Below, in pieces: positions 1 through 64,000 of a stretch of 64,000 nt of DNA. Under the pieces are notes generated by a model, which was not told where the DNA came from, made no database searches, and saw only the letters and a program-made list of their open reading frames with translations. Location of the stretch: positions 1 to 64,000 of the forward strand of contig MSGS01000009.1 in the NCBI GenBank assembly GCA_001940855.1. Reading direction: 5' to 3'. Each line of letters starts with the position of its first letter. The first letter of the stretch is position 1. The stretch is from Christensenellaceae bacterium Phil1 (lineage in GTDB: Bacteria; Bacillota; Clostridia; Christensenellales; CAG-138). The translations under genes were made by a program, and so were the position numbers.

Positions 1-98
1 CGTACCTCAATGCCATCCTCATGGGCATCTTTCGTGAACACAAGGAAATCCACTGTGCTGTTGCGGATTTGCAGTTTATCCTTCTTGGCGTCTGCCAT
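1..98 (-). CDS. RhuM-like protein, N-terminal fragment (runs off window)
   Basis: Only the first 32 codons lie in the window. The ATG at 96-98 is preceded by a good GAGGTG ribosome binding site. The start (MADAKKDKLQIRNSTVDF) and the following DGIEV segment resemble the opening of RhuM-family proteins, which occur on mobile elements and are often annotated as virulence proteins; their biochemical role is not settled. It lies 11 bases downstream of the DUF6076 gene on the same strand, so the two are probably co-transcribed cargo of the integrated element. Identification rests on a short N-terminus and is tentative. Confidence 0.5.
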   Translation of the reverse strand, partial: MADAKKDKLQIRNSTVDFLVFTKDAHEDGIEV

Positions 99-109
99 AT
101 CGTTTCACC

Positions 110-1018
110 TCAATCTTCTTCGCTGGTTTTCTTCCCACGGCTCTTATAGACATTATACTGATTCTTGCACCGGGCGCTGCAAAATGCGGAATTGGCCCGG
201 CTGCCGAGGAACACCTTCTGGCAGTGCTTGCACAGCCGCAGGGGCTTTGCATCGTCCACCAGCATAAAGCTGAACATCATCTGGATGCCCAGCAGCAGGG
301 AATGGAAGTCCCAATAGATGGTGGGCTTCTCCAGCAGTTCAATATGATAAGTAGGCGCAATGCCGCCGAAGGCAGCCATAGCCTTGCGGTAAAGATTTCT
401 TGTGTCCTCATCAATGCTGTCGTAGTCGTTATAGTACAAAACGGAGGTGGTCAGCGTGAATGCCCAATCCTTGAACTGCTGTGCTACCCAGTCATACGGC
501 TCGGCGTACTCCCGCTGAAAGCTCATGTTCTTCGCCATTGGCTCATCCATGAAGGTCATTGTCAGGGCGATCATCATATTATCCCCGGAAACATTCCAAC
601 TGGATTCCACACCCTTTTTCACCACATCCAATTTATCAAAGGGATAGAACAGCGCAAGGTAGTCCTCTGTTTCCATGGATTCCTCTTTGATAAAATGATT
701 TTTCGGCAGATAAACCGCTTCATAATCCATAAAGGACGGCGTGGTAGGCAGTGCCGTCATCAGCCCCAACAGACCGTAGTGGGTCACAAAGGCCAGAATT
801 GCCTTCTGCACCTCGACCTTCGGACTGCGGTTCATCATCAGCATCCCTACGTTCAGCGCATCCAACACCATGTCGGAGGATTCCTTCAGCGGGTTATAGA
901 TGTCGGGCTTTGCCGTCTTTTCCGGTGTGATATAGCGTTTTCCGTCCTTACCGGTCGTGATCTCATGGCGGTCATACCGCACCCAATGGGAACGGGACTG
1001 CGCAAACAGATTGTTCAT
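110..1018 (-). CDS. DUF6076-like protein with C-terminal zinc finger
   Basis: A 302-residue protein with GAGGA upstream of the ATG. The last 45 residues hold a treble-clef-type zinc finger (CKHCQKVF followed by FCSARCKNQ), the arrangement seen in DUF6076-type proteins on Clostridial integrative elements. The first 240 residues show no catalytic motif I recognise and no membrane segment. The zinc finger suggests nucleic-acid binding, but that is inference. It sits between the RhuM-like gene and the broken sigma-like gene, all on the minus strand, as part of the cargo end of the element. Isoleucine is mostly ATC/ATT here, unlike the ATA-rich host genes, which supports foreign origin. Confidence 0.6.
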   Translation of the reverse strand: MNNLFAQSRSHWVRYDRHEITTGKDGKRYITPEKTAKPDIYNPLKESSDMVLDALNVGMLMMNRSPKVEVQKAILAFVTHYGLLGLMTALPTTPSFMDYEAVYLPKNHFIKEESMETEDYLALFYPFDKLDVVKKGVESSWNVSGDNMMIALTMTFMDEPMAKNMSFQREYAEPYDWVAQQFKDWAFTLTTSVLYYNDYDSIDEDTRNLYRKAMAAFGGIAPTYHIELLEKPTIYWDFHSLLLGIQMMFSFMLVDDAKPLRLCKHCQKVFLGSRANSAFCSARCKNQYNVYKSRGKKTSEED

Positions 1019-1031
1019 GACGCTGTTCCTC

Positions 1032-1801
1032 TTAATTCGTAATATATCTATATATTAACCATATTACGATTGTATCAACCGTCCTTGGCATCGTCAAGGG
1101 CGGCTTTCTTTTTCTCGGCTTCGTTTTGTTCTCTCGGCGGATCAAGGCATCTTTGCCCATGGTTTGCAGCGATGCTTCATATTTCTCCATGAATTCGTGC
1201 TCCCGTAGCGTAAGGCCCTGATCCTTTTCCAGCTTTTCGCTCAGGTGCTCATGCATCCGCCTTTGCAGCTTCTTTTGAATGGTCATCCACAGCTTTCGGA
1301 TATTTCGGTCGGACTGCCCCGCAGGACAGCAAGCCTTGTAGTGCTGTATTGCTTGACGAACAGGCAGTACAGCACCTCCTTCTGTTCATCACTGAGGGTG
1401 AAAAAGAGTTTGGAGATAAAGCAGTTTGCTGTCAGCTCATGCAGCTCGTAGGGACAGGAGAAAATGATGTCGAGGAAGTTTCCCTGACAGAGCTGGCGGA
1501 ATCTTGGCAGATTCATCCATAGCGGGGCGATATTCGGATCAGGTACAGCCTGAAACTCCAACGGAACATCCCCGCGCAGATTTTCGTGGTCACGCTCCCG
1601 GCGTTCCCGATTTCTGTCCAGCTTGTTCCACTCCTCAATAACCCACTGAAATTGTTCCAATGTTCTTGCCGCATCCTCTGTGCGCCGCAAGGCCTCTGCC
1701 AAAGTTTCTCATACCAATCGCTTTTTGCTTTTGGGCGCGGCTTCTTCTTCCCCCTCGGAAAAATCATCATCCAGCAGCAGTTCATCCTCCCATGGTTCCA
1801 C
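1032..1801 (-). pseudogene. Sigma-70-like mobile-element gene, broken by a stop codon and a frameshift
   Basis: Three ORF fragments join into one protein. A GTG at 1799-1801, 9 nt after GGGGAGGT, opens VEPWEDELLLDDDFSEGEEE and reads to an in-frame TGA near 1713. The same frame then continues ETLAEALRRTEDAARTLEQF through PLWMNLPRFRQLCQ to RLAVLRG. There the frame shifts by one base in the run CGGGGC (about 1318-1322), and the third frame resumes SDRNIRKLWMTIQKKLQ to the stop at 1032. The joined protein resembles the sigma-70-like regulators of Clostridial transposons: the segment around LRG-SDRNIRK looks like an HTH. A TGG-to-TGA change would explain the stop. It is either a decayed gene or an assembly error; two independent lesions favour decay. 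Confidence 0.6.
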
Positions 1802-2055
1802 GACAGCTTCACCTCCCCGAAAAATTTTTTCTTTTTTTCAAAAACAGTTCCGATTTACACCCTGTATTTCTCCTATTAGCGAAAAGTAATTTGATGTGCG
1901 GTTACTTAGATTACTTTCTCGGCATAGAACAGCGGAAAAGGAGGAACGCAGAGTGCGGCAACGCTATGGAAAAGAGATATGACACATTCGGCTTACAATC
2001 GCCGGAACCGCAATTAGTATACCAAAATACGGTGGGTTTTTCAAGGAGGGACAGT

Positions 2056-2265
2056 ATGGAGCAGAACAAACGAGAACAGTTTATCATCTGCCGCATCGGC
2101 GGCACCACCTACAAGGTCAGAGTCGTGTTCAACGAAAACGGCGGCGAGACCATGGAGGATAAAATTTTACGGATTGTACGCAACGATATGGTTACAAACG
2201 ACGGAACATATGGTATAATGGAGGCACCACAAATGAGCCGACAGTCTGAAAGGAGCGCATCATGA
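2056..2265 (+). CDS. TnpW-family transposon protein
   Basis: A 69-residue protein whose sequence (FIICRIGGTTYKV ... ETMEDKILRIVRND) matches the TnpW family found next to TnpX-type recombinases in Tn4451-like elements. The ORF track merges it with an upstream frame, but a strong AGGAGGG at 2044-2050 places the real start at 2056. Its stop overlaps the start of the large serine recombinase by 4 bases (2262-2265), so the two are translationally coupled. The function of TnpW is not established; the consistent pairing suggests a role in recombination or its control. Confidence 0.85.
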   Translation: MEQNKREQFIICRIGGTTYKVRVVFNENGGETMEDKILRIVRNDMVTNDGTYGIMEAPQMSRQSERSAS

Positions 2266-3968
2266 GCGTGAAACAGACTGAAAGCAAAATTACCGCTCTC
2301 TATGAGCGGCCGTCCCGCAACGATGACAACGCCGGTGATAGCAATTCCATCGTGAATCAGAAAAAATACCTCGAAGGCTATGCCCAGCAGAAAGGTTACA
2401 CCAACTGCCGGCACTATACGGACGACGGTTGGAGCGGCGGCAATTTCGAGCGCCCGGCATGGAAGCAACTCATCGCAGACATTGAGGCGGGCAAGGTATC
2501 CCATGTGATCGTCAAGGATATGAGCCGGGCGGGGCGTGACTATCTGCAAACCGGCTTTTACACAGAGGTATTCTTCCGGCAGCATGGCGTTCGCTTCGTT
2601 GCCATTGCAAACGGCGTTGACAGCGACAAGCGCGAAAGCAGCGAGTTTGCACCCTTTTTGAACATTATGAACGAGTATTATGCGAAAGACATTTCCAAGA
2701 AGCGCCGGATCGTGAACAAGATGAAAGGAAACGCAGGCGTTCCGCTTTCTCCGCCGCCCTACGGTTACATCAAAAACCCGGACGATCCCCGCTTTTGGGT
2801 GGTAGAGCTGGAGGCCGCCGAAGTGGTGCGCCGGATCTACCGCATGGCGCTGGAGGGGTACGGGCTGGCAGAAACGGCAGCGCAGCTTGCCGCCGATGGT
2901 GTGGTCAATCCCACCTATTACTGGCGCAGCCGTGGGACAAGCCGGGGCGGGTCAAAAAGTACCGTGGAGTCTACCAAATGGGGACACACCACCGTCAAGA
3001 AGATCCTCACCTTGCAGGAATACTGCGGCGATGTCATTAACTTCAAAAGCTACTCCAAGTCCTACAAGATGAAAAAGCGGATCGAAAACCCGGAGGAAAA
3101 CCGGGCGATCTTCCTCAATGTCCATGAGGCTATCATTGACCGCCAGACTTGGGAAAAGGTGCAGGCGCTCCAAAAAGGGACGCGCCGCAAAAAGCCCACG
3201 GTCACGCAGGAGCCCAGCGTATTCTCTGGCCTGCTGAAATGCCCGGAGTGCGGCGGCAACCTCAATTTCCACTTCAACCAGAACAACCACGACATCAAGT
3301 TTTTCAGTTGCCAAAATCACAACTCCGGCTATCGCAAGTGCAGCAAGACGCACTATATCCGGCTGGACTTCTTAGAGCAAGTCGTTTTGTACGAGGTCAA
3401 GCGGCTGGCCTGCTTTGCCAGCGAATACGAAAATGACTTTATCAAGGCCATGATCGGACGCTCAGCAAAGGTTGCGGAAAATACCGCGCTCCGCAAGCAG
3501 CGGGAGCTGGACGCTTTGACTGCCCGTGACCGGGAGCTGGATATGCTCTTTGAACGGCTCTATGAGGACAATGTAGCGGGAAAGATCGACGATGCCCGGT
3601 TTGCCAAAATGTCCAAACGCTACGAACAGGAGCAGGGTGAGAACGCAAAGAAGATCAAGGCTCTGCGGCTGGAACTGAAAAAGGACGAGAGCAAGCGCAT
3701 GGACATTGACGATTTTCTTGAAACGGCACGGCGGTACACGGATGTGGCCACCATTACAAAGCGCATGGTCGCAGAACTGATCGACCACATCGAGGTGTAC
3801 CACGCTGAAAAGCAGGACGGCATTACCAACCAGCGCGTCGTTATTCACTATAACTGCATCGGTGCCTTTGATGTGCCGGATCGCCGGAAGATCCCGGAGG
3901 CCGACATTATCATGGAAACAAGAAAAGGCGTAGCACTCAGCTACGCCCCGGAACAGGTTGCAGTATAA
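2262..3968 (+). CDS. Large serine recombinase (TnpX-like)
   Basis: A 568-residue site-specific recombinase that would excise and integrate the element. The N-terminal resolvase domain (about 1-160) carries the expected nucleophile near Ser18 (YERPSRNDD) and the conserved DMSRAGRDYL segment. The Recombinase domain follows (about 170-290), then a zinc ribbon (CPECGGNL ... CQNHNSGYRKCS, about 325-365), a long coiled coil (about 400-490), and a DUF4368-type C-terminus (PDRRKIPEADII). Length and order fit the TnpX group. It is coupled to TnpW upstream and followed after 14 bases by a short recombinase-like gene. Its Ile codons are ATC/ATT rather than the host's ATA. Which DNA ends it acts on cannot be read here because the left end is outside the window. 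Confidence 0.93.
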   Translation: MSVKQTESKITALYERPSRNDDNAGDSNSIVNQKKYLEGYAQQKGYTNCRHYTDDGWSGGNFERPAWKQLIADIEAGKVSHVIVKDMSRAGRDYLQTGFYTEVFFRQHGVRFVAIANGVDSDKRESSEFAPFLNIMNEYYAKDISKKRRIVNKMKGNAGVPLSPPPYGYIKNPDDPRFWVVELEAAEVVRRIYRMALEGYGLAETAAQLAADGVVNPTYYWRSRGTSRGGSKSTVESTKWGHTTVKKILTLQEYCGDVINFKSYSKSYKMKKRIENPEENRAIFLNVHEAIIDRQTWEKVQALQKGTRRKKPTVTQEPSVFSGLLKCPECGGNLNFHFNQNNHDIKFFSCQNHNSGYRKCSKTHYIRLDFLEQVVLYEVKRLACFASEYENDFIKAMIGRSAKVAENTALRKQRELDALTARDRELDMLFERLYEDNVAGKIDDARFAKMSKRYEQEQGENAKKIKALRLELKKDESKRMDIDDFLETARRYTDVATITKRMVAELIDHIEVYHAEKQDGITNQRVVIHYNCIGAFDVPDRRKIPEADIIMETRKGVALSYAPEQVAV

Positions 3969-3982
3969 GGAGGTACGACACG

Positions 3983-4333
3983 ATGAAAGCCTATTTCTAT
4001 TGCCGCGTCGCTCACGATGATAGCTTTTCTTTGGAACGGCAGGCCGAGGAGCTTCGCCGCTATGCGGAACAAGCCGGGTACACCATCGTTGGTGCTGCCG
4101 CCGAGCATGGCTCTGGAATGACCCTTGACCGTCCGGCTCTGCAAGAGGTGATGGAGGCCGTTCTTGCCGGAAAGGTGGATGTGGTGCTGATAAGCAGCCT
4201 TGACCGTATAGGGCGGGACTGGGGCATGACAAAGCAGTACATCGCCCTGCTGACCGAGCATAAGGTCAAGCTGCTGTGCCTGCGGGAACGGGTGAGCAGC
4301 GACATCTCCGGCGTTTCACCATTCTCTACATAA
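3983..4333 (+). CDS. Short resolvase-domain protein lacking the catalytic serine
   Basis: A 116-residue protein made only of a serine-recombinase N-terminal domain. The start YFYCRVAHDDS aligns with the resolvase opening YxRVSTxxQ, but the nucleophilic serine position is alanine (RVA). The conserved arginines of the active site are still there (SLDRIGRDWGMT). There is no DNA-binding C-terminus. RBS AAGGAGG precedes the ATG. Its stop codon TAA (4331-4333) touches the A-run that forms the T-tract of the tRNA-Val terminator on the other strand, so its 3' end marks the edge of the element. It may be a naturally short accessory protein of the TnpW/TnpX set or a truncated copy; a regulatory or structural role is inference. 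Confidence 0.7.
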   Translation: MKAYFYCRVAHDDSFSLERQAEELRRYAEQAGYTIVGAAAEHGSGMTLDRPALQEVMEAVLAGKVDVVLISSLDRIGRDWGMTKQYIALLTEHKVKLLCLRERVSSDISGVSPFST

Positions 4334-4384
4334 AAAAGCAGAGTGTCCATTACAGGATACTCAGATCCTATAAGGACACTCTGC
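4332..4384 (-). terminator. Rho-independent terminator of tRNA-Val
   Basis: Reading on the minus strand, an 11-bp perfect stem (GCAGAGTGTCC, 4338-4348, with GGACACTCTGC, 4374-4384) is followed by six T. The loop itself contains a smaller hairpin (AGGAT/ATCCT). It starts one base past the tRNA CCA end. The T-tract coincides with the stop codon of the mobile-element gene coming from the left. Confidence 0.85.
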
Positions 4385-4385
4385 A

Positions 4386-4462
4386 TGGTGGGGATGGAGG
4401 GGCTCGAACCCCCGACCTCTTCGATGTGAGCGAAGCGCTCTAACCAGCTGGGCTACATCCCC
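4386..4462 (-). tRNA. tRNA-Val, anticodon CAC
   Basis: 77 nt including an encoded CCA. On the minus strand the acceptor stem is GGGGATG/CATCCCC, the anticodon arm is CTTCG-CTCACAT-CGAAG giving anticodon CAC (reads GUG), and the T arm is GGGGG-TTCGAGC-CCCTC. The cloverleaf is complete. The gene stands alone and its 3' side borders an integrated element, a usual situation for tRNA-associated islands. Confidence 0.97.
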
Positions 4463-4474
4463 GGCGCAAGATAT

Positions 4475-4503
4475 ATTCTACAACAAATCCGCGCTTAATG
4501 CAA
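4475..4503 (-). promoter_or_regulatory. Promoter of tRNA-Val
   Basis: On the minus strand, TTGCAT (4498-4503), a 17-nt spacer and TAGAAT (4475-4480) lie just upstream of the tRNA 5' end at 4462, at the right distance for initiation. Confidence 0.75.
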
Positions 4504-4549
4504 CACCTAAATTTCATTCGCAGGAAAATAGCGGTGCGGCGTGCGAGTT

Positions 4550-5851
4550 TTACCTCTCCTGAATCGTTATATCGCCGGAAACGGTATCTATGTCAAAGTC
4601 CGCAGATGCATCGCCATAAACATAGTTTGAACCGTTTTTGGTCAGCCCGAAGGTGCTGCTCACGTCGCCGGATACGGTCGATACCATCATATTAAATCCG
4701 GCACCTTGTGGTAGCTGCATTGTGACATCGCCGGAAACCGTGCCGATTTTAAGCTCCTTTATTCCGTCGCTTTCGTCCGTGAACCATACTCCACCGGAGG
4801 TAGAATTAAGTTTGGCATTGCCATAGCCGCCGTCTATGGTCATCTCGCCGGATATAGACACAACCTTTATCGTGTCAGCCGCGCAGTCGTTTGCATTGAT
4901 AAGTCCGGATACGGTGTCCAGCTCCATTTCCTTTGCGGTAATGTTCTCAATATCTATATCACCCGATATGCTGTTTGCGTCCAACTCACCAAGCCTGGCG
5001 CTTGAAATATACGCATCATTGGATACGCCGTCAAGCTGTATATCCATCTCACCTGACTCCAGCATGGCCCGCGGCACGCTTACAACAAGCTCCTTCGGCT
5101 TTATTATTTCGTCCAGATTGAGCATGGCTGCATCCACGCCGTACCATGTATGCTTTTTGCAGAAACGCACCGTAAGCTTGCCGTCGGCTATTTTATAGCG
5201 CAGGGCGTATTCTTCGCTTATATTATTGTTGCTCATCTCATCAAGCTTTATGTCTGTTCCTTCATAAGGCTGCACCCTGACAAGGCCGCTTACCCATTCC
5301 ACGCGGATCTTATCTATGCCGTCCGCCGGTACGGAATACGAATTGGAGCCGGTGTATGCGTTGTTGAAGCCCGTATCGTCATCGCCAAAGCTGTACTCCA
5401 CGCCGTTTTCCATGGCATTGCCAACTATGCTGGATATGAAGCCATCCCTGCCGGTTATGCTCTTCATTATGCTTACGCCGGCAATGCAGCCGGCTATCGT
5501 GATCAGCAGCACCGTACCGCAGAGTACAGCCGCAATTATTGCTATTACTTTGCCAACGTTGCTCTTTTTCCGCGGCTGCTGAGCGTGTTGAACAGGCTGC
5601 TGAGCCGTGTTCTGCGTGCTCTGCTCTCCGCCGCCAAGGCTTTTTATAAGCTCGCTCACGTCGCCTATCCCGCCTATTGCCGCGGCATACGCCTGATCCG
5701 GTGTATAGCCCTTAGCAATGCCGTCATGGTAGCGCTCTATCGTGTTCATTATCATTTCTTCGCGCATGTTATACGCCTGCGCCGTGGTAGGCGCTGTAGC
5801 GAACAGCCGCTCAATATGCTGCCTTATCCTGTACTCGTTTACGTTTTCCAT
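4550..5851 (-). CDS. Membrane protein with permease-prefix domain and DUF4097 beta-repeat region
   Basis: A 433-residue protein. Residues 1-70 resemble the permease-prefix/HAAS-type domain that often sits beside PadR regulators (RIRQHIERLF ... IGGIGDVSELIKSLGG). A Gln-rich linker follows, then one membrane segment (about 101-124). The large remainder is a repetitive beta-strand region with recurring SGD(I/V) turns (SISGDIDIEN, TVSGDVTMQL, TVSGDITIQE), typical of DUF4097. It is likely anchored with the beta region outside the membrane. It starts 4 bases after the PadR gene and shares its promoter, so it is probably the regulated partner in a cell-envelope response. No ligand or enzyme activity is evident. 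Confidence 0.8.
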   Translation of the reverse strand: MENVNEYRIRQHIERLFATAPTTAQAYNMREEMIMNTIERYHDGIAKGYTPDQAYAAAIGGIGDVSELIKSLGGGEQSTQNTAQQPVQHAQQPRKKSNVGKVIAIIAAVLCGTVLLITIAGCIAGVSIMKSITGRDGFISSIVGNAMENGVEYSFGDDDTGFNNAYTGSNSYSVPADGIDKIRVEWVSGLVRVQPYEGTDIKLDEMSNNNISEEYALRYKIADGKLTVRFCKKHTWYGVDAAMLNLDEIIKPKELVVSVPRAMLESGEMDIQLDGVSNDAYISSARLGELDANSISGDIDIENITAKEMELDTVSGLINANDCAADTIKVVSISGEMTIDGGYGNAKLNSTSGGVWFTDESDGIKELKIGTVSGDVTMQLPQGAGFNMMVSTVSGDVSSTFGLTKNGSNYVYGDASADFDIDTVSGDITIQER

Positions 5852-5855
5852 AGTT

Positions 5856-6191
5856 TTAATACCCTTCCTTATTCGTCAATTCGTCTATCATGGCGCGTGC
5901 GTCCTTCCATTCCTCAAGCAGCGCCTCGTAGTTCTTCCTGCCCTGTTCCGTTATGGCGTAATACCGCCTGCGCGCGCCCGTGGCCTCGTTCCCCCAGTAA
6001 GACGTTATGCTGCCGGATTCCTCCAGCCGCTTGAACGCCGTATACAGCGTAGCCTCCTTCAGCTCGTACCTGCCGTTGGTTTTGCGCAAAATGGCCTTAT
6101 TTATCTCGTACCCGTAGCTGTCACCCGCGCTGAGCCGCGCAAGTATGATAGCATCCGTATGGCCCCGAATTATATCCGATGCAATGGACAA
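5856..6191 (-). CDS. PadR-family transcriptional regulator
   Basis: A 111-residue winged-helix regulator. The hallmarks are GYEINKAI, ELKEATLYTAFKRLEESG and the TGARRRYYAITEQGR wing. The ORF track starts at 6248, but AAGGAGG lies 9 nt before a TTG at 6191, giving a protein of normal PadR length (MSIASDIIRG). The longer start has no comparable RBS and would begin upstream of the predicted transcription start. It forms a two-gene operon with the DUF4097 membrane protein. PadR proteins usually repress their own operon, and the TATA-rich repeats around the promoter at 6227-6255 could be its operator; this is inference. Confidence 0.9.
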   Translation of the reverse strand: MSIASDIIRGHTDAIILARLSAGDSYGYEINKAILRKTNGRYELKEATLYTAFKRLEESGSITSYWGNEATGARRRYYAITEQGRKNYEALLEEWKDARAMIDELTNKEGY

Positions 6192-6226
6192 TGCGTTCGC
6201 CTCCTTACCTCGCCGTTGCGGGATAC

Positions 6227-6255
6227 AGTATACTTCGATATACATCATCTGTCAA
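6227..6255 (-). promoter_or_regulatory. Promoter of the padR-DUF4097 operon
   Basis: Consensus-like on the minus strand: TTGACA (6250-6255), 17-nt spacer, TATACT (6227-6232). The surrounding ATATACAT/ATGTATAT elements could serve as a PadR operator. Confidence 0.8.
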
Positions 6256-6278
6256 GGTATATTTTAATTTTATGTATA

Positions 6279-6308
6279 TTGTTTTTGATATATGCCTTAT
6301 CGTATAAT
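6279..6308 (+). promoter_or_regulatory. Likely promoter of recO
   Basis: TTGTTT (6279-6284), 18-nt spacer and a perfect TATAAT (6303-6308), about 40 bases before the recO start. Divergent to the padR promoter. Confidence 0.6.
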
Positions 6309-6350
6309 AACACAAGAGTAGCTATTTCGTAGCCGCACCCGGAGGCATGC

Positions 6351-7082
6351 ATGCCAAGCATAAAGCTGAACGGCATAGTTACGCGCTATGCGGATTACAA
6401 GGATAACGACCGTATGCTTACCCTGTTCACATATGAGCAGGGGCTTGTTTCCTGCGCCGCGCGTGGGTGCCGCCGGGCAAAAAGCCCGCTTATGGGCGCA
6501 AGCGAGCTGTTCGTTTCCGGCGAATTTGTGCTGTTCAGCGCAAAGGATAAGCTTACGCTGGACAGCGCCGAAATATCCGAGCACTATTATCCGCTCAGGG
6601 AGGATATAGACCGCTTTGCCGCGGCAAGCTATATGCTTTCAATTGTGAACGCAGGTGCCGAGGAAACGGCAAACAGGCCGCTTTTCACGCTGCTCCGCTA
6701 TGCCCTTGCGTATACTGCATATGCAGAAGTGAACCCAACGGACATGGCGATATGCTTTGCGCTCAAGTGCCTTATGGCGCTTGGATACAGGCCAAGCATA
6801 ACCGAATGTGCGCTTTGTTCAAAGGATCTTCGCCGCCAGAGCAGCGCGGCGTTCAACGCGCGTTTCGGCGGGGCCCTTTGCGATAGCTGCGCGCGGGCCG
6901 TATCAGCGCAAGACATAAGCCCGCTTTCTCTTGAAGCCATGCGAAGGATGCTTATAATGAAAGATAGCGAAATTAATCGCGTGGTTTTGCCAGAAAAGCA
7001 GCGTGCGGAGCTTAAGCAGGCCGTGAACAGCTTCGCCGAATTTGCACTGGAAAAAAAGTTCCGCGCAATAGACATGATATAG
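6351..7082 (+). CDS. recO: DNA repair protein RecO
   Basis: A 243-residue protein with the RecO layout. The N-terminal OB fold starts IKLNGIVTRYADYKDNDRML, with the typical GLVSCAARGCRRAKSP segment, and the zinc-binding motif is CALCSKDL ... CDSC (about 152-180). RecO works with RecR and RecF to load RecA on gapped DNA and anneal strands. It has its own promoter and stands between a padR operon and a MATE gene, with no other repair gene adjacent. Confidence 0.95.
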   Translation: MPSIKLNGIVTRYADYKDNDRMLTLFTYEQGLVSCAARGCRRAKSPLMGASELFVSGEFVLFSAKDKLTLDSAEISEHYYPLREDIDRFAAASYMLSIVNAGAEETANRPLFTLLRYALAYTAYAEVNPTDMAICFALKCLMALGYRPSITECALCSKDLRRQSSAAFNARFGGALCDSCARAVSAQDISPLSLEAMRRMLIMKDSEINRVVLPEKQRAELKQAVNSFAEFALEKKFRAIDMI

Positions 7083-7094
7083 CCGCCAAATGCC

Positions 7095-7123
7095 TTGACT
7101 TTAATTGAATTATGCGTTATATT
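7095..7123 (+). promoter_or_regulatory. Promoter of the MATE transporter gene
   Basis: TTGACT (7095-7100), 17-nt spacer, TATATT (7118-7123). Transcription would start near 7130, giving a 5' leader of about 75 nt that begins with a strong hairpin. Confidence 0.75.
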
Positions 7124-7130
7124 CAGCTAA

Positions 7131-7166
7131 ATGGGCTTGATCCTGCGCCGCGCAGGGATGGGCCCG
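7131..7166 (+). promoter_or_regulatory. Structured 5' leader hairpin before the MATE gene
   Basis: An inner stem CCTGCG-CCG-CGCAGG (7142-7156) is nested in an outer stem GGGC (7133-7136)/GCCC (7162-7165), separated by an internal loop (TTGAT opposite GATGG). It lies at the very 5' end of the predicted transcript, about 40 nt before the RBS. It is followed by GTTTATT but no real T-tract, so it is not a convincing terminator. It does not match a riboswitch class I can name. Confidence 0.45.
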
Positions 7167-7206
7167 TTTATTAGGCTATAAAATTTTTATTTATATAGGA
7201 GAGAAT

Positions 7207-8583
7207 ATGGAACGCACTATACGATCCGAGAACAGCATGGTCACGGGCGTTATCTGGAAGCAGTTGCTGCTTTTCTTCTTCCCGATAATGTTAGGTTCGC
7301 TGTTTCAGCAGCTTTATAACACCGTGGACGCAATCGTTGTTGGCAAATTCGTCGGCACGGATGCGCTGGCGGCGGTTGGCGGCAGCGCATCGAACATACT
7401 CAATCTTTTGATAGGCTTCTTCACCGGCGTATCAAGCGGCGCAACGGTAATAATATCCCAATATTTTGGTGCAAACGATCGCGACGGCGTGAATCGCGCT
7501 CTTCATACGGCTATGCTGTTTGCTTTGGTCGGCGGCGCGTTCATAATGGTGCTTGGCCTTGTCGGTACTGAATTCATGCTCCGGCTTATGGACACGCCTG
7601 AGGACACCATTGCCGGTTCTGCGCTGTATCTCAGGATAATGTTCATGGGCATGGTGCCCAACATGGTATATAACGTCGGCTCCGCCATTCTGCGCGCAAT
7701 GGGCGATTCAAAACGCCCGCTGTATTTCCTTATAGTGGCATGCCTTTCAAACGTTGTGCTGGACCTTGTGTTCGTGCTCGTATTCAAGATGGGCATTGCC
7801 GGCGTTGCCATAGCCAGCATACTGGCCCAGGCTATAAGCGCCGTTATGGTGGTCATGTCGCTTTCCGCGGAAAGCATGGAATACCGTTTCCGCTTCAGGC
7901 AGATGCGCTTTGAAGGGGACATACTTTCCCGTACGATACGCATAGGTCTGCCGGCCGGCTTCCAGTCCATAATGTACTCCCTTTCAAATATGCTGATTCA
8001 GGCATCCGTAAACCGCTTCGGCACGGACACGGTGGCATCCTGGGTAGTGCTTGGCAAGGTGGACGGCATAAATTGGATGATACTCGGCGCGCTCGGCATA
8101 GCCAGCATGACGTTCGTTGGCCAGAACTACGGCGCGGGCAGGTTGGATAGAATTCAAAAGAGCCTTAAGCTGAGCCTATTGATAGGCGTAAGCATATCGA
8201 TAGTGTTCGGCGGGGCGCTGCTGCTTTTCGGCTGGCCGCTGTTCGGCCTGTTTACAAGCGACGATACTGTGCTTGCAATGTCAATGCAGCTATTATGGTA
8301 CTTTGCGCCGTTCTATTGGATGTTTGTGCCGATAGAGATAATAAGCGGCGCGCTGCGCGGCATGGGCGATACGCTCATCCCAACCATCATCACCGCCACG
8401 GGCATATGCGTATTCCGCGTTGCATGGATATACACGGTCGTGCCCCTGCATAACAGCATGTTTACCGTGTCCCTCAGTTACCCGATTTCATGGGTGCTTA
8501 CAGCCATAGCCTTCGCCATATATTACATGATAGCGCGTAAAAAGCTGATCGCCAATGCACCCAAGCCCAGGACGGCTGAATAA
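7207..8583 (+). CDS. MATE-family multidrug/cation antiporter
   Basis: A 458-residue integral membrane protein with about 12 hydrophobic segments and the MATE signature near the N-terminus (PIMLGSLFQQLYNTVDAIVV, then GTDALAAVGGS). MATE proteins export cationic drugs or metabolites using a Na+ or H+ gradient; the substrate cannot be read from sequence. RBS TAGGAGAG precedes the ATG. It is a single-gene unit with its own promoter, a structured leader and a downstream hairpin terminator. A second MATE protein (55,054-56,427) starts with a similar LSQIFQQLYNTADTLIVG block but belongs to a separate locus. Confidence 0.93.
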   Translation: MERTIRSENSMVTGVIWKQLLLFFFPIMLGSLFQQLYNTVDAIVVGKFVGTDALAAVGGSASNILNLLIGFFTGVSSGATVIISQYFGANDRDGVNRALHTAMLFALVGGAFIMVLGLVGTEFMLRLMDTPEDTIAGSALYLRIMFMGMVPNMVYNVGSAILRAMGDSKRPLYFLIVACLSNVVLDLVFVLVFKMGIAGVAIASILAQAISAVMVVMSLSAESMEYRFRFRQMRFEGDILSRTIRIGLPAGFQSIMYSLSNMLIQASVNRFGTDTVASWVVLGKVDGINWMILGALGIASMTFVGQNYGAGRLDRIQKSLKLSLLIGVSISIVFGGALLLFGWPLFGLFTSDDTVLAMSMQLLWYFAPFYWMFVPIEIISGALRGMGDTLIPTIITATGICVFRVAWIYTVVPLHNSMFTVSLSYPISWVLTAIAFAIYYMIARKKLIANAPKPRTAE

Positions 8584-8621
8584 AAAAACATATTTTAGGC
8601 AGCGACTAACCGAATATCAAC

Positions 8622-8670
8622 AGCAAAATTCTGCGTATAGATTAGGCTGTGCGGAGGATTTTGCTTATTT
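8622..8670 (+). terminator. Terminator after the MATE gene
   Basis: Imperfect long stem AGCAAAATTCTGCG (8622-8635) with TGCGGAGGATTTTGCT (8650-8665), followed by TATTT. Confidence 0.55.
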
Positions 8671-8728
8671 ATTCCTGCTTTTTCAATAAACACCTGCAGT
8701 CTTTTATGCTTCATTTTATCGATAAAAT

Positions 8729-8757
8729 TTGATTTATTGGCAGCTATATGTTAGAAT
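8729..8757 (+). promoter_or_regulatory. Promoter of rex
   Basis: TTGATT (8729-8734), exact 17-nt spacer, TAGAAT (8752-8757), about 33 bases before the rex start codon. Confidence 0.7.
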
Positions 8758-8790
8758 ACTCCCTGCATTAAAACGTAAGCGAGGAAAACG

Positions 8791-9423
8791 ATGCAAACAC
8801 GCGAAATATCGCTCCCCACCCTCAGGCGGCTGCCTGTGTACCTTCATTATCTTACCTCCATAAGGGAGGAGCGCAAAAACATATCCGCAACGGCAATAGC
8901 CGCGTATTTCGGCATAAACGATGTCCAGGTCAGGAAAGACCTTGGCGTTGTCAGCGGCACAGGGCGGCCCAGAACCGGCTACGTTGTGGAAGAGCTCATT
9001 GCCCAGATACGGGATTGCCTTTGCTGCAAAAGCGATACCAAGGCCGTGCTCGTTGGCGTGGGCAACATCGGCAAGGCGTTGCTGTCCTATTCCGGCTTCG
9101 CCGATTACGGGCTGAAGATAGTTGCCGCGTTCGATACAGATTCGCGCCTTATGGGTTCATACATAAACGGAAAGCCGATATATTCCGTAAGCGAGCTTGA
9201 GCGCGTATGCAAAGAAGAAAACGCAAGCCTTGGCATAATTGCCGTGCCGGTCGCCTATGCGCAGACCATATGCGATAAGCTTGTATCCTCCGGTATAAAG
9301 GCCATATGGAACTTTGCCCCGGCAATACTGAAGAAGCCGGAAGGCGTGCTGATAGAAAACGAGAACCTTGCTTCCTCCCTGGCCATACTTTCGCGCCACT
9401 TGGGAGAAAGCGCCAATGAATAA
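8791..9423 (+). CDS. rex: Redox-sensing transcriptional repressor Rex
   Basis: A 210-residue protein of normal Rex length. The N-terminal winged helix (about 1-75) contains NISATAIAAYFGINDVQVRKDL. The C-terminal Rossmann domain has the dinucleotide loop VGVGNIGKALL (about 87-97), and the tail includes VLIENENLASSLAIL, which swaps helices between monomers. Rex binds DNA when NAD+ is high and releases it when NADH rises. Its place next to the hydrogenase operon and near an alcohol dehydrogenase fits its usual targets. I could not identify a clear TTGTTAA-type Rex box upstream of those operons by eye, so the targets are inferred from context. Confidence 0.95.
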   Translation: MQTREISLPTLRRLPVYLHYLTSIREERKNISATAIAAYFGINDVQVRKDLGVVSGTGRPRTGYVVEELIAQIRDCLCCKSDTKAVLVGVGNIGKALLSYSGFADYGLKIVAAFDTDSRLMGSYINGKPIYSVSELERVCKEENASLGIIAVPVAYAQTICDKLVSSGIKAIWNFAPAILKKPEGVLIENENLASSLAILSRHLGESANE

Positions 9424-9437
9424 AGGAGGCCGCAGCG

Positions 9438-10373
9438 ATGAATCTTTTGCACCTTAAATACGCCGTTATAGTGGCGGAGACCAATTCCATGACCAAGGCG
9501 GCGGAGATGCTGTTTACCGCACAGCCTAATTTGAGCCGCGCCATAAAGGAGCTTGAAAGCGGGCTTGGCATAACCATATTCCGCCGCACGCCAAAAGGCA
9601 TATTCCCCACCCCGCAGGGCGAGGAATTTTTGGGCTACGCGCGCAAGATACTTTCGCAGGTGGATGCGATGGAAGCAATGTATAAAAGCGGGGTTGAAAA
9701 GATACCGCAGTTTTCGCTTTCCGCACCGGGCGCGGGATATATAGAATCCGCCTTCGGCAGCTTCTGCAAAACCCTTGACCCTAAGATTCGCGCGGAAGTG
9801 ATATTCGCCGAGTCCACGCCCAACCGCACCATAACAAACGTTACCGATTCGGGCTATAACCTTGGTATACTGCGCTGCCGCCGCACGCAGGAGCAGGGCT
9901 ACAAAACGCTGCTTGTTGAAAAAGATCTCCGCTTTGAAATAATATGCGAATTTGATCCCGTGATACTCATGGCCACCTCTCACCCGCTTGCACAAAGCAC
10001 ACAGCTTACGCGCGAGGAGCTTGCCCGGTATACCGAAATAGCCGTTGCGGACGCGAACGCACCTTCCTTGCAGCTGAGCATTGCCCGCAAGAACGATATT
10101 GATTTCGACACAGCGCAGCATATATTCGTTTCCGATTGCTCCGCGGCGCTTTCGCTGCTTTCTTCCGTGCAAGGCGGCTTTATGCTCTCCTCCCCCATGA
10201 GCGCAGCCGCGCTCAAGGCGCGCAGCCTTTGCCAGTGCACCTATTCGGCCGAGGGCATCCGCAGCCGTGATATTCTTATTTATAAGAACAGCTATGCTCT
10301 TTCGGCACTGGACAAGGCCTTTATAGATGAACTGATGAAGGTAAAACGCTCGATGAAATTGGCCAACGATTGA
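9438..10373 (+). CDS. LysR-family transcriptional regulator
   Basis: A 311-residue regulator. The N-terminal winged HTH (about 1-60: HLKYAVIVAETNSMTKAAEML, then LSRAIKELE, then IFRRTPKG) is unmistakable, and the rest is a periplasmic-binding-like effector domain. RBS AAGGAGG lies 8 nt before the ATG. It begins 14 bases after rex and is probably co-transcribed with it. It precedes the hydrogenase operon, which has its own promoter at 10,403, so it is a plausible regulator of that operon. LysR proteins more often act on a divergent neighbour, and no divergent gene is present here. The effector is unknown. Confidence 0.9.
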   Translation: MNLLHLKYAVIVAETNSMTKAAEMLFTAQPNLSRAIKELESGLGITIFRRTPKGIFPTPQGEEFLGYARKILSQVDAMEAMYKSGVEKIPQFSLSAPGAGYIESAFGSFCKTLDPKIRAEVIFAESTPNRTITNVTDSGYNLGILRCRRTQEQGYKTLLVEKDLRFEIICEFDPVILMATSHPLAQSTQLTREELARYTEIAVADANAPSLQLSIARKNDIDFDTAQHIFVSDCSAALSLLSSVQGGFMLSSPMSAAALKARSLCQCTYSAEGIRSRDILIYKNSYALSALDKAFIDELMKVKRSMKLAND

Positions 10374-10402
10374 CATAAATCATGTTTAACATATTGTTGC
10401 TG

Positions 10403-10431
10403 TTTACAGAACACACTTTCTCTGTTATTAT
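10403..10431 (+). promoter_or_regulatory. Promoter of the hydrogenase operon
   Basis: TTTACA (10403-10408), exact 17-nt spacer, TATTAT (10426-10431). The leader to the first gene is about 80 nt and ends in AAGGAGACCTCC, in which GGAG and CCTC can pair with each other. Confidence 0.75.
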
Positions 10432-10517
10432 ATAAGCAGGCTTTATGATTAAGATGCCTTAACACGGCTTTCGTTCAGCCTTACTTAGACCAATATAAGG
10501 AGACCTCCAAGCGACCG

Positions 10518-11264
10518 ATGAGCATAACTGCGGACAGGATAATAGCCGTAAGCACGGGAAAAACCGTATATAAAGATGGTGATTCCGTAATCAAGGTATT
10601 CTGCCGCCCTTATACCAAATTGGACGTTATGAAAGAGGCTTTCAACCAAACCCAGCTTGAAGCCGCCAAACTGAGCGTGCCGAAGGTGCAGGAGGTGTTC
10701 CTTTCCGAGGAAGGCTGGGCTATCCGATATGAATATGCACGCGGGAAGGCATTAAGCCATCTTATGGAAGCCATACCTGCTAAAGTCAGTGACTATATGG
10801 CGCAGCTTGTTAAGATACAGCGCGCCATTGCCGCGGCAGACGCACCGCTTCTCCCCTGCCTTACCGATAAGCTGAAACACGCCATATGCGAAGGCATACA
10901 GGATAAGGAGCAGCGCATATCCCTTTGCGCAGCGCTTGATTCCCTGCCCGGCGGTCAGGCCACGTGCCACGGCGCGCTCATGCCGCAGGACATAATAATG
11001 AATCAGGGCGGCTACTGCATACTGAACTGGGCGAACGCCGCGCGCGGCAATTCCCTGTTTGACGCTGCGGATACCTTTGTTCAGCTTACACTTGAAGATA
11101 ATGAGCAGCTTGCGCTGTCTCAATTATATCTCAGCACGTTCAGTGCAAGCGATCCCCCGATTGAGCGGGCGGTGCTCCGCTTTGTGCCCATTTGCGCGGC
11201 AGCGCGCATCGGCGGCGCAAACGAACGCGAGCGCAGCATACTGAACGGGCTGATAAATCAATAA
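10518..11264 (+). CDS. Aminoglycoside-phosphotransferase-like protein, predicted pseudokinase
   Basis: A 248-residue protein that follows the APH/choline-kinase fold. The N-lobe shows a glycine-loop region and the lysine strand (VYKDGDSVIKVF), and the hinge is IRYEYARGKALSHLM. In the C-lobe the catalytic HGDxxxxN motif is replaced: the line reads TCHGALMPQDII, with Ala for the catalytic Asp and Asp for the Asn. The following metal-binding IDW reads LNWANA. Three key residues are therefore lost together while the fold signature is kept, so phosphotransfer is unlikely. It is the first gene of the hydrogenase operon, 27 bases before the small [2Fe-2S] protein gene. A regulatory or assembly role is inference. 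Confidence 0.75.
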   Translation: MSITADRIIAVSTGKTVYKDGDSVIKVFCRPYTKLDVMKEAFNQTQLEAAKLSVPKVQEVFLSEEGWAIRYEYARGKALSHLMEAIPAKVSDYMAQLVKIQRAIAAADAPLLPCLTDKLKHAICEGIQDKEQRISLCAALDSLPGGQATCHGALMPQDIIMNQGGYCILNWANAARGNSLFDAADTFVQLTLEDNEQLALSQLYLSTFSASDPPIERAVLRFVPICAAARIGGANERERSILNGLINQ

Positions 11265-11291
11265 TGAATATTCGAGAAGGAGAACTGAGCA

Positions 11292-11537
11292 ATGAAGATC
11301 ACTATCTGCATAGGCAGCTCGTGCCACATAAAAGGCTCACGCCAAGTGGTAGAGCAGCTTCAAGCCCTTGTGAGCGAAAGAGGACTTATGGACAGAATTG
11401 AGCTTGCCGGCACGTTTTGCATAGGCCAATGCCAAAGCGGCGTAAACGTAATGATAGACGGCCAACGTTTCTCGGTAACTCCGGAAACCACCGCTTCATT
11501 TTTCAATAATGAAGTTCTGCCCAGGCTCGGCGCATAA
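11292..11537 (+). CDS. Small thioredoxin-like [2Fe-2S] protein, first copy
   Basis: An 81-residue stand-alone thioredoxin-like ferredoxin domain of the NuoE/HydC C-terminal type. The four cluster cysteines fall in CIGSSCHIKGS (about 6-11) and GTFCIGQCQSGV (about 43-47). RBS AAGGAG precedes the start. A paralogue closes the same operon at 18,505-18,759. It probably carries single electrons between hydrogenase modules or to the sensory hydrogenase encoded next. The partner is inferred from position only. Confidence 0.85.
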   Translation: MKITICIGSSCHIKGSRQVVEQLQALVSERGLMDRIELAGTFCIGQCQSGVNVMIDGQRFSVTPETTASFFNNEVLPRLGA

Positions 11538-11557
11538 GCCGCGTTTAAGGAGATGCG

Positions 11558-13231
11558 ATGGAATACATCACATTCAAAAAATCAAATTGCCGCAATTGCC
11601 ATAAGTGCATTCGCTATTGCCCGGTAAAGTCAATTCGCTTTTCCGGCAATCAGGCCAACGTTATAAGCGACGAATGCATACTGTGCGGCGAGTGCTACGT
11701 TGTATGCCCGCAGAACGCAAAGCAGATTGCGGACGAAACGGAGATTGTGAGCGTTTTGCTCGGCTCCGGCGCGCCGGTATATGCAAGCGTTGCGCCGTCC
11801 TTCACTGCGTATTTCAATGGCATAGGCATTGCCTCCATACGGGCGGGGCTTAAGCAGCTTGGCTTTGCGGATGCGGAGGAGACTGCCATAGGCGCAACGT
11901 TCGTTAAGCGCGAATATGAACGCATATCCCGGGAAGGCGTGCAGAGCGTTGTTATAACCTCCTGCTGCCCAACCGTTAATACGCTTATAGAAAAATATTA
12001 TCCGGAAATAACCGAATGCCTTGCGCCGGTGATGACGCCGATGCAGGCGCACTGCACGGACATAAAGCGCCGCCACAGCGACGCAAAAACCGTTTTTATA
12101 GGCCCATGCCTTTCAAAGAAGGACGAAGCCGCGCGCGTTGGCGTTGACGCCGCGCTCACATTCGAAGAAATAGCCGCAATGTTTGAAAAAAAAGGCATTG
12201 TGCTTGAAAGCATGCGCGATCACGACGAAAAAAGCCGCGCAAGGCTTTTCCCCACAAGCGGCGGCGTACTTAACACAATGACATACAAAAACCCGCTCTA
12301 CGATTATTATACGATAGACGGGCTGGACAACGTTATTCCCGCGCTGGAGGATATCCGCCACGGCGGGATAGAGCATTGTTTCATAGAAATGTCCGCCTGT
12401 GCGGGAAGCTGCGTGCGCGGGCCGATAATGCGCAGGAAACATCCTTCCTCCGTGCGCGATTATCAGGCGGTTTCAAGCTATGCCGGCAAGGAGGACTTCA
12501 ATGTTGAGCAGCCGGAAGTGTCACAGCTTGTGAACGAATACCGCCCAGCGTTTTTGCATAAGGTCAAGCCAAGCCATACCGAGCTGATGGAGATACTGCG
12601 CAAAATGGGCAAGGTTAGCCCGGCGGACGAGCTTAACTGCGGCACCTGCGGATACAATACCTGCCGCGACAAGGCGGAGGCCATATACCAGGGCAAGGCG
12701 GAAATAAACATGTGTCTCCCCTACCTTATGGAAAAGTCCGAGCGCTTTGCCGACAATATTTTGGACAATACGCCAAACGGCATAATAGTGGTAAACGATT
12801 CATACGAGATACAGCAGCTTAACCGCGCCGCAATGCGCATGCTGCATGTGCGTTCCCGTTCAGACGTTATGGGCGAGCCGCTGATAAGGCTTATAGACCC
12901 CATAGACTTCATAAACGCCGCCCAGTACGGCAAGCGCATAGTGAACAAGCGGGACTATTACGCGGAGTATGACATATACCTTGAGCTGACGATAGTAAAC
13001 GATAAAAAGTCCGGCAACATGATTGGCATTCTCCGCGACGTTACGGACGAGGAAAGCGAGCGCAAGAGCAAGGAAGAGCTGAGCCGCCAAACCATAGAAA
13101 CAGCGGACAAAGTAGTGGACAAGCAGATGCGCATAGTGCAGGAGATAGCCTCACTGCTTGGCGAAACGGCTGCCGAAACAAAGATCGCCCTTACCAAGCT
13201 TAAGGAGTCCATAGCAAATGAAGACAGCTAA
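11558..13231 (+). CDS. Sensory [FeFe] hydrogenase with PAS domain (group C, HydS-type)
   Basis: A 557-residue multidomain protein. Two [4Fe-4S] ferredoxin motifs come first (CRNCHKCIRYCPVKS, CILCGECYVVCP, about 11-54). The H-cluster domain follows with variant motifs TSCCPTVN, GPCLSKKDEA and SACAGSCVRGP; all four cluster cysteines are kept, but the loops differ from the catalytic MACPGGC form present in HydA. Then come another Fe-S motif (CGTCGYNTCRDKA, about 361-373) and a PAS domain (about 395-510). There is no kinase domain. This layout defines putative H2- or redox-sensing hydrogenases. Its 3' end overlaps the SpoIIE-type phosphatase gene by 14 bases, so the sensor probably signals through that phosphatase. 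Confidence 0.88.
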   Translation: MEYITFKKSNCRNCHKCIRYCPVKSIRFSGNQANVISDECILCGECYVVCPQNAKQIADETEIVSVLLGSGAPVYASVAPSFTAYFNGIGIASIRAGLKQLGFADAEETAIGATFVKREYERISREGVQSVVITSCCPTVNTLIEKYYPEITECLAPVMTPMQAHCTDIKRRHSDAKTVFIGPCLSKKDEAARVGVDAALTFEEIAAMFEKKGIVLESMRDHDEKSRARLFPTSGGVLNTMTYKNPLYDYYTIDGLDNVIPALEDIRHGGIEHCFIEMSACAGSCVRGPIMRRKHPSSVRDYQAVSSYAGKEDFNVEQPEVSQLVNEYRPAFLHKVKPSHTELMEILRKMGKVSPADELNCGTCGYNTCRDKAEAIYQGKAEINMCLPYLMEKSERFADNILDNTPNGIIVVNDSYEIQQLNRAAMRMLHVRSRSDVMGEPLIRLIDPIDFINAAQYGKRIVNKRDYYAEYDIYLELTIVNDKKSGNMIGILRDVTDEESERKSKEELSRQTIETADKVVDKQMRIVQEIASLLGETAAETKIALTKLKESIANEDS

Positions 13232-14402
13232 TAACCTTTGCGCGGACATTGGGTACCTTAGCATCAACCATACGGGCGAACAGCTTTGCGGCGACCATGT
13301 GGAAATAGTTGAGCCTGAGGACGGCGATTCAACCATAGTTGTGCTTGCGGACGGGCTCGGCAGCGGCGTTAAAGCAAGCATACTTTCCACCCTTACTTCA
13401 AAGATACTTTCAACCATGCTCGCAGCCGGACTGAAGCTTGAGGACGCCGTTGAAACGCTGGTGGAAACGCTGCCAGTGTGCTCGATAAGGCAAATTGCGT
13501 ACTCAACATTCACAATAGTGCGCATTGCCAACAACCGCAGGGTGGAAATAATACAGTACGACAATCCACGCGTTATAATGCTGCGCGACGGCAAAAGCGT
13601 GGATATCCCCTTCCGTGAAAGCTACATAGGGGACAAAAAGGTCATAAAGGCCGAAATAGACGTGCAGGAGCACGACACATTTCTCGCCTTTACCGATGGT
13701 GTTGAGCATGCCGGCATTGGCCTAAGCTACAACTTTGGCTGGAAACGCGAAGATATAATTGACTATATTACCGCCTTCTGGAACGTTGGGTACACGGCCA
13801 AGACCCTTTCAACCATACTGATAGGCGAAACCAATCGCCTTTACGAAGGCAAGCCCGGCGACGATGCGACCGTATGCACAATACGGATACGCCGCCGCGA
13901 ACCCGTGAGCCTTATAATAGGCCCGCCGTCCAATAGGGACGACTGCAACAAGATGATGTCCTTGTTCTTCGCAAAGGAGGGCAAGCACATAGTATGCGGC
14001 GGAACCACAAGCACCATTGCCGCAGAATACTTGAAAAAGCCGCTGAGGCCGAACCTTGACTTCTACGACCCAACCATTCCGCCCACGGCGGAAATAGAGG
14101 GCGTGGACCTTGTTACGGAGGGCGTGGTGACCATAAACAGGGTGCTTGAATATGCGATAAACTACCTGGCGGACAATACGTCCTTTGAAAAATGGAGCTA
14201 CAAAAAGGACGGCGCCAGCAGAATAGCCAGGATGTTGTTTGAGGATGCGACGGACATAAACTTCTTCGTTGGAAAGGCCGTAAATCCCGCGCACCAGAAC
14301 ACAGACCTGCCCATCAACTTCACCATAAAGATGCAGCTTGTGAGGGAACTTGCAAAATGCCTTGAAAAGATGGGCAAAAAGATAAACGTGAGTTATTTTT
14401 AA
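13218..14402 (+). CDS. SpoIIE/PP2C-type serine phosphatase paired with the sensory hydrogenase
   Basis: A 394-residue cytosolic protein. The N-terminal 230 residues follow the SpoIIE/PP2C fold with metal-binding aspartates in CGDHVEIV, VLADGLGSGVKAS, FTDGVEHAGIG and KPGDDATVC. The remaining 160 residues form a second region (from SLIIGPPSNRDDCNK through VVTINRVLEYAINYL) that I do not recognise beyond its frequent company with this phosphatase. The start overlaps the sensory hydrogenase gene by 14 bases, indicating translational coupling. The likely role is to turn the redox or H2 signal into dephosphorylation of a target protein. No anti-sigma or STAS partner gene is visible nearby. Confidence 0.82.
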   Translation: MKTANNLCADIGYLSINHTGEQLCGDHVEIVEPEDGDSTIVVLADGLGSGVKASILSTLTSKILSTMLAAGLKLEDAVETLVETLPVCSIRQIAYSTFTIVRIANNRRVEIIQYDNPRVIMLRDGKSVDIPFRESYIGDKKVIKAEIDVQEHDTFLAFTDGVEHAGIGLSYNFGWKREDIIDYITAFWNVGYTAKTLSTILIGETNRLYEGKPGDDATVCTIRIRRREPVSLIIGPPSNRDDCNKMMSLFFAKEGKHIVCGGTTSTIAAEYLKKPLRPNLDFYDPTIPPTAEIEGVDLVTEGVVTINRVLEYAINYLADNTSFEKWSYKKDGASRIARMLFEDATDINFFVGKAVNPAHQNTDLPINFTIKMQLVRELAKCLEKMGKKINVSYF

Positions 14403-14448
14403 GTTTTGCTTATAAAAAGCAAGTATATTCAGGAGGATCTACAAAACC

Positions 14449-14937
14449 ATGCAAACCCAATTCGACTTCACCGTGGTCGATCGCATAATAGACGATCATG
14501 GTGCAAAGCAAAGCGCGACGATTGCGATTTTGCAGGATATTCAGGAGCATTATCACTATTTGCCCCGCGAAATATTCACCCATCTTGCAAAGCGCCTTGG
14601 TATGCCGAGCGCGAGTATCTATTCCGTGGCCACGTTTTACGAAAACTTCTCCCTGGAACCCAAGGGAAAGTACGTTATAAAGTGCTGCGACGGTACGGCC
14701 TGCCATGTACGCGGCTCCATGCCCATACTCAACCGTCTGCGTGAAGAGCTTAAGCTTGCGGAGGGGAAAAAGACTACCGAGGACCTTCTTTTCACGCTGG
14801 ATACCGTGCATTGCCTTGGCGCGTGCGGACTTGCCCCCGTTATTATGATAAACGAAAACGTTTATCCCACAATGACGCCGGACGCGGCAGCCAAGCTGAT
14901 AAGCGACCTGAGGGAGAAGGAGAACGAGAATGCTTAA
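14449..14937 (+). CDS. hydC: NADH-dependent [FeFe] hydrogenase, NuoE-like subunit
   Basis: A 162-residue NuoE-type subunit. The N-terminal helical region (AILQDIQEHYHYLPREIFTH) leads into a thioredoxin-like [2Fe-2S] domain with CCDGTACHVRGS and CLGACGLAPVIM providing the four cysteines. In trimeric bifurcating hydrogenases this subunit helps connect HydB to HydA. RBS AGGAGGAT is strong. The stop overlaps the start of hydB by 8 bases (14930-14937), indicating coupled translation. Confidence 0.92.
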   Translation: MQTQFDFTVVDRIIDDHGAKQSATIAILQDIQEHYHYLPREIFTHLAKRLGMPSASIYSVATFYENFSLEPKGKYVIKCCDGTACHVRGSMPILNRLREELKLAEGKKTTEDLLFTLDTVHCLGACGLAPVIMINENVYPTMTPDAAAKLISDLREKENENA

Positions 14938-16804
14938 ATCACGCCAGGAACTTATAGATATCCGCAAGGAATACGCAAAGTATCTTACCGCGCAGCAGCA
15001 TAAGATACTGGTTTGCGCAGGTACCGGCTGCATAGCTTCCGGTTCGCTTAAGGTATATGCCGAGTTTAAGCGCCTGCTTGAGCAGAAGGGTCTGCCCTGC
15101 CTGGTTGAACTGAAAAAGGAAAACGAGGAAAACGGCATCAGCGTTAAAAAGACCGGCTGCCAGGGCCTTTGCGAAATGGGTCCCCTTGTTACCATAGAGC
15201 CTGAGGGCTTCCTGTACATGAAGGTGCAGGTTTCTGACTGCGAGGAGATAATCGAAAAGACCGTGCTCAACGGCGAGCATATCGCCCGCCTTGCCTTCCA
15301 GAAGGGCGGCATAGTGCGCAAAAAGCAGTCCGATATTCCCTATTATCAGAAGCAGACCCGCATAATGCTGGAGCACTGCGGTCATATAGACGCCACAAGT
15401 ATAAAGGAATACATAGCCGTGGGCGGTTATACCGCGTTTGAAAAGGCGCTGTTCGAAATGGGTCCTGACGATATAGTAAAGACCATATCCGATTCCAATC
15501 TGCGCGGACGCGGCGGCGGAGGATTCCCCACCGGCCGTAAATGGAGCCAGGTCGCCCGGCAGAAGTCCCCGATAAAGTACATCGTCTGCAACGGCGACGA
15601 AGGCGACCCCGGCGCATTTATGGATTGCTCCGTTATGGAAGGCGACCCGCACAGGATGCTGGAAGGCATGATGATTGCCGGCCGTGCCTGCGGCGCGCAT
15701 GACGGCTACATATACGTCCGTGCGGAATACCCCATGGCCGTTGAAAGGCTGAAGAACGCCATAGCTCAGGCGGAAGAAATGGGCCTGCTGGGCGAGAACA
15801 TACTCGGCAGCGGTTTCGATTTCCATATGCATATAAATAAGGGCGCCGGCGCATTCGTTTGCGGCGAAGGCAGCGCGCTTACCGCCTCAATAGAAGGCAA
15901 ACGCGGCTTCCCGCGCGTAAAGCCCCCGCGCACGGTTGAGCATGGCCTTTTCAATGAGCCTACCGTGCTGAACAACGTTGAAACGTTTGCTAACGTTCCC
16001 CTTATAATCACCAACGGCGCCGATTGGTATAAGACTATAGGCCCCGAAAACAGCCCCGGCACAAAGGCCTTCGCCCTTACCGGCAACATTGAGAACACCG
16101 GCCTTATAGAGGTTCCCATGGGCACCACGCTTGAAGAGGTTATATACGGCGTTGGCGGCGGCATGCGCGGCGGATCGGAATTCAAGGCCGTGCAGATAGG
16201 CGGCCCGAGCGGCGGCTGCCTCACCACCGAGCACCTCAAGATACCTCTTGATTTCGACTCTCTCAAGAAGGTCGGCGCAATGATAGGCTCCGGCGGCATG
16301 GTCGTTATGGACAGCAAGACCTGCATGGTGGAGGTTGCGCGCTTCTTCATGAGCTTTACGCAGAACGAATCCTGCGGCAAGTGCGTACCCTGCCGCGAAG
16401 GCACCAAGCGCATGCTGGAGGTGCTGGAGCGCATAGTTGCCGGCAAAGGTCAGGACGGCGACATAGAACTGCTGGAGGATCTGGCGGACACCATTTCCGC
16501 GGCCGCGCTGTGCGGACTGGGCAAAACCGCACCCAGCCCCGTAATGAGCACCATAAAGTATTTCCGCGATGAGTACGAGGCGCACATTTACGATAAACGC
16601 TGCCCGGCAGGCGCATGCCCCAGGCTCAAGCGCATACATATCGATCCGGAGCTTTGCCGCGGCTGCTCCCGCTGCGCCAAGGGCTGCCCCGTGGGCGCCA
16701 TATCCGGCCAGATTAAATCCCCCTTCGTCATTGACGAGAAGAAGTGCATAAAGTGCGGCGCGTGCGTATCCACCTGCGCATTCCACGCCATTAAGGAGGA
16801 CTGA
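14930..16804 (+). CDS. hydB: NADH-dependent [FeFe] hydrogenase, flavoprotein NuoF-like subunit
   Basis: A 624-residue subunit with the full HydB layout. An N-terminal thioredoxin-like [2Fe-2S] domain (CAGTGCIASG ... CQGLCEMGP, about 25-85) is followed by the NADH/FMN domain with RGRGGGGFPTGRKW (about 190-205) and NGDEGDPGAF. Next is the [4Fe-4S] motif ESCGKCVPCREGTKRM (about 484) and two C-terminal [4Fe-4S] motifs (CRGCSRCAKGCPVGA, CIKCGACVSTCA). It takes hydride from or gives it to NAD and, in bifurcating enzymes, is the likely branching site between NAD and ferredoxin. hydA follows after 5 bases. Confidence 0.95.
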   Translation: MLKSRQELIDIRKEYAKYLTAQQHKILVCAGTGCIASGSLKVYAEFKRLLEQKGLPCLVELKKENEENGISVKKTGCQGLCEMGPLVTIEPEGFLYMKVQVSDCEEIIEKTVLNGEHIARLAFQKGGIVRKKQSDIPYYQKQTRIMLEHCGHIDATSIKEYIAVGGYTAFEKALFEMGPDDIVKTISDSNLRGRGGGGFPTGRKWSQVARQKSPIKYIVCNGDEGDPGAFMDCSVMEGDPHRMLEGMMIAGRACGAHDGYIYVRAEYPMAVERLKNAIAQAEEMGLLGENILGSGFDFHMHINKGAGAFVCGEGSALTASIEGKRGFPRVKPPRTVEHGLFNEPTVLNNVETFANVPLIITNGADWYKTIGPENSPGTKAFALTGNIENTGLIEVPMGTTLEEVIYGVGGGMRGGSEFKAVQIGGPSGGCLTTEHLKIPLDFDSLKKVGAMIGSGGMVVMDSKTCMVEVARFFMSFTQNESCGKCVPCREGTKRMLEVLERIVAGKGQDGDIELLEDLADTISAAALCGLGKTAPSPVMSTIKYFRDEYEAHIYDKRCPAGACPRLKRIHIDPELCRGCSRCAKGCPVGAISGQIKSPFVIDEKKCIKCGACVSTCAFHAIKED

Positions 16805-16809
16805 GCAAA

Positions 16810-18504
16810 ATGGAAAACAAAGAATATATGCTCATAGACGGCAATCCCGTTGAGATAAACGGCGAGAAGAACCTGCTGGAGGTTATACGCAAGGCAGGCA
16901 TAGAGCTGCCCACCTTCTGCTATCACAGCGAGCTTTCCGTATACGGCGCATGCCGCATGTGCATGGTAGAAAACAGCCACGGCGGCATGGAAGCCGCCTG
17001 CTCCACCGTGCCCAAGGCCGGCATGGAGATATATACCAACACCGAAAGGCTGCATAAGCACCGCAAGATGATACTGGAGCTGCTGCTGGCCAACCATTGC
17101 CGCGACTGCACCACCTGCCAGAAGAATGGCAAATGCCGCCTGCAGGAGCTTGCCTCCCTGTTCGGGCTGGAAAGCATACGCTTCAAGAATCTCAAGCCCG
17201 AACCCGAGCTTGACACTTCAAGCCTGAGCATAATTCGCGACGCTCACAAGTGCATACTGTGCGGCGACTGCGTGCGCATGTGCAACGAAATCCAGAACGT
17301 TGGCGCGATAGACTTCGTGAACCGCGGTTCCAAAATGGTCATAGGTCCCGCGTTCAACGAACCCATTGCCAATTCCCCCTGCGTGGGCTGCGGCCAGTGC
17401 GCCGCCGTTTGCCCCACCGGCGCAATAGTCATCCGCAAGGATACCGGCCGCGTATGGCCCGAACTTAACGACAAGAACACCAAGGTTGTGGCTCAGGTCG
17501 CTCCCGCGGTGCGCGTCGCCATGGCTAAAGAATTCGGCCTACCCGAAAACGAAAACTCCATGGGCCGCATCACCGCCGCGCTGCGCCGCCTCGGCTTCGA
17601 CGAGGTGTATGATACCGCCACCGGCGCCGACCTTACCGTGCTTGAAGAATCCAACGAGTTCCTTCAGCGCATAGAGGCGGGCGAAAACCTGCCCCTTATC
17701 ACAAGCTGCTGCCCGGCATGGATACAGTATTGCGAAAAGAACCATCCGGAGCTTATGAAGAACGTCTCCACCTGCAAGTCCCCCATGCAGATGTTCTCCT
17801 CCGTCATAAAAGCCAAGTATGCCACGTCATCAAGGCGCGTGGTATGCGTAGCCGTCATGCCCTGCACGGCGAAGAAGTTCGAGTGCGCACGCGAGGAGTT
17901 CATGCACGATGGCGTACCCGAAACCGATTACGTCATCACCACGCAGGAACTTATACAGATGATACACAAGGCCGGCATAGTATTTGACGAGTTGGAGCCC
18001 GAAGCGGTCGATTCCGTGTTCAGCACCTGCACCGGCGCGGGCGTCATATTCGGCGTTACCGGCGGCGTTACCGAGGCCGTTCTCCGCCGCCTTTCCACCG
18101 ACAAGAGCAAGAAGGCGCTCATGTCCATTGCCTTCAACGACGTGCGCGGCATGAAGGGCGTTAAGGAAACCACCATTCCTTACGGCGATAAGGAAGTTCG
18201 CATTGCCATAGTGAGCGGCCTTAAGAACGCGGAAAAGGTTATTCAGGCGCTCAAGAACGGCGAGCATTTCGACTTCATAGAAGTCATGGCCTGCCCGGGC
18301 GGCTGCGTAGCCGGCGGCGGACAGCCCTTCGGCACCAATGCCACCAAGGAAGTGCGCGGCAAGGCGCTTTACAGCGCGGACAAGATGCTGAGCATAAAGC
18401 GCAGCGAAGAAAACCCGCTGATGCTAAGCCTGTACGACGGCGTGCTAAAGGGCCGTGTACACGAGCTGCTGCATGTGCATTACAATCATAAGGAGGAGGA
18501 GTAA
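16810..18504 (+). CDS. hydA: NADH-dependent [FeFe] hydrogenase catalytic subunit
   Basis: A 564-residue catalytic subunit of the trimeric (group A3-like) type. In order there is an N-terminal [2Fe-2S] domain (CYHSELSVYGACRMC), a His-Cys3 [4Fe-4S] site (HCRDCTTCQKNGKC), two ferredoxin-type [4Fe-4S] motifs (CILCGDCVRMC, CVGCGQCAAVCP), and the H-cluster with all canonical motifs (TSCCPAWIQYC, MPCTAKKFE, MACPGGCVAGGGQ). A small-subunit tail ends HELLHVHY. With HydB and HydC it would couple H2 formation to oxidation of NADH and reduced ferredoxin. The next gene starts at the base after the stop codon. Maturases (hydE, hydF, hydG) are not in the window. Confidence 0.96.
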   Translation: MENKEYMLIDGNPVEINGEKNLLEVIRKAGIELPTFCYHSELSVYGACRMCMVENSHGGMEAACSTVPKAGMEIYTNTERLHKHRKMILELLLANHCRDCTTCQKNGKCRLQELASLFGLESIRFKNLKPEPELDTSSLSIIRDAHKCILCGDCVRMCNEIQNVGAIDFVNRGSKMVIGPAFNEPIANSPCVGCGQCAAVCPTGAIVIRKDTGRVWPELNDKNTKVVAQVAPAVRVAMAKEFGLPENENSMGRITAALRRLGFDEVYDTATGADLTVLEESNEFLQRIEAGENLPLITSCCPAWIQYCEKNHPELMKNVSTCKSPMQMFSSVIKAKYATSSRRVVCVAVMPCTAKKFECAREEFMHDGVPETDYVITTQELIQMIHKAGIVFDELEPEAVDSVFSTCTGAGVIFGVTGGVTEAVLRRLSTDKSKKALMSIAFNDVRGMKGVKETTIPYGDKEVRIAIVSGLKNAEKVIQALKNGEHFDFIEVMACPGGCVAGGGQPFGTNATKEVRGKALYSADKMLSIKRSEENPLMLSLYDGVLKGRVHELLHVHYNHKEEE

Positions 18505-18759
18505 ATGGTAGAGGTAAAGGTCTGCATAGGCACGTCCTGCCATCTGCACGGCTCCTATAACGTTATGATGAGCTTTAAGCAGCTCATCGAGGAATACAAT
18601 CTGCACGACAAGATAAATCTTGCCGGACGGTTCTGCACCGGCTGCTGCCAAAATGGCGTTTCCGTAACGGTTAACGATACGGAATACGGCGTGTCCCCCG
18701 AAACAGCGGGCAGTTTCTTTAGGGAAACGATACTGCCCCTGGCTTCGGAAAATAAATAA
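18505..18759 (+). CDS. Small thioredoxin-like [2Fe-2S] protein, second copy
   Basis: An 84-residue paralogue of the protein at 11,292-11,537, with the same spacing of cysteines (CIGTSCHLHGS, GRFCTGCCQNGV) and a similar tail (VSPETAGSFF). It has one extra cysteine (GCCQ). It begins directly after the hydA stop, with AAGGAGGAGG inside the end of hydA as its RBS. It probably acts as an electron carrier for HydABC. Keeping two copies at opposite ends of one operon suggests they serve different modules, but this is inference. Confidence 0.85.
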   Translation: MVEVKVCIGTSCHLHGSYNVMMSFKQLIEEYNLHDKINLAGRFCTGCCQNGVSVTVNDTEYGVSPETAGSFFRETILPLASENK

Positions 18760-18780
18760 TCAGCCAAATTTTACACACAA

Positions 18781-18808
18781 AGGGCGGGGTTCTCCCCCGC
18801 CCTTTTCC
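18781..18808 (+). terminator. Terminator of the hydrogenase operon
   Basis: GGGCGGG (18782-18788) and CCCGCCC (18796-18802) form a GC-rich stem followed by TTTT. Confidence 0.85.
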
Positions 18809-18833
18809 TATATCTATTTACTTAATAGCGGCT

Positions 18834-18862
18834 TTGTGCTAAAATTATTATATTATTATAAA
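18834..18862 (+). promoter_or_regulatory. Promoter of the Eis-like gene
   Basis: TTGTGC (18834-18839), 17-nt spacer, TATAAA (18857-18862), just before an AAAGGA ribosome binding site. Confidence 0.6.
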
Positions 18863-18875
18863 GAAAAGGATTTTT

Positions 18876-20084
18876 ATGTCTCAAAGCAGCGAATACGAAA
18901 TACGTTATCTTACCACGGATGATTTGGAGCAGTATAACGCGCTTTTGCGCTACGCTTTTCAAATAACAGAGCAGGAATTGTATCAATGCGGTTGGCAGGA
19001 TGAAGAAATAAAGCAATCCAAGTTCCCTATATTGGAACGCGCCGATGTTATAGGCTGTTTTGATCATAATAACCTTGTGTCGCAAATAGCGGTTTATCCG
19101 CTGAAGATGAATATATATGGTGCCGTGTACCCCATTGGTTTCGTCACCAGCGTTTGCACATATCCAGAATATACGGGACGGGGCATAATGAAGCAGCTTA
19201 TGCTGAAAAGCCTTCACCATATGCGCCAAAGGCAGCAGTCCTTGGCGCTCCTGTTCCCGTATTCCATCCCGCTATACCGAAAAATGGGCTGGGAAATAGT
19301 TTCAAACAAAATAACATACACAGTAAAGGATAGGCAGCTTCCTGCGAAAGCTTCCGCGCCCGGCATAGTGCGGCGCGTTGATTGGGAAAACGAGGATTTT
19401 CGCAATCTGCATGCTAAATTTGCAGCCTTAACGCACGGCTGCCTGTTTCGCAACGCCCTTGCGTGGGAAGAATACTGGCGCTGGGATGCGGACGATACCA
19501 TGGTAGCAATATATTATGATGTAAACGGCAAGCCGTGCGGATATATGGTCTATCTTATTAAAGACGATGTTATGCACATAAAGGAGATGATATATCTCAA
19601 CAGAGAGGCTCAGGAGGGCCTGTGGGAATATATCAGGGCGCATGATTCAATGATAGATGAAGTAACGGGAAGTTCCTATTTCAGTGATTTGATAGCGTTC
19701 GAACTTGACGATGGCGATATTTGCGAAACCATTCGCCCCTATATAATGGGACGCATAGTGGACGTGGAACAGTTTTTTACAAAGTATCATTGCTCGCCGT
19801 CCGCCAATGATATTCGCATAGCGTTCGAAATAGCCGATAGCTTTTTGCCGTGGAACAACCGCACCATATCAGTATGCTTCAATAACGGCGAATGCACTCT
19901 GCTTGAATCCGAACCTTCGCATAAGGTAACGCTGTCCATAGCAACGCTTACAACGCTGCTGCTTGGTTATAAAACGGCCGCTAAGCTATATAAGCTGGGG
20001 CGTATAACCGCAAACGAGCAGACAATACTTATGCTTGACGATGCGTTGCTGCATGAAATGCCATATATTTCTGACTACATTTAA
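18876..20084 (+). CDS. Eis-like GNAT N-acetyltransferase
   Basis: A 402-residue protein of the length and two-part layout of Eis-type acetyltransferases. The N-terminal GNAT domain carries the acetyl-CoA loop (VCTYPEYTGRGIMKQLM, about 92-108) and the following LFPYSIPLYRKMGWE. A second GNAT-like region and a C-terminal SCP2-like domain (about 300-402) follow. Eis proteins acetylate amines, including aminoglycosides in some bacteria; the substrate here is unknown. It is a single-gene unit with its own promoter and terminator between the hydrogenase operon and the adh locus. Confidence 0.85.
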   Translation: MSQSSEYEIRYLTTDDLEQYNALLRYAFQITEQELYQCGWQDEEIKQSKFPILERADVIGCFDHNNLVSQIAVYPLKMNIYGAVYPIGFVTSVCTYPEYTGRGIMKQLMLKSLHHMRQRQQSLALLFPYSIPLYRKMGWEIVSNKITYTVKDRQLPAKASAPGIVRRVDWENEDFRNLHAKFAALTHGCLFRNALAWEEYWRWDADDTMVAIYYDVNGKPCGYMVYLIKDDVMHIKEMIYLNREAQEGLWEYIRAHDSMIDEVTGSSYFSDLIAFELDDGDICETIRPYIMGRIVDVEQFFTKYHCSPSANDIRIAFEIADSFLPWNNRTISVCFNNGECTLLESEPSHKVTLSIATLTTLLLGYKTAAKLYKLGRITANEQTILMLDDALLHEMPYISDYI

Positions 20085-20093
20085 TAATATAGT

Positions 20094-20126
20094 GCCGGAT
20101 ATACCACGTGATATATCCGGCTTTTC
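20094..20126. terminator. Bidirectional terminator
   Basis: A 10-bp perfect stem GCCGGATATA/TATATCCGGC with an 8-nt loop and TTTT on the plus side. It separates the Eis-like gene from the convergent hypothetical gene at 20,129. Confidence 0.8.
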
Positions 20127-20128
20127 TT

Positions 20129-20647
20129 TCACTTCATCTCAACCTCGGCAACCGTATCCCATTTTTCAACATCGTACCAGAAATAGCCTTCCGTTTTGTC
20201 CGCCATGCAATAATATATAAGCAGCATTCTGCCGTCCTTGCTCCATTGCAGGAACCTGTATTCGGTATCGGCATATGGAAAAACATTATTCATAATTGTT
20301 ACGTTACTCCTTGCCCATGTGGTCATCAATATCAATATTGTGCCGCCTTCGCGGTTTTCCATTACCATTCTTTCCCCGTCCGGCGACCACCAATGCCCCA
20401 TGTATTCGCTCTTCGGGTATGTCACTCGATATTCGCCCCTGCGTTTATCCGCATTGTGCACAATGTATGAATATCCGCCGCGAACCCACGGCAGATTGCT
20501 GCTTCCCGTTCCCATGGCGCGGCTGTACAGCGTTATGCTCCATTCGCCGCCCGGCGCAGTATCCTTCCCCATTATGTAAAAGTACCCCTGCACCCAAAGA
20601 TGCCGCGCCGTAAAGCCTATTATAACCGCCAAGCACAGCACCGCCAC
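20129..20647 (-). CDS. Hypothetical membrane-anchored or secreted protein, start uncertain
   Basis: A 172-residue ORF from GTG with one N-terminal hydrophobic segment (VAVLCLAVIIGF) followed by an extracytoplasmic region with repeated Trp/Gly-containing strands (HWWSPDGERMVM, QWSKDGRMLLIYY), reminiscent of WD40-like or beta-propeller blades. No family is recognised. The open frame continues upstream with a signal-peptide-like lead (LKQLKLSSTRHTYVC) but contains no ATG, GTG or TTG before a TAG stop, and no RBS is visible. Either it starts at the GTG without a good RBS, or the original start codon has been lost. It lies divergently to the iron alcohol dehydrogenase gene. Confidence 0.5.
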   Translation of the reverse strand: MAVLCLAVIIGFTARHLWVQGYFYIMGKDTAPGGEWSITLYSRAMGTGSSNLPWVRGGYSYIVHNADKRRGEYRVTYPKSEYMGHWWSPDGERMVMENREGGTILILMTTWARSNVTIMNNVFPYADTEYRFLQWSKDGRMLLIYYCMADKTEGYFWYDVEKWDTVAEVEMK

Positions 20648-20693
20648 GCAAACATACGTATGCCGTGTGCTGCTAAGCTTTAATTGTTTTAGC

Positions 20694-20750
20694 TATATCG
20701 ATATTGTTATATCGTTATCGGCATATCGTATTTCCTTTATCGATATGAAT
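20694..20750 (+). repeat. Four 14-bp-phased (A/T)TATCG repeats upstream of adh
   Basis: The motifs ATATCG, ATATCG, ATATCG and TTATCG recur at an exact 14-base period, with the first and last extended to ATCGATAT. One extra TTATCG lies out of phase. The array ends a few bases before the adh -10 box (TATAAT, 20755-20760) and covers its -35 region, so it looks like a multi-site operator or activator array. Confidence 0.65.
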
Positions 20751-20806
20751 GTATTATAATAGCATCATCAAACATGACTGAAACAAGTCAGGAAAGGATT
20801 TTGACT

Positions 20807-22024
20807 ATGGCACGTTTTACTCTACCCCGTGATCTTTACCACGGAAAAGGATCCCTTGAGGCGCTGAAAACATTTGAAGGCAAGCGCGCAATGATTTGCG
20901 TTGGCGGCGGCAGCATGAAGAAATTCGGGTTCCTCGACAGAGCTGTTTCTTATCTGAAGGAAGCCGGCATGGAAGTTGAACTTTTTGAAGGTATCGAGCC
21001 CGATCCCTCCGTTGAAACCGTTATGCGCGGCGCCGATGCCATGCTCAAGTTCCAGCCTGATTGGATAATTGCCATGGGCGGCGGCTCGCCGATAGACGCG
21101 GCCAAGGCCATGTGGATAAAGTATGAATACCCCGAGGTAACCTTCGAGGATATGTGCAAGGTGTTCGGCCTGCCCAAGCTTCGCAAGAAGGCTCACTTCT
21201 GCGCCATTTCCTCCACCTCCGGCACCGCGACCGAGGTAACCGCGTTCTCCATCATTACCGATTATTCCAAGGGCATCAAGTACCCCATAGCGGACTTTGA
21301 GATCACCCCTGACGTGGCAATAGTTGACCCCGATCTGGCGGAGACCATGCCCAAAAAGCTGGTTGCCCACACCGGTATGGACGCCATGACCCACGCCATC
21401 GAAGCCTATGTTTCCACCGCGCATTGCGATTATACCGATCCTCTGGCGATATTCGCCATAAAGATGATCGAAAACGATTTGGTGGATTCCTACAATGGTG
21501 ATATGGCCAAGCGCGACACCATGCATAACGCCCAGTGCCTTGCCGGTATGGCCTTCTCCAACGCCCTGCTCGGCATAGTCCACTCCATGGCGCATAAGAC
21601 CGGCGCAGCCTTTGCAGACTACGGCGCGCACATTATCCACGGCGCGGCCAACGCAATGTATCTGCCCAAGGTTATAGCCTTCAATGCCAAGAATGACGAG
21701 GCTAAAAAACGCTACGGCGTAATAGCGGATTACATGGGCCTTGGCGGCAGCAACGACGACGAGAAGGTCGCCCTGCTCATCAAATACCTGCGCGGCATGA
21801 ACGATGCGCTCAATATCCCGCACTGCATAAAGAATTACGGCGCGGACAGCTATCCCACCGAACAGGGCTTCGTTCCCGAGAACGTATTCCTCGAGAGGCT
21901 GCCTGAGATAGCCAAGAACGCCATTGGTGACGCTTGCACCGGCTCCAATCCCCGTATTCCCACCCAGGAAGAAATGGAAAAGCTGCTCAAGTGCTGCTAC
22001 TATGATACCGAGGTTGACTTTTAA
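20807..22024 (+). CDS. Iron-containing alcohol dehydrogenase
   Basis: A 405-residue group III (Fe-dependent) alcohol dehydrogenase, similar to the C-terminal half of AdhE. The NAD(P) region contains MGGGSPIDAAKAMW (about 94-107), and the metal site is supplied by an Asp and three His in HTGMDAMTHAIEAY, VHSMAHKTG and HGAANAMYLP. It would reduce aldehydes to alcohols (or the reverse) in fermentation. The ORF track starts at 20,774, but AGGAAAGGA lies 8 nt before the ATG at 20,807 (MARFTLPRDLYHG), the better start. It is controlled by a promoter carrying four phased repeats and ends at a hairpin terminator. Substrate range cannot be read. Confidence 0.92.
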   Translation: MARFTLPRDLYHGKGSLEALKTFEGKRAMICVGGGSMKKFGFLDRAVSYLKEAGMEVELFEGIEPDPSVETVMRGADAMLKFQPDWIIAMGGGSPIDAAKAMWIKYEYPEVTFEDMCKVFGLPKLRKKAHFCAISSTSGTATEVTAFSIITDYSKGIKYPIADFEITPDVAIVDPDLAETMPKKLVAHTGMDAMTHAIEAYVSTAHCDYTDPLAIFAIKMIENDLVDSYNGDMAKRDTMHNAQCLAGMAFSNALLGIVHSMAHKTGAAFADYGAHIIHGAANAMYLPKVIAFNAKNDEAKKRYGVIADYMGLGGSNDDEKVALLIKYLRGMNDALNIPHCIKNYGADSYPTEQGFVPENVFLERLPEIAKNAIGDACTGSNPRIPTQEEMEKLLKCCYYDTEVDF

Positions 22025-22042
22025 TCCATATTCTCTCTAAGC

Positions 22043-22074
22043 AAAGCCCCTCCGCCCCCTGCGGAAGGGGCTTT
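22043..22074 (+). terminator. Terminator after adh
   Basis: AAGCCCCTCCGC and GCGGAAGGGGCTTT pair with a one-base bulge; the T-tract is short (TTTG). Confidence 0.75.
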
Positions 22075-22136
22075 GTGCTTATTCGCCCAATTGCGCATTT
22101 ATTCTATATATTCCAAAACTTATGACCCTATAAGGC

Positions 22137-22165
22137 TTGATTTTGTGTCGATACTGCGTTATCAT
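22137..22165 (+). promoter_or_regulatory. Promoter of nfnAB
   Basis: TTGATT (22137-22142), 17-nt spacer, TATCAT (22160-22165), about 75 bases before the nfnA start. Confidence 0.6.
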
Positions 22166-22238
22166 TAACGATGGTAATTATGGCTTCCGCGCGGGCTGCA
22201 CATGCGCCTGCGCACAACAAAATAAGGAGAAAAGGGAC

Positions 22239-23093
22239 ATGTACCAAATTGTTAACAAGCAAAACCTGAACCCGACGGTTACTCTTATGGACATCAAAGC
22301 TCCGTATGTAGCGGCCAAGGCTGAGGCGGGCCAGTTTATAATACTGCGCGTTGACGCCGACGGCGAACGCATACCGCTCACCGTTGCGGGTTACGACCGC
22401 CAGAACGGCACCGTAAGGATAATATTCCAGATAGTCGGCGCAACAACCGAAAAGCTGAACCACCTTAACGTGGGCGACAGCATACACGACTTCGTCGGCC
22501 CCCTTGGCACCGCCACAAAGCTGGACGGCCTTAAGAAGGTTTGCATAGTCGGCGGCGGCGTTGGCTGCGCAATCGCCCTGCCCATAGCGCAGAAGCTGCA
22601 CGAGATGGGCTGCAACGTCACCAGCATAATCGGCTTCCGCTCCAAGGATATAGTAATACTTGAGGATGATTTCCGCGCCGTGTCCGACAGGATGTTCCTC
22701 ATGACCGACGATGGTTCCTACGGCCGCCATGGCAACGTGTGCGTACCGCTTAACGAAATGTTTGCCGAGGGCGAGAAGTTTGACGAAGTCATAACCATCG
22801 GTCCCTTGATAATGATGAAATTCGTGGTCAAGGCCACTCAGCCCACCGGCATCCCCTGCACGGTATCCATGAACCCCATCATGGTAGACGGTACCGGCAT
22901 GTGCGGCGGCTGCCGCCTGACGCTGCACCGCGACGGCGAAAGCATAACCAAGTTTGCCTGCGTTGACGGCCCCGACTTCAACGGCTATGAAGTTGACTTC
23001 GACGAGGCCATGTCCCGCGGAACCACCTATAAGGAGTTCGAGCGCGCGGCGCATGAGCATGTATGCAATCTCTTTAAGCAGGAGGTAAAATAA
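22239..23093 (+). CDS. nfnA: NADH-dependent ferredoxin:NADP+ oxidoreductase small subunit
   Basis: A 284-residue subunit of the dihydroorotate-dehydrogenase-electron-transfer type: an N-terminal FAD domain, a nucleotide-binding loop (CIVGGGVGCAIALPIA, about 104-119), and a C-terminal [2Fe-2S] site reading VDGTGMCGGC plus a later FAC. This pattern of one Asp and three Cys ligands is known for characterised NfnAB enzymes. NfnAB reversibly couples NADH and reduced ferredoxin to two NADPH. The start at 22,239 (MYQIVNKQNL) follows AAGGAG; the longer ORF-track start has no RBS. nfnB begins one base after the stop. Confidence 0.93.
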   Translation: MYQIVNKQNLNPTVTLMDIKAPYVAAKAEAGQFIILRVDADGERIPLTVAGYDRQNGTVRIIFQIVGATTEKLNHLNVGDSIHDFVGPLGTATKLDGLKKVCIVGGGVGCAIALPIAQKLHEMGCNVTSIIGFRSKDIVILEDDFRAVSDRMFLMTDDGSYGRHGNVCVPLNEMFAEGEKFDEVITIGPLIMMKFVVKATQPTGIPCTVSMNPIMVDGTGMCGGCRLTLHRDGESITKFACVDGPDFNGYEVDFDEAMSRGTTYKEFERAAHEHVCNLFKQEVK

Positions 23094-23094
23094 A

Positions 23095-24480
23095 ATGCCT
23101 AACATGAACCCCAAGAAGAACCCCATGCCCTCCCAGGAGCCGGACGTTCGCAACCATAATTTCAAAGAAGTTGCCCTTGGCTACACCGAGGAGATAGCCC
23201 TTGACGAGGCCGCCCGCTGCCTTAACTGCAAGAATATGCCCTGCGTAAACGGCTGCCCAGTAAACATACACATTCCCGAATTTATCGCAAAGATACGCGA
23301 AATGGACTTTGAAGGCGCATACCAGGTGATTTCCCGCGATTCCAGCCTGCCCGCGGTTTGCGGCCGTGTTTGCCCGCAGGAAACCCAGTGCGAATCCAAG
23401 TGCGTGCGCGGCATAAAGGGCGAACCCGTCGGCATAGGCCGTCTGGAGCGCTTTGTTGCCGATTGGCATAACGCCCATTCCACCACCCCCAGCGATATTC
23501 CCGCCTCCAACGGTCACAAGGTTGCCATAGTCGGCAGCGGCCCTTCCGGCCTCACCTGCGCGGGCGATCTGGCGCGCAAAGGCTACAAGGTCAGCGTATT
23601 TGAAGCGCTGCACACCGCCGGCGGCGTGCTGGTATACGGCATACCGGAATTCCGTCTTCCCAAGGCCATAGTTCAGAAGGAAATAGACAACCTGAGCGCA
23701 CTTGGCGTGGACGTAGAGACTAACATGGTAATAGGCAAGACCCTGACCATAGACGAGCTGTTCGACATGGGCTACGAGGCCGTGTTCATCGGCTCCGGCG
23801 CAGGTCTGCCCATGTTTATGAACATCCCCGGCGAAAACCTGAAGGGCGTATATTCCGCCAACGAGTTCCTTACCCGCATAAACCTGATGAAGGCTTATCG
23901 TGAAGACAGCGACACTCCCATCATGCACGGCAAGCACGTTGCGGTAGTTGGCGGCGGCAACGTTGCCATGGATGCCGCGCGCTGCGCAAGAAGGCTCGGC
24001 GCCGAGGTCAAGATAGTATATCGCCGCAGCGAGAGCGAGCTGCCCGCCAGGCGTGAAGAAGTTGAGCATGCAAAGGAAGAAGGCATTGAATTCTGCCTGC
24101 TGACCACTCCCCTTTCCATAAAGGGCGATGACAAGTTCAGCGTATGCGCCATGAACTGCCAGAAGATGGAACTTGGCGAACCCGATGCTTCCGGCCGCCG
24201 CCGTCCCATACCCGTGGAAGGCAGCGAATATGATATAGATGTAGACTGTGTCATAATGGCGCTGGGCACCTCCCCCAACCCCCTTATCAAGTCCACCACC
24301 AAGGGCCTTGAGGTCAACCGCAAGGGCGGCATAATCGTTGAGGAAGCCACCGGCAAGACCAGCCGTGACGCCGTGTATGCCGGCGGCGATGCCGTTACCG
24401 GTGCGGCTACCGTCATATCCGCCATGGGCGCGGGCAAAACCGCTGCCAAGGCCATAGACGAATACCTTGCCAACAAATAA
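23095..24480 (+). CDS. nfnB: NADH-dependent ferredoxin:NADP+ oxidoreductase large subunit
   Basis: A 461-residue glutamate-synthase-small-chain-like flavoprotein. The N-terminal Fe-S domain has CLNCKNMPCVNGCPV and CGRVCPQETQCESKC (about 41-105). Then come an FAD-binding loop (AIVGSGPSGLTCAGDLA), an NADP-binding loop (AVVGGGNVAMDAARCARRLG) and the C-terminal FAD segment (VYAGGDAVTGAATVI). Pairing with nfnA distinguishes it from a true glutamate synthase subunit. It is the final gene of the operon, followed by a hairpin terminator. It supplies NADPH for biosynthesis and balances the products of HydABC. Confidence 0.94.
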   Translation: MPNMNPKKNPMPSQEPDVRNHNFKEVALGYTEEIALDEAARCLNCKNMPCVNGCPVNIHIPEFIAKIREMDFEGAYQVISRDSSLPAVCGRVCPQETQCESKCVRGIKGEPVGIGRLERFVADWHNAHSTTPSDIPASNGHKVAIVGSGPSGLTCAGDLARKGYKVSVFEALHTAGGVLVYGIPEFRLPKAIVQKEIDNLSALGVDVETNMVIGKTLTIDELFDMGYEAVFIGSGAGLPMFMNIPGENLKGVYSANEFLTRINLMKAYREDSDTPIMHGKHVAVVGGGNVAMDAARCARRLGAEVKIVYRRSESELPARREEVEHAKEEGIEFCLLTTPLSIKGDDKFSVCAMNCQKMELGEPDASGRRRPIPVEGSEYDIDVDCVIMALGTSPNPLIKSTTKGLEVNRKGGIIVEEATGKTSRDAVYAGGDAVTGAATVISAMGAGKTAAKAIDEYLANK

Positions 24481-24506
24481 GCAGTAAGCTGAAAAGCTAT
24501 GCATAA

Positions 24507-24547
24507 ATGCGCCGGACGATGACATATCGCCCGGCGCATTGTTTTTG
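24507..24547 (+). terminator. Terminator of nfnAB
   Basis: TGCGCCGG and CCGGCGCA form an 8-bp stem with a 15-nt loop, followed by GTTTTT. Confidence 0.8.
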
Positions 24548-24576
24548 TTGTATCCTGCCGCATTTATATGTATAAT
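24548..24576 (+). promoter_or_regulatory. Promoter of lon
   Basis: TTGTAT (24548-24553), 17-nt spacer, TATAAT (24571-24576). Confidence 0.7.
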
Positions 24577-24626
24577 CATGTATACAGGCGGATGCGTACT
24601 CCGCCGAGAAAGAGGAACACACGAAT

Positions 24627-27002
24627 TTGGAAAGCTTTACACTTGATAGGGAAATGAAGCTGCCCGGCGTACCGCTGAGAGGGCTGGTAATGCTCCCGGG
24701 TGAGCTTTTGCATTTTGACATAGCGCGGGAGGAAAGCCGCCGTGCCGTCCGCGCGGCCGAAGAAAAGGACTCCTTCGTATTCCTTACCACGCAGAAGGAC
24801 AGCGCAAAAACCACCGTTAAGGCCGAAGACGTATTCAGTATGGGCGTGATATGCCGCATACGGCAAACCGTCAATATGCCGGGCGGCATGCTCCGCGCGC
24901 TTGTGCTGGGTCTTTGCCGTGCGCGTATAAAGGATGCGCAGTACGGCAGCTATACCACAGTTACTGTGGAAACAATCGAGGACGAGCCCTGCAACCCGCT
25001 GGTAGCCGAAGCGCTGCGCCGCAGGATAGATTCTTCCTTTAACGATTACCTCAGCGTGACCACCCGCATAAATGCAGAAACCGCCGAAAATATACGCCAG
25101 CTGCCCTCAGCGGGCCAGTATGCCGATGCGGTAGCCAACGCCGTGTTTGTTAAGTCAAACATGCGCCAGGCCGCGCTGGACGCAATAAGCGTTGAAGAAA
25201 GGCTGAAAATCGTGCTTGCGGGCGTAATGGGCGAAGTTGAAATAACAAAGCTTGATAAGCGCATCGCCGCAGAAGTGAAGCGCAGCATGGACCAAAACCA
25301 GCGCGAATATTATCTGCACGAGCAGATAAAGGCCATACGCAAGGAGCTTGGCGAAACCGAGCAGAACGAAGCAGAAGAATACATGCGCAGGCTTAAGGAA
25401 AAGCAAATGCCGCAGACCGTGCGCGAAAAGCTGGAGCGCGAGATAGCGCGCTTTGGCGACCTGCCCGCCGCATCTCACGAGCAGCCGCCCATGCGCAACT
25501 ATATAGAATGCATGCTCGATTTGCCGTGGAGCGAAGAAACCAAGGATGATTTGGACATTGAGCACGCCCGCGCAATACTTGATAACGACCATTACGGCAT
25601 GGAAAAGGTGAAGCAGCGCATATTGGAGCACATTGCCGTTGCGCGCCTTACGGGCAAAGTGAACGGGCAGATAATTTGCTTTGTAGGCCCGCCGGGCGTT
25701 GGCAAAACAAGCATTGCATCCAGCATTGCAAGGGCGCTTGGGCGCAACTTTGTGCGCATGAGCCTCGGCGGCATACATGACGAGGCCGAGATACGCGGCC
25801 ATAGGCGCACATACATAGGCGCAATGCCGGGCCGTGTTATCGCCGCCATGCGCCAAGCGGGCAGCATAAATCCGCTGCTACTTTTTGACGAGATAGACAA
25901 GCTTACCGCAGACATGCGCGGCGACCCCGCCGCAGCCATGCTGGAGGTATTGGACAGCGCACAGAATTTCGCCTTCCGCGATCATTTTCTGGAGCAGGAA
26001 TACGATTTGTCCAAGGTCATGTTCATAACCACGGCAAACGATAAGGACGCCATCCCCCGCCCGCTTCTGGACAGAATGGAAGTGATAGAGCTGAGCGGCT
26101 ACCTTGAAACCGAAAAGATGGAAATAGCCAAGCGTCACCTTATCCCCAAGCAGCTTGAAAAGCACGGGCTGAAGAAATGCCAGCTTACCATAGCGGATGA
26201 AGCGATAGTTGAACTGATACGCGGTTATACCCATGAAGCAGGCGTAAGGGAGCTGGAGCGCGAAACAGCCGCCGTTTGCCGCAAGGCCGCAATGGATATA
26301 GGCAGCGGCAAAACCCGCGTGCGCGTAGGCAAGCAAAAGCTGGCGGCCTATCTTGGCGCGCCAAAGTATACCCACGGCGCAATAGATGCCATAAATGAAA
26401 TAGGCCTTGCGAACGGCCTTGCATGGACAAGCTTCGGCGGGGAAACGCTGCAAATAGAGGTTCAGATAGTGCCGGGTTCCGGCCAGGTGATATTGACCGG
26501 CAAGCTTGGCGATGTTATGCAGGAAAGCGCAAAGGCTGCGCTGACATTCATAAAGGCCCATGCGGAAGAATTCAGCATAACGCTGCCGCTGGACAAAAAG
26601 GACATACATCTGCACGTTCCCGAAGGCGCCGTGCCAAAGGATGGCCCAAGCGCCGGCATAACCATAATGACGGCTATGCTCAGCGCGCTGAGCGGCATAC
26701 CCGCACGGGCAGACACAGCCATGACCGGCGAAATAACGCTGCGCGGGCGCGTGCTTGAAATAGGCGGGCTCAGGGAAAAGCTGCTTGCGGCGTACCGCGC
26801 GGGCATAAAGCGCGTGCTTATTCCCAAGGCCAACGAAAAGGATTTAAGCGACGTGCCGGACGAAGTGAAGGCCAACATGGAAATAATAGGCGTTGCAAGC
26901 GCATTTGACGTTATTCCTCTTGCGCTTGAGCACACTCCGCAAAAGACAGCGGATGCATTCATACCGCAGCATGCGCACAGCGGCGCGGCTGCCGCGCAAT
27001 AG
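24627..27002 (+). CDS. lon: ATP-dependent protease LonA
   Basis: A 791-residue LonA. The N-terminal substrate-binding domain (1-300, with the coiled KRSMDQNQREYYLHEQIKAI segment) leads into the AAA+ module (Walker A GPPGVGKTS, about 353; Walker B LLLFDEIDK) and the C-terminal serine protease with the Ser-Lys dyad in DGPSAGITI and EIGGLREKLLAAYRAGIK. It degrades misfolded and regulatory proteins in the cytosol. The start is TTG at 24,627 with GAGGA upstream. ysxC follows after 8 bases, the common lonA-ysxC order in Firmicutes. In many relatives lonA adjoins clpX and lonB; here these are separated by 4-10 kb. Confidence 0.97.
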   Translation: MESFTLDREMKLPGVPLRGLVMLPGELLHFDIAREESRRAVRAAEEKDSFVFLTTQKDSAKTTVKAEDVFSMGVICRIRQTVNMPGGMLRALVLGLCRARIKDAQYGSYTTVTVETIEDEPCNPLVAEALRRRIDSSFNDYLSVTTRINAETAENIRQLPSAGQYADAVANAVFVKSNMRQAALDAISVEERLKIVLAGVMGEVEITKLDKRIAAEVKRSMDQNQREYYLHEQIKAIRKELGETEQNEAEEYMRRLKEKQMPQTVREKLEREIARFGDLPAASHEQPPMRNYIECMLDLPWSEETKDDLDIEHARAILDNDHYGMEKVKQRILEHIAVARLTGKVNGQIICFVGPPGVGKTSIASSIARALGRNFVRMSLGGIHDEAEIRGHRRTYIGAMPGRVIAAMRQAGSINPLLLFDEIDKLTADMRGDPAAAMLEVLDSAQNFAFRDHFLEQEYDLSKVMFITTANDKDAIPRPLLDRMEVIELSGYLETEKMEIAKRHLIPKQLEKHGLKKCQLTIADEAIVELIRGYTHEAGVRELERETAAVCRKAAMDIGSGKTRVRVGKQKLAAYLGAPKYTHGAIDAINEIGLANGLAWTSFGGETLQIEVQIVPGSGQVILTGKLGDVMQESAKAALTFIKAHAEEFSITLPLDKKDIHLHVPEGAVPKDGPSAGITIMTAMLSALSGIPARADTAMTGEITLRGRVLEIGGLREKLLAAYRAGIKRVLIPKANEKDLSDVPDEVKANMEIIGVASAFDVIPLALEHTPQKTADAFIPQHAHSGAAAAQ

Positions 27003-27010
27003 GGAGCATT

Positions 27011-27613
27011 ATGGGAAAGTTCGATATAAAAAAAGCCGTATTTGAAACCAGCTTCGGCCTTGGCGGAAAGTTTATACAGGATGGCCCGCAGATAGCTATG
27101 GTCGGCCGCTCAAACGTGGGCAAATCCAGCCTTATCAATTCGCTTTGCCGCAATTCAAAGCTGGCGCGAATATCCGCAAGCCCCGGCAAAACGCGGCTGA
27201 TAAACTATTTCAGGATAAACGACAGCTTTTATCTTGTTGACCTTCCCGGTTACGGCTACGCCAAGGTCTCAAAGGCGGAGCAGGAAAGCTGGGGCAAGCT
27301 GATGGAAAGTTACCTTTCCGGCGGAAGCGTAAGCCATATATTCATGCTTATAGATATTCGCCACGAGCCTACCGCCGCCGATAAGCAGATGCTTGAATGG
27401 ATAATATATTACGGCATTCCGTATACGCTCATTGCCACCAAGGCGGATAAGCTTTCCCGTTCAAAGCGGCAGCAGGCGGCAAATGCAAACGCCAAACTGC
27501 TCGGCGCGCCGCCGTGGGCGCTCTGTTACAGCGCGGAAACAGGCGATGGACGCGAAGAATTGGTGGCCAGAATTGGCGCAATAGTGAACGACAGTTTGTC
27601 AAATGCAAAGTAA
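27011..27613 (+). CDS. ysxC: Ribosome biogenesis GTPase YsxC/EngB
   Basis: A 200-residue GTPase with the EngB order of motifs: G1 GRSNVGKSSL (about 32-41), the G2 region SPGKTRLINYF, G3 DLPGYGYA, G4 TKAD and G5 YSAETGDG. EngB acts late in 50S subunit assembly. It follows lon by 8 bases and probably shares its transcript. Confidence 0.95.
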   Translation: MGKFDIKKAVFETSFGLGGKFIQDGPQIAMVGRSNVGKSSLINSLCRNSKLARISASPGKTRLINYFRINDSFYLVDLPGYGYAKVSKAEQESWGKLMESYLSGGSVSHIFMLIDIRHEPTAADKQMLEWIIYYGIPYTLIATKADKLSRSKRQQAANANAKLLGAPPWALCYSAETGDGREELVARIGAIVNDSLSNAK

Positions 27614-27657
27614 TGCACAAATATTGCAGACTTTTTGCATATGCTACTTGACATAAC

Positions 27658-27686
27658 TATATGCTGTACGCATAATAGTGAAAGTA
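27658..27686 (+). promoter_or_regulatory. Promoter of the zinc-ribbon gene
   Basis: Perfect TTGACA (27658-27663), 17-nt spacer, CATAAT (27681-27686), 29 bases before the start codon's upstream RBS region. Confidence 0.65.
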
Positions 27687-27714
27687 AAAAACAAACTGTG
27701 GAGGATGTGGCAAT

Positions 27715-28164
27715 ATGGCTTTGAGAAAATGCCCGCGCTGCGAACTGAATTATATAAAAGACGATGAAAAATACTGCAATGTGTGCCGCCGCGAAATGAA
27801 GGGCGGGGACAGCGAGCCGGAGGACAGCATAGTAATGTGCAGCGAGTGCGGCGAGAATCCCGCCGTTAAGGGCAGCGACCTTTGCGCGATATGCCTTAGG
27901 GAAGCCCGTAGGCAGGAGATGCAATCCGGCAACGTTGCGGAGCCGATAACGGATCCTGAGGAACTCGTACTTGGCAGCGTTGGGCTGGACGAAATAGAGG
28001 TGCCCATGCCCAGCGACGGTGAAATCCCCGAAAGCGAGCTGAGCGAAATAGATAAGGAACTCTCCTCCGACGACGATTTGAATGACGAGGAAGAGGAAGA
28101 AGAAACAGAGCCCGAGCCTGAACCAGAGCCGGAGCAGAAGCCCAAGCGCGGCAGGAGAAAGTGA
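27715..28164 (+). CDS. Zinc-ribbon protein with acidic low-complexity tail
   Basis: A 149-residue protein, not assigned to a named family. Two CxxC-type ribbons occupy the N-terminal half (CPRCELNY ... CNVCRRE, about 5-23; CSECGENP ... CAICLRE, about 43-61). The C-terminal half is strongly acidic with a Glu/Pro run (EEEEEETEPEPEPEPE) and ends in a basic KRGRRK. The layout suggests a small adaptor that contacts nucleic acid or protein, but this is inference. It has its own promoter and RBS GGAGG, and is followed after 9 bases by the metallophosphoesterase gene, so the two may form one transcript. Confidence 0.7.
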   Translation: MALRKCPRCELNYIKDDEKYCNVCRREMKGGDSEPEDSIVMCSECGENPAVKGSDLCAICLREARRQEMQSGNVAEPITDPEELVLGSVGLDEIEVPMPSDGEIPESELSEIDKELSSDDDLNDEEEEEETEPEPEPEPEQKPKRGRRK

Positions 28165-28173
28165 TATCACCCA

Positions 28174-28896
28174 ATGAAGGTATTCGCCATAGGAGATCTA
28201 CATTTAAGCGGAAGTTCAAATAAGCCAATGGATGTGTTCGGCTCAACATGGGCCGATCATCCGCAGCGCGTGATCTCCGCCTGGCGCGATGCCGTTGGTG
28301 AAAACGATCTGGTGCTGATACCGGGAGACATAAGCTGGGCAATGCGGCTGGAGGACGCGATATGCGACCTTGAATTCATAGGCGCATTACCCGGCACAAA
28401 GCTGCTTTTGCGCGGCAATCATGATTACTGGTGGAGCGCGCTCGGCAAGGTTCGCGCCGCATTGCCCAATGGCTGCTTTGCACTTCAAAACGACTGTTTT
28501 ACCATTGACAATATATCTGTATGTGGAAGCCGGGGCTGGGTATGTCCCGGTTCTTCGGGGTACAGCGAAACAAAGGACAGGGCCATATATGAACGCGAGC
28601 TTATTCGGCTGAGGATGAGCCTTAACCGCCTGCCGGAAGGCACGGTGCGCATATTGATGCTGCACTTTCCTCCCTTCAATGAAAAGCGGCAGGATTCCGG
28701 TTTTACGCAGCTTGCCGAAGAATACGGCATAAATTATCTCATATATGCCCATCTTCACAACAAAGCCTGTCTTGGTGCGTTTGAAGGCGAACGTAACGGA
28801 ATACAGTATTCGCTCTGTTCCGCGGATCATTTAGGCTTCGCCCCGCGGTTGATTTTGGATGCCAAGGAGCCTGCTAAAAAAAGTTCTTGCGATTAA
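28174..28896 (+). CDS. Calcineurin-like metallophosphoesterase
   Basis: A 240-residue cytosolic phosphoesterase with all metal-ligand motifs: GDLHLSG (about 7-13), PGDISWAM (about 50), RGNHDYWW (about 80), LHFPPF and YAHLHNK. It matches the group of stand-alone Firmicutes metallophosphoesterases that act on phosphate esters or nucleotides; the substrate is unknown. No signal peptide is present. It lies directly behind the zinc-ribbon gene and before the uraA leader. Confidence 0.88.
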   Translation: MKVFAIGDLHLSGSSNKPMDVFGSTWADHPQRVISAWRDAVGENDLVLIPGDISWAMRLEDAICDLEFIGALPGTKLLLRGNHDYWWSALGKVRAALPNGCFALQNDCFTIDNISVCGSRGWVCPGSSGYSETKDRAIYERELIRLRMSLNRLPEGTVRILMLHFPPFNEKRQDSGFTQLAEEYGINYLIYAHLHNKACLGAFEGERNGIQYSLCSADHLGFAPRLILDAKEPAKKSSCD

Positions 28897-28909
28897 ACAT
28901 AATTTCTGC

Positions 28910-28939
28910 TTGCATTTTACCCCCACAGCATGATATAGT
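28910..28939 (+). promoter_or_regulatory. Promoter of the uraA leader
   Basis: TTGCAT (28910-28915), 18-nt spacer, TATAGT (28934-28939). Placed so that transcription begins upstream of the leader peptide. Confidence 0.6.
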
Positions 28940-28981
28940 AATCGGCAGAAAAAATGCGGAAGCGAAAGGACGGTGCAAAAA

Positions 28982-29062
28982 ATGCTTGGTTTCATGAACA
29001 GAACGCCCCTTACCACCTTCTTTCCCTATTCCCGCTTTTCAATATTTAACGGACGGATTTAA
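28982..29062 (+). CDS. Leader peptide of the uracil permease gene (attenuator)
   Basis: A 26-codon ORF (MLGFMNRTPLTTFFPYSRFS ...) preceded by AAGGACGG. Its mRNA is pyrimidine-rich just before the hairpin (CTTCTTTCCCTATTCCCGCT). Its stop codon TAA lies inside the loop of the terminator at 29,052-29,077. A ribosome following closely would therefore melt the hairpin. This is the arrangement of the pyrBI attenuator, where UTP shortage slows polymerase in a U-rich tract and lets the ribosome catch up. The Phe-rich peptide could also be simply a result of the U-rich RNA. The identity of the downstream gene as a uracil permease supports a UTP-sensing role. Confidence 0.6.
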   Translation: MLGFMNRTPLTTFFPYSRFSIFNGRI

Positions 29063-29077
29063 TATCCGTCTTTTTTT
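29052..29077 (+). terminator. Intrinsic terminator inside the uraA leader
   Basis: GACGGAT (29052-29058) and ATCCGTC (29064-29070) form a 7-bp stem with a 5-nt loop, followed by seven T. It overlaps the end of the leader ORF and stands 68 bases before uraA, which has its own GGAGGT ribosome binding site. Confidence 0.85.
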
Positions 29078-29144
29078 ATGTGTGCAATGGGCCGCAAGGC
29101 TCTCGCAATAATATTTAATCATCACGCAGGAGGTAACTTTCGCA

Positions 29145-30506
29145 ATGAACCAGAAAAACGAAGGCATTTACGACGCCAGAGGCCAGCTTGGTTGGCCCAA
29201 GACAATCGTACTCGGCTTCCAGCATATGTTCGCCATGTTTGGCGCAACGGTGCTCGTGCCCGCCCTTACTGGATTGAGCGTATCGGCCACGCTGCTGTTC
29301 GCCGGTCTCGGCACGCTGCTGTTCCATCTTTTGACCAAGCGCAAGGTCCCCGCATTCCTGGGTTCTTCCTTCGCCTTCATCGGCGGCTATGCGGCAATAG
29401 CGCCCATGCTTGAGGGTCCGGCAAACCCCGGCGTATTCAACGTGCCCAATACCGAGCTTCTGCCCTATGCCTGCTTCGGCGTGCTGATAGCCGGCCTGAT
29501 GTACGTCATCCTTGCCGCCTGCTTCAAGATTTTCGGCATGAAGAAAGTTATGCGCTTCTTCCCGCCCATCGTGGTAGGCCCCATCATAATCTGCATCGGT
29601 CTCACCCTTTCATCTTCCGCCATCAATAACTGCAATACCAACTGGCTCATAGCGCTGCTTGCCATCGCGGTCGTAATAATCTGCAACATTTGGGGCAAGG
29701 GCATGATAAAGATAATCCCCATACTGCTCGGCTTCCTTGTGTCCTACATTGTGGCTGCCATCTGCGGCGAAGTTGACTTCACCCCCGTTAAGGAGGCCGC
29801 CTGGATAGGCCTGCCCTTCCATATGCAGGATACCGTAATAGGTCTGCTCTCCAAGCCGGACCTTGATACCGGCCTGCTCGTGACCTCTATCTTCACCATA
29901 GCGCCCCTTTCCCTCGCCACCATGGTTGAGCATATCGGCGACATTTGCGCCATATCCTCCACCTGCGAACGCAACTTCATAACCGACCCCGGCCTGCACC
30001 GCACCCTGCTGGGCGATGGCCTGGCCACCTCCCTCGCCGCCCTGTTCGGCGCCCCTGCCAACACCACTTACGGCGAAAACACCGGCGTGCTTGCACTCAG
30101 CAAGGTTTATGACCCCTTCGTAATCCGCATAGCGGCAGTGCTTGCCATAGTGTTCAGCTTCTGCCCCAAGTTTGCGGCTCTCATCCGCATAATGCCTGCG
30201 GCTACCATCGGCGGCGTATCAATGGTTCTTTACGGCATGATATCCGCGGTCGGTGTGCGCAACGTGGTTGAAAACAAGGTTGACTTCACCAAGTCCCGCA
30301 ACGTTATAATCGCGGCAATAATAATGGTGCTTGCGCTCGGCATATCCAACTCCGACGCCGGCTGCGTGACCATAGGCAGCATCAGCCTCTCCGGCCTGGC
30401 CGTAGCCAGCATAGTAGGCATACTGCTTAACGCCATACTTCCCGGCAAGGACTACGAGTTCGGCAAGGATGAGCAGGGCGATACCAGCGTAAACTTCAAG
30501 GTCTGA
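29145..30506 (+). CDS. uraA: Uracil/xanthine permease, NCS2 family
   Basis: A 453-residue membrane protein with about 14 hydrophobic segments and NCS2 hallmarks: the opening LGFQHMFAMFGATVLVP, the helix-8 carboxylate region ATMVEHIGDICAIS and the transport segment FGAPANTTYGENTGVLALSK. The group with these motifs includes proton-linked uracil permeases; xanthine or uric-acid transport is a less likely alternative. RBS GGAGGT precedes the start. The leader peptide and internal terminator upstream suggest control by pyrimidine nucleotide supply. Confidence 0.88.
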   Translation: MNQKNEGIYDARGQLGWPKTIVLGFQHMFAMFGATVLVPALTGLSVSATLLFAGLGTLLFHLLTKRKVPAFLGSSFAFIGGYAAIAPMLEGPANPGVFNVPNTELLPYACFGVLIAGLMYVILAACFKIFGMKKVMRFFPPIVVGPIIICIGLTLSSSAINNCNTNWLIALLAIAVVIICNIWGKGMIKIIPILLGFLVSYIVAAICGEVDFTPVKEAAWIGLPFHMQDTVIGLLSKPDLDTGLLVTSIFTIAPLSLATMVEHIGDICAISSTCERNFITDPGLHRTLLGDGLATSLAALFGAPANTTYGENTGVLALSKVYDPFVIRIAAVLAIVFSFCPKFAALIRIMPAATIGGVSMVLYGMISAVGVRNVVENKVDFTKSRNVIIAAIIMVLALGISNSDAGCVTIGSISLSGLAVASIVGILLNAILPGKDYEFGKDEQGDTSVNFKV

Positions 30507-30526
30507 TAAAGTCCAACATCAAGCTA

Positions 30527-30564
30527 AAGCGGCTTCCCGATAAGCAGGAGCCGCTTGTTTTATT
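30527..30564. terminator. Terminator between uraA and the convergent M50-like gene
   Basis: AAGCGGCT (30527-30534) and AGCCGCTT (30549-30556) with a 14-nt loop, followed by GTTTTATT. Confidence 0.75.
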
Positions 30565-30572
30565 GTCCAGTC

Positions 30573-31091
30573 TTAAGTCCGCTTGCTTTTTATTGCGTTG
30601 ATCAGCTTTAATCCGTCGCTCTCCTCGCCCTTTATCTCTCCCAAGAAATAGCGAAACGGCAGAACGGATGTAAGAAATATAAAAATATTGCTTATAAGCG
30701 CGTAGTTTATAAAATATTCTATCGCGCTTGATAGGATAATATCCGAATCGAACGCCATGCCGCCGAATCGCAAAAGCAACAGCACCGCAACCGATATGAA
30801 GGATAAAATCGGGCCGCCCGAAAGCGTGGATATAAGCTTTGCTTTTGAATCCACGGTATTCCCGGCGACGGTGAATTCGCCGTCAAACACAAGCAATTTA
30901 ACAGTCAGCCTTTTTGTTTTAAGCAGTCTTTTCCCCGAGCCTACCCGTATATGCCAATGCCTGTTCAGCGTCGAAAGCATATAGCCCAGCGCATGTCCAA
31001 GCTCATGCATGAATATGGCCATGAAGGACAGAAGCCACAGCGCACATACGAAAACAACCGTTTCCATTATTACAGCAATCATTTTCGGCAT
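30573..31091 (-). CDS. M50-like membrane metalloprotease
   Basis: A 172-residue membrane protein with the zinc-protease motif HELGHALGY inside an N-terminal transmembrane segment (about 27-36) and a later SGGPILSFISVAV segment that corresponds to the second half of an M50 core. Family members cut substrates within the membrane. The usual NPDG-type third ligand is not obvious, so activity is uncertain. GGAGG lies upstream. It stands alone between convergent uraA and the clpX operon; no anti-sigma factor or other likely substrate is encoded beside it. Confidence 0.7.
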   Translation of the reverse strand: MPKMIAVIMETVVFVCALWLLSFMAIFMHELGHALGYMLSTLNRHWHIRVGSGKRLLKTKRLTVKLLVFDGEFTVAGNTVDSKAKLISTLSGGPILSFISVAVLLLLRFGGMAFDSDIILSSAIEYFINYALISNIFIFLTSVLPFRYFLGEIKGEESDGLKLINAIKSKRT

Positions 31092-31210
31092 ATATTTATC
31101 CTCCTTCAGCCCGTAATCCGCTCCTTTATTAAAGCATAGCAGAAATATGTATAATAATCCAGATTTTATTAAAGCTTATTCGAATTTACTTGCGGAATTT
31201 ACGGGCACAC

Positions 31211-31236
31211 AAAAAGCGGAAGCTTTATGCTCCCGC
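31211..31236 (-). terminator. Terminator of the tig-clpP-clpX operon
   Basis: On the minus strand GCGGGAGC-ATAAA-GCTTCCGC is followed by TTTTT, 22 bases past the clpX stop. Confidence 0.85.
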
Positions 31237-31258
31237 TCGTTGTTTATGTATTGTCTGC

Positions 31259-32518
31259 TCAGCTTACCGCGTTGCCTTCGGGTAATGCCGTCTGAGCCTT
31301 GCCATAGATGGGTGCGGACGTGCCGTCTATAACGCCCTTGGTTATTTCGCAGCTCTTTACATCCGGCATCGAGGGTACGTCGTACATTATGTTCATCATG
31401 GCGTTTTCCAGTATCGCGCGCAGTCCGCGTGCGCCTGTCTTGCGCTCTATTGCCAAATGCGCAACTTCCCTCAGCGCATCCTCGTCAAAGTCAAGCTTGA
31501 CCCCATCCATTTCAAACAGCCGCTTATACTGCCGCGCCAATGCGTTCTTAGGCTTGGTCAATATGTCCATAAGCGCGTTTTCGTCCAACTGCTCCAGCGT
31601 AACGATTATAGGCACGCGGCCTATGAATTCCGGTATCAGGCCGTATTTTAGCAGGTCCTCCGGCAGTATCTTCTTCAGTATCTCGCCCACGTTCTTCTCC
31701 GTTTGGCTGGATACCTCCGCGCCGAAGCCAAGCAGCTTCTTCGCCGTGCGGCGGGATATGATATCCTCTATCCCCGCGAACGCGCCGCCGCAGATAAACA
31801 GTATTTTGGACGTATTTATCTGTATAAACTCCTGATGCGGATGCTTGCGCCCGCCCTGCGGCGGCACGCTTGCAACAGTGCCTTCGATTATCTTCAGCAG
31901 GGCCTGCTGCACGCCTTCTCCGCTTACGTCCCGCGTGATGGAGGGGTTCTCGCTCTTGCGGGCAATCTTGTCTATCTCATCAATATACACTATGCCCTTT
32001 TCAGCACGGGAAACGTCAAAGTCCGCCGCCTGAATAAGCTTGAGCAGTATATTCTCCACATCCTCGCCAACGTAGCCGGCCTCGGTAAGGCTTGTGGCAT
32101 CGGCCACGGCAAACGGCACCTGCAGCACGCGCGCCAGCGTTTCCGCAAGCAGAGTTTTGCCGCTGCCCGTAGGCCCAAGCATGACAATGTTGCTCTTTTG
32201 CAGTTCAACATCGTCCTTGGAATCATCCGCATTTATGCGCTTATAGTGATTATATACGGCCACGGCAAGCGCGCGCTTTGCGTCCGCCTGACCGACTACG
32301 TATTGATCCAATACGTCCACTATGTCCTTAGGCTTGGGCAGATCCTTCAGTTCCTCGGGTTCTTCGGGATAATCGTCGTCAATAATATCCTTGCACAGTT
32401 CTATGCAGTCTGAGCATATGTATACGCCCGGTCCGGCTATTATACGACTGACCTCGTCCTGAGATTTGCCGCAGAAGGAGCATTTGATCGTTCCATTGTC
32501 GTCACTTTTTGGCATCAA
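31259..32518 (-). CDS. clpX: ClpXP ATPase subunit ClpX
   Basis: A 419-residue unfoldase. The N-terminal zinc-binding domain (CSFCGKSQ ... CSDCIELC, about 12-40) is followed by the AAA+ core with Walker A GPTGSGKT (about 114), Walker [10 protein letters not shown], pore and sensor segments ([21 protein letters not shown]) and the C-terminal small domain ([10 protein letters not shown]). ClpX recognises tagged proteins and feeds them to ClpP. Its start is one base past the end of clpP, so the two are co-translated. Confidence 0.97.
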
Positions 32519-32519
32519 T

Positions 32520-33104
32520 TTACCTCCTTGGAGGGATTATCTCGTCGATCAGCCCATAGTTTAGCGCTTCCTCGGCGGTCATATAATGATCGCGTTCGGT
32601 ATCCAGCGCTATCTGTTCAACGGTTTGGCCCGTGCGTTCAGCCAGTATCTTATTCATCTTTTCCCTGGTCTTTATCAGCTGCTCCGCGTGTATGGCAACT
32701 TCCGTCGCCTGTCCGCGTGCACCGCCAAGGGGCTGATGAATGAGTATTTCGCCGTTAGGCAGCGCGCGGCGCTTGCCCTTCGCACCCGCTGCCAGCAGGA
32801 ATGCGCCCATGCTTGCCGCCATGCCAATGCATATAGTTGAAACATCGCAGCGGATATACTGCATTGTGTCATATATCGCCATGCCGGCGGTTATGCTTCC
32901 GCCGGGGCTATTTATATACAGGCTTATGTCCTTATCCGGGTCATCCGCCTCAAGGAAAAGCATCTGCGCAACGATAAGGTTAGCCTCGTCGTCCGTCACT
33001 TCCCCGCCAAGGAATATTATCCTGTCTTTAAGCAGCCTTGAGTAAATGTCGTATGAACGTTCACCCTTATTGGTCTGCTCTATTACCATAGGTATAAGGC
33101 CCAT
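32520..33104 (-). CDS. clpP: ClpP protease subunit
   Basis: A 194-residue serine protease with the catalytic triad in [14 protein letters not shown] (Ser, about 97), [11 protein letters not shown] (His, about 122) and [11 protein letters not shown] (Asp, about 171). It assembles into a double heptamer and degrades substrates handed over by ClpX. It lies between tig and clpX on one strand, 42 bases after tig, with AGGAGG upstream. Confidence 0.97.
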
Positions 33105-33146
33105 TTTTTGCGCCTCCTTTATGTTATTGTCAGCGCGTTTATGCGC

Positions 33147-34427
33147 TTATTTCTCCACTGCGCTGTCGCAAAGCATCTCCAGCGTCTTATCAAGCACGGC
33201 CTGATCTTCGAAGTATGCCTTGTCGTCCTCGCTCAGCTTTTCTTTGAATTCCGCCGCCCTGTCGCCAAACTGAGCACAGTATTCGTCCAGCTTCTTTTCA
33301 ACGGCTTCGGGATCGGCCTTTATATCCTCCGCCTTTACTATGGCATCCAGCACCAGCTGGGTCTTAACGCGGCGTTCCGCGTCGCCCTTCATCTCGGCCT
33401 TCATGGCGTCCATAGTGGTTCCGGTGAATTTGCAGTAATCTTCAAGCGATATGCCCTGCATGCTGAGACGATAGCGGATATCGTTGAGCATACGGTCCAT
33501 CTGGCGCTCTATCATCACTTCTGGAATGTCAACGGTCGCGTTCTCAACGGCCTTGGCCACCACCTCGTTCTCCTTGTTTATCTTGGCTTCCTGCTTGGCC
33601 TTTTCTTCCAGCTCTTCCTTCTTATGGGCGCGGAACTGCTCCATGGTGTCGAAATCGGACACATCCTTGGCCAGCTCGTCGTCTATTTCGGGCAGCTCCT
33701 TGGTGCGGATGGCGTGTACCTTAACGTGGAACACGGCGTCCTTGCCCTTGAGCTCGTCGCTGTGGTATTCATCGGGGAACTTAACGTTAAGATCCTTCTC
33801 CTCGCCAACATTCATGCCTACCATCTGCTCTTCAAAGCCGGGTATGAACATGCCGCTGCCGATGGTCAGCTGCTGATGCTCTGCCGTGCCGCCGTCGAAC
33901 TTAACGCCGTCCACTGTGCCGCTGTAATCAAGCTCAACTTCGTCGCCGTTTTCAACGGGGCGCTCAACGTCTATCATGCGGGCGACCTTCTCGCGCTCGC
34001 GCTCGATCTCGGCGTCCACCATTTCATCCGTAACATTATACTCTTGCTTTGCCACTTCTATACCCTTATACTGGCCCAAAGTGACCTCGGGCATAACGGT
34101 AACAACAGCCTCAAACTCCACATCCTTGCCCTTTTCGGCGCTGAGAATGGTTATTTCCGGCCTGTCTACGGGCTTAACATCGTGCTCCTTAACGGCGGCT
34201 TCGTAAACCGCAGGATACGCTATATCAAACGCATCGTCCACAAATACATACCAACCGTAGGTCTTTTCGATAACGCCCTTGGGCGCATGTCCCTTGCGGA
34301 AGCCGGGTATCGCGATGGTCTTGCGCAGCTTAAGATACGCGCTGTCTATCGCCTTTTCAAAATCCGCAGCGGGAATGCTCATAGTGAGCTTCACCTGATT
34401 GCCCTCAAGCTTTTCAAAACTTGCCAT
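33147..34427 (-). CDS. tig: Trigger factor
   Basis: A 426-residue ribosome-bound chaperone and prolyl isomerase. The ribosome-docking signature is present in GFRKGHAPKGVIE (about 43-55). The FKBP-type domain (about 155-240: ENGDEVELDYSGTVDG) and the long C-terminal chaperone arms follow. The ORF track begins at 34,496, but GGAGG lies 6 nt before the ATG at 34,427 (MASFEKLEGN), the normal N-terminus. It is the first gene of tig-clpP-clpX, linking folding of new proteins with degradation. Confidence 0.95.
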   Translation of the reverse strand: MASFEKLEGNQVKLTMSIPAADFEKAIDSAYLKLRKTIAIPGFRKGHAPKGVIEKTYGWYVFVDDAFDIAYPAVYEAAVKEHDVKPVDRPEITILSAEKGKDVEFEAVVTVMPEVTLGQYKGIEVAKQEYNVTDEMVDAEIEREREKVARMIDVERPVENGDEVELDYSGTVDGVKFDGGTAEHQQLTIGSGMFIPGFEEQMVGMNVGEEKDLNVKFPDEYHSDELKGKDAVFHVKVHAIRTKELPEIDDELAKDVSDFDTMEQFRAHKKEELEEKAKQEAKINKENEVVAKAVENATVDIPEVMIERQMDRMLNDIRYRLSMQGISLEDYCKFTGTTMDAMKAEMKGDAERRVKTQLVLDAIVKAEDIKADPEAVEKKLDEYCAQFGDRAAEFKEKLSEDDKAYFEDQAVLDKTLEMLCDSAVEK

Positions 34428-34568
34428 AATATCCTCCGAACAATAAATAATCGTTGCCAAACAGGCGGACATACCGCCGTCAGTATAGCTTATCACAACC
34501 CAATGCCTTTTGCAAACATAGTTTGTGCCAAAATGCGCCTTTTTTCATTACGTTTACAGTTTTGCTCA

Positions 34569-34623
34569 TTGACTTTTTTCTATTCAGGTAATATAATTTA
34601 GGTAACCTAATTTCCCGAATTAG
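34569..34623 (+). promoter_or_regulatory. Promoter with overlapping palindromes before the SGNH hydrolase gene
   Basis: TTGACT (34569-34574), exact 17-nt spacer, TATAAT (34592-34597). Directly after the -10 box lies TTAGGTAACCTAA (34598-34610), a palindrome around one central base, and overlapping it CTAATT-tcccg-AATTAG (34607-34623). Their position at the start of transcription suggests binding by a repressor that is not encoded nearby. Confidence 0.65.
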
Positions 34624-34690
34624 ATATAGACGTTTCAATTAACAGAATATGCAGAAATGTTGTACATCATGTGAAAGGAGAGCGTACGAT

Positions 34691-35383
34691 ATGAAGCAGA
34701 TACTTCGCGCCAAGATATACGGCGATTCCATAATGAAAGGCACCATACTTGATGCCGGATACCGCTACCATGCCATAATGAACGAATACCTGATAAAGCT
34801 ATATGACCGTTTTGGCATAGAGGCTGAAAACCGCGCCCGTTTCGGCATAACCGTGAAGCGTGGGCACAGCATACTGCTGCGCGATATTGACGAAGGATTA
34901 GATTGCGAGCTGGCGCTCGTCGAATTCGGCGGGAACGACAGCGACTTCAAATGGAGCGAAATAAGCATGGAGCCGGATAAGGAGCACCTGCCGCTGACCA
35001 GCATGGCCGATTTTAAGCAGAACATAGCCGCCATGACAGAGGAACTGCGCGCGCAAGGCGTGCAGCCTATTATGATGACTCTGCCGCCAATAGAGCCGAA
35101 CAGGTATCTGGACTTTGTTTCGCGCAACGGCAACAGCCGCGAAAACATACTGAAATGGCTGGGTTATGTTGAAAAGATATACGAAACGCATAAGTCCTAT
35201 TCAGATGCCGTGGCAGAAATAGCGCAGGAGCGCATTGTGCCGCTGGTGGACGTGCGCAGCGCCTTCCCTTCCGGCAATGCGCTTGGCGAATACATGTGCA
35301 TAGACGGCGTGCATCCTGACAAGAAGGGCTATCAGCTTATAGCGGACAGCTTTGCTTCATTCTTTGAAAAAGCGTTAGCGTAA
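34691..35383 (+). CDS. SGNH/GDSL-family hydrolase
   Basis: A 230-residue cytosolic hydrolase. The SGNH blocks are visible: YGDSIMKG (Ser in block I, about 11), FGGNDSDFKW (Asn in block III) and DGVHPDKKGY (Asp-His pair in block V, about 205). There is no signal peptide. Such enzymes cleave acyl or acetyl esters from lipids, sugars or cell-wall material; the substrate is unknown. AAGGAGA stands 9-10 nt before the ATG at 34,691, preferred over the ORF-track start. It has a strong promoter with palindromic operator-like sequence, so expression is probably regulated. Confidence 0.85.
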   Translation: MKQILRAKIYGDSIMKGTILDAGYRYHAIMNEYLIKLYDRFGIEAENRARFGITVKRGHSILLRDIDEGLDCELALVEFGGNDSDFKWSEISMEPDKEHLPLTSMADFKQNIAAMTEELRAQGVQPIMMTLPPIEPNRYLDFVSRNGNSRENILKWLGYVEKIYETHKSYSDAVAEIAQERIVPLVDVRSAFPSGNALGEYMCIDGVHPDKKGYQLIADSFASFFEKALA

Positions 35384-35489
35384 CCGAATTTATTTTCCAT
35401 TCTTTGGCGCATATCATGTATGCGCCTTTTTGCCATACTATCGTCAGATTGATTTTTATATTCGTGGCGAAAGGCGGGCAAAACAACAG

Positions 35490-37154
35490 ATGGAAATAGC
35501 AATATGGATAGCGGTGCAGGCGGCTATGTTCGGCCTGGTATGGTGGTTTGTATCCTCCCGGCGTGCAAAGGCGGAAGGAACGATAAAGCGCCGCCCAACC
35601 GAACGCGCGCGTGAGGAAAACGCAGAGCTCAGGCAGCTTAGGGCAATGCGAGCAAAGTCGCTGAATATGCCGCTGAGCGAAAAGGCGCGGCCCACACGCA
35701 TGGAGGACATAGTAGGCCAGCAGGAGGGCATACGCGCATTGCGCGCGGCAATGTGCGGCCCAAACCCGCAGCATGTGCTTATATACGGCCCGCCGGGCAT
35801 AGGCAAAACCTGCGCGGCAAGGCTTGTTTTGGAGGAGGCGAAGCGGCGCGCGGATTCGCCGTTCAATGCGGATTCAAAGTTCATTGAGCTTGACGCGACC
35901 TGCATCCGCTTTGACGAAAGGAGCATTGCCGATCCGCTCATCGGTTCCGTGCACGACCCTATCTATCAGGGCGCGGGCCCGCTCGGCGCGCAGGGCATAC
36001 CCCAGCCCAAGCCTGGCGCGGTCACAAAGGCGCATTGCGGCGTGCTGTTTTTGGATGAAATAGGTGAACTGCACCCCGTGCAGATGAATAAGCTGCTGAA
36101 GGTGCTTGAGGACAGGCGCGTATTCTTCGAAAGCGCATATTATTCGCCGGATAATACAGCCATCCCGCAGCACATACATGATATTTTTGCGCACGGTCTG
36201 CCCGCTGATTTCCGCCTGATAGGCGCAACAACGCGCAGTCCGGAGGATATCCCCGCGGCGCTGAGATCCCGCTGCGTGGAGCTGTTTTTCAATCAACTTG
36301 GGCAGGAGGAGCTGGAAACGATAGCAAGCGACGCGGCAAAGCGGCTTGGCTTCGGCATAGACAGCGACGCCGTATGCGAATGCGCGCGGTACAGCGGCGG
36401 CGGACGCGACGCCGTGAATATGATTCAGCTTGCTGCGGGCGCCGCACTTGAGGAAGGCCGCGGTGATATAGTGACGGATGACATACAATGGGTCGCGCGA
36501 ACATGTCACCATGCGCGCCGCACATACGGCGAAATACGGCGCGAAAGCGCGGCGGGCGTATGCGCCGGACTTGCCGTAACAGGCAGCGGCGGCGGTGTAA
36601 GCATAGAAATAGAATGCACGGCACGCCGCGTGGGCAAAGGGCAGGGCAAGCTGAGGCTGCTTGGCATGGTTGAAGAAGAGGAGATAGACCTCCGTTCAAG
36701 GAAGCTGCGCCGCAAGGGTACTGCTCTCGTGAGCGCACAGAACGCAGCACTGTGCTTCATGACACGCTTTGGGCTGGACATAAGCGATTATGACATAACG
36801 TTCAACGTGCCCGGCGGCATACCAATGGACGGGCCGAGCGCGGGCGTTGCGTTATGCGTTGCGCTGATGAGCGCAATAACGCTCAAGCCGCCTATACCCA
36901 TGCTTGCCATGACTGGCGAAATAACCTCCCGCGGAGAAGTTAAGCCAGTAGGCGGCGTGCGCGAAAAGCTGGCCGCAGGCATAGAAGCGGGCGCGCAAAC
37001 GCTTATAATCCCCTCCGCCAATTATGAGCCGGACTTTGATAAGCTTAACGCCACAATACTCTCCGTATCCGACATAACGGACGTTATGCGCATATCCTTC
37101 GGGCTCAGTTCCAAGGAAGAATGGATAGACGGCGTTATACCGCTCATGGCATAG
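35490..37154 (+). CDS. lonB: LonB ATP-dependent protease
   Basis: A 554-residue LonB-type protease. An N-terminal membrane segment (IAVQAAMFGLVWWFV, about 6-22) anchors it. The AAA+ core carries YGPPGIGKT (about 97-105), the block FDERSIADPLIGSVHDPIYQ and Walker B VLFLDEIGELHP. The C-terminal Lon protease domain has the catalytic Ser in MDGPSAGVAL and Lys in VGGVREKLAAGIEAG. In Bacillus subtilis LonB is expressed under sporulation control, so its presence hints at a spore-forming lineage but does not prove it. The ORF-track start at 35,430 adds a segment without RBS; the ATG at 35,490 matches family length. Confidence 0.93.
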   Translation: MEIAIWIAVQAAMFGLVWWFVSSRRAKAEGTIKRRPTERAREENAELRQLRAMRAKSLNMPLSEKARPTRMEDIVGQQEGIRALRAAMCGPNPQHVLIYGPPGIGKTCAARLVLEEAKRRADSPFNADSKFIELDATCIRFDERSIADPLIGSVHDPIYQGAGPLGAQGIPQPKPGAVTKAHCGVLFLDEIGELHPVQMNKLLKVLEDRRVFFESAYYSPDNTAIPQHIHDIFAHGLPADFRLIGATTRSPEDIPAALRSRCVELFFNQLGQEELETIASDAAKRLGFGIDSDAVCECARYSGGGRDAVNMIQLAAGAALEEGRGDIVTDDIQWVARTCHHARRTYGEIRRESAAGVCAGLAVTGSGGGVSIEIECTARRVGKGQGKLRLLGMVEEEEIDLRSRKLRRKGTALVSAQNAALCFMTRFGLDISDYDITFNVPGGIPMDGPSAGVALCVALMSAITLKPPIPMLAMTGEITSRGEVKPVGGVREKLAAGIEAGAQTLIIPSANYEPDFDKLNATILSVSDITDVMRISFGLSSKEEWIDGVIPLMA

Positions 37155-37170
37155 CGTTCATCATACAAAA

Positions 37171-37200
37171 GGCAGCTTATTTCAAGCTGCCCTGTTTTTT
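37171..37200 (+). terminator. Terminator of lonB
   Basis: GGCAGCTT (37171-37178) and AAGCTGCC (37184-37191) with a 5-nt loop, followed by TTTTTT. Confidence 0.85.
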
Positions 37201-37208
37201 CTATTCTT

Positions 37209-37619
37209 TTACTGCATTTTCATGAACGCGCAGCACCTCATTTCCCCGGCTTCCTTAAAGCCGAGCGAGCGATAGAACGCAACTGTGCGTTCCTCATTGT
37301 CCGTCATAAGTTCGGTTTGATACATATTGCCGTATTTTTCCATAAGCGCGTTCATAAGCCGCGTTCCTATTCCCATGCGCTGATACTGCGGCAGAATGAG
37401 CAGATCCTGTATAAACATTATGCTTGCCCCGTCGCCCACCGCGCGCACTATGCCGACAAGCTTTTCGCCATCATATGCCCCAAGTACGCACATCGACCCT
37501 ACGTATGCCCTCTTCAGCATATCCGGTGCGGCGGCATATACAGTCCAGCCCACGCTGCTGTACAGCTCCACTATCTCCGCTTCATCAAAGTTTTCATATG
37601 GTTTGATTTGGATGTTCAT
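37209..37619 (-). CDS. GNAT-family N-acetyltransferase
   Basis: A 136-residue single-domain GNAT protein. The acetyl-CoA loop is LLILPQYQRMGIGTRLMNAL (about 72-91), followed by the FYRSLGFKEAGE signature near the C-terminus. The start at 37,619 (MNIQIKPYENF) has AAGGAG upstream; the ORF-track start at 37,718 would run into the end of the neighbouring gene. It lies 11 bases after the TIM-barrel gene, on the same strand, and may share its transcript. Substrate unknown. Confidence 0.85.
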   Translation of the reverse strand: MNIQIKPYENFDEAEIVELYSSVGWTVYAAAPDMLKRAYVGSMCVLGAYDGEKLVGIVRAVGDGASIMFIQDLLILPQYQRMGIGTRLMNALMEKYGNMYQTELMTDNEERTVAFYRSLGFKEAGEMRCCAFMKMQ

Positions 37620-37630
37620 TTTATTCTCCT

Positions 37631-38455
37631 TCACATTTCGCCATGTTCGCGCAGCCACAATATCGATTGTTTCAGCGCCGCAACTGTTTTGGTTTCTATC
37701 ACGCACCTTGCGCCGCACTCCTCGGCAAGCTTCAACCGTTGTGCTATGTCTATTTCCCCATCACCAAGCGCAAGATGGTTCTTTTTTTCTTCTGTTCCGT
37801 CATGGATATGAAAGTGCTTCAACCGTTCTTTATCTTCCAATATGAACGGCGTGTCCTTTTCACCGGTTGCTTTTGAATGTCCTATATCCCATGTTAAGCC
37901 AAACTTGGGACTTTCCAGAAGATATTCTATCGTTTTCTTCTCATAGCCGCGGAATCCATCCGTATTTTCAACAACAATCGCAATATTCTTACCGCCTATC
38001 CATTCTTCACAAAGTTTACGGAAACGCATATACGATTTCATATATGCATCGAAGTCTCTCTCGTACATGTTCACCTTTTTATTCGGCAGGGTAATATATA
38101 CGCCATGGTTCATATGCATATTTATTGTAAGCGGCAAATTAGCTTCTCCGTACTTTTCACTTAAGTATATCAGTTTCTTCGCCGCTTCTATCGTGCGCCG
38201 CACGGTTTCAAAATACGCCGTGGCAACAAGGTCGTTAAAGTCCGCCACATTTAGATTTTCATCAAGATGTATCGTGTAATAAATGCCGTATTGCTCCGCA
38301 GTCTGTATAAGCTTTTCCGTCTGTTCCAAATTTTCCGTTTGATATTCCGGAAAATTCATGTTCAGCTCAACAAAGCTCAGCCCAAATTCAGCGCATAATA
38401 GCGCATTATCCTCAAGCGTGCAATTTTCTATCAGCGTAGGCATCCCGAACTGCAT
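37631..38455 (-). CDS. Sugar phosphate isomerase/epimerase-like TIM-barrel protein
   Basis: A 274-residue protein of the xylose-isomerase-like (AP endonuclease 2) TIM barrel. Metal-binding positions fall in strands such as FVELNMNF, TIHLDENLN, IAIVVENTDG, LTWDIGHSKA, HFHIHDGTE and CVIETK. Members act on sugars, inositols or hydroxypyruvate, and the substrate cannot be chosen. The ATG at 38,455 sits 5 bases after the stop of the membrane-anchored MerR gene. The ORF-track GTG start would overlap that gene and has no spaced RBS. It forms an apparent operon MerR, TIM-barrel, GNAT. Confidence 0.8.
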   Translation of the reverse strand: MQFGMPTLIENCTLEDNALLCAEFGLSFVELNMNFPEYQTENLEQTEKLIQTAEQYGIYYTIHLDENLNVADFNDLVATAYFETVRRTIEAAKKLIYLSEKYGEANLPLTINMHMNHGVYITLPNKKVNMYERDFDAYMKSYMRFRKLCEEWIGGKNIAIVVENTDGFRGYEKKTIEYLLESPKFGLTWDIGHSKATGEKDTPFILEDKERLKHFHIHDGTEEKKNHLALGDGEIDIAQRLKLAEECGARCVIETKTVAALKQSILWLREHGEM

Positions 38456-38460
38456 ATAAC

Positions 38461-39909
38461 CTATTCTACCCTTTCTATCAAGGTGCACTCCCTTGTCTGC
38501 TCGTCTATTTCGCTTATTTCAAGGCCTCTTGCGCCGTTGCCCTTCTTCCATGTTTTATGGAGAACAAAGTACAGCTTCCCGTTGGCGCGGATGTTTGCGG
38601 CAAAGCCTATAATATACGGCTCGTCCGTTTCAACCCCGTTTTCATCCGTTCTGTTTCGGATAGCTTCCGCCGGACCAGGCTTATCAACGTATTCATAGTC
38701 CGTGCCTAATATGCGCCGCCATGCTTCGCACTGTTCAAAGCATTCCTTCGCCGCCTCGGTATGCTCCTTTTCCATGGCAGCCATATCCCTTTGGCTTTCT
38801 ATCTCCTGCCGATTTCTCTCAGTCGCATCTTTATCGAGTTCTATCTTCAATTCTGTTATGTTCAGCTTTTCGTCCGCCTTAGCGTCTATGTTGTATTCTT
38901 CCCCGTTTGAAAAAACCAAAGTGCGCTCCAAATGCGGGCTTGACGGCAGCGAATAGCCGTAATCGCCAACGTCATAGTAGATTTCCATATATGAATCTAT
39001 CCTGTAATATCCGTCCGGGTCAACATAAAACGGGTCCATCCAGCCGCTTTCGTCGTAGCCTATCTGTCCGTTCCATTTTTCGCGCCCGTATATAAGGTTA
39101 ATGTATTCTTCGCTGTTCTCAACGTTTGCGATAAGCTTGGCCTTGCGCTCCGCCGCGGCCTTGTTGGCCCTGTCCATAGCAACCCTGTCTGTTATGGCTA
39201 TCGCAATGATTATTGCCGCCGCCGCAAAGCCGGCTATGGCCCAGTTGCGCTGCACGCGGCGAAAATGCTCCTCATCTTCCCAATATTTGTTTTTCCATGC
39301 CAGCTCGTTGCCGTGCTTGCCAAGATAGAAACTCATGAATATGCCCACTATCGGTATAAAGCATAAAAACGCCTGATACACCCTGTTTCCTATTCCCCAC
39401 CATACCGGCAGCAGGAACGCGCCCCAGTTCCATTTATCCCGTATGCCTATCGGCACATAGCGGCAACGCTGCCCCATGCCCGATTCGTTGCCCTCGTCCG
39501 CCTTGGGCAGCGGCAGCGGGTTCGGTATCATTTTGGGGCGCGCGGCATATGCGCGGCAGCGGTTGGCCAGTTCCTCTATGCTGTCCGCATCGTCGGCATT
39601 TATGCCGCTTAGTATGCGCTCCGTTTCATTTGCAATTTTGCTTTCGCTCTCCGCCGCCTGCCGCCTTTCGGCAACTATCTGCGGAATAAGCCCAGGCTCC
39701 GCCTGCATGGAGCGTATAGCCTCCACGCTGAAGCCAAGTTCCCTCAGCGTTGCCACGGCCTTCAGCCTTGCTATGTCCGTTTCGTCAAATTCGGTATATT
39801 CCCTTCCGTTGCGCCATTGGCCGTGCGGCGCAATAAGCCCCTTTTCCATATAATAGCGCACGGTGCGCTCGGTAAGCCCCGTCCGTTCCGTAACCTCTTT
39901 CATCTTCAT
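38461..39909 (-). CDS. Membrane-anchored MerR-family regulator with extracytoplasmic domain
   Basis: A 482-residue fusion. Residues 1-70 are a MerR DNA-binding domain (MKEVTERTGLTERTVRYYME ... RLKAVATLRELGFSVEAI). A helical linker follows, then a segment with Trp-rich helices and two or three membrane spans (WGAFLLPVWWGIGNRVYQAF, FIPIVGIFMSFYLG, and WAIAGFAAAAIIIAIAI at about 222-240). The last 240 residues are hydrophilic and probably outside the membrane. This would be a one-protein signalling device with DNA binding inside and sensing outside. No ligand domain is recognised. It opens the operon with the TIM-barrel and GNAT genes. Confidence 0.8.
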   Translation of the reverse strand: MKMKEVTERTGLTERTVRYYMEKGLIAPHGQWRNGREYTEFDETDIARLKAVATLRELGFSVEAIRSMQAEPGLIPQIVAERRQAAESESKIANETERILSGINADDADSIEELANRCRAYAARPKMIPNPLPLPKADEGNESGMGQRCRYVPIGIRDKWNWGAFLLPVWWGIGNRVYQAFLCFIPIVGIFMSFYLGKHGNELAWKNKYWEDEEHFRRVQRNWAIAGFAAAAIIIAIAITDRVAMDRANKAAAERKAKLIANVENSEEYINLIYGREKWNGQIGYDESGWMDPFYVDPDGYYRIDSYMEIYYDVGDYGYSLPSSPHLERTLVFSNGEEYNIDAKADEKLNITELKIELDKDATERNRQEIESQRDMAAMEKEHTEAAKECFEQCEAWRRILGTDYEYVDKPGPAEAIRNRTDENGVETDEPYIIGFAANIRANGKLYFVLHKTWKKGNGARGLEISEIDEQTRECTLIERVE

Positions 39910-39962
39910 GGCAAATACCCTCCGTTTCTAATGATACCATACATTCTTACGCAGGGTAAGTG

Positions 39963-40385
39963 TCAACACTTTTCCTGAAAAATATCGCCTTCTATGCCTA
40001 TTATGTCCCCAAACGCTATGCTGCCGCCGCCCGTTATACAAACCGCGCGCGCGTATGCGTCAACCCGCCTTACGCAGACCTGCTCCGTAACATACGCGCC
40101 GCCCTGCTTTCGCTCGTCCGGCACAAAGTGCGTTATGCAAACCACGGGCCGCTCCTTTACGCAGCCGCGAAGGAGATTCAGCTTTTCGTCAAGCCGCTGC
40201 TGCTCCTGCTCGTCCAGCTCTATGCGCTCGTCCGTAACCCGTGCGGACTCGCTCAGCGCCGCTTCATATCCCGTCAGCGCGGAAAACGGCGAGAACTGCG
40301 CCGCGCGGTCGCTTTGGCTCATGCGCTGATGCCGCGTGGACACATGATGCGGCATATTTATAATGTCGTCATATTTGCCGCTCAT
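39963..40385 (-). CDS. YolD-like protein
   Basis: A 140-residue protein with the YolD-like pattern near its start (KYDDIINMPHHVS, then MSQSDRAAQFSPFSALTGYE) followed by a Glu/Gln-rich helix (RIELDEQEQQRLDEKLN). YolD-like proteins are regularly encoded with Y-family polymerases in Firmicutes and are considered their partners. The start at 40,383-40,385 overlaps the polymerase stop as ATGA, showing coupled translation. The longer ORF-track frame reaches into the polymerase gene and is not used. Confidence 0.87.
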   Translation of the reverse strand: MSGKYDDIINMPHHVSTRHQRMSQSDRAAQFSPFSALTGYEAALSESARVTDERIELDEQEQQRLDEKLNLLRGCVKERPVVCITHFVPDERKQGGAYVTEQVCVRRVDAYARAVCITGGGSIAFGDIIGIEGDIFQEKC

Positions 40386-41893
40386 TCCCTGTGTCCCCCT
40401 ATTTGATGGTTGCGTTCGCGCGCGGTTGCCCCCTCTTTCAGATTCATGCCCTTGAGTATAGCATTTTTGCCGAATTTTTTCTTTATGGCAAGCATGGCCT
40501 TCTGCGCCTGTCTTTCGCGCGCCAGTTCCGCCTGCTTCTCGCTTTCGGCTGCCGCGTCGCAGAACAGGCTCATCTGCTGCGCGCGCGGCCTGGCGTTCAG
40601 CTCCGCCTCCCGCTCTATTCCGTTTGCGCATACGGTTATGCGCCGCACCAGCAGCCCCTTATCCGCTATCCTATCGAATATGCCGAGTATGGCTTCGGTT
40701 ATCAGCCTTGTGCTTGCCGTGGGCTTTTCAAGGTTCGCGCTGCCGTGCGCCTGTTTTGGTATGCTCCGCCCGTAGCGGTCGCGCACTACTTCGCCGGAAT
40801 AATGCCGCCTGCGTTCGGCGTCCTTTATGTTTTCTATGTCGTAGCCTATATACAGCGCCATCTGCTGCGCCACAAGGCCCTTATCCACCAATTCAAGCGC
40901 CATGTTCTCCGCCATTTCGCGCACGACTATGCGCGTTTTAGTGTTGGTATACGGGCATTGCAGCACCTGACCGCTGTTTATGCTGCGCGAGGACGGCTTA
41001 TATGCCTTTATGTCCGCTATGGTGCAGCTTTCCCAGCCCCACGCATGGTCTATCAGCAGCTCCGCGTTCACACCGAACAGCTTATACAGCAGTTCTTCAT
41101 TATAATATTCATTCGGCTTACCGACAGAGCAGCGCGCAACGTCCCCCATGGTATGCAGTCCAACGGAACTCAGTCTTCGTTCATACCCGCCGCCGACGCG
41201 CCAGAAATCCGTTATAGGAGTATGCTCCCAAAGCGTGCGGCGGTAGCTCATTTCGTCAAGTTCCGCTATGCGCACGCCGTTCTTATCCGGCTCGGTATGC
41301 TTCGCGCCTATGTCCATGGCTATTTTGGCAAGATAAAGATTGGTGCCTATGCCCGCCGTGGCCGTAACGCCCGTGTTTTTCAGCACGTCAAGTATAAGCC
41401 GCATTGCAAATTCGCGCGCAGTAAGGCAGTATTTTGAAAGATACGGCGTTGCGTCTATAAAAACCTCGTCTATTGAATAAACGTGTATATCGTCCGGCGC
41501 AACATATTTAAGATAGGTATTATATACACGGGTGCTGTACTGCATATAATAACTCATTCGCGGCTTGGCTATTATGTATTCCACCTTCAGCGCAGGGTCG
41601 TTTTTCAGTTCATCCGCGTCGCACGATTCGCCGCTGAACTGCTTGCGCGGCGCCTTCGCGCGGCGTAGTGCATTTACCTCCTTCACCCGCTCCACGGCCT
41701 CAAACAGCCGCGCCCGCCCGCTTATGCCGTATGCCTTCAGCGCTGGTGACACCGCAAGGCATATCGTTTTTTCAGTCCTGCTTTCGTCCGCAACGACAAG
41801 ATTTGTTTTGAGCGGATCAAGCCCGCGTTCCACGCATTCTACCGATGCAAAGAAAGACTTTAAGTCTATGGCTATATATGTTTTGTCGTTCAT
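40382..41893 (-). CDS. Y-family DNA polymerase (UvrX/YqjW-like)
   Basis: A 503-residue translesion polymerase. Catalytic acidic residues lie in YIAIDLKSFFASVECV (about 5-20) and VYSIDEVFIDATPY (about 108-121), followed by the thumb (TATAGIGTNLYLAKIAMD) and a C-terminal little-finger domain (RSINSGQVLQCPY). The long insert and C-terminal extension fit the UvrX/YqjW group rather than classical DinB. It copies past DNA damage at the cost of accuracy. GGAGG lies 6 nt before the ATG at 41,893. No LexA-type box was identified by eye. It forms an operon with the YolD-like gene. Confidence 0.93.
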   Translation of the reverse strand: MNDKTYIAIDLKSFFASVECVERGLDPLKTNLVVADESRTEKTICLAVSPALKAYGISGRARLFEAVERVKEVNALRRAKAPRKQFSGESCDADELKNDPALKVEYIIAKPRMSYYMQYSTRVYNTYLKYVAPDDIHVYSIDEVFIDATPYLSKYCLTAREFAMRLILDVLKNTGVTATAGIGTNLYLAKIAMDIGAKHTEPDKNGVRIAELDEMSYRRTLWEHTPITDFWRVGGGYERRLSSVGLHTMGDVARCSVGKPNEYYNEELLYKLFGVNAELLIDHAWGWESCTIADIKAYKPSSRSINSGQVLQCPYTNTKTRIVVREMAENMALELVDKGLVAQQMALYIGYDIENIKDAERRRHYSGEVVRDRYGRSIPKQAHGSANLEKPTASTRLITEAILGIFDRIADKGLLVRRITVCANGIEREAELNARPRAQQMSLFCDAAAESEKQAELARERQAQKAMLAIKKKFGKNAILKGMNLKEGATARERNHQIGGHRE

Positions 41894-42058
41894 AGTCGTC
41901 CTCCTTCGCGCATGCAGAACGTATGTTTGCATTCAGTATACCACAGCTTTGCCGTCCGCGCCATAGGTTTATTCATGAAAGTTTGCTTTTCTTATTCCGA
42001 GTATGATGATATACTTTAATAGGAAATGGATAAAACATTAACTTTAGGAGGTAAATAT

Positions 42059-43486
42059 ATGAAGGTTTCAGCCAGCGCCTTTTTGCAGGGCAAAAAACCG
42101 GCGCTGAAAGAGCTGCTGAATAAGCTGCTCAGCGAATATGAATATGCAAGCATTCTTGGGCAGGACAGCGTAGCCAAGAACTATACCGTATCCGCCGGCG
42201 GCACAAATGCATCACAGGACAATGTGCTTACAAAGCGCGGCTTCATCGTGCGCGTTATGGACAAAAACGGCTACGGCGAATATTCTTTCAGCGATATTGA
42301 CGAAAGCGCTATCGATTCAATATGTATATCAATACGCGAAGGCATAGCGCAGCTTAATTCGTTGCCGAACGGCGTATCCTTCATGGAAAAGGGTATCCCT
42401 GCAGACGAAGCGGCCACGCTTGCCGCAGCCAGCGAATATGAACTGCATCCATCTAAGCTTGGCGATAAGGAAATAATTTCCCGCCTTACCGCGCTTAGGG
42501 AAAAGGGCGTGGCAACAGACGAGCGTATGGTGGATTTCTATGTTGCTTTCTCCTATCAGGAAATACACAAGCTGTTCCTTTCCGCAAATCGCGACCTGAT
42601 GCAGGATCTGCTTTGGTCAAGCGGTGCGCTGATGGGCATGGCCCGCAAGGGGGAGGAAATAAAAACTTCCTACCGCGGATGCAGCATGCAGGGCGGCGCG
42701 GAACTGATATACAAGCTTGACGCGGACATTGAAAACGTTGCAAAAACCACGCTGGAGCTGCTGGACTGCGAACCAATAATCCCCGGCGAATACGAATGCA
42801 TTTGTGATCCTGACGTTACGGGCATGATAGTCCACGAAGCGTTCGGCCACGGCGTGGAGATGGACATGTTCGTTAAGGACAGGGCGCTTGCGCAAAGCTA
42901 CGTTGGCAAGCAGGTTGCAAGCGAACTCGTTACGATGCACGACGGCGCATGCGTTGGCGACCAGACCGGCAGCTATTTCTTCGACGATGAAGGTACGCTT
43001 GCACACGACACCATAATAATAGACCACGGCATACTGAAAACCGGCATAAGCGACATACGCTCAGCCGAGGCGCTTTCCACCCCGCCCACGGGCAACGGCA
43101 GGCGCGAAAGCTTTGAGCGCAAGGCATACACCCGCATGACCAACACCTTCTTTGAAGGCAGCAAGGACAAGGTGGAGGACATGATAGCCTCCATCAAATA
43201 CGGTTTCCTGCTGGAAGAACCCACGTCCGGCATGGAGGATCCAAAAAACTGGGGCATACAATGCATGGTGTCCATCGCGCGCGAAATAAAGGACGGCAAG
43301 CTGACCGGCAAGATATTCTCCCCCATAGTGCTTACGGGTTATGTGCCGGATCTTCTCAAGTCCATAACCATGATGAGCGGGGATGTTAAGCTTGCGGGCG
43401 GCGGCTTCTGCGGCAAGGGATACAAAGAATGGGTAAAGGTATCCGACGGCGGCCCGTACATAAAGGCCAAAATACGCCTGGGTTAA
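42059..43486 (+). CDS. tldD: TldD-family metalloprotease subunit
   Basis: A 475-residue protein with the TldD zinc motif VHEAFGHGVEMD (about 262-273) and the following block GDQTGSYFFDDEGT. TldD/TldE form a heterodimer that trims small, flexible peptides, including precursors of modified peptides. The start at 42,059 follows TTAGGAGGT; the ORF-track start precedes it without RBS. The partner gene follows after 12 bases with GGAGG. No antibiotic-peptide biosynthesis genes are nearby, so a housekeeping role is likely. Confidence 0.9.
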   Translation: MKVSASAFLQGKKPALKELLNKLLSEYEYASILGQDSVAKNYTVSAGGTNASQDNVLTKRGFIVRVMDKNGYGEYSFSDIDESAIDSICISIREGIAQLNSLPNGVSFMEKGIPADEAATLAAASEYELHPSKLGDKEIISRLTALREKGVATDERMVDFYVAFSYQEIHKLFLSANRDLMQDLLWSSGALMGMARKGEEIKTSYRGCSMQGGAELIYKLDADIENVAKTTLELLDCEPIIPGEYECICDPDVTGMIVHEAFGHGVEMDMFVKDRALAQSYVGKQVASELVTMHDGACVGDQTGSYFFDDEGTLAHDTIIIDHGILKTGISDIRSAEALSTPPTGNGRRESFERKAYTRMTNTFFEGSKDKVEDMIASIKYGFLLEEPTSGMEDPKNWGIQCMVSIAREIKDGKLTGKIFSPIVLTGYVPDLLKSITMMSGDVKLAGGGFCGKGYKEWVKVSDGGPYIKAKIRLG

Positions 43487-43498
43487 GGAGGAAAAGCC

Positions 43499-44770
43499 AT
43501 GAAACAAGCCATACTGAATGCGCTAAGCGCGCTGAACATAAGCGATTACAGCATAACGGAGCAGCAGCGTTCATCCGCAGAGCTGTTCTTCATAAAAAAG
43601 CGGCTGGATATGCGCCGCGTTAAGGATACGCACGAATACAGCGTTACCGTATACAATGTTTTTGAAGAGGACGGCAAAAAATTCCGCGGCAGCAGCACCG
43701 TTATTCTGTTCCCCGGAACGGAAGCGGCGGAAATAACAAGGCAGCTTTATGATGCGTACAACGCCGCAGGCTACGTTAAGAATCCGTATTACGACCTTTA
43801 CGAAGGCCCTAAGGAAGCCGTTAAGGAAGTGCCTTCCACCCTGTCCGTGCACACGCTCAGCCAGAATGCGGAGCTGATGGCGGCGGCGCTTTTCGCGGCG
43901 GATACGCGGGAGGATGCATGGCTCAACAGCGCGGAAATATTCGCCTGCCGCGACCATATTTCGATTTTCGCATCAACCGGCACGGATGTATCATACGTCA
44001 AATACAGCTGCAAGGGCGAATTTGTTGCGCAGGCTAAGGAGCCGCAGGACGTGGAGCAGTATTTCTCGTTTACATATAACGACCTTGATACCGATGCCCT
44101 TACCGACAAAGTGCGCCATGCGCTCGATGCCGTTTGCGACCGCGCGCATGCAACCGACTGCCCAGAAGCGGGAACATACGACGTTGTGCTCAGCGACCGC
44201 CACATGGCCACGCTGATGGAGCTTTACGTTACGCGTTCGCGCGCGGCAATGATCTACCCGCATTATTCGGATTGGGAAATAGGTACGGCGGCGCAGGGCG
44301 AGGTAACCACGGGCGAAGCGCTGAACGTAACGCTTATGCCGCACGTTCCGTATTCTCCGGAGGGCATACCCATGCGCGAGCGCACGCTGCTCAAGGACGG
44401 CACCGTGCAATACATACACGGCACAACGCGCTTCTGCCGCTACCTTGGCATAGAACCCACAGGCGATTATTTCAACACTAAATTGGACAACGGCACGGTA
44501 AGCTTTGATGAACTGAAGAAGGGCTGCCTGTACCCCGTCTCCTTCTCCGATTTCCAGATGGACCCAATGGACGGCCATTTCGGCGGGGAAATACGCCTTG
44601 CATACCTTTACACCGAATCAGGTGTAAAGCTGCTTACCGGCGGCAGCATAAACGGCAGCATGTTCGATAAGCAGGGCATGCTAACCTTCTCCCGCGAACG
44701 CTATACCGACGCCGATTATTCCGGCCCCTTCGCCGTGCGCATAAAAGGCGTGAACGTGTCGGGGAAATAA
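43499..44770 (+). CDS. TldE/PmbA-like partner of TldD
   Basis: A 423-residue TldD/PmbA-family protein without an HExxxH zinc motif, as expected for the non-catalytic partner. The ADGTV-type C-terminal fold is recognisable in MRERTLLKDGTVQYIHGTTR and the late GGEIRLAYLYTE. It follows tldD in the same direction by 12 bases and ends at a terminator. Together they would form one peptidase. Confidence 0.82.
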   Translation: MKQAILNALSALNISDYSITEQQRSSAELFFIKKRLDMRRVKDTHEYSVTVYNVFEEDGKKFRGSSTVILFPGTEAAEITRQLYDAYNAAGYVKNPYYDLYEGPKEAVKEVPSTLSVHTLSQNAELMAAALFAADTREDAWLNSAEIFACRDHISIFASTGTDVSYVKYSCKGEFVAQAKEPQDVEQYFSFTYNDLDTDALTDKVRHALDAVCDRAHATDCPEAGTYDVVLSDRHMATLMELYVTRSRAAMIYPHYSDWEIGTAAQGEVTTGEALNVTLMPHVPYSPEGIPMRERTLLKDGTVQYIHGTTRFCRYLGIEPTGDYFNTKLDNGTVSFDELKKGCLYPVSFSDFQMDPMDGHFGGEIRLAYLYTESGVKLLTGGSINGSMFDKQGMLTFSRERYTDADYSGPFAVRIKGVNVSGK

Positions 44771-44790
44771 GCCCGAAATCCAGCAATATA

Positions 44791-44826
44791 AGCAGCCGCA
44801 GGCCCTAACCGGCTACGGCTGCTTTA
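44791..44826 (+). terminator. Terminator of the tldD operon
   Basis: AGCAGCCG (44791-44798) and CGGCTGCT (44816-44823) form an 8-bp stem, followed by a short TTTA. Confidence 0.65.
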
Positions 44827-44950
44827 TGCATATATAAATGCCATTATATACCAAATAATATCAAAATTCTTCATTCAGCTATTGCGTTTTTTCGGAATTT
44901 GATATATCCTATTAGATGTTACATGGTAGACTTTTATTCACGGAGGACGC

Positions 44951-45976
44951 ATGGATAAAATTCGTCTTGGACGCACAGAATTGATGGTCACCGCCTGCTC
45001 TTTCGGCGCGCTGCCCGTGCAGAGGCGCGGCGTTGAGGACGCGGTAAAGCTGCTGAGAAAGGCTTACGACGGCGGCATCAATTACTTTGACACCGCCAAC
45101 ATGTATACAGACAGCGAGATGAAGCTCGGACTTGCGCTCAGCGACGTTAGGCACAATATAGTCATTTCCACCAAGTCCGGCGGGAAGGACAAGGCCACCG
45201 TTACAGCCCATATTGAGAACAGCCTGCGTATGCTGAAAACGGATTATATAGACCTGTTCCAGTTCCATAATCCCGCCGCCATGCCCATGCCGGACGATGA
45301 AAACGGCCCCTATGCCGCCGCGCTTGAAGCCAAGAAAAAGGGCTACATTCGCCACATAGGCATAACCAACCACCGGCTCAAGCTTGCCCAAAGCTGCATA
45401 GACAGCGGCCTGTTTGAAACGATGCAGTTCCCCTTTAGCTATATCGGCACGGCCGAGGAAATAGACCTGGCACGCCGCTGCAAAAAGGCGGACATGGGCT
45501 TCATAGCCATGAAGGGACTTGCGGGCGGCCTGCTCAACAACGCAAAGGCCTGCATGAACTTCATCAAGCAATACGACAATGTTGTTCCCATTTGGGGAAT
45601 ACAGACCGAAGAAGAGTTGGACGAATGGCTGGCGCTCGAAAATGCGGGCGACTTTGCCATTACCGATGAAATAAAGGCCATTATAGAGCGCGACCGCAAG
45701 GAGCTTTGCGGTAACTTCTGCCGCAGCTGCGGATACTGCCTGCCCTGCCCTGCCGGGATAGACATTCCCCAGGCCGCACGCATGAGCCGCCTGCTCCGCC
45801 GTTCTCCCTATAAGCCATATATGTCCGACGAGTGGCACAAAAAGATGCACATGATAGACGATTGCCGCGGCTGCGGCGCGTGCGCATCCCGTTGCCCATA
45901 TGGGCTGAATACGCCCAAGTTGCTCAAGGAAATGCTTGCCGATTACGACGAGTTTTACGCAGAGCATAAGGATTAA
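44951..45976 (+). CDS. Aldo/keto reductase with C-terminal [4Fe-4S] domain
   Basis: A 341-residue protein. The AKR TIM barrel carries the catalytic residues in NYFDTANMYTDSE (Asp and Tyr, about 40-52), STKSGG (Lys) and FQFHNP (His). The last 80 residues add two cysteine clusters, CRSCGYCLPCPAGIDIP and CRGCGACASRCPYGLN, typical of AKR proteins that contain [4Fe-4S] clusters. Electrons could pass from ferredoxin or between cluster and NADPH; the physiological substrate is unknown. It is a single gene with GGAGG upstream and a strong terminator downstream. Confidence 0.9.
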   Translation: MDKIRLGRTELMVTACSFGALPVQRRGVEDAVKLLRKAYDGGINYFDTANMYTDSEMKLGLALSDVRHNIVISTKSGGKDKATVTAHIENSLRMLKTDYIDLFQFHNPAAMPMPDDENGPYAAALEAKKKGYIRHIGITNHRLKLAQSCIDSGLFETMQFPFSYIGTAEEIDLARRCKKADMGFIAMKGLAGGLLNNAKACMNFIKQYDNVVPIWGIQTEEELDEWLALENAGDFAITDEIKAIIERDRKELCGNFCRSCGYCLPCPAGIDIPQAARMSRLLRRSPYKPYMSDEWHKKMHMIDDCRGCGACASRCPYGLNTPKLLKEMLADYDEFYAEHKD

Positions 45977-46032
45977 TCACGCCAGTTTCCGCCTGCTGTG
46001 TGACCCCCCTCCCGCCGCAGGCAGTTTATCGT

Positions 46033-46071
46033 CCGGAGTCGTTCCTTAACCGCAGAACGGCTCCGGTTTTT
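46033..46071 (+). terminator. Terminator of the aldo/keto reductase gene
   Basis: CCGGAG-CGTT pairs with AACG-CTCCGG with one mismatch, followed by TTTTT. Confidence 0.75.
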
Positions 46072-46142
46072 ATTTGCTCTTTCTTTTATTGGCGTTATCT
46101 GATAGAATTCTAATATAAACATGTAATAAGGTGATTTAATAT

Positions 46143-47294
46143 ATGGCACGCAAAAAATCTCTGCTCGTAATGCTTAGGCCCCAGCTTATATTGATAGGCA
46201 CAATAATACTCGGCGTGGGCATATTTGCCCTGTGCTACAATGCGGGCGGAGTAAATATGCTGAGCGACCCGCAATTTGCCCCGGCGGATACGCAGCCAGC
46301 GGCAAGCCCGCTGCCGGACGAGTCCCCCGCCGTTTCCGATTCGCCACAGCCCACAGAAACGCCAAAGCCTTCAACAACGGGCAGGCTGATACCCTATTAT
46401 GCCGAAAACGGCATGTGGGGATACAAAAACACATCAGGCCAAGTTGTCATAGAAGCCATGTTCTCCGATGCCAATGAGTTCGATGGCGAAATTGCCTTTG
46501 CTGCACAGAGTAGCATGTGGGGGCTTATCAATCGCTCCGGCGCATGGGTAGTGGAGCCTGTATGGGGCAGCGTGCGCAGCTTCAGCGAGGATAAGGCAGC
46601 CGTTGAATCAGGCGACAGATGGGGCTATATAGACCGCACGGGCAAGCTGATAATAGACTATACTTACCGCGAAGTGGGCGATTTTCATTGCGGAAGGGCC
46701 ATGGCACGCTCCGGCTCCGAATACGGATTCATAGACATAAACGGTGACATTGCCGTATCCCAAAAATGGAGCGAAGTTAGCGACTACGGTGCGGACGTTG
46801 CATTCGCCCGTTCCTCAAGCGGCAACAGCTATATTATTGATAAGGTCGGTGAAAAGATAGCCACGCTGTCCTCCAAGCAATATGGCACGGCATACAGCGA
46901 AGGCTACGCCCTTATACGCGACGGCAGCGAGGTTTATTATTTCAACAGTAAGGCGCAGACGGCCTATAAAACCCGCTATCAGGACGGGCTCAGCTTCGTG
47001 GGCGGATATGCTGCGGTGCAGCTGGACGGCAAATGGGGATATATAGATACACGCGGCTCGCTTGAAATTGCCAATAAATACCGCGATGCGCGCTCCTTCT
47101 CAAACGGGCTTGCCGCCGTGCTGGATGACGAAACAGGGCTTTGGGGATACATAAGCACCTCCGGCGAATATGTTATTCATCCGCAGTTCGATACGGCAGA
47201 GCCGTTCAGCGAAGGCTATGCACTCGTAAGCCAGAACGGCGAATATTCGCTGATCAATAAGTCCGCAGAATTGACACACATGTATTTCAAATAA
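46143..47294 (+). CDS. WG-repeat protein with N-terminal membrane anchor
   Basis: A 383-residue protein. One N-terminal membrane segment (LILIGTIILGVGIFALC, about 15-33) is followed by a Ser/Pro/Thr-rich linker (about 45-75) and then 7-8 WG repeats, for example MWGYKNTSGQVVIEAMF, RWGYIDRTGKLIIDYTY, KWGYIDTRGSLEIANKY and LWGYISTSGEYVIHPQF. The repeats are thought to build a beta fold; their ligands are not known. It probably faces the outside of the cell. It has no clear operon partner. Confidence 0.85.
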   Translation: MARKKSLLVMLRPQLILIGTIILGVGIFALCYNAGGVNMLSDPQFAPADTQPAASPLPDESPAVSDSPQPTETPKPSTTGRLIPYYAENGMWGYKNTSGQVVIEAMFSDANEFDGEIAFAAQSSMWGLINRSGAWVVEPVWGSVRSFSEDKAAVESGDRWGYIDRTGKLIIDYTYREVGDFHCGRAMARSGSEYGFIDINGDIAVSQKWSEVSDYGADVAFARSSSGNSYIIDKVGEKIATLSSKQYGTAYSEGYALIRDGSEVYYFNSKAQTAYKTRYQDGLSFVGGYAAVQLDGKWGYIDTRGSLEIANKYRDARSFSNGLAAVLDDETGLWGYISTSGEYVIHPQFDTAEPFSEGYALVSQNGEYSLINKSAELTHMYFK

Positions 47295-47397
47295 AGCCAC
47301 ACGGAATTTGTCCGCATTCAACACACACAAGTATATTTACAGCGAACAGGTCAAAGCAGCATTTTTGTTGTATTTGGCCTTTTATTTATATATGCCA

Positions 47398-47426
47398 TTG
47401 ATTTTAGACGGATAAAACCGTATAAT
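47398..47426 (+). promoter_or_regulatory. Promoter of tdh-kbl
   Basis: TTGATT (47398-47403), exact 17-nt spacer, TATAAT (47421-47426), about 65 bases before tdh. Confidence 0.75.
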
Positions 47427-47491
47427 ATGTCTGTACAGCGTGGACAGCGCGGTAACACATCTACAAAATAATTTATAGCGAGGTTTATGGT

Positions 47492-48532
47492 ATGCAGAAA
47501 ATGATGGATGCGCTTGTTAAACCGGAGCGTGCAAAAGGACTTATTCTTACCCAGGTACCCGTTCCCGAGCCGGGAATAGGCGAGGTGCTTATCAAAATAC
47601 ACAAAACTGCCATATGCGGCACGGATGTGCATATTTACAATTGGGACCCGTGGAGCCAGCAGCATATCAATCCGCCCATGGTAATAGGCCACGAATACGT
47701 TGGCGAAATCGCCGCGCTCGGCCCGGGCGTTACCGAATATAAAGTCGGCCAAATCGTTTCCGGCGAGGGGCACATAGTATGCGGCCATTGCCGCAACTGC
47801 CGCGCGGGCAACGGCCAATGGTGCAAGGAGACCAAGGGCGTGGGCGTGGACAGGCAGGGCGCGTTTGCGGAATACGTATGCATACCCAAGACCAATGTTA
47901 TACTTATGCCGGACGATATTCCGGAGGACATAATTTCCTTCTTTGACGCATACGGCAACGCCACGCACACCGCCACAATGTTCGACGTTGTGGGCGAGGA
48001 CGTGCTCATAACCGGCGCAGGCCCCATAGGCATGATGGCCGTTGGCATCTGCCGCCAGAACGGCGCGCGCAACATAATAGTGACCGACGTAAATGATTAC
48101 AGACTGAACATAGCAAAGCAGATGGGCGCCACCGCAACAGTAAACCTGACCCATGAAAAACTTGAGGATGCCATGGCTGCGCACAGGATGGTTGAAGGCT
48201 TTGACGTTGGCCTTGAAATGAGCGGCAACGGCAAGGCGCTCAATCAGCTGCTCAAGTCCATGCGCAACGGCGGCAAGGTGGCCCTGCTTGGCATAGCCGG
48301 CCCGGGCACGGTTATTGACTGGAACGACGTTATATTCAAGGGACTGAACATTCAGGGCATTTACGGCCGGAAGATGTTTGAAACCTGGTACAAGATGATA
48401 GCCATGATACAGGCGGGCCTTGACCTGACCCCAATAATAACGCACCGCTATCATTACACGGAATTTGAAAAGGGCTTTGAAGCCATGAACAGCGGCCATT
48501 CCGGAAAGGTAATACTTTCCTGGGAGAAATAA
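47492..48532 (+). CDS. tdh: L-threonine 3-dehydrogenase
   Basis: A 346-residue zinc-dependent medium-chain dehydrogenase. The catalytic zinc motif GHEYVGEI (about 68) and structural zinc cysteines [15 protein letters not shown] (about 96-110) are present, and the NAD-binding loop is [13 protein letters not shown]. It oxidises threonine to 2-amino-3-ketobutyrate. The next gene encodes the CoA-dependent lyase for that product, 19 bases on, which confirms the assignment over other zinc dehydrogenases. Confidence 0.95.
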
Positions 48533-48551
48533 AAAGGAGGAGCAAAGCACA

Positions 48552-49733
48552 ATGAAGAACGCATACGAGATCTACGCAAAAGAGCTTGAAGGCATCCGCG
48601 AGGCGGGAACGTACAAGGACGAGCGCATCATAACCACAGAGCAGCGCGCCCGTATAGACACCACCACCACGCACGGCGTGCTGAACATGTGCGCCAACAA
48701 CTATCTTGGCCTTTCCAACAACAAGGAGCTTATTGAAGCAGCCAAGGAAAGCTACGACAAATGGGGTTTCGGCCTTTCCAGCGTTCGCTTTATCTGCGGC
48801 ACGCAGGGCATACACAAGCAGCTTGAAAAGAAGCTCGCCGAGTTCGTAGGCACAGAGGACTGCATACTTTATTCCTCCTGCTTCGACGCAAACGGCGGCC
48901 TGTTTGAAACGCTTCTCGGCGCGGAGGACGCCATAATATCCGATGAGCTGAACCACGCCAGCATAATAGACGGCATTCGCCTTTGCAAGGCCAAGCGTTT
49001 CCGCTATAAGAACAACGACATGGCCGATCTTAAGGCTCAGCTTGAGGCCGCAAAGGATTGCCGCATAAAGCTTATAGCTACCGATGGCGTATTCAGCATG
49101 GATGGCTACATTGCCAACCTCCCCGCCATATGCGATTTGGCCGATGAATACGGCGCGCTCGTAATGGTGGACGATTCCCATGCAGTTGGCTTCATGGGCG
49201 AACACGGCCGCGGCACGGCGGAAGCCTGCGGCGTTATGGGCCGCGTGGACATAGTTACCGGTACGCTTGGCAAGGCCCTTGGCGGAGCGAGCGGCGGCTA
49301 CACCTGCGCAAAGAAGGAGATAATAGATCTACTCAGGCAGCGCAGCAGGCCGTATCTTTTCAGCAATGCGCTTGCCCCGGCCATATGCGCCGCCAGCTTG
49401 AAGGTGCTGGAGATGCTCACCACCTCCACCGCCCTTCGCGACAAGGTGCATGAAAACACGGCCTTCTTCCGCAGTGAGCTCGGCAAGCTTGGCTTCGATG
49501 TGCTGCCCGGCACGCACCCAATAGTGCCCGTTATGCTTTACGATGCCCGCACTGCGCAGGAATTTGCCGCGCGCATGCTTGAAAAGGGCGTGTATGTAAT
49601 AGGCTTCTGCTACCCCGTTGTGCCCATGGGCAAGGCGCGCATCCGTACGCAGGTCTCCGCAGGGCACAGTAAGGAAGACCTTGAATTTGCCGTCAAGTGC
49701 TTCAAGGAAGTCAAAGAGGAAATGGGACTGTAA
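48552..49733 (+). CDS. kbl: Glycine C-acetyltransferase (2-amino-3-ketobutyrate CoA ligase)
   Basis: A 393-residue PLP enzyme of the alpha-oxoamine synthase family. The cofactor lysine is in [14 protein letters not shown] (about 240), with [15 protein letters not shown] upstream and the opening [10 protein letters not shown]. It splits 2-amino-3-ketobutyrate with CoA to glycine and acetyl-CoA, completing threonine breakdown begun by Tdh. RBS AAGGAGG is strong. A symmetrical terminator follows. Confidence 0.95.
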
Positions 49734-49744
49734 ATCAAGCAACT

Positions 49745-49770
49745 AAAAAGGCGGCTCATGCCGCCTTTTT
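49745..49770. terminator. Bidirectional terminator between kbl and psuG
   Basis: Perfect 10-bp inverted repeat AAAAAGGCGG/CCGCCTTTTT with a 6-nt loop, giving a T-tract on both strands between convergent genes. Confidence 0.93.
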
Positions 49771-49773
49771 AAT

Positions 49774-50694
49774 TTACTCCATGTCACTGAGCGCTTTGGC
49801 TATTTTTGCCGCGCAGCGGGCGTTGTTCAGCGCCAGCTTTACGTTGGCCTCGAATGCCTTGCCGCCGGTTATGTCCTTTATGCTTGCAAGCAGGAACGGC
49901 GTTATATTCTTGCCGTACACGCCTGCTTCGTCCGCCTTAACAAGCGCCTTTTGTATAACTTCTTCCATGTAGTCAAAGTCCATGGCATATTCTTCGGGTA
50001 TGGGGTTGCCTATCAGCATGCCGCCCTTCAGGCCCAATTCCTGCTTGGTATGGATAAGCTTGGCAATGTCAGCTTCATCCTTAGCGGCATAATCCACGCC
50101 GTAGCCGCTCTTGCGGCAATAGAAGGCGGGGAAATCACTTGTGCCGTTGCCTATAACGGGCACGCCCATGGTTTCAAGATATTCAAGCGTGCGGCCTATA
50201 TCCAATATCTGCTTCGCTCCCGCGCAGACGACTGCCACGTTGGTATGCGCAAGTTCCTGCAAATCGGCAGAAACGTCCATGGTGACCTCGCCGTGCCTAT
50301 GCACGCCGCCTATGCCGCCGGTAGCGAACACCTGTATGCCCGCGTATGCGCAGCACATCATTGTGCTGGCAACTGTTGTTGCGCCGTCGCGCCCCTCTGC
50401 AACGTATATCGCAAAGTCGCGGCGGCTCACCTTGCCAACGTTTTCCGCTTTGCACATCAGCTCAAGTTCATCCTTGGTAAGGCCTATTTTCACCCGACCG
50501 CCTACTATTGCCATTGTGGCAGGGATAGCGCCTTCGCTGCGCACAGCGCGCTCCACTTCCGCCGCAAAGTCAAGGTTTTCGGGATACGGCATACCGTGGC
50601 TCAGTATCGTGCTTTCAAGCGCGACTACAGGCAGGTTTTCCGTAAGTGCCTCGGCTATTTCCGGCTGAATGTCGATATATTTGTTCAGTTCCAT
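49774..50694 (-). CDS. psuG: Pseudouridine-5'-phosphate glycosidase
   Basis: A 306-residue enzyme with PsuG-type motifs: VALESTILSHGMPYPEN (about 25-41), a catalytic-lysine block (KVSRRDFAIYVAEGRDGATTVAST) and a metal-binding region (VFATGGIGGVHRHGE). It cleaves pseudouridine 5'-phosphate to uracil and ribose 5-phosphate. The kinase gene for the preceding step lies 18 bases upstream on the same strand. Released uracil links this pathway to nucleobase salvage, in line with the uracil permease in the same window. Confidence 0.93.
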   Translation of the reverse strand: MELNKYIDIQPEIAEALTENLPVVALESTILSHGMPYPENLDFAAEVERAVRSEGAIPATMAIVGGRVKIGLTKDELELMCKAENVGKVSRRDFAIYVAEGRDGATTVASTMMCCAYAGIQVFATGGIGGVHRHGEVTMDVSADLQELAHTNVAVVCAGAKQILDIGRTLEYLETMGVPVIGNGTSDFPAFYCRKSGYGVDYAAKDEADIAKLIHTKQELGLKGGMLIGNPIPEEYAMDFDYMEEVIQKALVKADEAGVYGKNITPFLLASIKDITGGKAFEANVKLALNNARCAAKIAKALSDME

Positions 50695-50712
50695 AAAAGT
50701 TTTATCCTCCCT

Positions 50713-51648
50713 TTAGCTGTATTTTTCTATAATATTTCTTATGAGCGCATCGCTCATGTTTTCATTTATTGTTTTTTCGCTCATTATTGCCGCTATGCCC
50801 GCCGCAAGCGCATAGTTCACGCTGCATCGCATATTCATCCCGCGCACAATGCTGCTCACCAGCCCCGCCATAAACGCATCCCCCGCGCCGGTGGCATTCG
50901 CCATTGTATCAATCGGTTTAAGCGCGGCAAAAAAGCTTTCCCCGCTTTTGTCAGCATAATAGCAGCCACGTTTGCCAAGGCTTACCGCAACAGCATACGT
51001 TCCGCGCGCAAGCACGGCACCCGCTGCGGCAATTATCTCCGCATCCGTTTCCGCCTTAATGCCACTGAGCACTTCAAGCTCCATAAGGTTTGGCTTAACA
51101 AGATGCAGTCTGTCCGTAAATTTGGCTATTGTTCGGGCATAGGCCGTTGATACAGGGTCAGCAAATACTTTTGCGCAGCCTGCAACATTCAGTATCTCCG
51201 CTATGGTTTCCTCCGCAAGGCAGCCGTCTATTATCACGGCATCCGCATTGGCTATAAGTTCGGCGTTTTTACGGATATGCTCCGCGCTGAGCTTTTTAAG
51301 TATGCGCATATCGCTCATGCCCAGCAGCATGTCGCCGTTATCATCCAGCATGGCAATATAGCTGGAGCTTGTTTCCCCGCTCAGCCGCAGCACATGCGTA
51401 GTGCCTATGCCGGCCGCTGCGCAGCTTTCCATTATTCTTTCGCCGAAAACATCCGTGCCTATGGCGCTTATAAGCTGCACATCCATGCCCATGCGGCTCA
51501 TGTTTTCAAGTATGTTCCTTGTTACGCCGCCGGCGGACATATTAAGCCTGCCGGGATTTGAATCCCTTAGTTTTATGCTGTTTATGCTGCGCCCATGCAC
51601 ATCCAAATTGGCCGCGCCTATGCCAACAACGTATCCTGCCATGCGCAT
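50713..51648 (-). CDS. psuK: PfkB-family kinase, likely pseudouridine kinase
   Basis: A 311-residue ribokinase-fold kinase. The opening GIGAANLDVHGRS, the glycine motif SAGGVTRNILENMSRMG and the C-terminal catalytic motif NATGAGDAFMAGLV (Asp, about 254) are clear. Pairing with psuG points to phosphorylation of pseudouridine. The start is ambiguous: the ATG at 51,648 lies 5 nt after AAAGGA, and the ATG at 51,642 lies 11 nt after it. No transporter for pseudouridine is encoded next to it. Confidence 0.85.
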   Translation of the reverse strand: MRMAGYVVGIGAANLDVHGRSINSIKLRDSNPGRLNMSAGGVTRNILENMSRMGMDVQLISAIGTDVFGERIMESCAAAGIGTTHVLRLSGETSSSYIAMLDDNGDMLLGMSDMRILKKLSAEHIRKNAELIANADAVIIDGCLAEETIAEILNVAGCAKVFADPVSTAYARTIAKFTDRLHLVKPNLMELEVLSGIKAETDAEIIAAAGAVLARGTYAVAVSLGKRGCYYADKSGESFFAALKPIDTMANATGAGDAFMAGLVSSIVRGMNMRCSVNYALAAGIAAIMSEKTINENMSDALIRNIIEKYS

Positions 51649-51729
51649 ATCCATCCTTTCCTGCCGCATTATACCATAAACCGCTGCAAAAGCACACCGG
51701 ATAAAAAGTGTACTATATGTAAAATTGCG

Positions 51730-52602
51730 TTACGCATGGGACATTTCGGGGAAAAGAAGTCGTTGCTCTCCTATGCTTTTCAGCTTGTCACCAATATAAA
51801 ATAAGCGGTAATCATCCGCGCCGTCATATGCAGCGAAATCAAACATATCTGCATCCTCCGCAACAGGTGTAAAGCCAAGCATAAGGCTGTCGTACTCTGC
51901 GGTTATGCGCGGCAGCACATTGCGAAGCGATATTTTGTTTTGGCAAATAACACTTTGCAGCGTCAGCGCGCCGCCATCCTGCTCCATTACGGCAAAGCAG
52001 TCAATATCGCCCGCATAGAATACGCTGTCCATATCCGCTGTATAGAACATCTGCAAGCCGAAACGGTTCAGCTGATCGAACGCGGCATTCGGCGCGGCGT
52101 TTCTTACGGCGGCAGTATATTTTTGCCTCATGCCCTCCCCCGCTTTTGTGAACGCACCGCCGTTTGCGGCCTTGGTTATCATGTTCGGCTTCAGCGTGCA
52201 GCGGTACTCCTTAACGCCTTCTGAAAAGCCTGTTTTACTGTAAAATCCGAGCGCTTCAAGATTGGCAAAAAGATATATGCCGTCGCATTTATCCTTATAT
52301 TCCGCCACAACATACTCTATAAGCCGCCTTGCTAAGCCCTTGTTTCGGTGTACTTCATCCGTCATAACGGTGCCTATCTGAATATAGTTGCGTTCTACGC
52401 CGTTTTGCAAAAAGCGCATTCTGTTGGCAGAGACGTTTGAAAGCATCTTCCCGTTTTCAACGAACGAATACGGGATATAGTCGCCTTCATAATAGCCGTT
52501 CGCGACCCACTTTTCAAAATCAAAGCCGAATGTTTTCCTTGTTAGCGCGTTAAGCTGATGCCTTAGCGCATCGTTCCTTATATAATCAAAGACAAGTTCC
52601 AT
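51730..52602 (-). CDS. GNAT-family N-acetyltransferase, 290 residues
   Basis: An N-terminal GNAT domain carries the acetyl-CoA loop VMTDEVHRNKGLARRLIEYV (about 79-98) and LFANLEALGFYSKTGF. The C-terminal half is a second region (about 150-290) with no recognised motif, possibly a degenerate GNAT repeat. GGAGGAAA lies upstream of the ATG. It is monocistronic as far as can be seen. Substrate unknown. Confidence 0.82.
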   Translation of the reverse strand: MELVFDYIRNDALRHQLNALTRKTFGFDFEKWVANGYYEGDYIPYSFVENGKMLSNVSANRMRFLQNGVERNYIQIGTVMTDEVHRNKGLARRLIEYVVAEYKDKCDGIYLFANLEALGFYSKTGFSEGVKEYRCTLKPNMITKAANGGAFTKAGEGMRQKYTAAVRNAAPNAAFDQLNRFGLQMFYTADMDSVFYAGDIDCFAVMEQDGGALTLQSVICQNKISLRNVLPRITAEYDSLMLGFTPVAEDADMFDFAAYDGADDYRLFYIGDKLKSIGEQRLLFPEMSHA

Positions 52603-52983
52603 ATGCTTTTCCTCCGTATAATCAAGTTTATTTTACCACATTCCGTCACACAGGGCTACGATAAAGCAATTTCAAAAGGCTTGTTGACATTTTTTACTCA
52701 AACGGACACTATGTTCATTCTAACCAATATTAGTTAGGCAGGATTTTGCAATCAGATAGCCAACTTTTGCTTTTCTTTTTGCCCGATATGTTTTAACATA
52801 AAGAATGATAAAGAGAGGACGCAATGAAGCCGGTATCGGTAGACTCCACCATGACCGCCCGTGCGGCGTTGCTCAATTCAACCGCGACTATCTTGCCATT
52901 GCGGCAGGTGGCGCAAAGCTGCCAAAACCACGACATGACGGAGCATAGCGAACATTGATTACATAGCTAAGGATGCATAATTC
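52603..52983. other. Intergenic region, 381 bases
   Basis: It holds a TTGACA box (52684-52689) with a weak CACTAT 17 nt later, then an imperfect palindrome CTAACCAATATTAGTTAG. A 44-codon ORF (52824-52958, MKPVSVDSTMTARAALL ...) has AGAGAGGA before its ATG, but no family resemblance, and a second frame also reads partly protein-like. It may be a decayed gene. Nothing else is convincing before the histidine phosphatase start. Confidence 0.4.
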
Positions 52984-53574
52984 ATGAAAACCATCTATTT
53001 GTTCAGACATTCCGCGCCGGACAGGCAAAGCACCGCCGCCAATAGTCAGATCCCGCTCACGGCGGACGGCAAAGCCGCCGCGAAACGATTCTGGAACAAA
53101 ATAAGGCCAAGCGAAGCCGTGGCGGTTTATTCTTCGCCATACAGGCGGGCATATGAAACCGCAGAAGCGATAAGCAAAATCATAATAACAGATGCGCGGC
53201 TTGCCGAGCGGGAAACGGGCGAGCAAGGCACGTTCACCATACAGGCATGGGCACGTCAATATACCGACTGCGACTTTGCCAACACGGGCGGCGAGTCCTT
53301 CCGTACCGCCCGCACGCGGATGACGGCAGCCATAAGCTATATTCTTACACGAACAAAAGACGGCGAGGCTGCGGCAGTAGTATCCCATGCGGCTGCGATA
53401 TGCGCCTATCTTCAGCAATACTGCACCATAACCGTTACGGATGCCGATAAAAAGCTGCGCCGCATCACGTTCAGCGGCGCCACCGTGCTCAACGGCCCGA
53501 TCTCCACACCGTCATGCTTCGTGCTGAGGTTTGAGGACGGGGTGCTGAGGGGGATAGAGTACATAAATTTTTAG
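52984..53574 (+). CDS. Histidine phosphatase family protein
   Basis: A 196-residue phosphoglycerate-mutase-fold protein. The phosphohistidine motif is LFRHSAPD (His9), where the common RHG is RHS. The second active-site region is VYSSPYRRAYETAEAI, and the late histidine is in AVVSHAAAICAYL (about 139). Substrates in this family vary from phosphosugars to cobalamin precursors; none can be assigned. AAGGATG lies 9 nt before the ATG. It looks like the last host-type gene before the AT-rich region. Confidence 0.85.
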   Translation: MKTIYLFRHSAPDRQSTAANSQIPLTADGKAAAKRFWNKIRPSEAVAVYSSPYRRAYETAEAISKIIITDARLAERETGEQGTFTIQAWARQYTDCDFANTGGESFRTARTRMTAAISYILTRTKDGEAAAVVSHAAAICAYLQQYCTITVTDADKKLRRITFSGATVLNGPISTPSCFVLRFEDGVLRGIEYINF

Positions 53575-53600
53575 GCACGCAATTTTATGTCTCGCTCATG

Positions 53601-53631
53601 GATTGATTTTCCTTAATCAATCGTTTATAAT
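53601..53631 (+). promoter_or_regulatory. Promoter with inverted repeat before the DUF262-HNH gene
   Basis: TTGATT (53603-53608), exact 17-nt spacer, perfect TATAAT (53626-53631). The perfect inverted repeat GATTGATT-ttcctt-AATCAATC (53601-53622) covers the -35 box and spacer, a suitable place for a repressor. Confidence 0.7.
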
Positions 53632-53693
53632 GGCAAATAATGACAAATAAGTTGTTTTTCAGCTTATTAATTAAAACTTATGGCGGTGAGATT

Positions 53694-54974
53694 ATGCAAG
53701 AGTCAAGTTTAGAGCGGGTTACGGTACATACTCATTTAATGAATTTATCACTCTAAGAGTTGAAGAACTCAGTAGATGCTAATGATATTATCACAGACCC
53801 AGATTATCAACGCAATTACGTTTATGATGATAAGCGTGCATCTTGCCTTGTTGAATCAATTTTAATAGGAATTCCAATACCGGTAATCTATCTTGCCGAA
53901 GAAGATGAAAGTATTTATTCCGTTATAGATGGCCAGCAGCGCATAACTTCATTTGTGCGTTATTTGAAGAATGAATTCCCTCTCGTGGGTCTAAAAAAGC
54001 TTCAAAGTCTGAATGGTTTGTATTTCAAGCAACTTGATAAAAATCTCCAACGGCGCTTAAATCACCAGTCTCTTTCAATAGTCTGTATAGAAAAGGACTC
54101 TCGTGATTTAAAGTATGAAATTTTCTCGCGTTTAAACCTTGGCGCGGTTAAGCTTAAAGACCAAGAGGTACGTAATTGCATTTATCGGGGCAAGTTCAAT
54201 GACATGCTAAAGGATATAGCAAATACAAATACGTATCTTCCAATTCTATTCCATGATAGCAATGACCGTTATTCATACGAAGAGCGCATTCTTCGCTTCT
54301 TTGCATTGCGCCCGATGGTATTAAAGGGCACATACAAAATAATGATGAATAAATGCATGGAGTCACACGCCGATGACGATGATAATGCGATAAAGAACTA
54401 TAAAACCAAATACAACGCTTTGATTGACTTGGTTAAAACCGTTCTTGGGGAAGATGCATTTTTCGCATCAGACCAAAGAAAGAAATTCAACGGTGCCGTA
54501 TATGACTCAATAATGATTCCTTTTTCTCTTTTCCCCAAAAGGGATATCATTAAACATGCCGATGAAATTCGTAGTGCTATCCAAAAGCTAAAAGCAGAAA
54601 ATAAAGACTATCAGGATTGGGTTTTTGCTGGCACTAATGCAAGCAAGCGTATTCGGTCCCGTGTATGTGCCGTGATGGATATTTTGAGCAATGTCATATC
54701 CGCTGACAGTTCCAGCCATGAGTCTAATAAGCGGTTATTTGCGCCTCATATAAAGGAAGAATTATTCTATCCCGGCTATATTTGTAAATACTGCGGGAAT
54801 CAGATTCTTAGCATAGATGATTGCGAAGTCGACCATATAATCCCGTATGATGCTGGCGGCCCTACTGAAATAGAGAATGCACAGCTTCTGCACAAGTGGT
54901 GCAATAGAAGTAAGGGTAGCAAAGTGCAGGTTGATTCTGATTTTGAAGATGACAGCTCCGAAGATGAAGATTAA
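53694..54974 (+). pseudogene. DUF262-HNH nuclease gene interrupted by an early in-frame stop
   Basis: A protein of the DUF262 (GmrS/ParB-like) plus HNH type found in phage-defence loci. The main ORF (53760-54974, 404 residues from a TTG) has IITDPDYQRNYVYDDKRAS, the hallmark IDGQQRITSF (about 55-64) and a C-terminal HNH motif (CKYCGN ... CEVDHIIPYDAGGPTEIEN ... WCNRSKG). Upstream, in the same frame, an ATG at 53,694 reads 20 codons (MQESSLERVTVHTHLMNLSL) to a TAA at 53,754, one codon before the TTG. The promoter spacing and the fit of the 20 residues to a DUF262 start suggest that this stop is a nonsense mutation. Re-initiation at TTG could still give a nearly complete protein. The gene is AT-rich compared with its flanks. 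Confidence 0.65.
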
Positions 54975-55005
54975 CCTCACAAGTGATAATTCTTAATATT
55001 ACAGC

Positions 55006-55040
55006 AAAACAACCTCCGAAATATACCTGGAGGTCGTTTT
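55006..55040. terminator. Bidirectional terminator between the DUF262-HNH and MATE genes
   Basis: AAAACAACCTCC and GGAGGTCGTTTT pair around an 11-nt loop, with T-runs on both strands between the two convergent genes. Confidence 0.85.
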
Positions 55041-55053
55041 AGTTTATGTCATG

Positions 55054-56427
55054 CTATTTTCCCAGCGCGTCGCGGTGGCGAACTTGTTCAAAACCATGTA
55101 CCCAGTTGGAGAAATGATAGTACAGGAAGTATATTACCGAGCTTATTGACCAGGTGAGCGGATAAGCGAAGTACACAAGCTGTATATCGTGCGATATGCG
55201 CATGGCTATTGTTATATAGGTTATGCGCAGCACGCACCAAACTACGAGCATTATAGTCATTGGCACAAATGCCTTGCCCGCGCCACGGCATACGGACGCC
55301 ACCGCGTGGGAATACGCCAGCAGGCAGAAGAACAGTGCAATTGTGCGCGCCTGCTTGGTAGCGTAGGCTATTACCTCCGGCGTGCTGCTGAACAGCGCGG
55401 CAAGCTTGGGCATGAATATATACATTGCAACGCCTATCAGCTCCGCCATTATCATTGCGCAGATTATGCCGAAGCGTGCGCCCTTCTTGGCGCGCTCGTA
55501 TTCACAAGCGCCAAGGTTTTGGCTGGTGTATGTTGTAAGCGCCATAGTGAAGCTGGTAATCGGCAGAAAGGCGAAGCCCTCAAGCTTTGCGTAGGTGCCG
55601 TATGCCGCCATGGCGATTTTGCCGAAGGAGTTTATATTCGTCTGCACGATAACGTTTGCAAGGCCAATTACGGAATTTTGCACGCCGGAAGGCAGGCCGT
55701 AGCGCACTATCTGGCCCAGCATCTCGCGGTCTATGCGCAGATTTTTCCATTGGATATGGAACGCCGTGTTTTTGGAGGACAAATGTATCATACAAAGCAC
55801 CATGCTGATGGTTTGCGAAATTGTAGTTGCAAACGCCGCCGACCACACGCCCCAATGGAACACGCCTATGAACAGCACGTCCAGCACTATGTTCGTAAGC
55901 GATGACAGCAACAGATAATAAAGCGGCCTGCGGCTGTCGCCAAGCGCGTTCATTATGCTTTTGCATGCGTTATAGAGCACCACGGACAATATGCCCATGA
56001 AATAATAGCGGAAATAAGCTATCGCGTCCGGCAGCACCTCAGGATCGGTACCCATCCAGCCGAGTATATGCGGCGTCATGATTATGCCGAAGCCCGTAAG
56101 GAAAAGGCCGCTCATGGTGCTGACCAGAATGTTTGTATGTATGGCGCGCTGCACCCGTTCCTTATCATCCGCGCCGAAATAGCGCGAAATGGTGACGCTT
56201 GCGCCCATGGTAAGGCCTTCAAAAAAGCTGATAAGCAGGAATATCAGCGGACCGGACGAACTGACCGCCGCCAGCGCCTCGTCCCCCAAAAAGCGACCCA
56301 CGATAAGTGTGTCCGCCGTGTTATAAAGCTGCTGAAATATTTGACTGAGCAAAACAGGCAGAGCAAAGCCCGCTATCAGCTTCCATGGGCTGCCCTTTGT
56401 CATGTCCCGCGTTGTGCTTTTCACCAT
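55054..56427 (-). CDS. MATE-family efflux transporter, second copy
   Basis: A 457-residue membrane protein with about 12 spans and MATE signatures (PVLLSQIFQQLYNTADTLIVG, GDEALAAVSSSGP, TMGASVTISRYFG). Its base composition and ATA codon use look host-like, in contrast with the AT-rich DUF262 gene beside it and the restriction genes beyond. RBS GGAGAG lies upstream. A 13-bp inverted repeat in the promoter region (56,481-56,527) may serve its control. The substrate is unknown. Confidence 0.92.
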   Translation of the reverse strand: MVKSTTRDMTKGSPWKLIAGFALPVLLSQIFQQLYNTADTLIVGRFLGDEALAAVSSSGPLIFLLISFFEGLTMGASVTISRYFGADDKERVQRAIHTNILVSTMSGLFLTGFGIIMTPHILGWMGTDPEVLPDAIAYFRYYFMGILSVVLYNACKSIMNALGDSRRPLYYLLLSSLTNIVLDVLFIGVFHWGVWSAAFATTISQTISMVLCMIHLSSKNTAFHIQWKNLRIDREMLGQIVRYGLPSGVQNSVIGLANVIVQTNINSFGKIAMAAYGTYAKLEGFAFLPITSFTMALTTYTSQNLGACEYERAKKGARFGIICAMIMAELIGVAMYIFMPKLAALFSSTPEVIAYATKQARTIALFFCLLAYSHAVASVCRGAGKAFVPMTIMLVVWCVLRITYITIAMRISHDIQLVYFAYPLTWSISSVIYFLYYHFSNWVHGFEQVRHRDALGK

Positions 56428-56826
56428 AATTCTCTCCGACTAAGTATTCGCCTTTTTGGCATACATTTTATTATAACACACAAACAGACCGCATGGAACG
56501 GTGAAAAGGCATCCTGCGATCTGTTTGGATATAACTTATATTCTTTTCAGTTTAGGCTTATTCCCACTCAAGTCTTAGGCTTTGATTTGGGGTTATAAAA
56601 TGCACTCTCGATACGCATTTTGTCCAAATAATCCACGTATTTCGGGCTGTACATAGGTTCCTTACGAATTTTGTAGCCGTTTTGTAGCCAGCCATTTTAT
56701 GCGTACTAACCATTCGCAACGACTTATTTTGAATGATTTGCGGCAGATTTCGATATGATTCCCGCCAATAATCACCCGGAAATTGACCGCCTGATTCACC
56801 TCAAAAAACATCTTGGAGGTATGACC
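56428..56826. other. Intergenic region with a probable gene remnant
   Basis: It contains the upstream region of the MATE gene (minus-strand TATAAT, near 56,470), the inverted repeat at 56,481-56,527, and a minus-strand frame without a start codon that reads NGWLQNGYKIRKEPMYSPKY and on to YNPKSKPKT before a TGA at about 56,573. This reads like the C-terminal end of a lost protein. Beyond it, up to the DUF6061 gene, nothing convincing is seen. Confidence 0.4.
56481..56527. repeat. Inverted repeat upstream of the second MATE gene
   Basis: Arms CAAACAGACCGCA (56481-56493) and TGCGATCTGTTTG (56515-56527) match at 12 of 13 positions around a 21-nt spacer. It lies just upstream of the minus-strand TATAAT, so it may be an operator or the terminator of a lost gene. 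Confidence 0.55.
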
Positions 56827-57075
56827 ATGAGCAAACTTATATCCTGTCAATTCAACATAGACACGGCCTGCGTGGAATTGGTTTTTGACGATGGAAGCCA
56901 GATTTCCATTGACTGCACCGCCGTTGAAAACGAAGTTGCCGACAACCGCTTCCAGCGGTCAGAGCTGGATTATCTGATTTACAATGATCCACTTGCGTAT
57001 GCCGATCTGGTTCTGAACGGCGATCCCGAATCCTATTTGAAGGCTGTGACGGAACACAAGCCTTTTGATAGCTGA
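56827..57075 (+). CDS. DUF6061-like small protein
   Basis: An 82-residue protein resembling the DUF6061 group common on Clostridial mobile elements (LISCQFNIDTACVELVFDDG, then VADNRFQRSELDYLIYNDPL). No function is known. GGAGGT lies 6 nt before the ATG at 56,827, the preferred start over the longer ORF. It stands alone, pointing away from the MATE gene, at the edge of the restriction-modification region. Confidence 0.75.
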   Translation: MSKLISCQFNIDTACVELVFDDGSQISIDCTAVENEVADNRFQRSELDYLIYNDPLAYADLVLNGDPESYLKAVTEHKPFDS

Positions 57076-57174
57076 CGTAAAGACTATAGCGCAGCAGCCG
57101 ACCTCCGTCAATGGTCAAAATAAACGCTTCGCGCCATTGACTGCCGCCGCCTGCCGCGCTTTTTGGGCAGACAA

Positions 57175-57205
57175 GGCGGGCAGGTGCAGATTGTGCCTGC
57201 CCGCC
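57175..57205. repeat. Perfect GC-rich inverted repeat
   Basis: GGCGGGCAGG and CCTGCCCGCC pair over 10 bp with an 11-nt loop. No T-tract follows on the plus strand. It lies about 100 bases after the DUF6061 gene in an otherwise featureless gap. Confidence 0.6.
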
Positions 57206-57323
57206 AACATCCAGTATTAAATAGGTTTAATGTTAGGTGCTTGGGTGTGGTTTGTATACGCTTTGCATTATATTGTTCGCGCTTTAACTTTTCATTCCTG
57301 TACAAGTCTCCTTTCAGATAATT

Positions 57324-57362
57324 AAAAAAACAAAAGCGACCAACTTTTTTACGGTTGATCGC
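57324..57362 (-). terminator. Terminator of the type I restriction-modification operon
   Basis: On the minus strand GCGATCAAC and GTTGGTCGC form a 9-bp stem with one G-T pair, followed by TTTTGTTTTTTT. It closes the operon after the 656-residue protein. Confidence 0.85.
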
Positions 57363-57374
57363 CTTGGGGTGTTA

Positions 57375-59345
57375 TTAGGCGCTTGTGCTTTTTCCTGAAT
57401 CCTTTTTCAGATATTTTTCTTTGTCTTTCTTTAATGCGGACCAGAGCGTGTATATCACACCAACTGCATTTACACCCATAGAGATATACATTGGAATTTT
57501 TGAGTTGCACTTGCTTTCTAAATAAATCGCCAATGCTGTTATTCCAACAAGAACACCTAACTTCCAAACAATACTCCAAATAAATCGAAGAATATTACGC
57601 CAGCGATTCTTTTTTCTCAACGCTTCTGCTTCTTTCAGATGGTACTTATTGAGTTCATCACGGAGCAGAGCATTTTCTTCAGAAGAATCTTTAATTGTAT
57701 TTGCTTGCGCTGCAATTGTTTCATCTTTTTCAGATAGTTTTCGCTCCGAGTCAGCTTTTAGACTTTCAATAACCGCTTCTTTTTCGCTGAGAGCCTTTTG
57801 GTTATTTTTAATCTGTTCTTCATATCTACTCAAATATTCAGGGGTGAAATTCATTATTTCGTCAATATCATCTCCTTTCAAATCTTCTGGGAGAACAGGT
57901 TTGTTTCTAAGCGTAATGATACGAGCAGCAACCTGATCATCATCAATAATGCCGTCTGCATATTCTTTTTTTATTCTTGAAAACTCCTTTTCTGCATTTC
58001 TTGCTATGCTGGCAGACAGAACAATTCGAGCTTTCAATGCTGCGTTCACGCTTGAAGGGAACTTGCTTTGTGAGAAACCATTGCCAAGCTTATACCAAAG
58101 CAAACTGGTTATTCTGTCAAGAGAGACTGCAAAATTACAGATGCTATCTAATCCCTCTGATACTTTGATACTATCTGCCTGTTCTTTTGATATAAGGAGG
58201 GTGGCACGGGTATTTGTTACAATAATGTGTTCAGCTTCGATATCACTACAAAAGCGGTTCCCATTACGGAGCTTGTTAATATGGCTGATAAGTTTAATCG
58301 CCGTTTCTTTTTTCTTTCTCTTATCTTCCTCATCATCATAATCAAAGCTCTCCAAATTGCTGGTGAAGTTTTCTTCACTGTAGTAATCATTTCGGGAATC
58401 TTCCGTAATGCCGAAACCATATTGCAATTCGTAATAAAAATCAGATTTTTTTACATCGACATCGGCAGCAGTTTGACATCCCTCCGTTATTGCTTTCATG
58501 GCAGGTTTATCGAGCAGTCGAACTCGTTTACACTCCACTATTTCACTTGCCGTCCCAAAAAAGTCATCGATTTCTTTTTTGATTTCCGAGAAATAACGAA
58601 GAGTTATCTTTTTCGATTTTTCAGAGTTTGCTATACGAACTTGAGCAAAAAAATCGTTGGCAAATTGTTGAAAAATCGCTCCATTGTATCCGGCAAGACT
58701 AAACAAAACCTCTGTCCCAAGATAAAGCGTTAGCGGCTTTTTGATACTTCCAGTTTCTCCGATACTATGACTTAATCCAATATAGAGGATACTACCTTGG
58801 CGAATTTTATTCAGGCATTCTTGAATCTCCTTGTTCTGCTCATTTTTTAGGACAAACTCACCAATGAATTCTGCATATTTCGTTGAATGCGAAGATACAT
58901 CTTCCACTAAAAAATAGGTAAGTTCCTGCGAAAGGATTTCATCACTAATCGTATTATTGCCAGTTCTAACAGATATGTATTCAGACAGCTGCTGAATTAT
59001 GCGTGTTTCGTATTCATCGGCTTCTCTTTTCGTTTTTTCAAATAGCTCATCCGAGCGCAAATCGGCTTTTGAGATAGTGTATATGCCGTCCGTCAGGTTT
59101 GCACCAGGCATATTTTTAAGAGCGGTCTTAACAACTGCCTCCGGAATCGAAAAAGAGAAATGACTGTTCAAACAGTTCTTCATTTCAACAGCAGAAAATG
59201 AATACAACGAATCAGAAACAATGATATAGTTGATGAACTCTCTAAGAATCTGATAAGGGCTTTGATATTTCTTCACATCCGACAGGCTTTTCAGCGTAGC
59301 AAAAGATGCCATAATCGATGTCCTGTTTGTTTTTTGCAACGTCAT
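57375..59345 (-). CDS. Unknown 656-residue coiled-coil membrane protein in the type I RM operon
   Basis: Not recognised as a named family. Residues 1-130 look like a helical winged-helix-type region (YQILREFINYIIVSDSLYSF). The middle has a block LTLYLGTEVLFSLAGYNG that resembles the first strand of PIN-like nucleases (usually YLDTN/E), but with Gly where the metal-binding Asp would be. A charged coiled coil follows (about 485-575, KALSEKEAVIESLKADSERK), then two C-terminal membrane spans (about 585-640). GAGGT stands before the ATG. A copy of the hsdS 3' end lies directly upstream, so the gene was once, or in an ancestor, placed right behind hsdS. Membrane anchoring beside a restriction system suggests a defence accessory, by inference. 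Confidence 0.7.
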   Translation of the reverse strand: MTLQKTNRTSIMASFATLKSLSDVKKYQSPYQILREFINYIIVSDSLYSFSAVEMKNCLNSHFSFSIPEAVVKTALKNMPGANLTDGIYTISKADLRSDELFEKTKREADEYETRIIQQLSEYISVRTGNNTISDEILSQELTYFLVEDVSSHSTKYAEFIGEFVLKNEQNKEIQECLNKIRQGSILYIGLSHSIGETGSIKKPLTLYLGTEVLFSLAGYNGAIFQQFANDFFAQVRIANSEKSKKITLRYFSEIKKEIDDFFGTASEIVECKRVRLLDKPAMKAITEGCQTAADVDVKKSDFYYELQYGFGITEDSRNDYYSEENFTSNLESFDYDDEEDKRKKKETAIKLISHINKLRNGNRFCSDIEAEHIIVTNTRATLLISKEQADSIKVSEGLDSICNFAVSLDRITSLLWYKLGNGFSQSKFPSSVNAALKARIVLSASIARNAEKEFSRIKKEYADGIIDDDQVAARIITLRNKPVLPEDLKGDDIDEIMNFTPEYLSRYEEQIKNNQKALSEKEAVIESLKADSERKLSEKDETIAAQANTIKDSSEENALLRDELNKYHLKEAEALRKKNRWRNILRFIWSIVWKLGVLVGITALAIYLESKCNSKIPMYISMGVNAVGVIYTLWSALKKDKEKYLKKDSGKSTSA

Positions 59346-59382
59346 CTTTTTTACCTCATTTCAGCCGCTCACACAGCGGCAG
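59346..59382 (-). repeat. Copy of the hsdS 3' end upstream of the 656-residue gene
   Basis: On the minus strand it reads CTGCCGCTGTGTGAGCGG CTGAAATGAGGT and continues AAAAAAGATG. The true hsdS end at 61,010-61,046 reads CTGCCGTTGTGTGAACGG CTGAAATGAGGT and continues GAAAAAGATG. Only three positions differ across roughly 40 bases, including the RBS and start codon of the next gene. It would encode LPLCERLK-stop if attached to an hsdS reading frame. Confidence 0.85.
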
Positions 59383-59401
59383 ATTTTATCTTTTTAGTAC
59401 A

Positions 59402-60109
59402 TCATGGATTCTTCTTCAACATACGAGCACGCTTCTTCAATAGGCGTACCAGTCTCCAGCGATCAATACGCTTGGGCATCTTTTGATAAATCTCTCGATA
59501 ATCTGCTTCTTCCGGAATCCAACGTCCGTTTTGAGTAATGCTATGCCCATCAAGCAGATGAAGGAAGAAAGAGGCCTCGATAATCACGGAAATAGAATTG
59601 CTTACACCGGAGCCAATATGATTGTGTTGGTACAGATTACGAGGCCCCTGAAAGAATCCCATAAGCATATGCCTGATGCCGTCCTGCTCATTGCGCTCAG
59701 ATTCGTTTTTCAGATCATTGATTGCAATAAGGGGAGCCCTCTTTATTTCACCGGTTTGCTTGTCTATTTCAAAAGAAAGCGCTCTTGTTGCCAAATCGAA
59801 TCCATGCGAATCCAAGCCTGACTTCTTTTTGAGATAACTCTCCACAGCCACAAAAGCTTCACGTGCTGCTGATTCAAACTCCGATTTATATATGAGTTGT
59901 ACCGCATCCGATAACGCTGCGTGGATATTGTATACCTCAAAAAATCCTTTGAGCTTCTTTAGCGAATATGGCATTAAACTGCCGCAACAAGGACAGAATG
60001 TGAAATCATAAAAGTCAAACCCATATGTTCCGTCGTTATATTCCCTAAGTTGCTTTCTTCTGGGCGGAAGAGAACACCCATTAGGACAAGCGTATTCTTT
60101 TCTCCTCAT
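59402..60109 (-). CDS. Zinc-ribbon plus Ymh (TIGR02391-like) protein with HEPN-type motif
   Basis: A 235-residue protein. The N-terminal 50 residues form a possible zinc ribbon (CPNGCSLPP ... FCPCCGSL). The rest resembles the Ymh/TIGR02391 group often seen in defence loci: AAREAFVAVESYLKKKSG (helix) and MLMGFFQGPRNLYQH, in which RNLYQH satisfies the RxxxxH pattern of HEPN RNases. A ribonuclease-type toxin or effector role is thus plausible by family analogy. RBS GAGGTGA precedes the ATG. It lies 54 bases after the membrane protein gene and before the hsdS-tail copy. Confidence 0.7.
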   Translation of the reverse strand: MRRKEYACPNGCSLPPRRKQLREYNDGTYGFDFYDFTFCPCCGSLMPYSLKKLKGFFEVYNIHAALSDAVQLIYKSEFESAAREAFVAVESYLKKKSGLDSHGFDLATRALSFEIDKQTGEIKRAPLIAINDLKNESERNEQDGIRHMLMGFFQGPRNLYQHNHIGSGVSNSISVIIEASFFLHLLDGHSITQNGRWIPEEADYREIYQKMPKRIDRWRLVRLLKKRARMLKKNP

Positions 60110-60163
60110 TGCGGCTCACCTCATTTTATTCAGCATCACAGGGATTCTCTTTTGGGCGATGCC

Positions 60164-61009
60164 TTAAGTACAGTTGTCTTTTAGTACAGCCGATAACCAC
60201 GGACTCTCGTCTGTATACCCTTGCAGTACATCGATGACGTGCTTATCGGTTGTCATCGCAAATACAAATGGCGCAATATGATGCGATGACAATACGGCTT
60301 TAAACTCATCACCTTCACGAATTTCTTTGGGCGGAATAGTGTTTTCGTTTAAGTTGTGTGTTTTCTGTGGTGGTGGATTCTTATATACCAACCATGCAAT
60401 TTCGTAAGAAATTGTACTTTCACACCATTGCCCCATTAAGTTTTTAAAAAACACACGAATAATAAGTTTAGCACCGGTATAATGATGATAGCTAGGATTT
60501 GTTCTGATGCGTTCCCAGTTTTTTTCTGAGGCTTTTCTTAGTTCGCAAATCAACGCCTTGACTTCGGAGGTTTCAAAATGGATATTAATATCCGTCTCCT
60601 CTTCTGCTGATAATGCTTGTGTAAAACCTGGGAGTAAAGATGCTGGAAGCAACTTTTTATTCCCGGCAGAATCCTCCGAAAACTGCAATTCAATATCGGC
60701 TAACGTATAAACATTAATTGCGGGCGAATCACCAACATTTCTAAGCTTGATTGTAAATCCCAGCTGCATACGGGTATAGTCCGTGGTATCCCAAGCAGAT
60801 CCACATGAATCAGTTACATATGGAACAATACACGGTTGCTTATCTATTTTCATTTGTTTCGCAACGAGCTCTGCTGATTCCTTAGCGTAATTTGCTTGAC
60901 GCTTGGTGTGTCCAACATAAATGATCGTGACAACAACCATAATCAGCGAAGAAAGCAGAGATAGTACTCCTGCATAGTCACTGTTGATGATTTTTATAAA
61001 TTCCAGCAT
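60164..61009 (-). CDS. Membrane-anchored accessory protein behind hsdS
   Basis: A 281-residue protein of no family known to me. One N-terminal membrane segment (GVLSLLSSLIMVVVTIIYV, about 14-32) is followed by a short basic stretch and a helix (YAKESAELVAKQMKIDKQP). A larger region then follows that looks beta-rich (MQLGFTIKLRNVGDSPAINV), similar in feel to the soluble domains of single-pass bacterial membrane proteins. The ATG at 61,009 sits 6 nt after GAGGTG; the ORF-track GTG at 61,018 overlaps that RBS. It starts 10 bases after the hsdS stop and is clearly co-transcribed with it. Confidence 0.72.
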   Translation of the reverse strand: MLEFIKIINSDYAGVLSLLSSLIMVVVTIIYVGHTKRQANYAKESAELVAKQMKIDKQPCIVPYVTDSCGSAWDTTDYTRMQLGFTIKLRNVGDSPAINVYTLADIELQFSEDSAGNKKLLPASLLPGFTQALSAEEETDINIHFETSEVKALICELRKASEKNWERIRTNPSYHHYTGAKLIIRVFFKNLMGQWCESTISYEIAWLVYKNPPPQKTHNLNENTIPPKEIREGDEFKAVLSSHHIAPFVFAMTTDKHVIDVLQGYTDESPWLSAVLKDNCT

Positions 61010-61046
61010 CTTTTTCACCTCATTTCAGCCGTTCACACAACGGCAG
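61010..61046 (-). repeat. hsdS 3' end, original copy of the tail repeat
   Basis: The end of hsdS (LPLCERLK-stop) with the TGAGGTGAAAAAGATG that starts the accessory gene. It matches the copy at 59,346-59,382 and forms a direct repeat flanking the two-gene block. Confidence 0.85.
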
Positions 61047-62477
61047 GATTCCTTCCAGTTTGGCGACGATACGATTTTGCTCGGCCAGAGGAGGGAGCGG
61101 AATCAAAACATTACCCAATTCTTTTGCGGGTAATTGTCTCACAGCTGTTCCGGTTACCTTAGAATCAATATACCTAAGGTAAAATGGGGAAGCCAGAAAA
61201 CTTGCCATATAGTGACAAAGCGCTGTATTTATGCATCGAATAATAACCATTTGAGCACAAATAAATCCTGTATGGTGCTGTTCGTCCGCAACAAACAATG
61301 CACACTTACCGACCGAACCACGCAGTAAACAGATAAAGTCTTTGTCTTGTAATTTGCCATTTCCAAGTTCAGCAAACTTCTCCATAGATATGTAGCGTAC
61401 ATTATCGAATGACATTACTGCATCACACATATCTTTTGCTCCGAAAAACGGTACGCCAAAATCAACATAATCCTTCTCAACTGGATATTTGCCACTGCGG
61501 TCTCCGTTTTCTAATATTGCAATCTGAGATAGTCTAACCCATTTCCAACTCTCAGGAATGTCAAACGGAATCTCATCCTCTGCAATTTCAGCCAACGGTT
61601 TTTCCTTTTTGATTGTGCCTTCTTTGATCAGTCGCTTTTTTTCTTCCTGAATCTGCCGATATAGTTCTTCACCGGTTCCTTCTTCCGATCTTTGATCCAC
61701 AAGCTTACCTTGGATGGCATATTGCAGAATGGACTTCTTCATATCCTCCGGGAACTTGGCGTTAAACTGCTCCAGCTTCTCATAGGAAGCAGCATAGCGG
61801 TCAACCAAAGGGAGGAGTTCTTCAATCTTGGCAACGATGCGCTGTAGCTCGTTTAACGGTGCCAATGGAATCATCAAGTTGGCGATGCTTTTACTATTCA
61901 AGGTTTTTCCCTTAATAGCATTTTTACTATCTCCCCATTGGGTGACAATCGGGAGAATGTAGAACAAATAGTCTCTAAAATAATTCTCAGTATCTACATA
62001 TGGATAAATCGAGATTATCGCCTCGTTATGAACAGCATCAATATCCAATATGGAAGTTCTTCCAACTGTGAGTTTAAAGCTCATAAGCAAGGTTCCTTTA
62101 GTTGAGATACCTCCAAATTTTTCTTCCAGTGCTTTTTGAGATACCATTTCTTTTGTGTAACTGATATGGCCATAATCTTTCATATCAGAGATTGAAACCC
62201 AGTGAATATCATTCTGCCACCAAACGGGTTCAGCTCTTGGTGGAGTTTTGCCCATTGAGCAATCCACCAATTCTCCAAATTTACACCATTTCCAAGAAGA
62301 TGGAATATCGAAAGGAATTTCTTCCTCCACTATAGGTGTCACGTTTTTGTTCGGTTTCGAGACTTGTTGCATTTTGCAAAAAAGATCCTCGCCTGTACCA
62401 TCCTCTGGCTTTTGTTCTACGAGCTTGCCTTGCATAGCGTACTTCAGAATACTTGCCTTTAACTGTTGGGGGGTCAT
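61020..62477 (-). CDS. hsdS: Type I restriction-modification specificity subunit HsdS
   Basis: A 485-residue specificity subunit with two target-recognition domains. The first follows LKASILKYAMQGKLVEQKPE, the second KKSILQYAIQGKLVDQRSEE; these are the repeated conserved spacers. Each TRD ends in a similar coiled helix (LNELQRIVAKIEELLPLVDR and LAEQNRIVAKLEGILPLCER). It defines the split DNA target for the methylase and nuclease. The ATG overlaps the hsdM stop as ATGA. Its last codons and the following RBS are duplicated at 59,346-59,382. Confidence 0.95.
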   Translation of the reverse strand: MTPQQLKASILKYAMQGKLVEQKPEDGTGEDLFCKMQQVSKPNKNVTPIVEEEIPFDIPSSWKWCKFGELVDCSMGKTPPRAEPVWWQNDIHWVSISDMKDYGHISYTKEMVSQKALEEKFGGISTKGTLLMSFKLTVGRTSILDIDAVHNEAIISIYPYVDTENYFRDYLFYILPIVTQWGDSKNAIKGKTLNSKSIANLMIPLAPLNELQRIVAKIEELLPLVDRYAASYEKLEQFNAKFPEDMKKSILQYAIQGKLVDQRSEEGTGEELYRQIQEEKKRLIKEGTIKKEKPLAEIAEDEIPFDIPESWKWVRLSQIAILENGDRSGKYPVEKDYVDFGVPFFGAKDMCDAVMSFDNVRYISMEKFAELGNGKLQDKDFICLLRGSVGKCALFVADEQHHTGFICAQMVIIRCINTALCHYMASFLASPFYLRYIDSKVTGTAVRQLPAKELGNVLIPLPPLAEQNRIVAKLEGILPLCERLK

Positions 62478-63994
62478 TCTGTTACACCTCCCGGCAGCAA
62501 TGCTTCCAGCTCTGCAAGCACCTTGTCGATTTCGGCATTGAGGGCGGTTCGTCTCTCCTGATACTCTCTGATCGTATCAAGTGGATCGAGAACTTCTTCT
62601 TCCTCATGAGGATAACCGCAGAAATCGATGTTGCATCCCTGTTCATTCAGCAGATAATCAGCGGTATATTTCTGCGCCTTAAAATATTCGCCGTCGGAAA
62701 TTACCTCTCTGTTGTTCCACCAAGCAATACAATCATCAAAGTGCTTTAACTCCATCGGCTTGGTTTTGGAAAAGTGCTTTCTGTCAGACGGAATATCCAC
62801 TCTATAGAACCATGTTTCTGTTGTCTGCTTTGTGTTATCGAAGAACAACAGATTGGTGGTAATGGAAGTATAGGGACTGAACACGGAGCCGGGCAGTCTG
62901 ACAAGGGTGTGCAGGTTAAACTCGCCAATGAGCTTTTTCTTGATATTCACTTTCGCATTGTCCAGACCGAACAAGAAACCATCAGGCACGACAACAGCAG
63001 CTCTGCCGTTTTTCTTCAAACGGTACAGGATCACCGACATGAACAGATCGGCGGTCTCAGAGCTTGCCAGATCATCGGGGAAGAATCCCTGAATGGACTT
63101 GTCCTCATGTCCGCCATAAGGAGGGTTCATCAGAATCACATCGAACTTATCATCATCCGTATAGTCCAAAAGATTATGCTTCAGCGAGTTCGTGTGATAG
63201 ATGTTTGGAACCTCAATGTCATGTAGCAGCATATTGGTTACGCAGAGCAGATACGGGAACGGCTTTTTCTCGACTCCGTAAATGCTGTCATCAAGCTGCT
63301 TTTGAGCAGAAGTATCGGTTACCTGCTTGGATAACTGTCCAAGCCAGGAAGTAATAAAGCCACCCGTACCGCAAGCGAAGTCAGCCATCTTTTCTCCCAG
63401 TTTCGGCTTGATCATCAGCGCCATGAACTCGGTAACTGCTCTCGGCGTGTAAAACTCACCGGAGGAACCGGCAGACTGCAATTCTCTCAGAATTTCTTCA
63501 TAGACAAAACCGAAAGCATGACTTTCCTTGACATCATCAAATTCGATTTCATCAATGACATCAATGACCTGACGGAGATAAACGCCGTCCTTCATGTAGT
63601 TATTAGCATCCTCAAAGGTCGATTTCACGATTGCTTTCTTTATCGGAGTGTCAGGTGTAACCTTGATACCCTCATAGACAATCGTGTCGCCTTCTTTTAC
63701 ATCATTGCCTTTCAGCACCGGGAACAAGGTGTTGTTGACGAAATTCAGCAGCTTATCTCCGGTCATAGCGTGACCGTTGCTGTCTGCCTTTGCCCAATTT
63801 CTCCATCTGAGGTCTTCGGGAATTATGGATTCGTAGTTGTCCTCATTCAGTTCCCAATCGTCTTCTTTGGCATCATAGACTTTCAGGAAGAGCATCCATA
63901 CTATCTGCTCAATTCGCTGAGCATCGCCGTTGATACCTGCGTCCATGCGCATAATATCACGGATTCTTTTTATAAAACCTGACTGCATCGCCAT
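62474..63994 (-). CDS. hsdM: Type I restriction-modification methyltransferase HsdM
   Basis: A 506-residue N6-adenine methylase. The N-terminal helical domain (about 1-150, IVWMLFLKVYDAKEDDW) is followed by the SAM-binding motif DFACGTGGF (about 209-217) and the catalytic NPPYGG (about 290-295). Together with HsdS it methylates the host target. The whole gene is inside the window, starting six bases from its end; the hsdR gene must lie outside if present. It overlaps hsdS by 4 bases. Base composition and codon choice differ from the host core. Confidence 0.96.
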   Translation of the reverse strand: MAMQSGFIKRIRDIMRMDAGINGDAQRIEQIVWMLFLKVYDAKEDDWELNEDNYESIIPEDLRWRNWAKADSNGHAMTGDKLLNFVNNTLFPVLKGNDVKEGDTIVYEGIKVTPDTPIKKAIVKSTFEDANNYMKDGVYLRQVIDVIDEIEFDDVKESHAFGFVYEEILRELQSAGSSGEFYTPRAVTEFMALMIKPKLGEKMADFACGTGGFITSWLGQLSKQVTDTSAQKQLDDSIYGVEKKPFPYLLCVTNMLLHDIEVPNIYHTNSLKHNLLDYTDDDKFDVILMNPPYGGHEDKSIQGFFPDDLASSETADLFMSVILYRLKKNGRAAVVVPDGFLFGLDNAKVNIKKKLIGEFNLHTLVRLPGSVFSPYTSITTNLLFFDNTKQTTETWFYRVDIPSDRKHFSKTKPMELKHFDDCIAWWNNREVISDGEYFKAQKYTADYLLNEQGCNIDFCGYPHEEEEVLDPLDTIREYQERRTALNAEIDKVLAELEALLPGGVTE

Positions 63995-64000
63995 AATTAA

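Follow-up and report, generated by a model that had tools for sequence, protein, structure and literature searches.

The uracil permease gene uraA of Christensenellaceae bacterium Phil1 is preceded by a short leader open reading frame (ORF) that ends inside an intrinsic terminator, and the same arrangement recurs before uraA and pyrB in related genomes in which no PyrR is found. The layout, its conservation, the choice of downstream genes, and the exclusion of PyrR are direct observations. The best explanation, to which we assign a probability of ca. 0.7, is that the leader is a pyrBI-type transcription attenuator that would sense UTP through coupling of ribosome and RNA polymerase. Pausing, coupling, and the role of UTP as the signal are inferred; they rest on analogy with E. 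coli and on the downstream genes being uraA and pyrB. The stretch of DNA analyzed (the window) is 64,000 nucleotides long, and the features of the uraA leader region within it (the query) are as follows:

28910-28939, plus strand: σ70-type promoter (TTGCAT, 18 nt, TATAGT), read from the sequence
28965-28973, plus strand: Shine-Dalgarno (SD) element of the leader ORF, AAAGGACGG, read from the sequence; paired with the tract in the predicted fold
28982-29062, plus strand: leader ORF of 26 codons, MLGFMNRTPLTTFFPYSRFSIFNGRI, read from the sequence; shuffle probability 0.002
about 29005-29040, plus strand: pyrimidine/U-rich tract, probable RNA polymerase pause region, based on T fraction across leaders
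29051-29077, plus strand: intrinsic terminator (attenuator) with stem GGACGGAT/ATCCGTCT, loop TTAAT, and seven T, from sequence and fold
29145-30506, plus strand: uraA, NCS2-family uracil permease, presumed regulated gene, from profile matches

A preliminary description had listed a promoter, a 26-codon ORF with its own ribosome-binding site, a pyrimidine-rich stretch, and a seven-T terminator with the leader stop codon in its loop. All of these are present in the sequence, so the description of the layout is accurate and the observation is real. The promoter is of modest strength and was missed by a stricter promoter scan; by inspection, 42 nt lie between the end of its -10 box and the leader start codon (the best pick of the script lay further upstream). 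The leader ORF begins with ATG at 28982 and ends with TAA at 29060-29062, within the terminator loop. The hairpin occupies positions 29051-29071 and the seven T positions 29071-29077; the hairpin alone has a ΔG of -11.2 kcal/mol (z -4.3), and none of 200 shuffled sequences folded equally well. A segment of the U-rich tract, 29014-29024, is predicted to be able to pair with the SD region. The downstream gene matches profile TIGR00801 with 319 bits, above the cut-off, and NF007995 (uracil permease) with 322 bits, below its cut-off of 477. The query thus combines the elements by which pyrBI-type attenuators are recognized, i.e., a promoter-proximal, SD-led ORF, an overlapping terminator, an upstream U-rich tract, and a downstream pyrimidine gene.

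Related loci were scanned with a detector that required a hairpin followed by a T-run, plus an ATG or GTG ORF, 12-50 codons in length and preceded by a good SD, with its stop codon located anywhere from 6 nt before the stem up to the stem end. The first sample consisted of 80 uraA loci from public genomes, plus relatives of the window itself. Terminators are present in 35 uraA upstream regions; in 15 of these, an SD-led ORF ends in the hairpin, compared with 0.37 expected when the sequence preceding each hairpin is dinucleotide-shuffled. At the query, shuffled sequence upstream of the hairpin yields such an ORF with a probability of 0.002. Loci L036, L048, and L065, where the SD is weaker or the hairpin rich in A+T, were added (L036 on visual inspection), and the first-sample leader set used for PyrR and tree labels numbered 18, including the query. 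When both strands of the 80 uraA loci were scanned, all 14 matches lay directly before uraA. Over 918 kb of the query genome (both strands), three matches were obtained among 124 hairpin-plus-T candidates: two GTG ORFs elsewhere and the query site, which alone starts with ATG and alone precedes a pyrimidine gene. The surroundings of pyr operons (464 kb, both strands) yielded one match, which precedes pyrB of the closest uraA relative. Among 55 ordinary terminator-bearing genes of leader genomes, the stop codon was never located inside the terminator. A Fisher value for the stop-to-stem distance was set aside as circular, because the leaders had been selected by stop position. A chance ORF is ruled out by the shuffles and by the base rate at other terminators.

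The preliminary description had proposed a comparison with related genomes, and the ORF with its stop codon in the hairpin indeed recurs in many relatives. A second sample was drawn from genomes near G069 and contained 22 uraA loci absent from the first set. With SD and hairpin thresholds slightly lowered, the layout was detected at seven of these loci (L285, L287, L306, and L309-L312), the SD matching at 5 or 6 of 6 positions in all seven. In five of the seven cases, the uraA product shares no more than 57-59% identity with the L042 protein. Within the family of the query, the same layout with ATG starts is present at four pyrB loci (L251, L252, L254, and L257), while pyrB loci L241 and L243, which have GTG starts and weaker SDs, were recognized by inspection. 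The device therefore also precedes the gene pair after which pyrBI attenuation was named. At L031, the closest relative by uraA (80% identical), neither leader nor terminator precedes uraA, although pyrB of that genome has one. In the query genome itself, the pyr operon starts with pyrC and has a short leader without a terminator and no such attenuator, and the device was not found before upp or carA of leader genomes.

Several side observations were made in the course of this survey. The query genome contains pyrC, K, D, F, E, B, and I and no CarA above the cut-off (best match 48 bits versus 307), which reflects either an assembly gap or a real loss. At L062 and L071, the uraA leader is of another kind: its terminator lies around CCTTGTCC...GGACAAGG, there is no SD-led ORF, and the genomes have no PyrR above the cut-off; L059 and L097 have a terminator of similar sequence, and the L059 genome has PyrR. 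At pyrB, L244 (genome G032) and L256 (genome G011) share near-identical terminators, AACATCGGTT(TTNT)AACCGGTGTT, located behind a T-rich tract; both genomes are PyrR-less, and no clear SD-led leader ORF is seen at these two loci. A Gut-1 RNA (RF01706) lies directly downstream of uraA at L039, positions 4376-4451.

Leader length varies between 18 and 43 codons, the stop codon being placed at the earliest 2 nt ahead of the stem and at the latest 27 nt inside the hairpin. For 19 of 23 related leaders, 27-46 nt separate the end of the best -10 box from the start codon, and the gap between the hairpin and the gene ranges from 35 to 121 nt. The 30 nt before the hairpin have a T fraction of 0.40, compared with 0.25 in the preceding 30 nt (n = 23 leaders; paired Wilcoxon p = 0.0017, a value that is indicative only, since the leader sequences are related). 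The corresponding fractions in the second sample are 0.48 and 0.27, with the higher value before the hairpin in all seven leaders; at ordinary terminators of the same genomes the T fraction is 0.22-0.23. The encoded peptides share no sequence and contain no single-residue run beyond that set by the T-rich tract, and they differ even among close relatives (L042 and L047, L038 and L040). Between L042 and L285, 15 of the 75 leader bases differ, with no codon position favored (nine nonsynonymous and four synonymous codon changes); there was no indel, and the stop was identical. Loss of the ORF frame in close relatives, which the preliminary description had named as evidence against the device, is thus not seen in this pair, in which the peptide drifts and the frame and the stop are kept.

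By analogy with E. coli, the device would operate as follows. RNA polymerase would start at about position 28946 and transcribe the leader ORF. When UTP is plentiful, the polymerase would outrun the ribosome, and the hairpin would form and stop transcription before uraA. With UTP in short supply, the polymerase would pause in the U-rich tract, allowing the leader ribosome to catch up. The terminator could then not form, because a ribosome positioned at the stop codon inside the hairpin would cover its 5' arm; uraA would be transcribed, and uracil would be imported. In E. coli, a stop codon placed 5 bp before a terminator reduces termination from about 90% to under 10% (PMC4824070), and the terminator of pyrBI is contained within the leader gene (PMC4824070). 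The resemblance of the leaders to such stop-proximal and pyrBI terminators, together with the lack of stop codons inside the 55 ordinary terminators, argues for UTP sensing by coupling. The classification of Bacillota as runaway transcribers (PMC13323073; review PMC7858274) counts against this reading, since a ribosome would not normally catch the polymerase, an objection that the pause tract may answer in part. Also weighing against it are uraA of L031, which has no leader, the pyr operon of the query genome, which has no such attenuator, and the difference in stop position from E. coli pyrL. Purine bias and stop-to-terminator distance, considered as indicators of coupling, favor neither side: the purine fraction of the query genome is 0.531, and ordinary terminators start 7-90 nt after the stop codon.

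The leaders share with pyrL, the leader of pyrBI in E. coli and Salmonella, an SD-led ORF near the promoter, a T-rich tract, a terminator that overlaps the ORF, and a downstream pyrimidine gene. The 44-codon pyrL ORF of E. coli K-12, however, extends across the whole terminator and ends only three bases short of pyrB, whereas the leaders described here stop in or at the hairpin (as the detector required; the query was read directly). The preliminary description had equated the geometry with that of pyrBI; the overall layout is indeed pyrBI-like, but the two are not identical, as the pyrL ORF passes the terminator that here contains the stop codon. The device is also found more often before uraA than before pyrB, unlike in the pyrBI case. 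No sequence similarity between these leaders and pyrL is evident, so common descent is unsupported and convergence is the simpler reading; a device of the E. coli type seems to have arisen independently in Clostridia. At the E. coli rph-pyrE attenuator, translation ends close to the terminator, and when UTP runs short the hairpin is masked by the ribosome at the stop codon. The placement of the stop codon is similar there, but the translated gene, rph, is a full enzyme gene, and here it is a dedicated short leader ORF. Within Bacillota, leader-peptide attenuation is also represented by the histidine leader peptides of bacilli (hisS*, hisZ; PMC2965389), which, unlike the leaders described here, sense an amino acid through regulatory codons. 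According to a 2010 survey, Firmicutes leader peptides were known only for hisS relatives in bacilli and for the ermC type (PMC2965389). Neither a pyrBI-like attenuator nor a leader-peptide attenuator of uraA turned up for Bacillota in the open-access papers searched, which are part of the literature.

A leader ORF combined with a terminator could also sense translation itself, with a ribosome stalled by amino acid shortage, an antibiotic, or an arrest peptide setting the state of the terminator (trp- or erm-type control), and ribosome-mediated leaders are known in Bacillota (bacilli hisS, PMC2965389). This alternative is unlikely. The peptides lack the shared sequence or residue run that it calls for, and a regulatory codon run of trp/his type is likewise absent. 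No competing antiterminator over the 5' arm of the terminator was found in the leaders, pairing of this arm with upstream sequence being like that of shuffles (mean z -0.7). In amino acid attenuators, more than 20 bp separate the leader gene from the terminator (PMC4824070), while here the terminator and the ORF overlap, and the downstream genes found are pyrimidine genes.

Another alternative takes the pyrimidine tract as a loading site for Rho, with leader translation being protective and the hairpin secondary. The tract is C/U-rich, and the query genome (G000) has Rho (598 bits), which also scores above the cut-off in G009 and G021. In leader genomes G062, G069, G101, and G139, on the other hand, no Rho was found above the curated cut-off, yet the tract, the ORF, and the hairpin are kept. 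Rho is therefore not required in general; the Rho-only reading is disfavored, and we consider it very unlikely.

Control of the terminator by PyrR or another protein, with the ORF being incidental, would match the usual situation in relatives, where 28 of 79 labeled uraA loci have pyrR immediately upstream of that gene. PyrR attenuators of Bacillota (RF00515) also resemble the query in having a premature terminator before pyr genes, including uracil permease, but are protein-sensed, while the leader genomes lack PyrR. The query genome contains no PyrR (best match 38.5 bits versus a cut-off of 138). In the first sample, PyrR above the curated cut-off was found in none of 18 leader genomes, compared with 10 of 20 leaderless genomes examined, some of which had been picked for pyrR adjoining uraA; in the second sample, the corresponding numbers were 0 of 7 and 5 of 15. 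Taken together, PyrR is present in 0 of 25 uraA-leader genomes and 15 of 35 leaderless ones. It is also absent from all six pyrB-leader genomes, which belong to a set where 26 of 61 have it. The PyrR binding loop (RF00515) was matched neither in the window nor in 20 leader loci, the sensitivity of the model being modest in this group (one distinct site was found in a control on PyrR genomes). Since, in addition, the leader ORF is far beyond chance expectation, we regard protein control as highly improbable. A PyrR-binding antiterminator, the other finding that the preliminary description had set against its proposal, was not found in the leader, nor PyrR in the genome. The same description had held the device to be unexpected in a Clostridial genome; the surprise is lessened, though only partly explained, because the device is confined to PyrR-less genomes. 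In a uraA tree (FastTree), leader genes and pyrR-adjacent genes are interspersed, and the leader label needs at least nine changes. The uraA genes seem to have switched between PyrR and leader more than once, by in-place change or by gene transfer.

That the leader ORF, which has its own promoter, SD, and terminator, is a gene for a small functional peptide unrelated to uraA control is scarcely credible, given that the peptides are unconserved even between close relatives and that ordinary terminator-bearing genes do not place their stop codon inside the terminator.

Returning to the UTP-sensing attenuator, pairing of the SD with the U-rich tract, which is frequent in the predicted folds of the leaders, is a further leader feature for which there is moderate support. 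The predicted SD-tract duplex exceeds in strength those formed with shuffled tracts (mean z -1.1, p = 0.0002, n = 23) or with tracts of other loci (p = 0.005), in a test conceived after the folds had been seen. In the second sample, the effect is similar but not significant alone (mean z -1.0, p = 0.08, n = 7), and the 8-bp SD-tract match of E. coli pyrL is no better than in shuffles. We suggest that the pairing might either keep late ribosomes away from the SD or serve as a pause hairpin. In the former case, the tract, once clear of the polymerase, would pair with the leader SD and shut off late ribosome entry, so that loading of a ribosome would be possible only as long as the polymerase is moving slowly through the tract. 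The more specific idea that PyrR-less Clostridia evolved, independently of enterobacteria, a UTP sensor of their own that combines an ORF end in the terminator with an SD-tract fold-back timer is plausible but, on balance, doubtful.

The leaders appear to provide a recurrent and independent case of textbook enterobacterial coupling-based pyrimidine attenuation in PyrR-less Clostridia, with the stop codon placed differently. The device deserves notice given the classification of Bacillota as runaway transcribers, and it offers a direct natural test of local transcription-translation coupling in this phylum. If an independently evolved sensor with a fold-back timer does operate, ribosome and polymerase would be able to couple at chosen leaders even in runaway transcribers, and pyrimidine control would have switched repeatedly between PyrR and coupling. 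The finding also suggests how PyrR-less gut bacteria may regulate uracil uptake.
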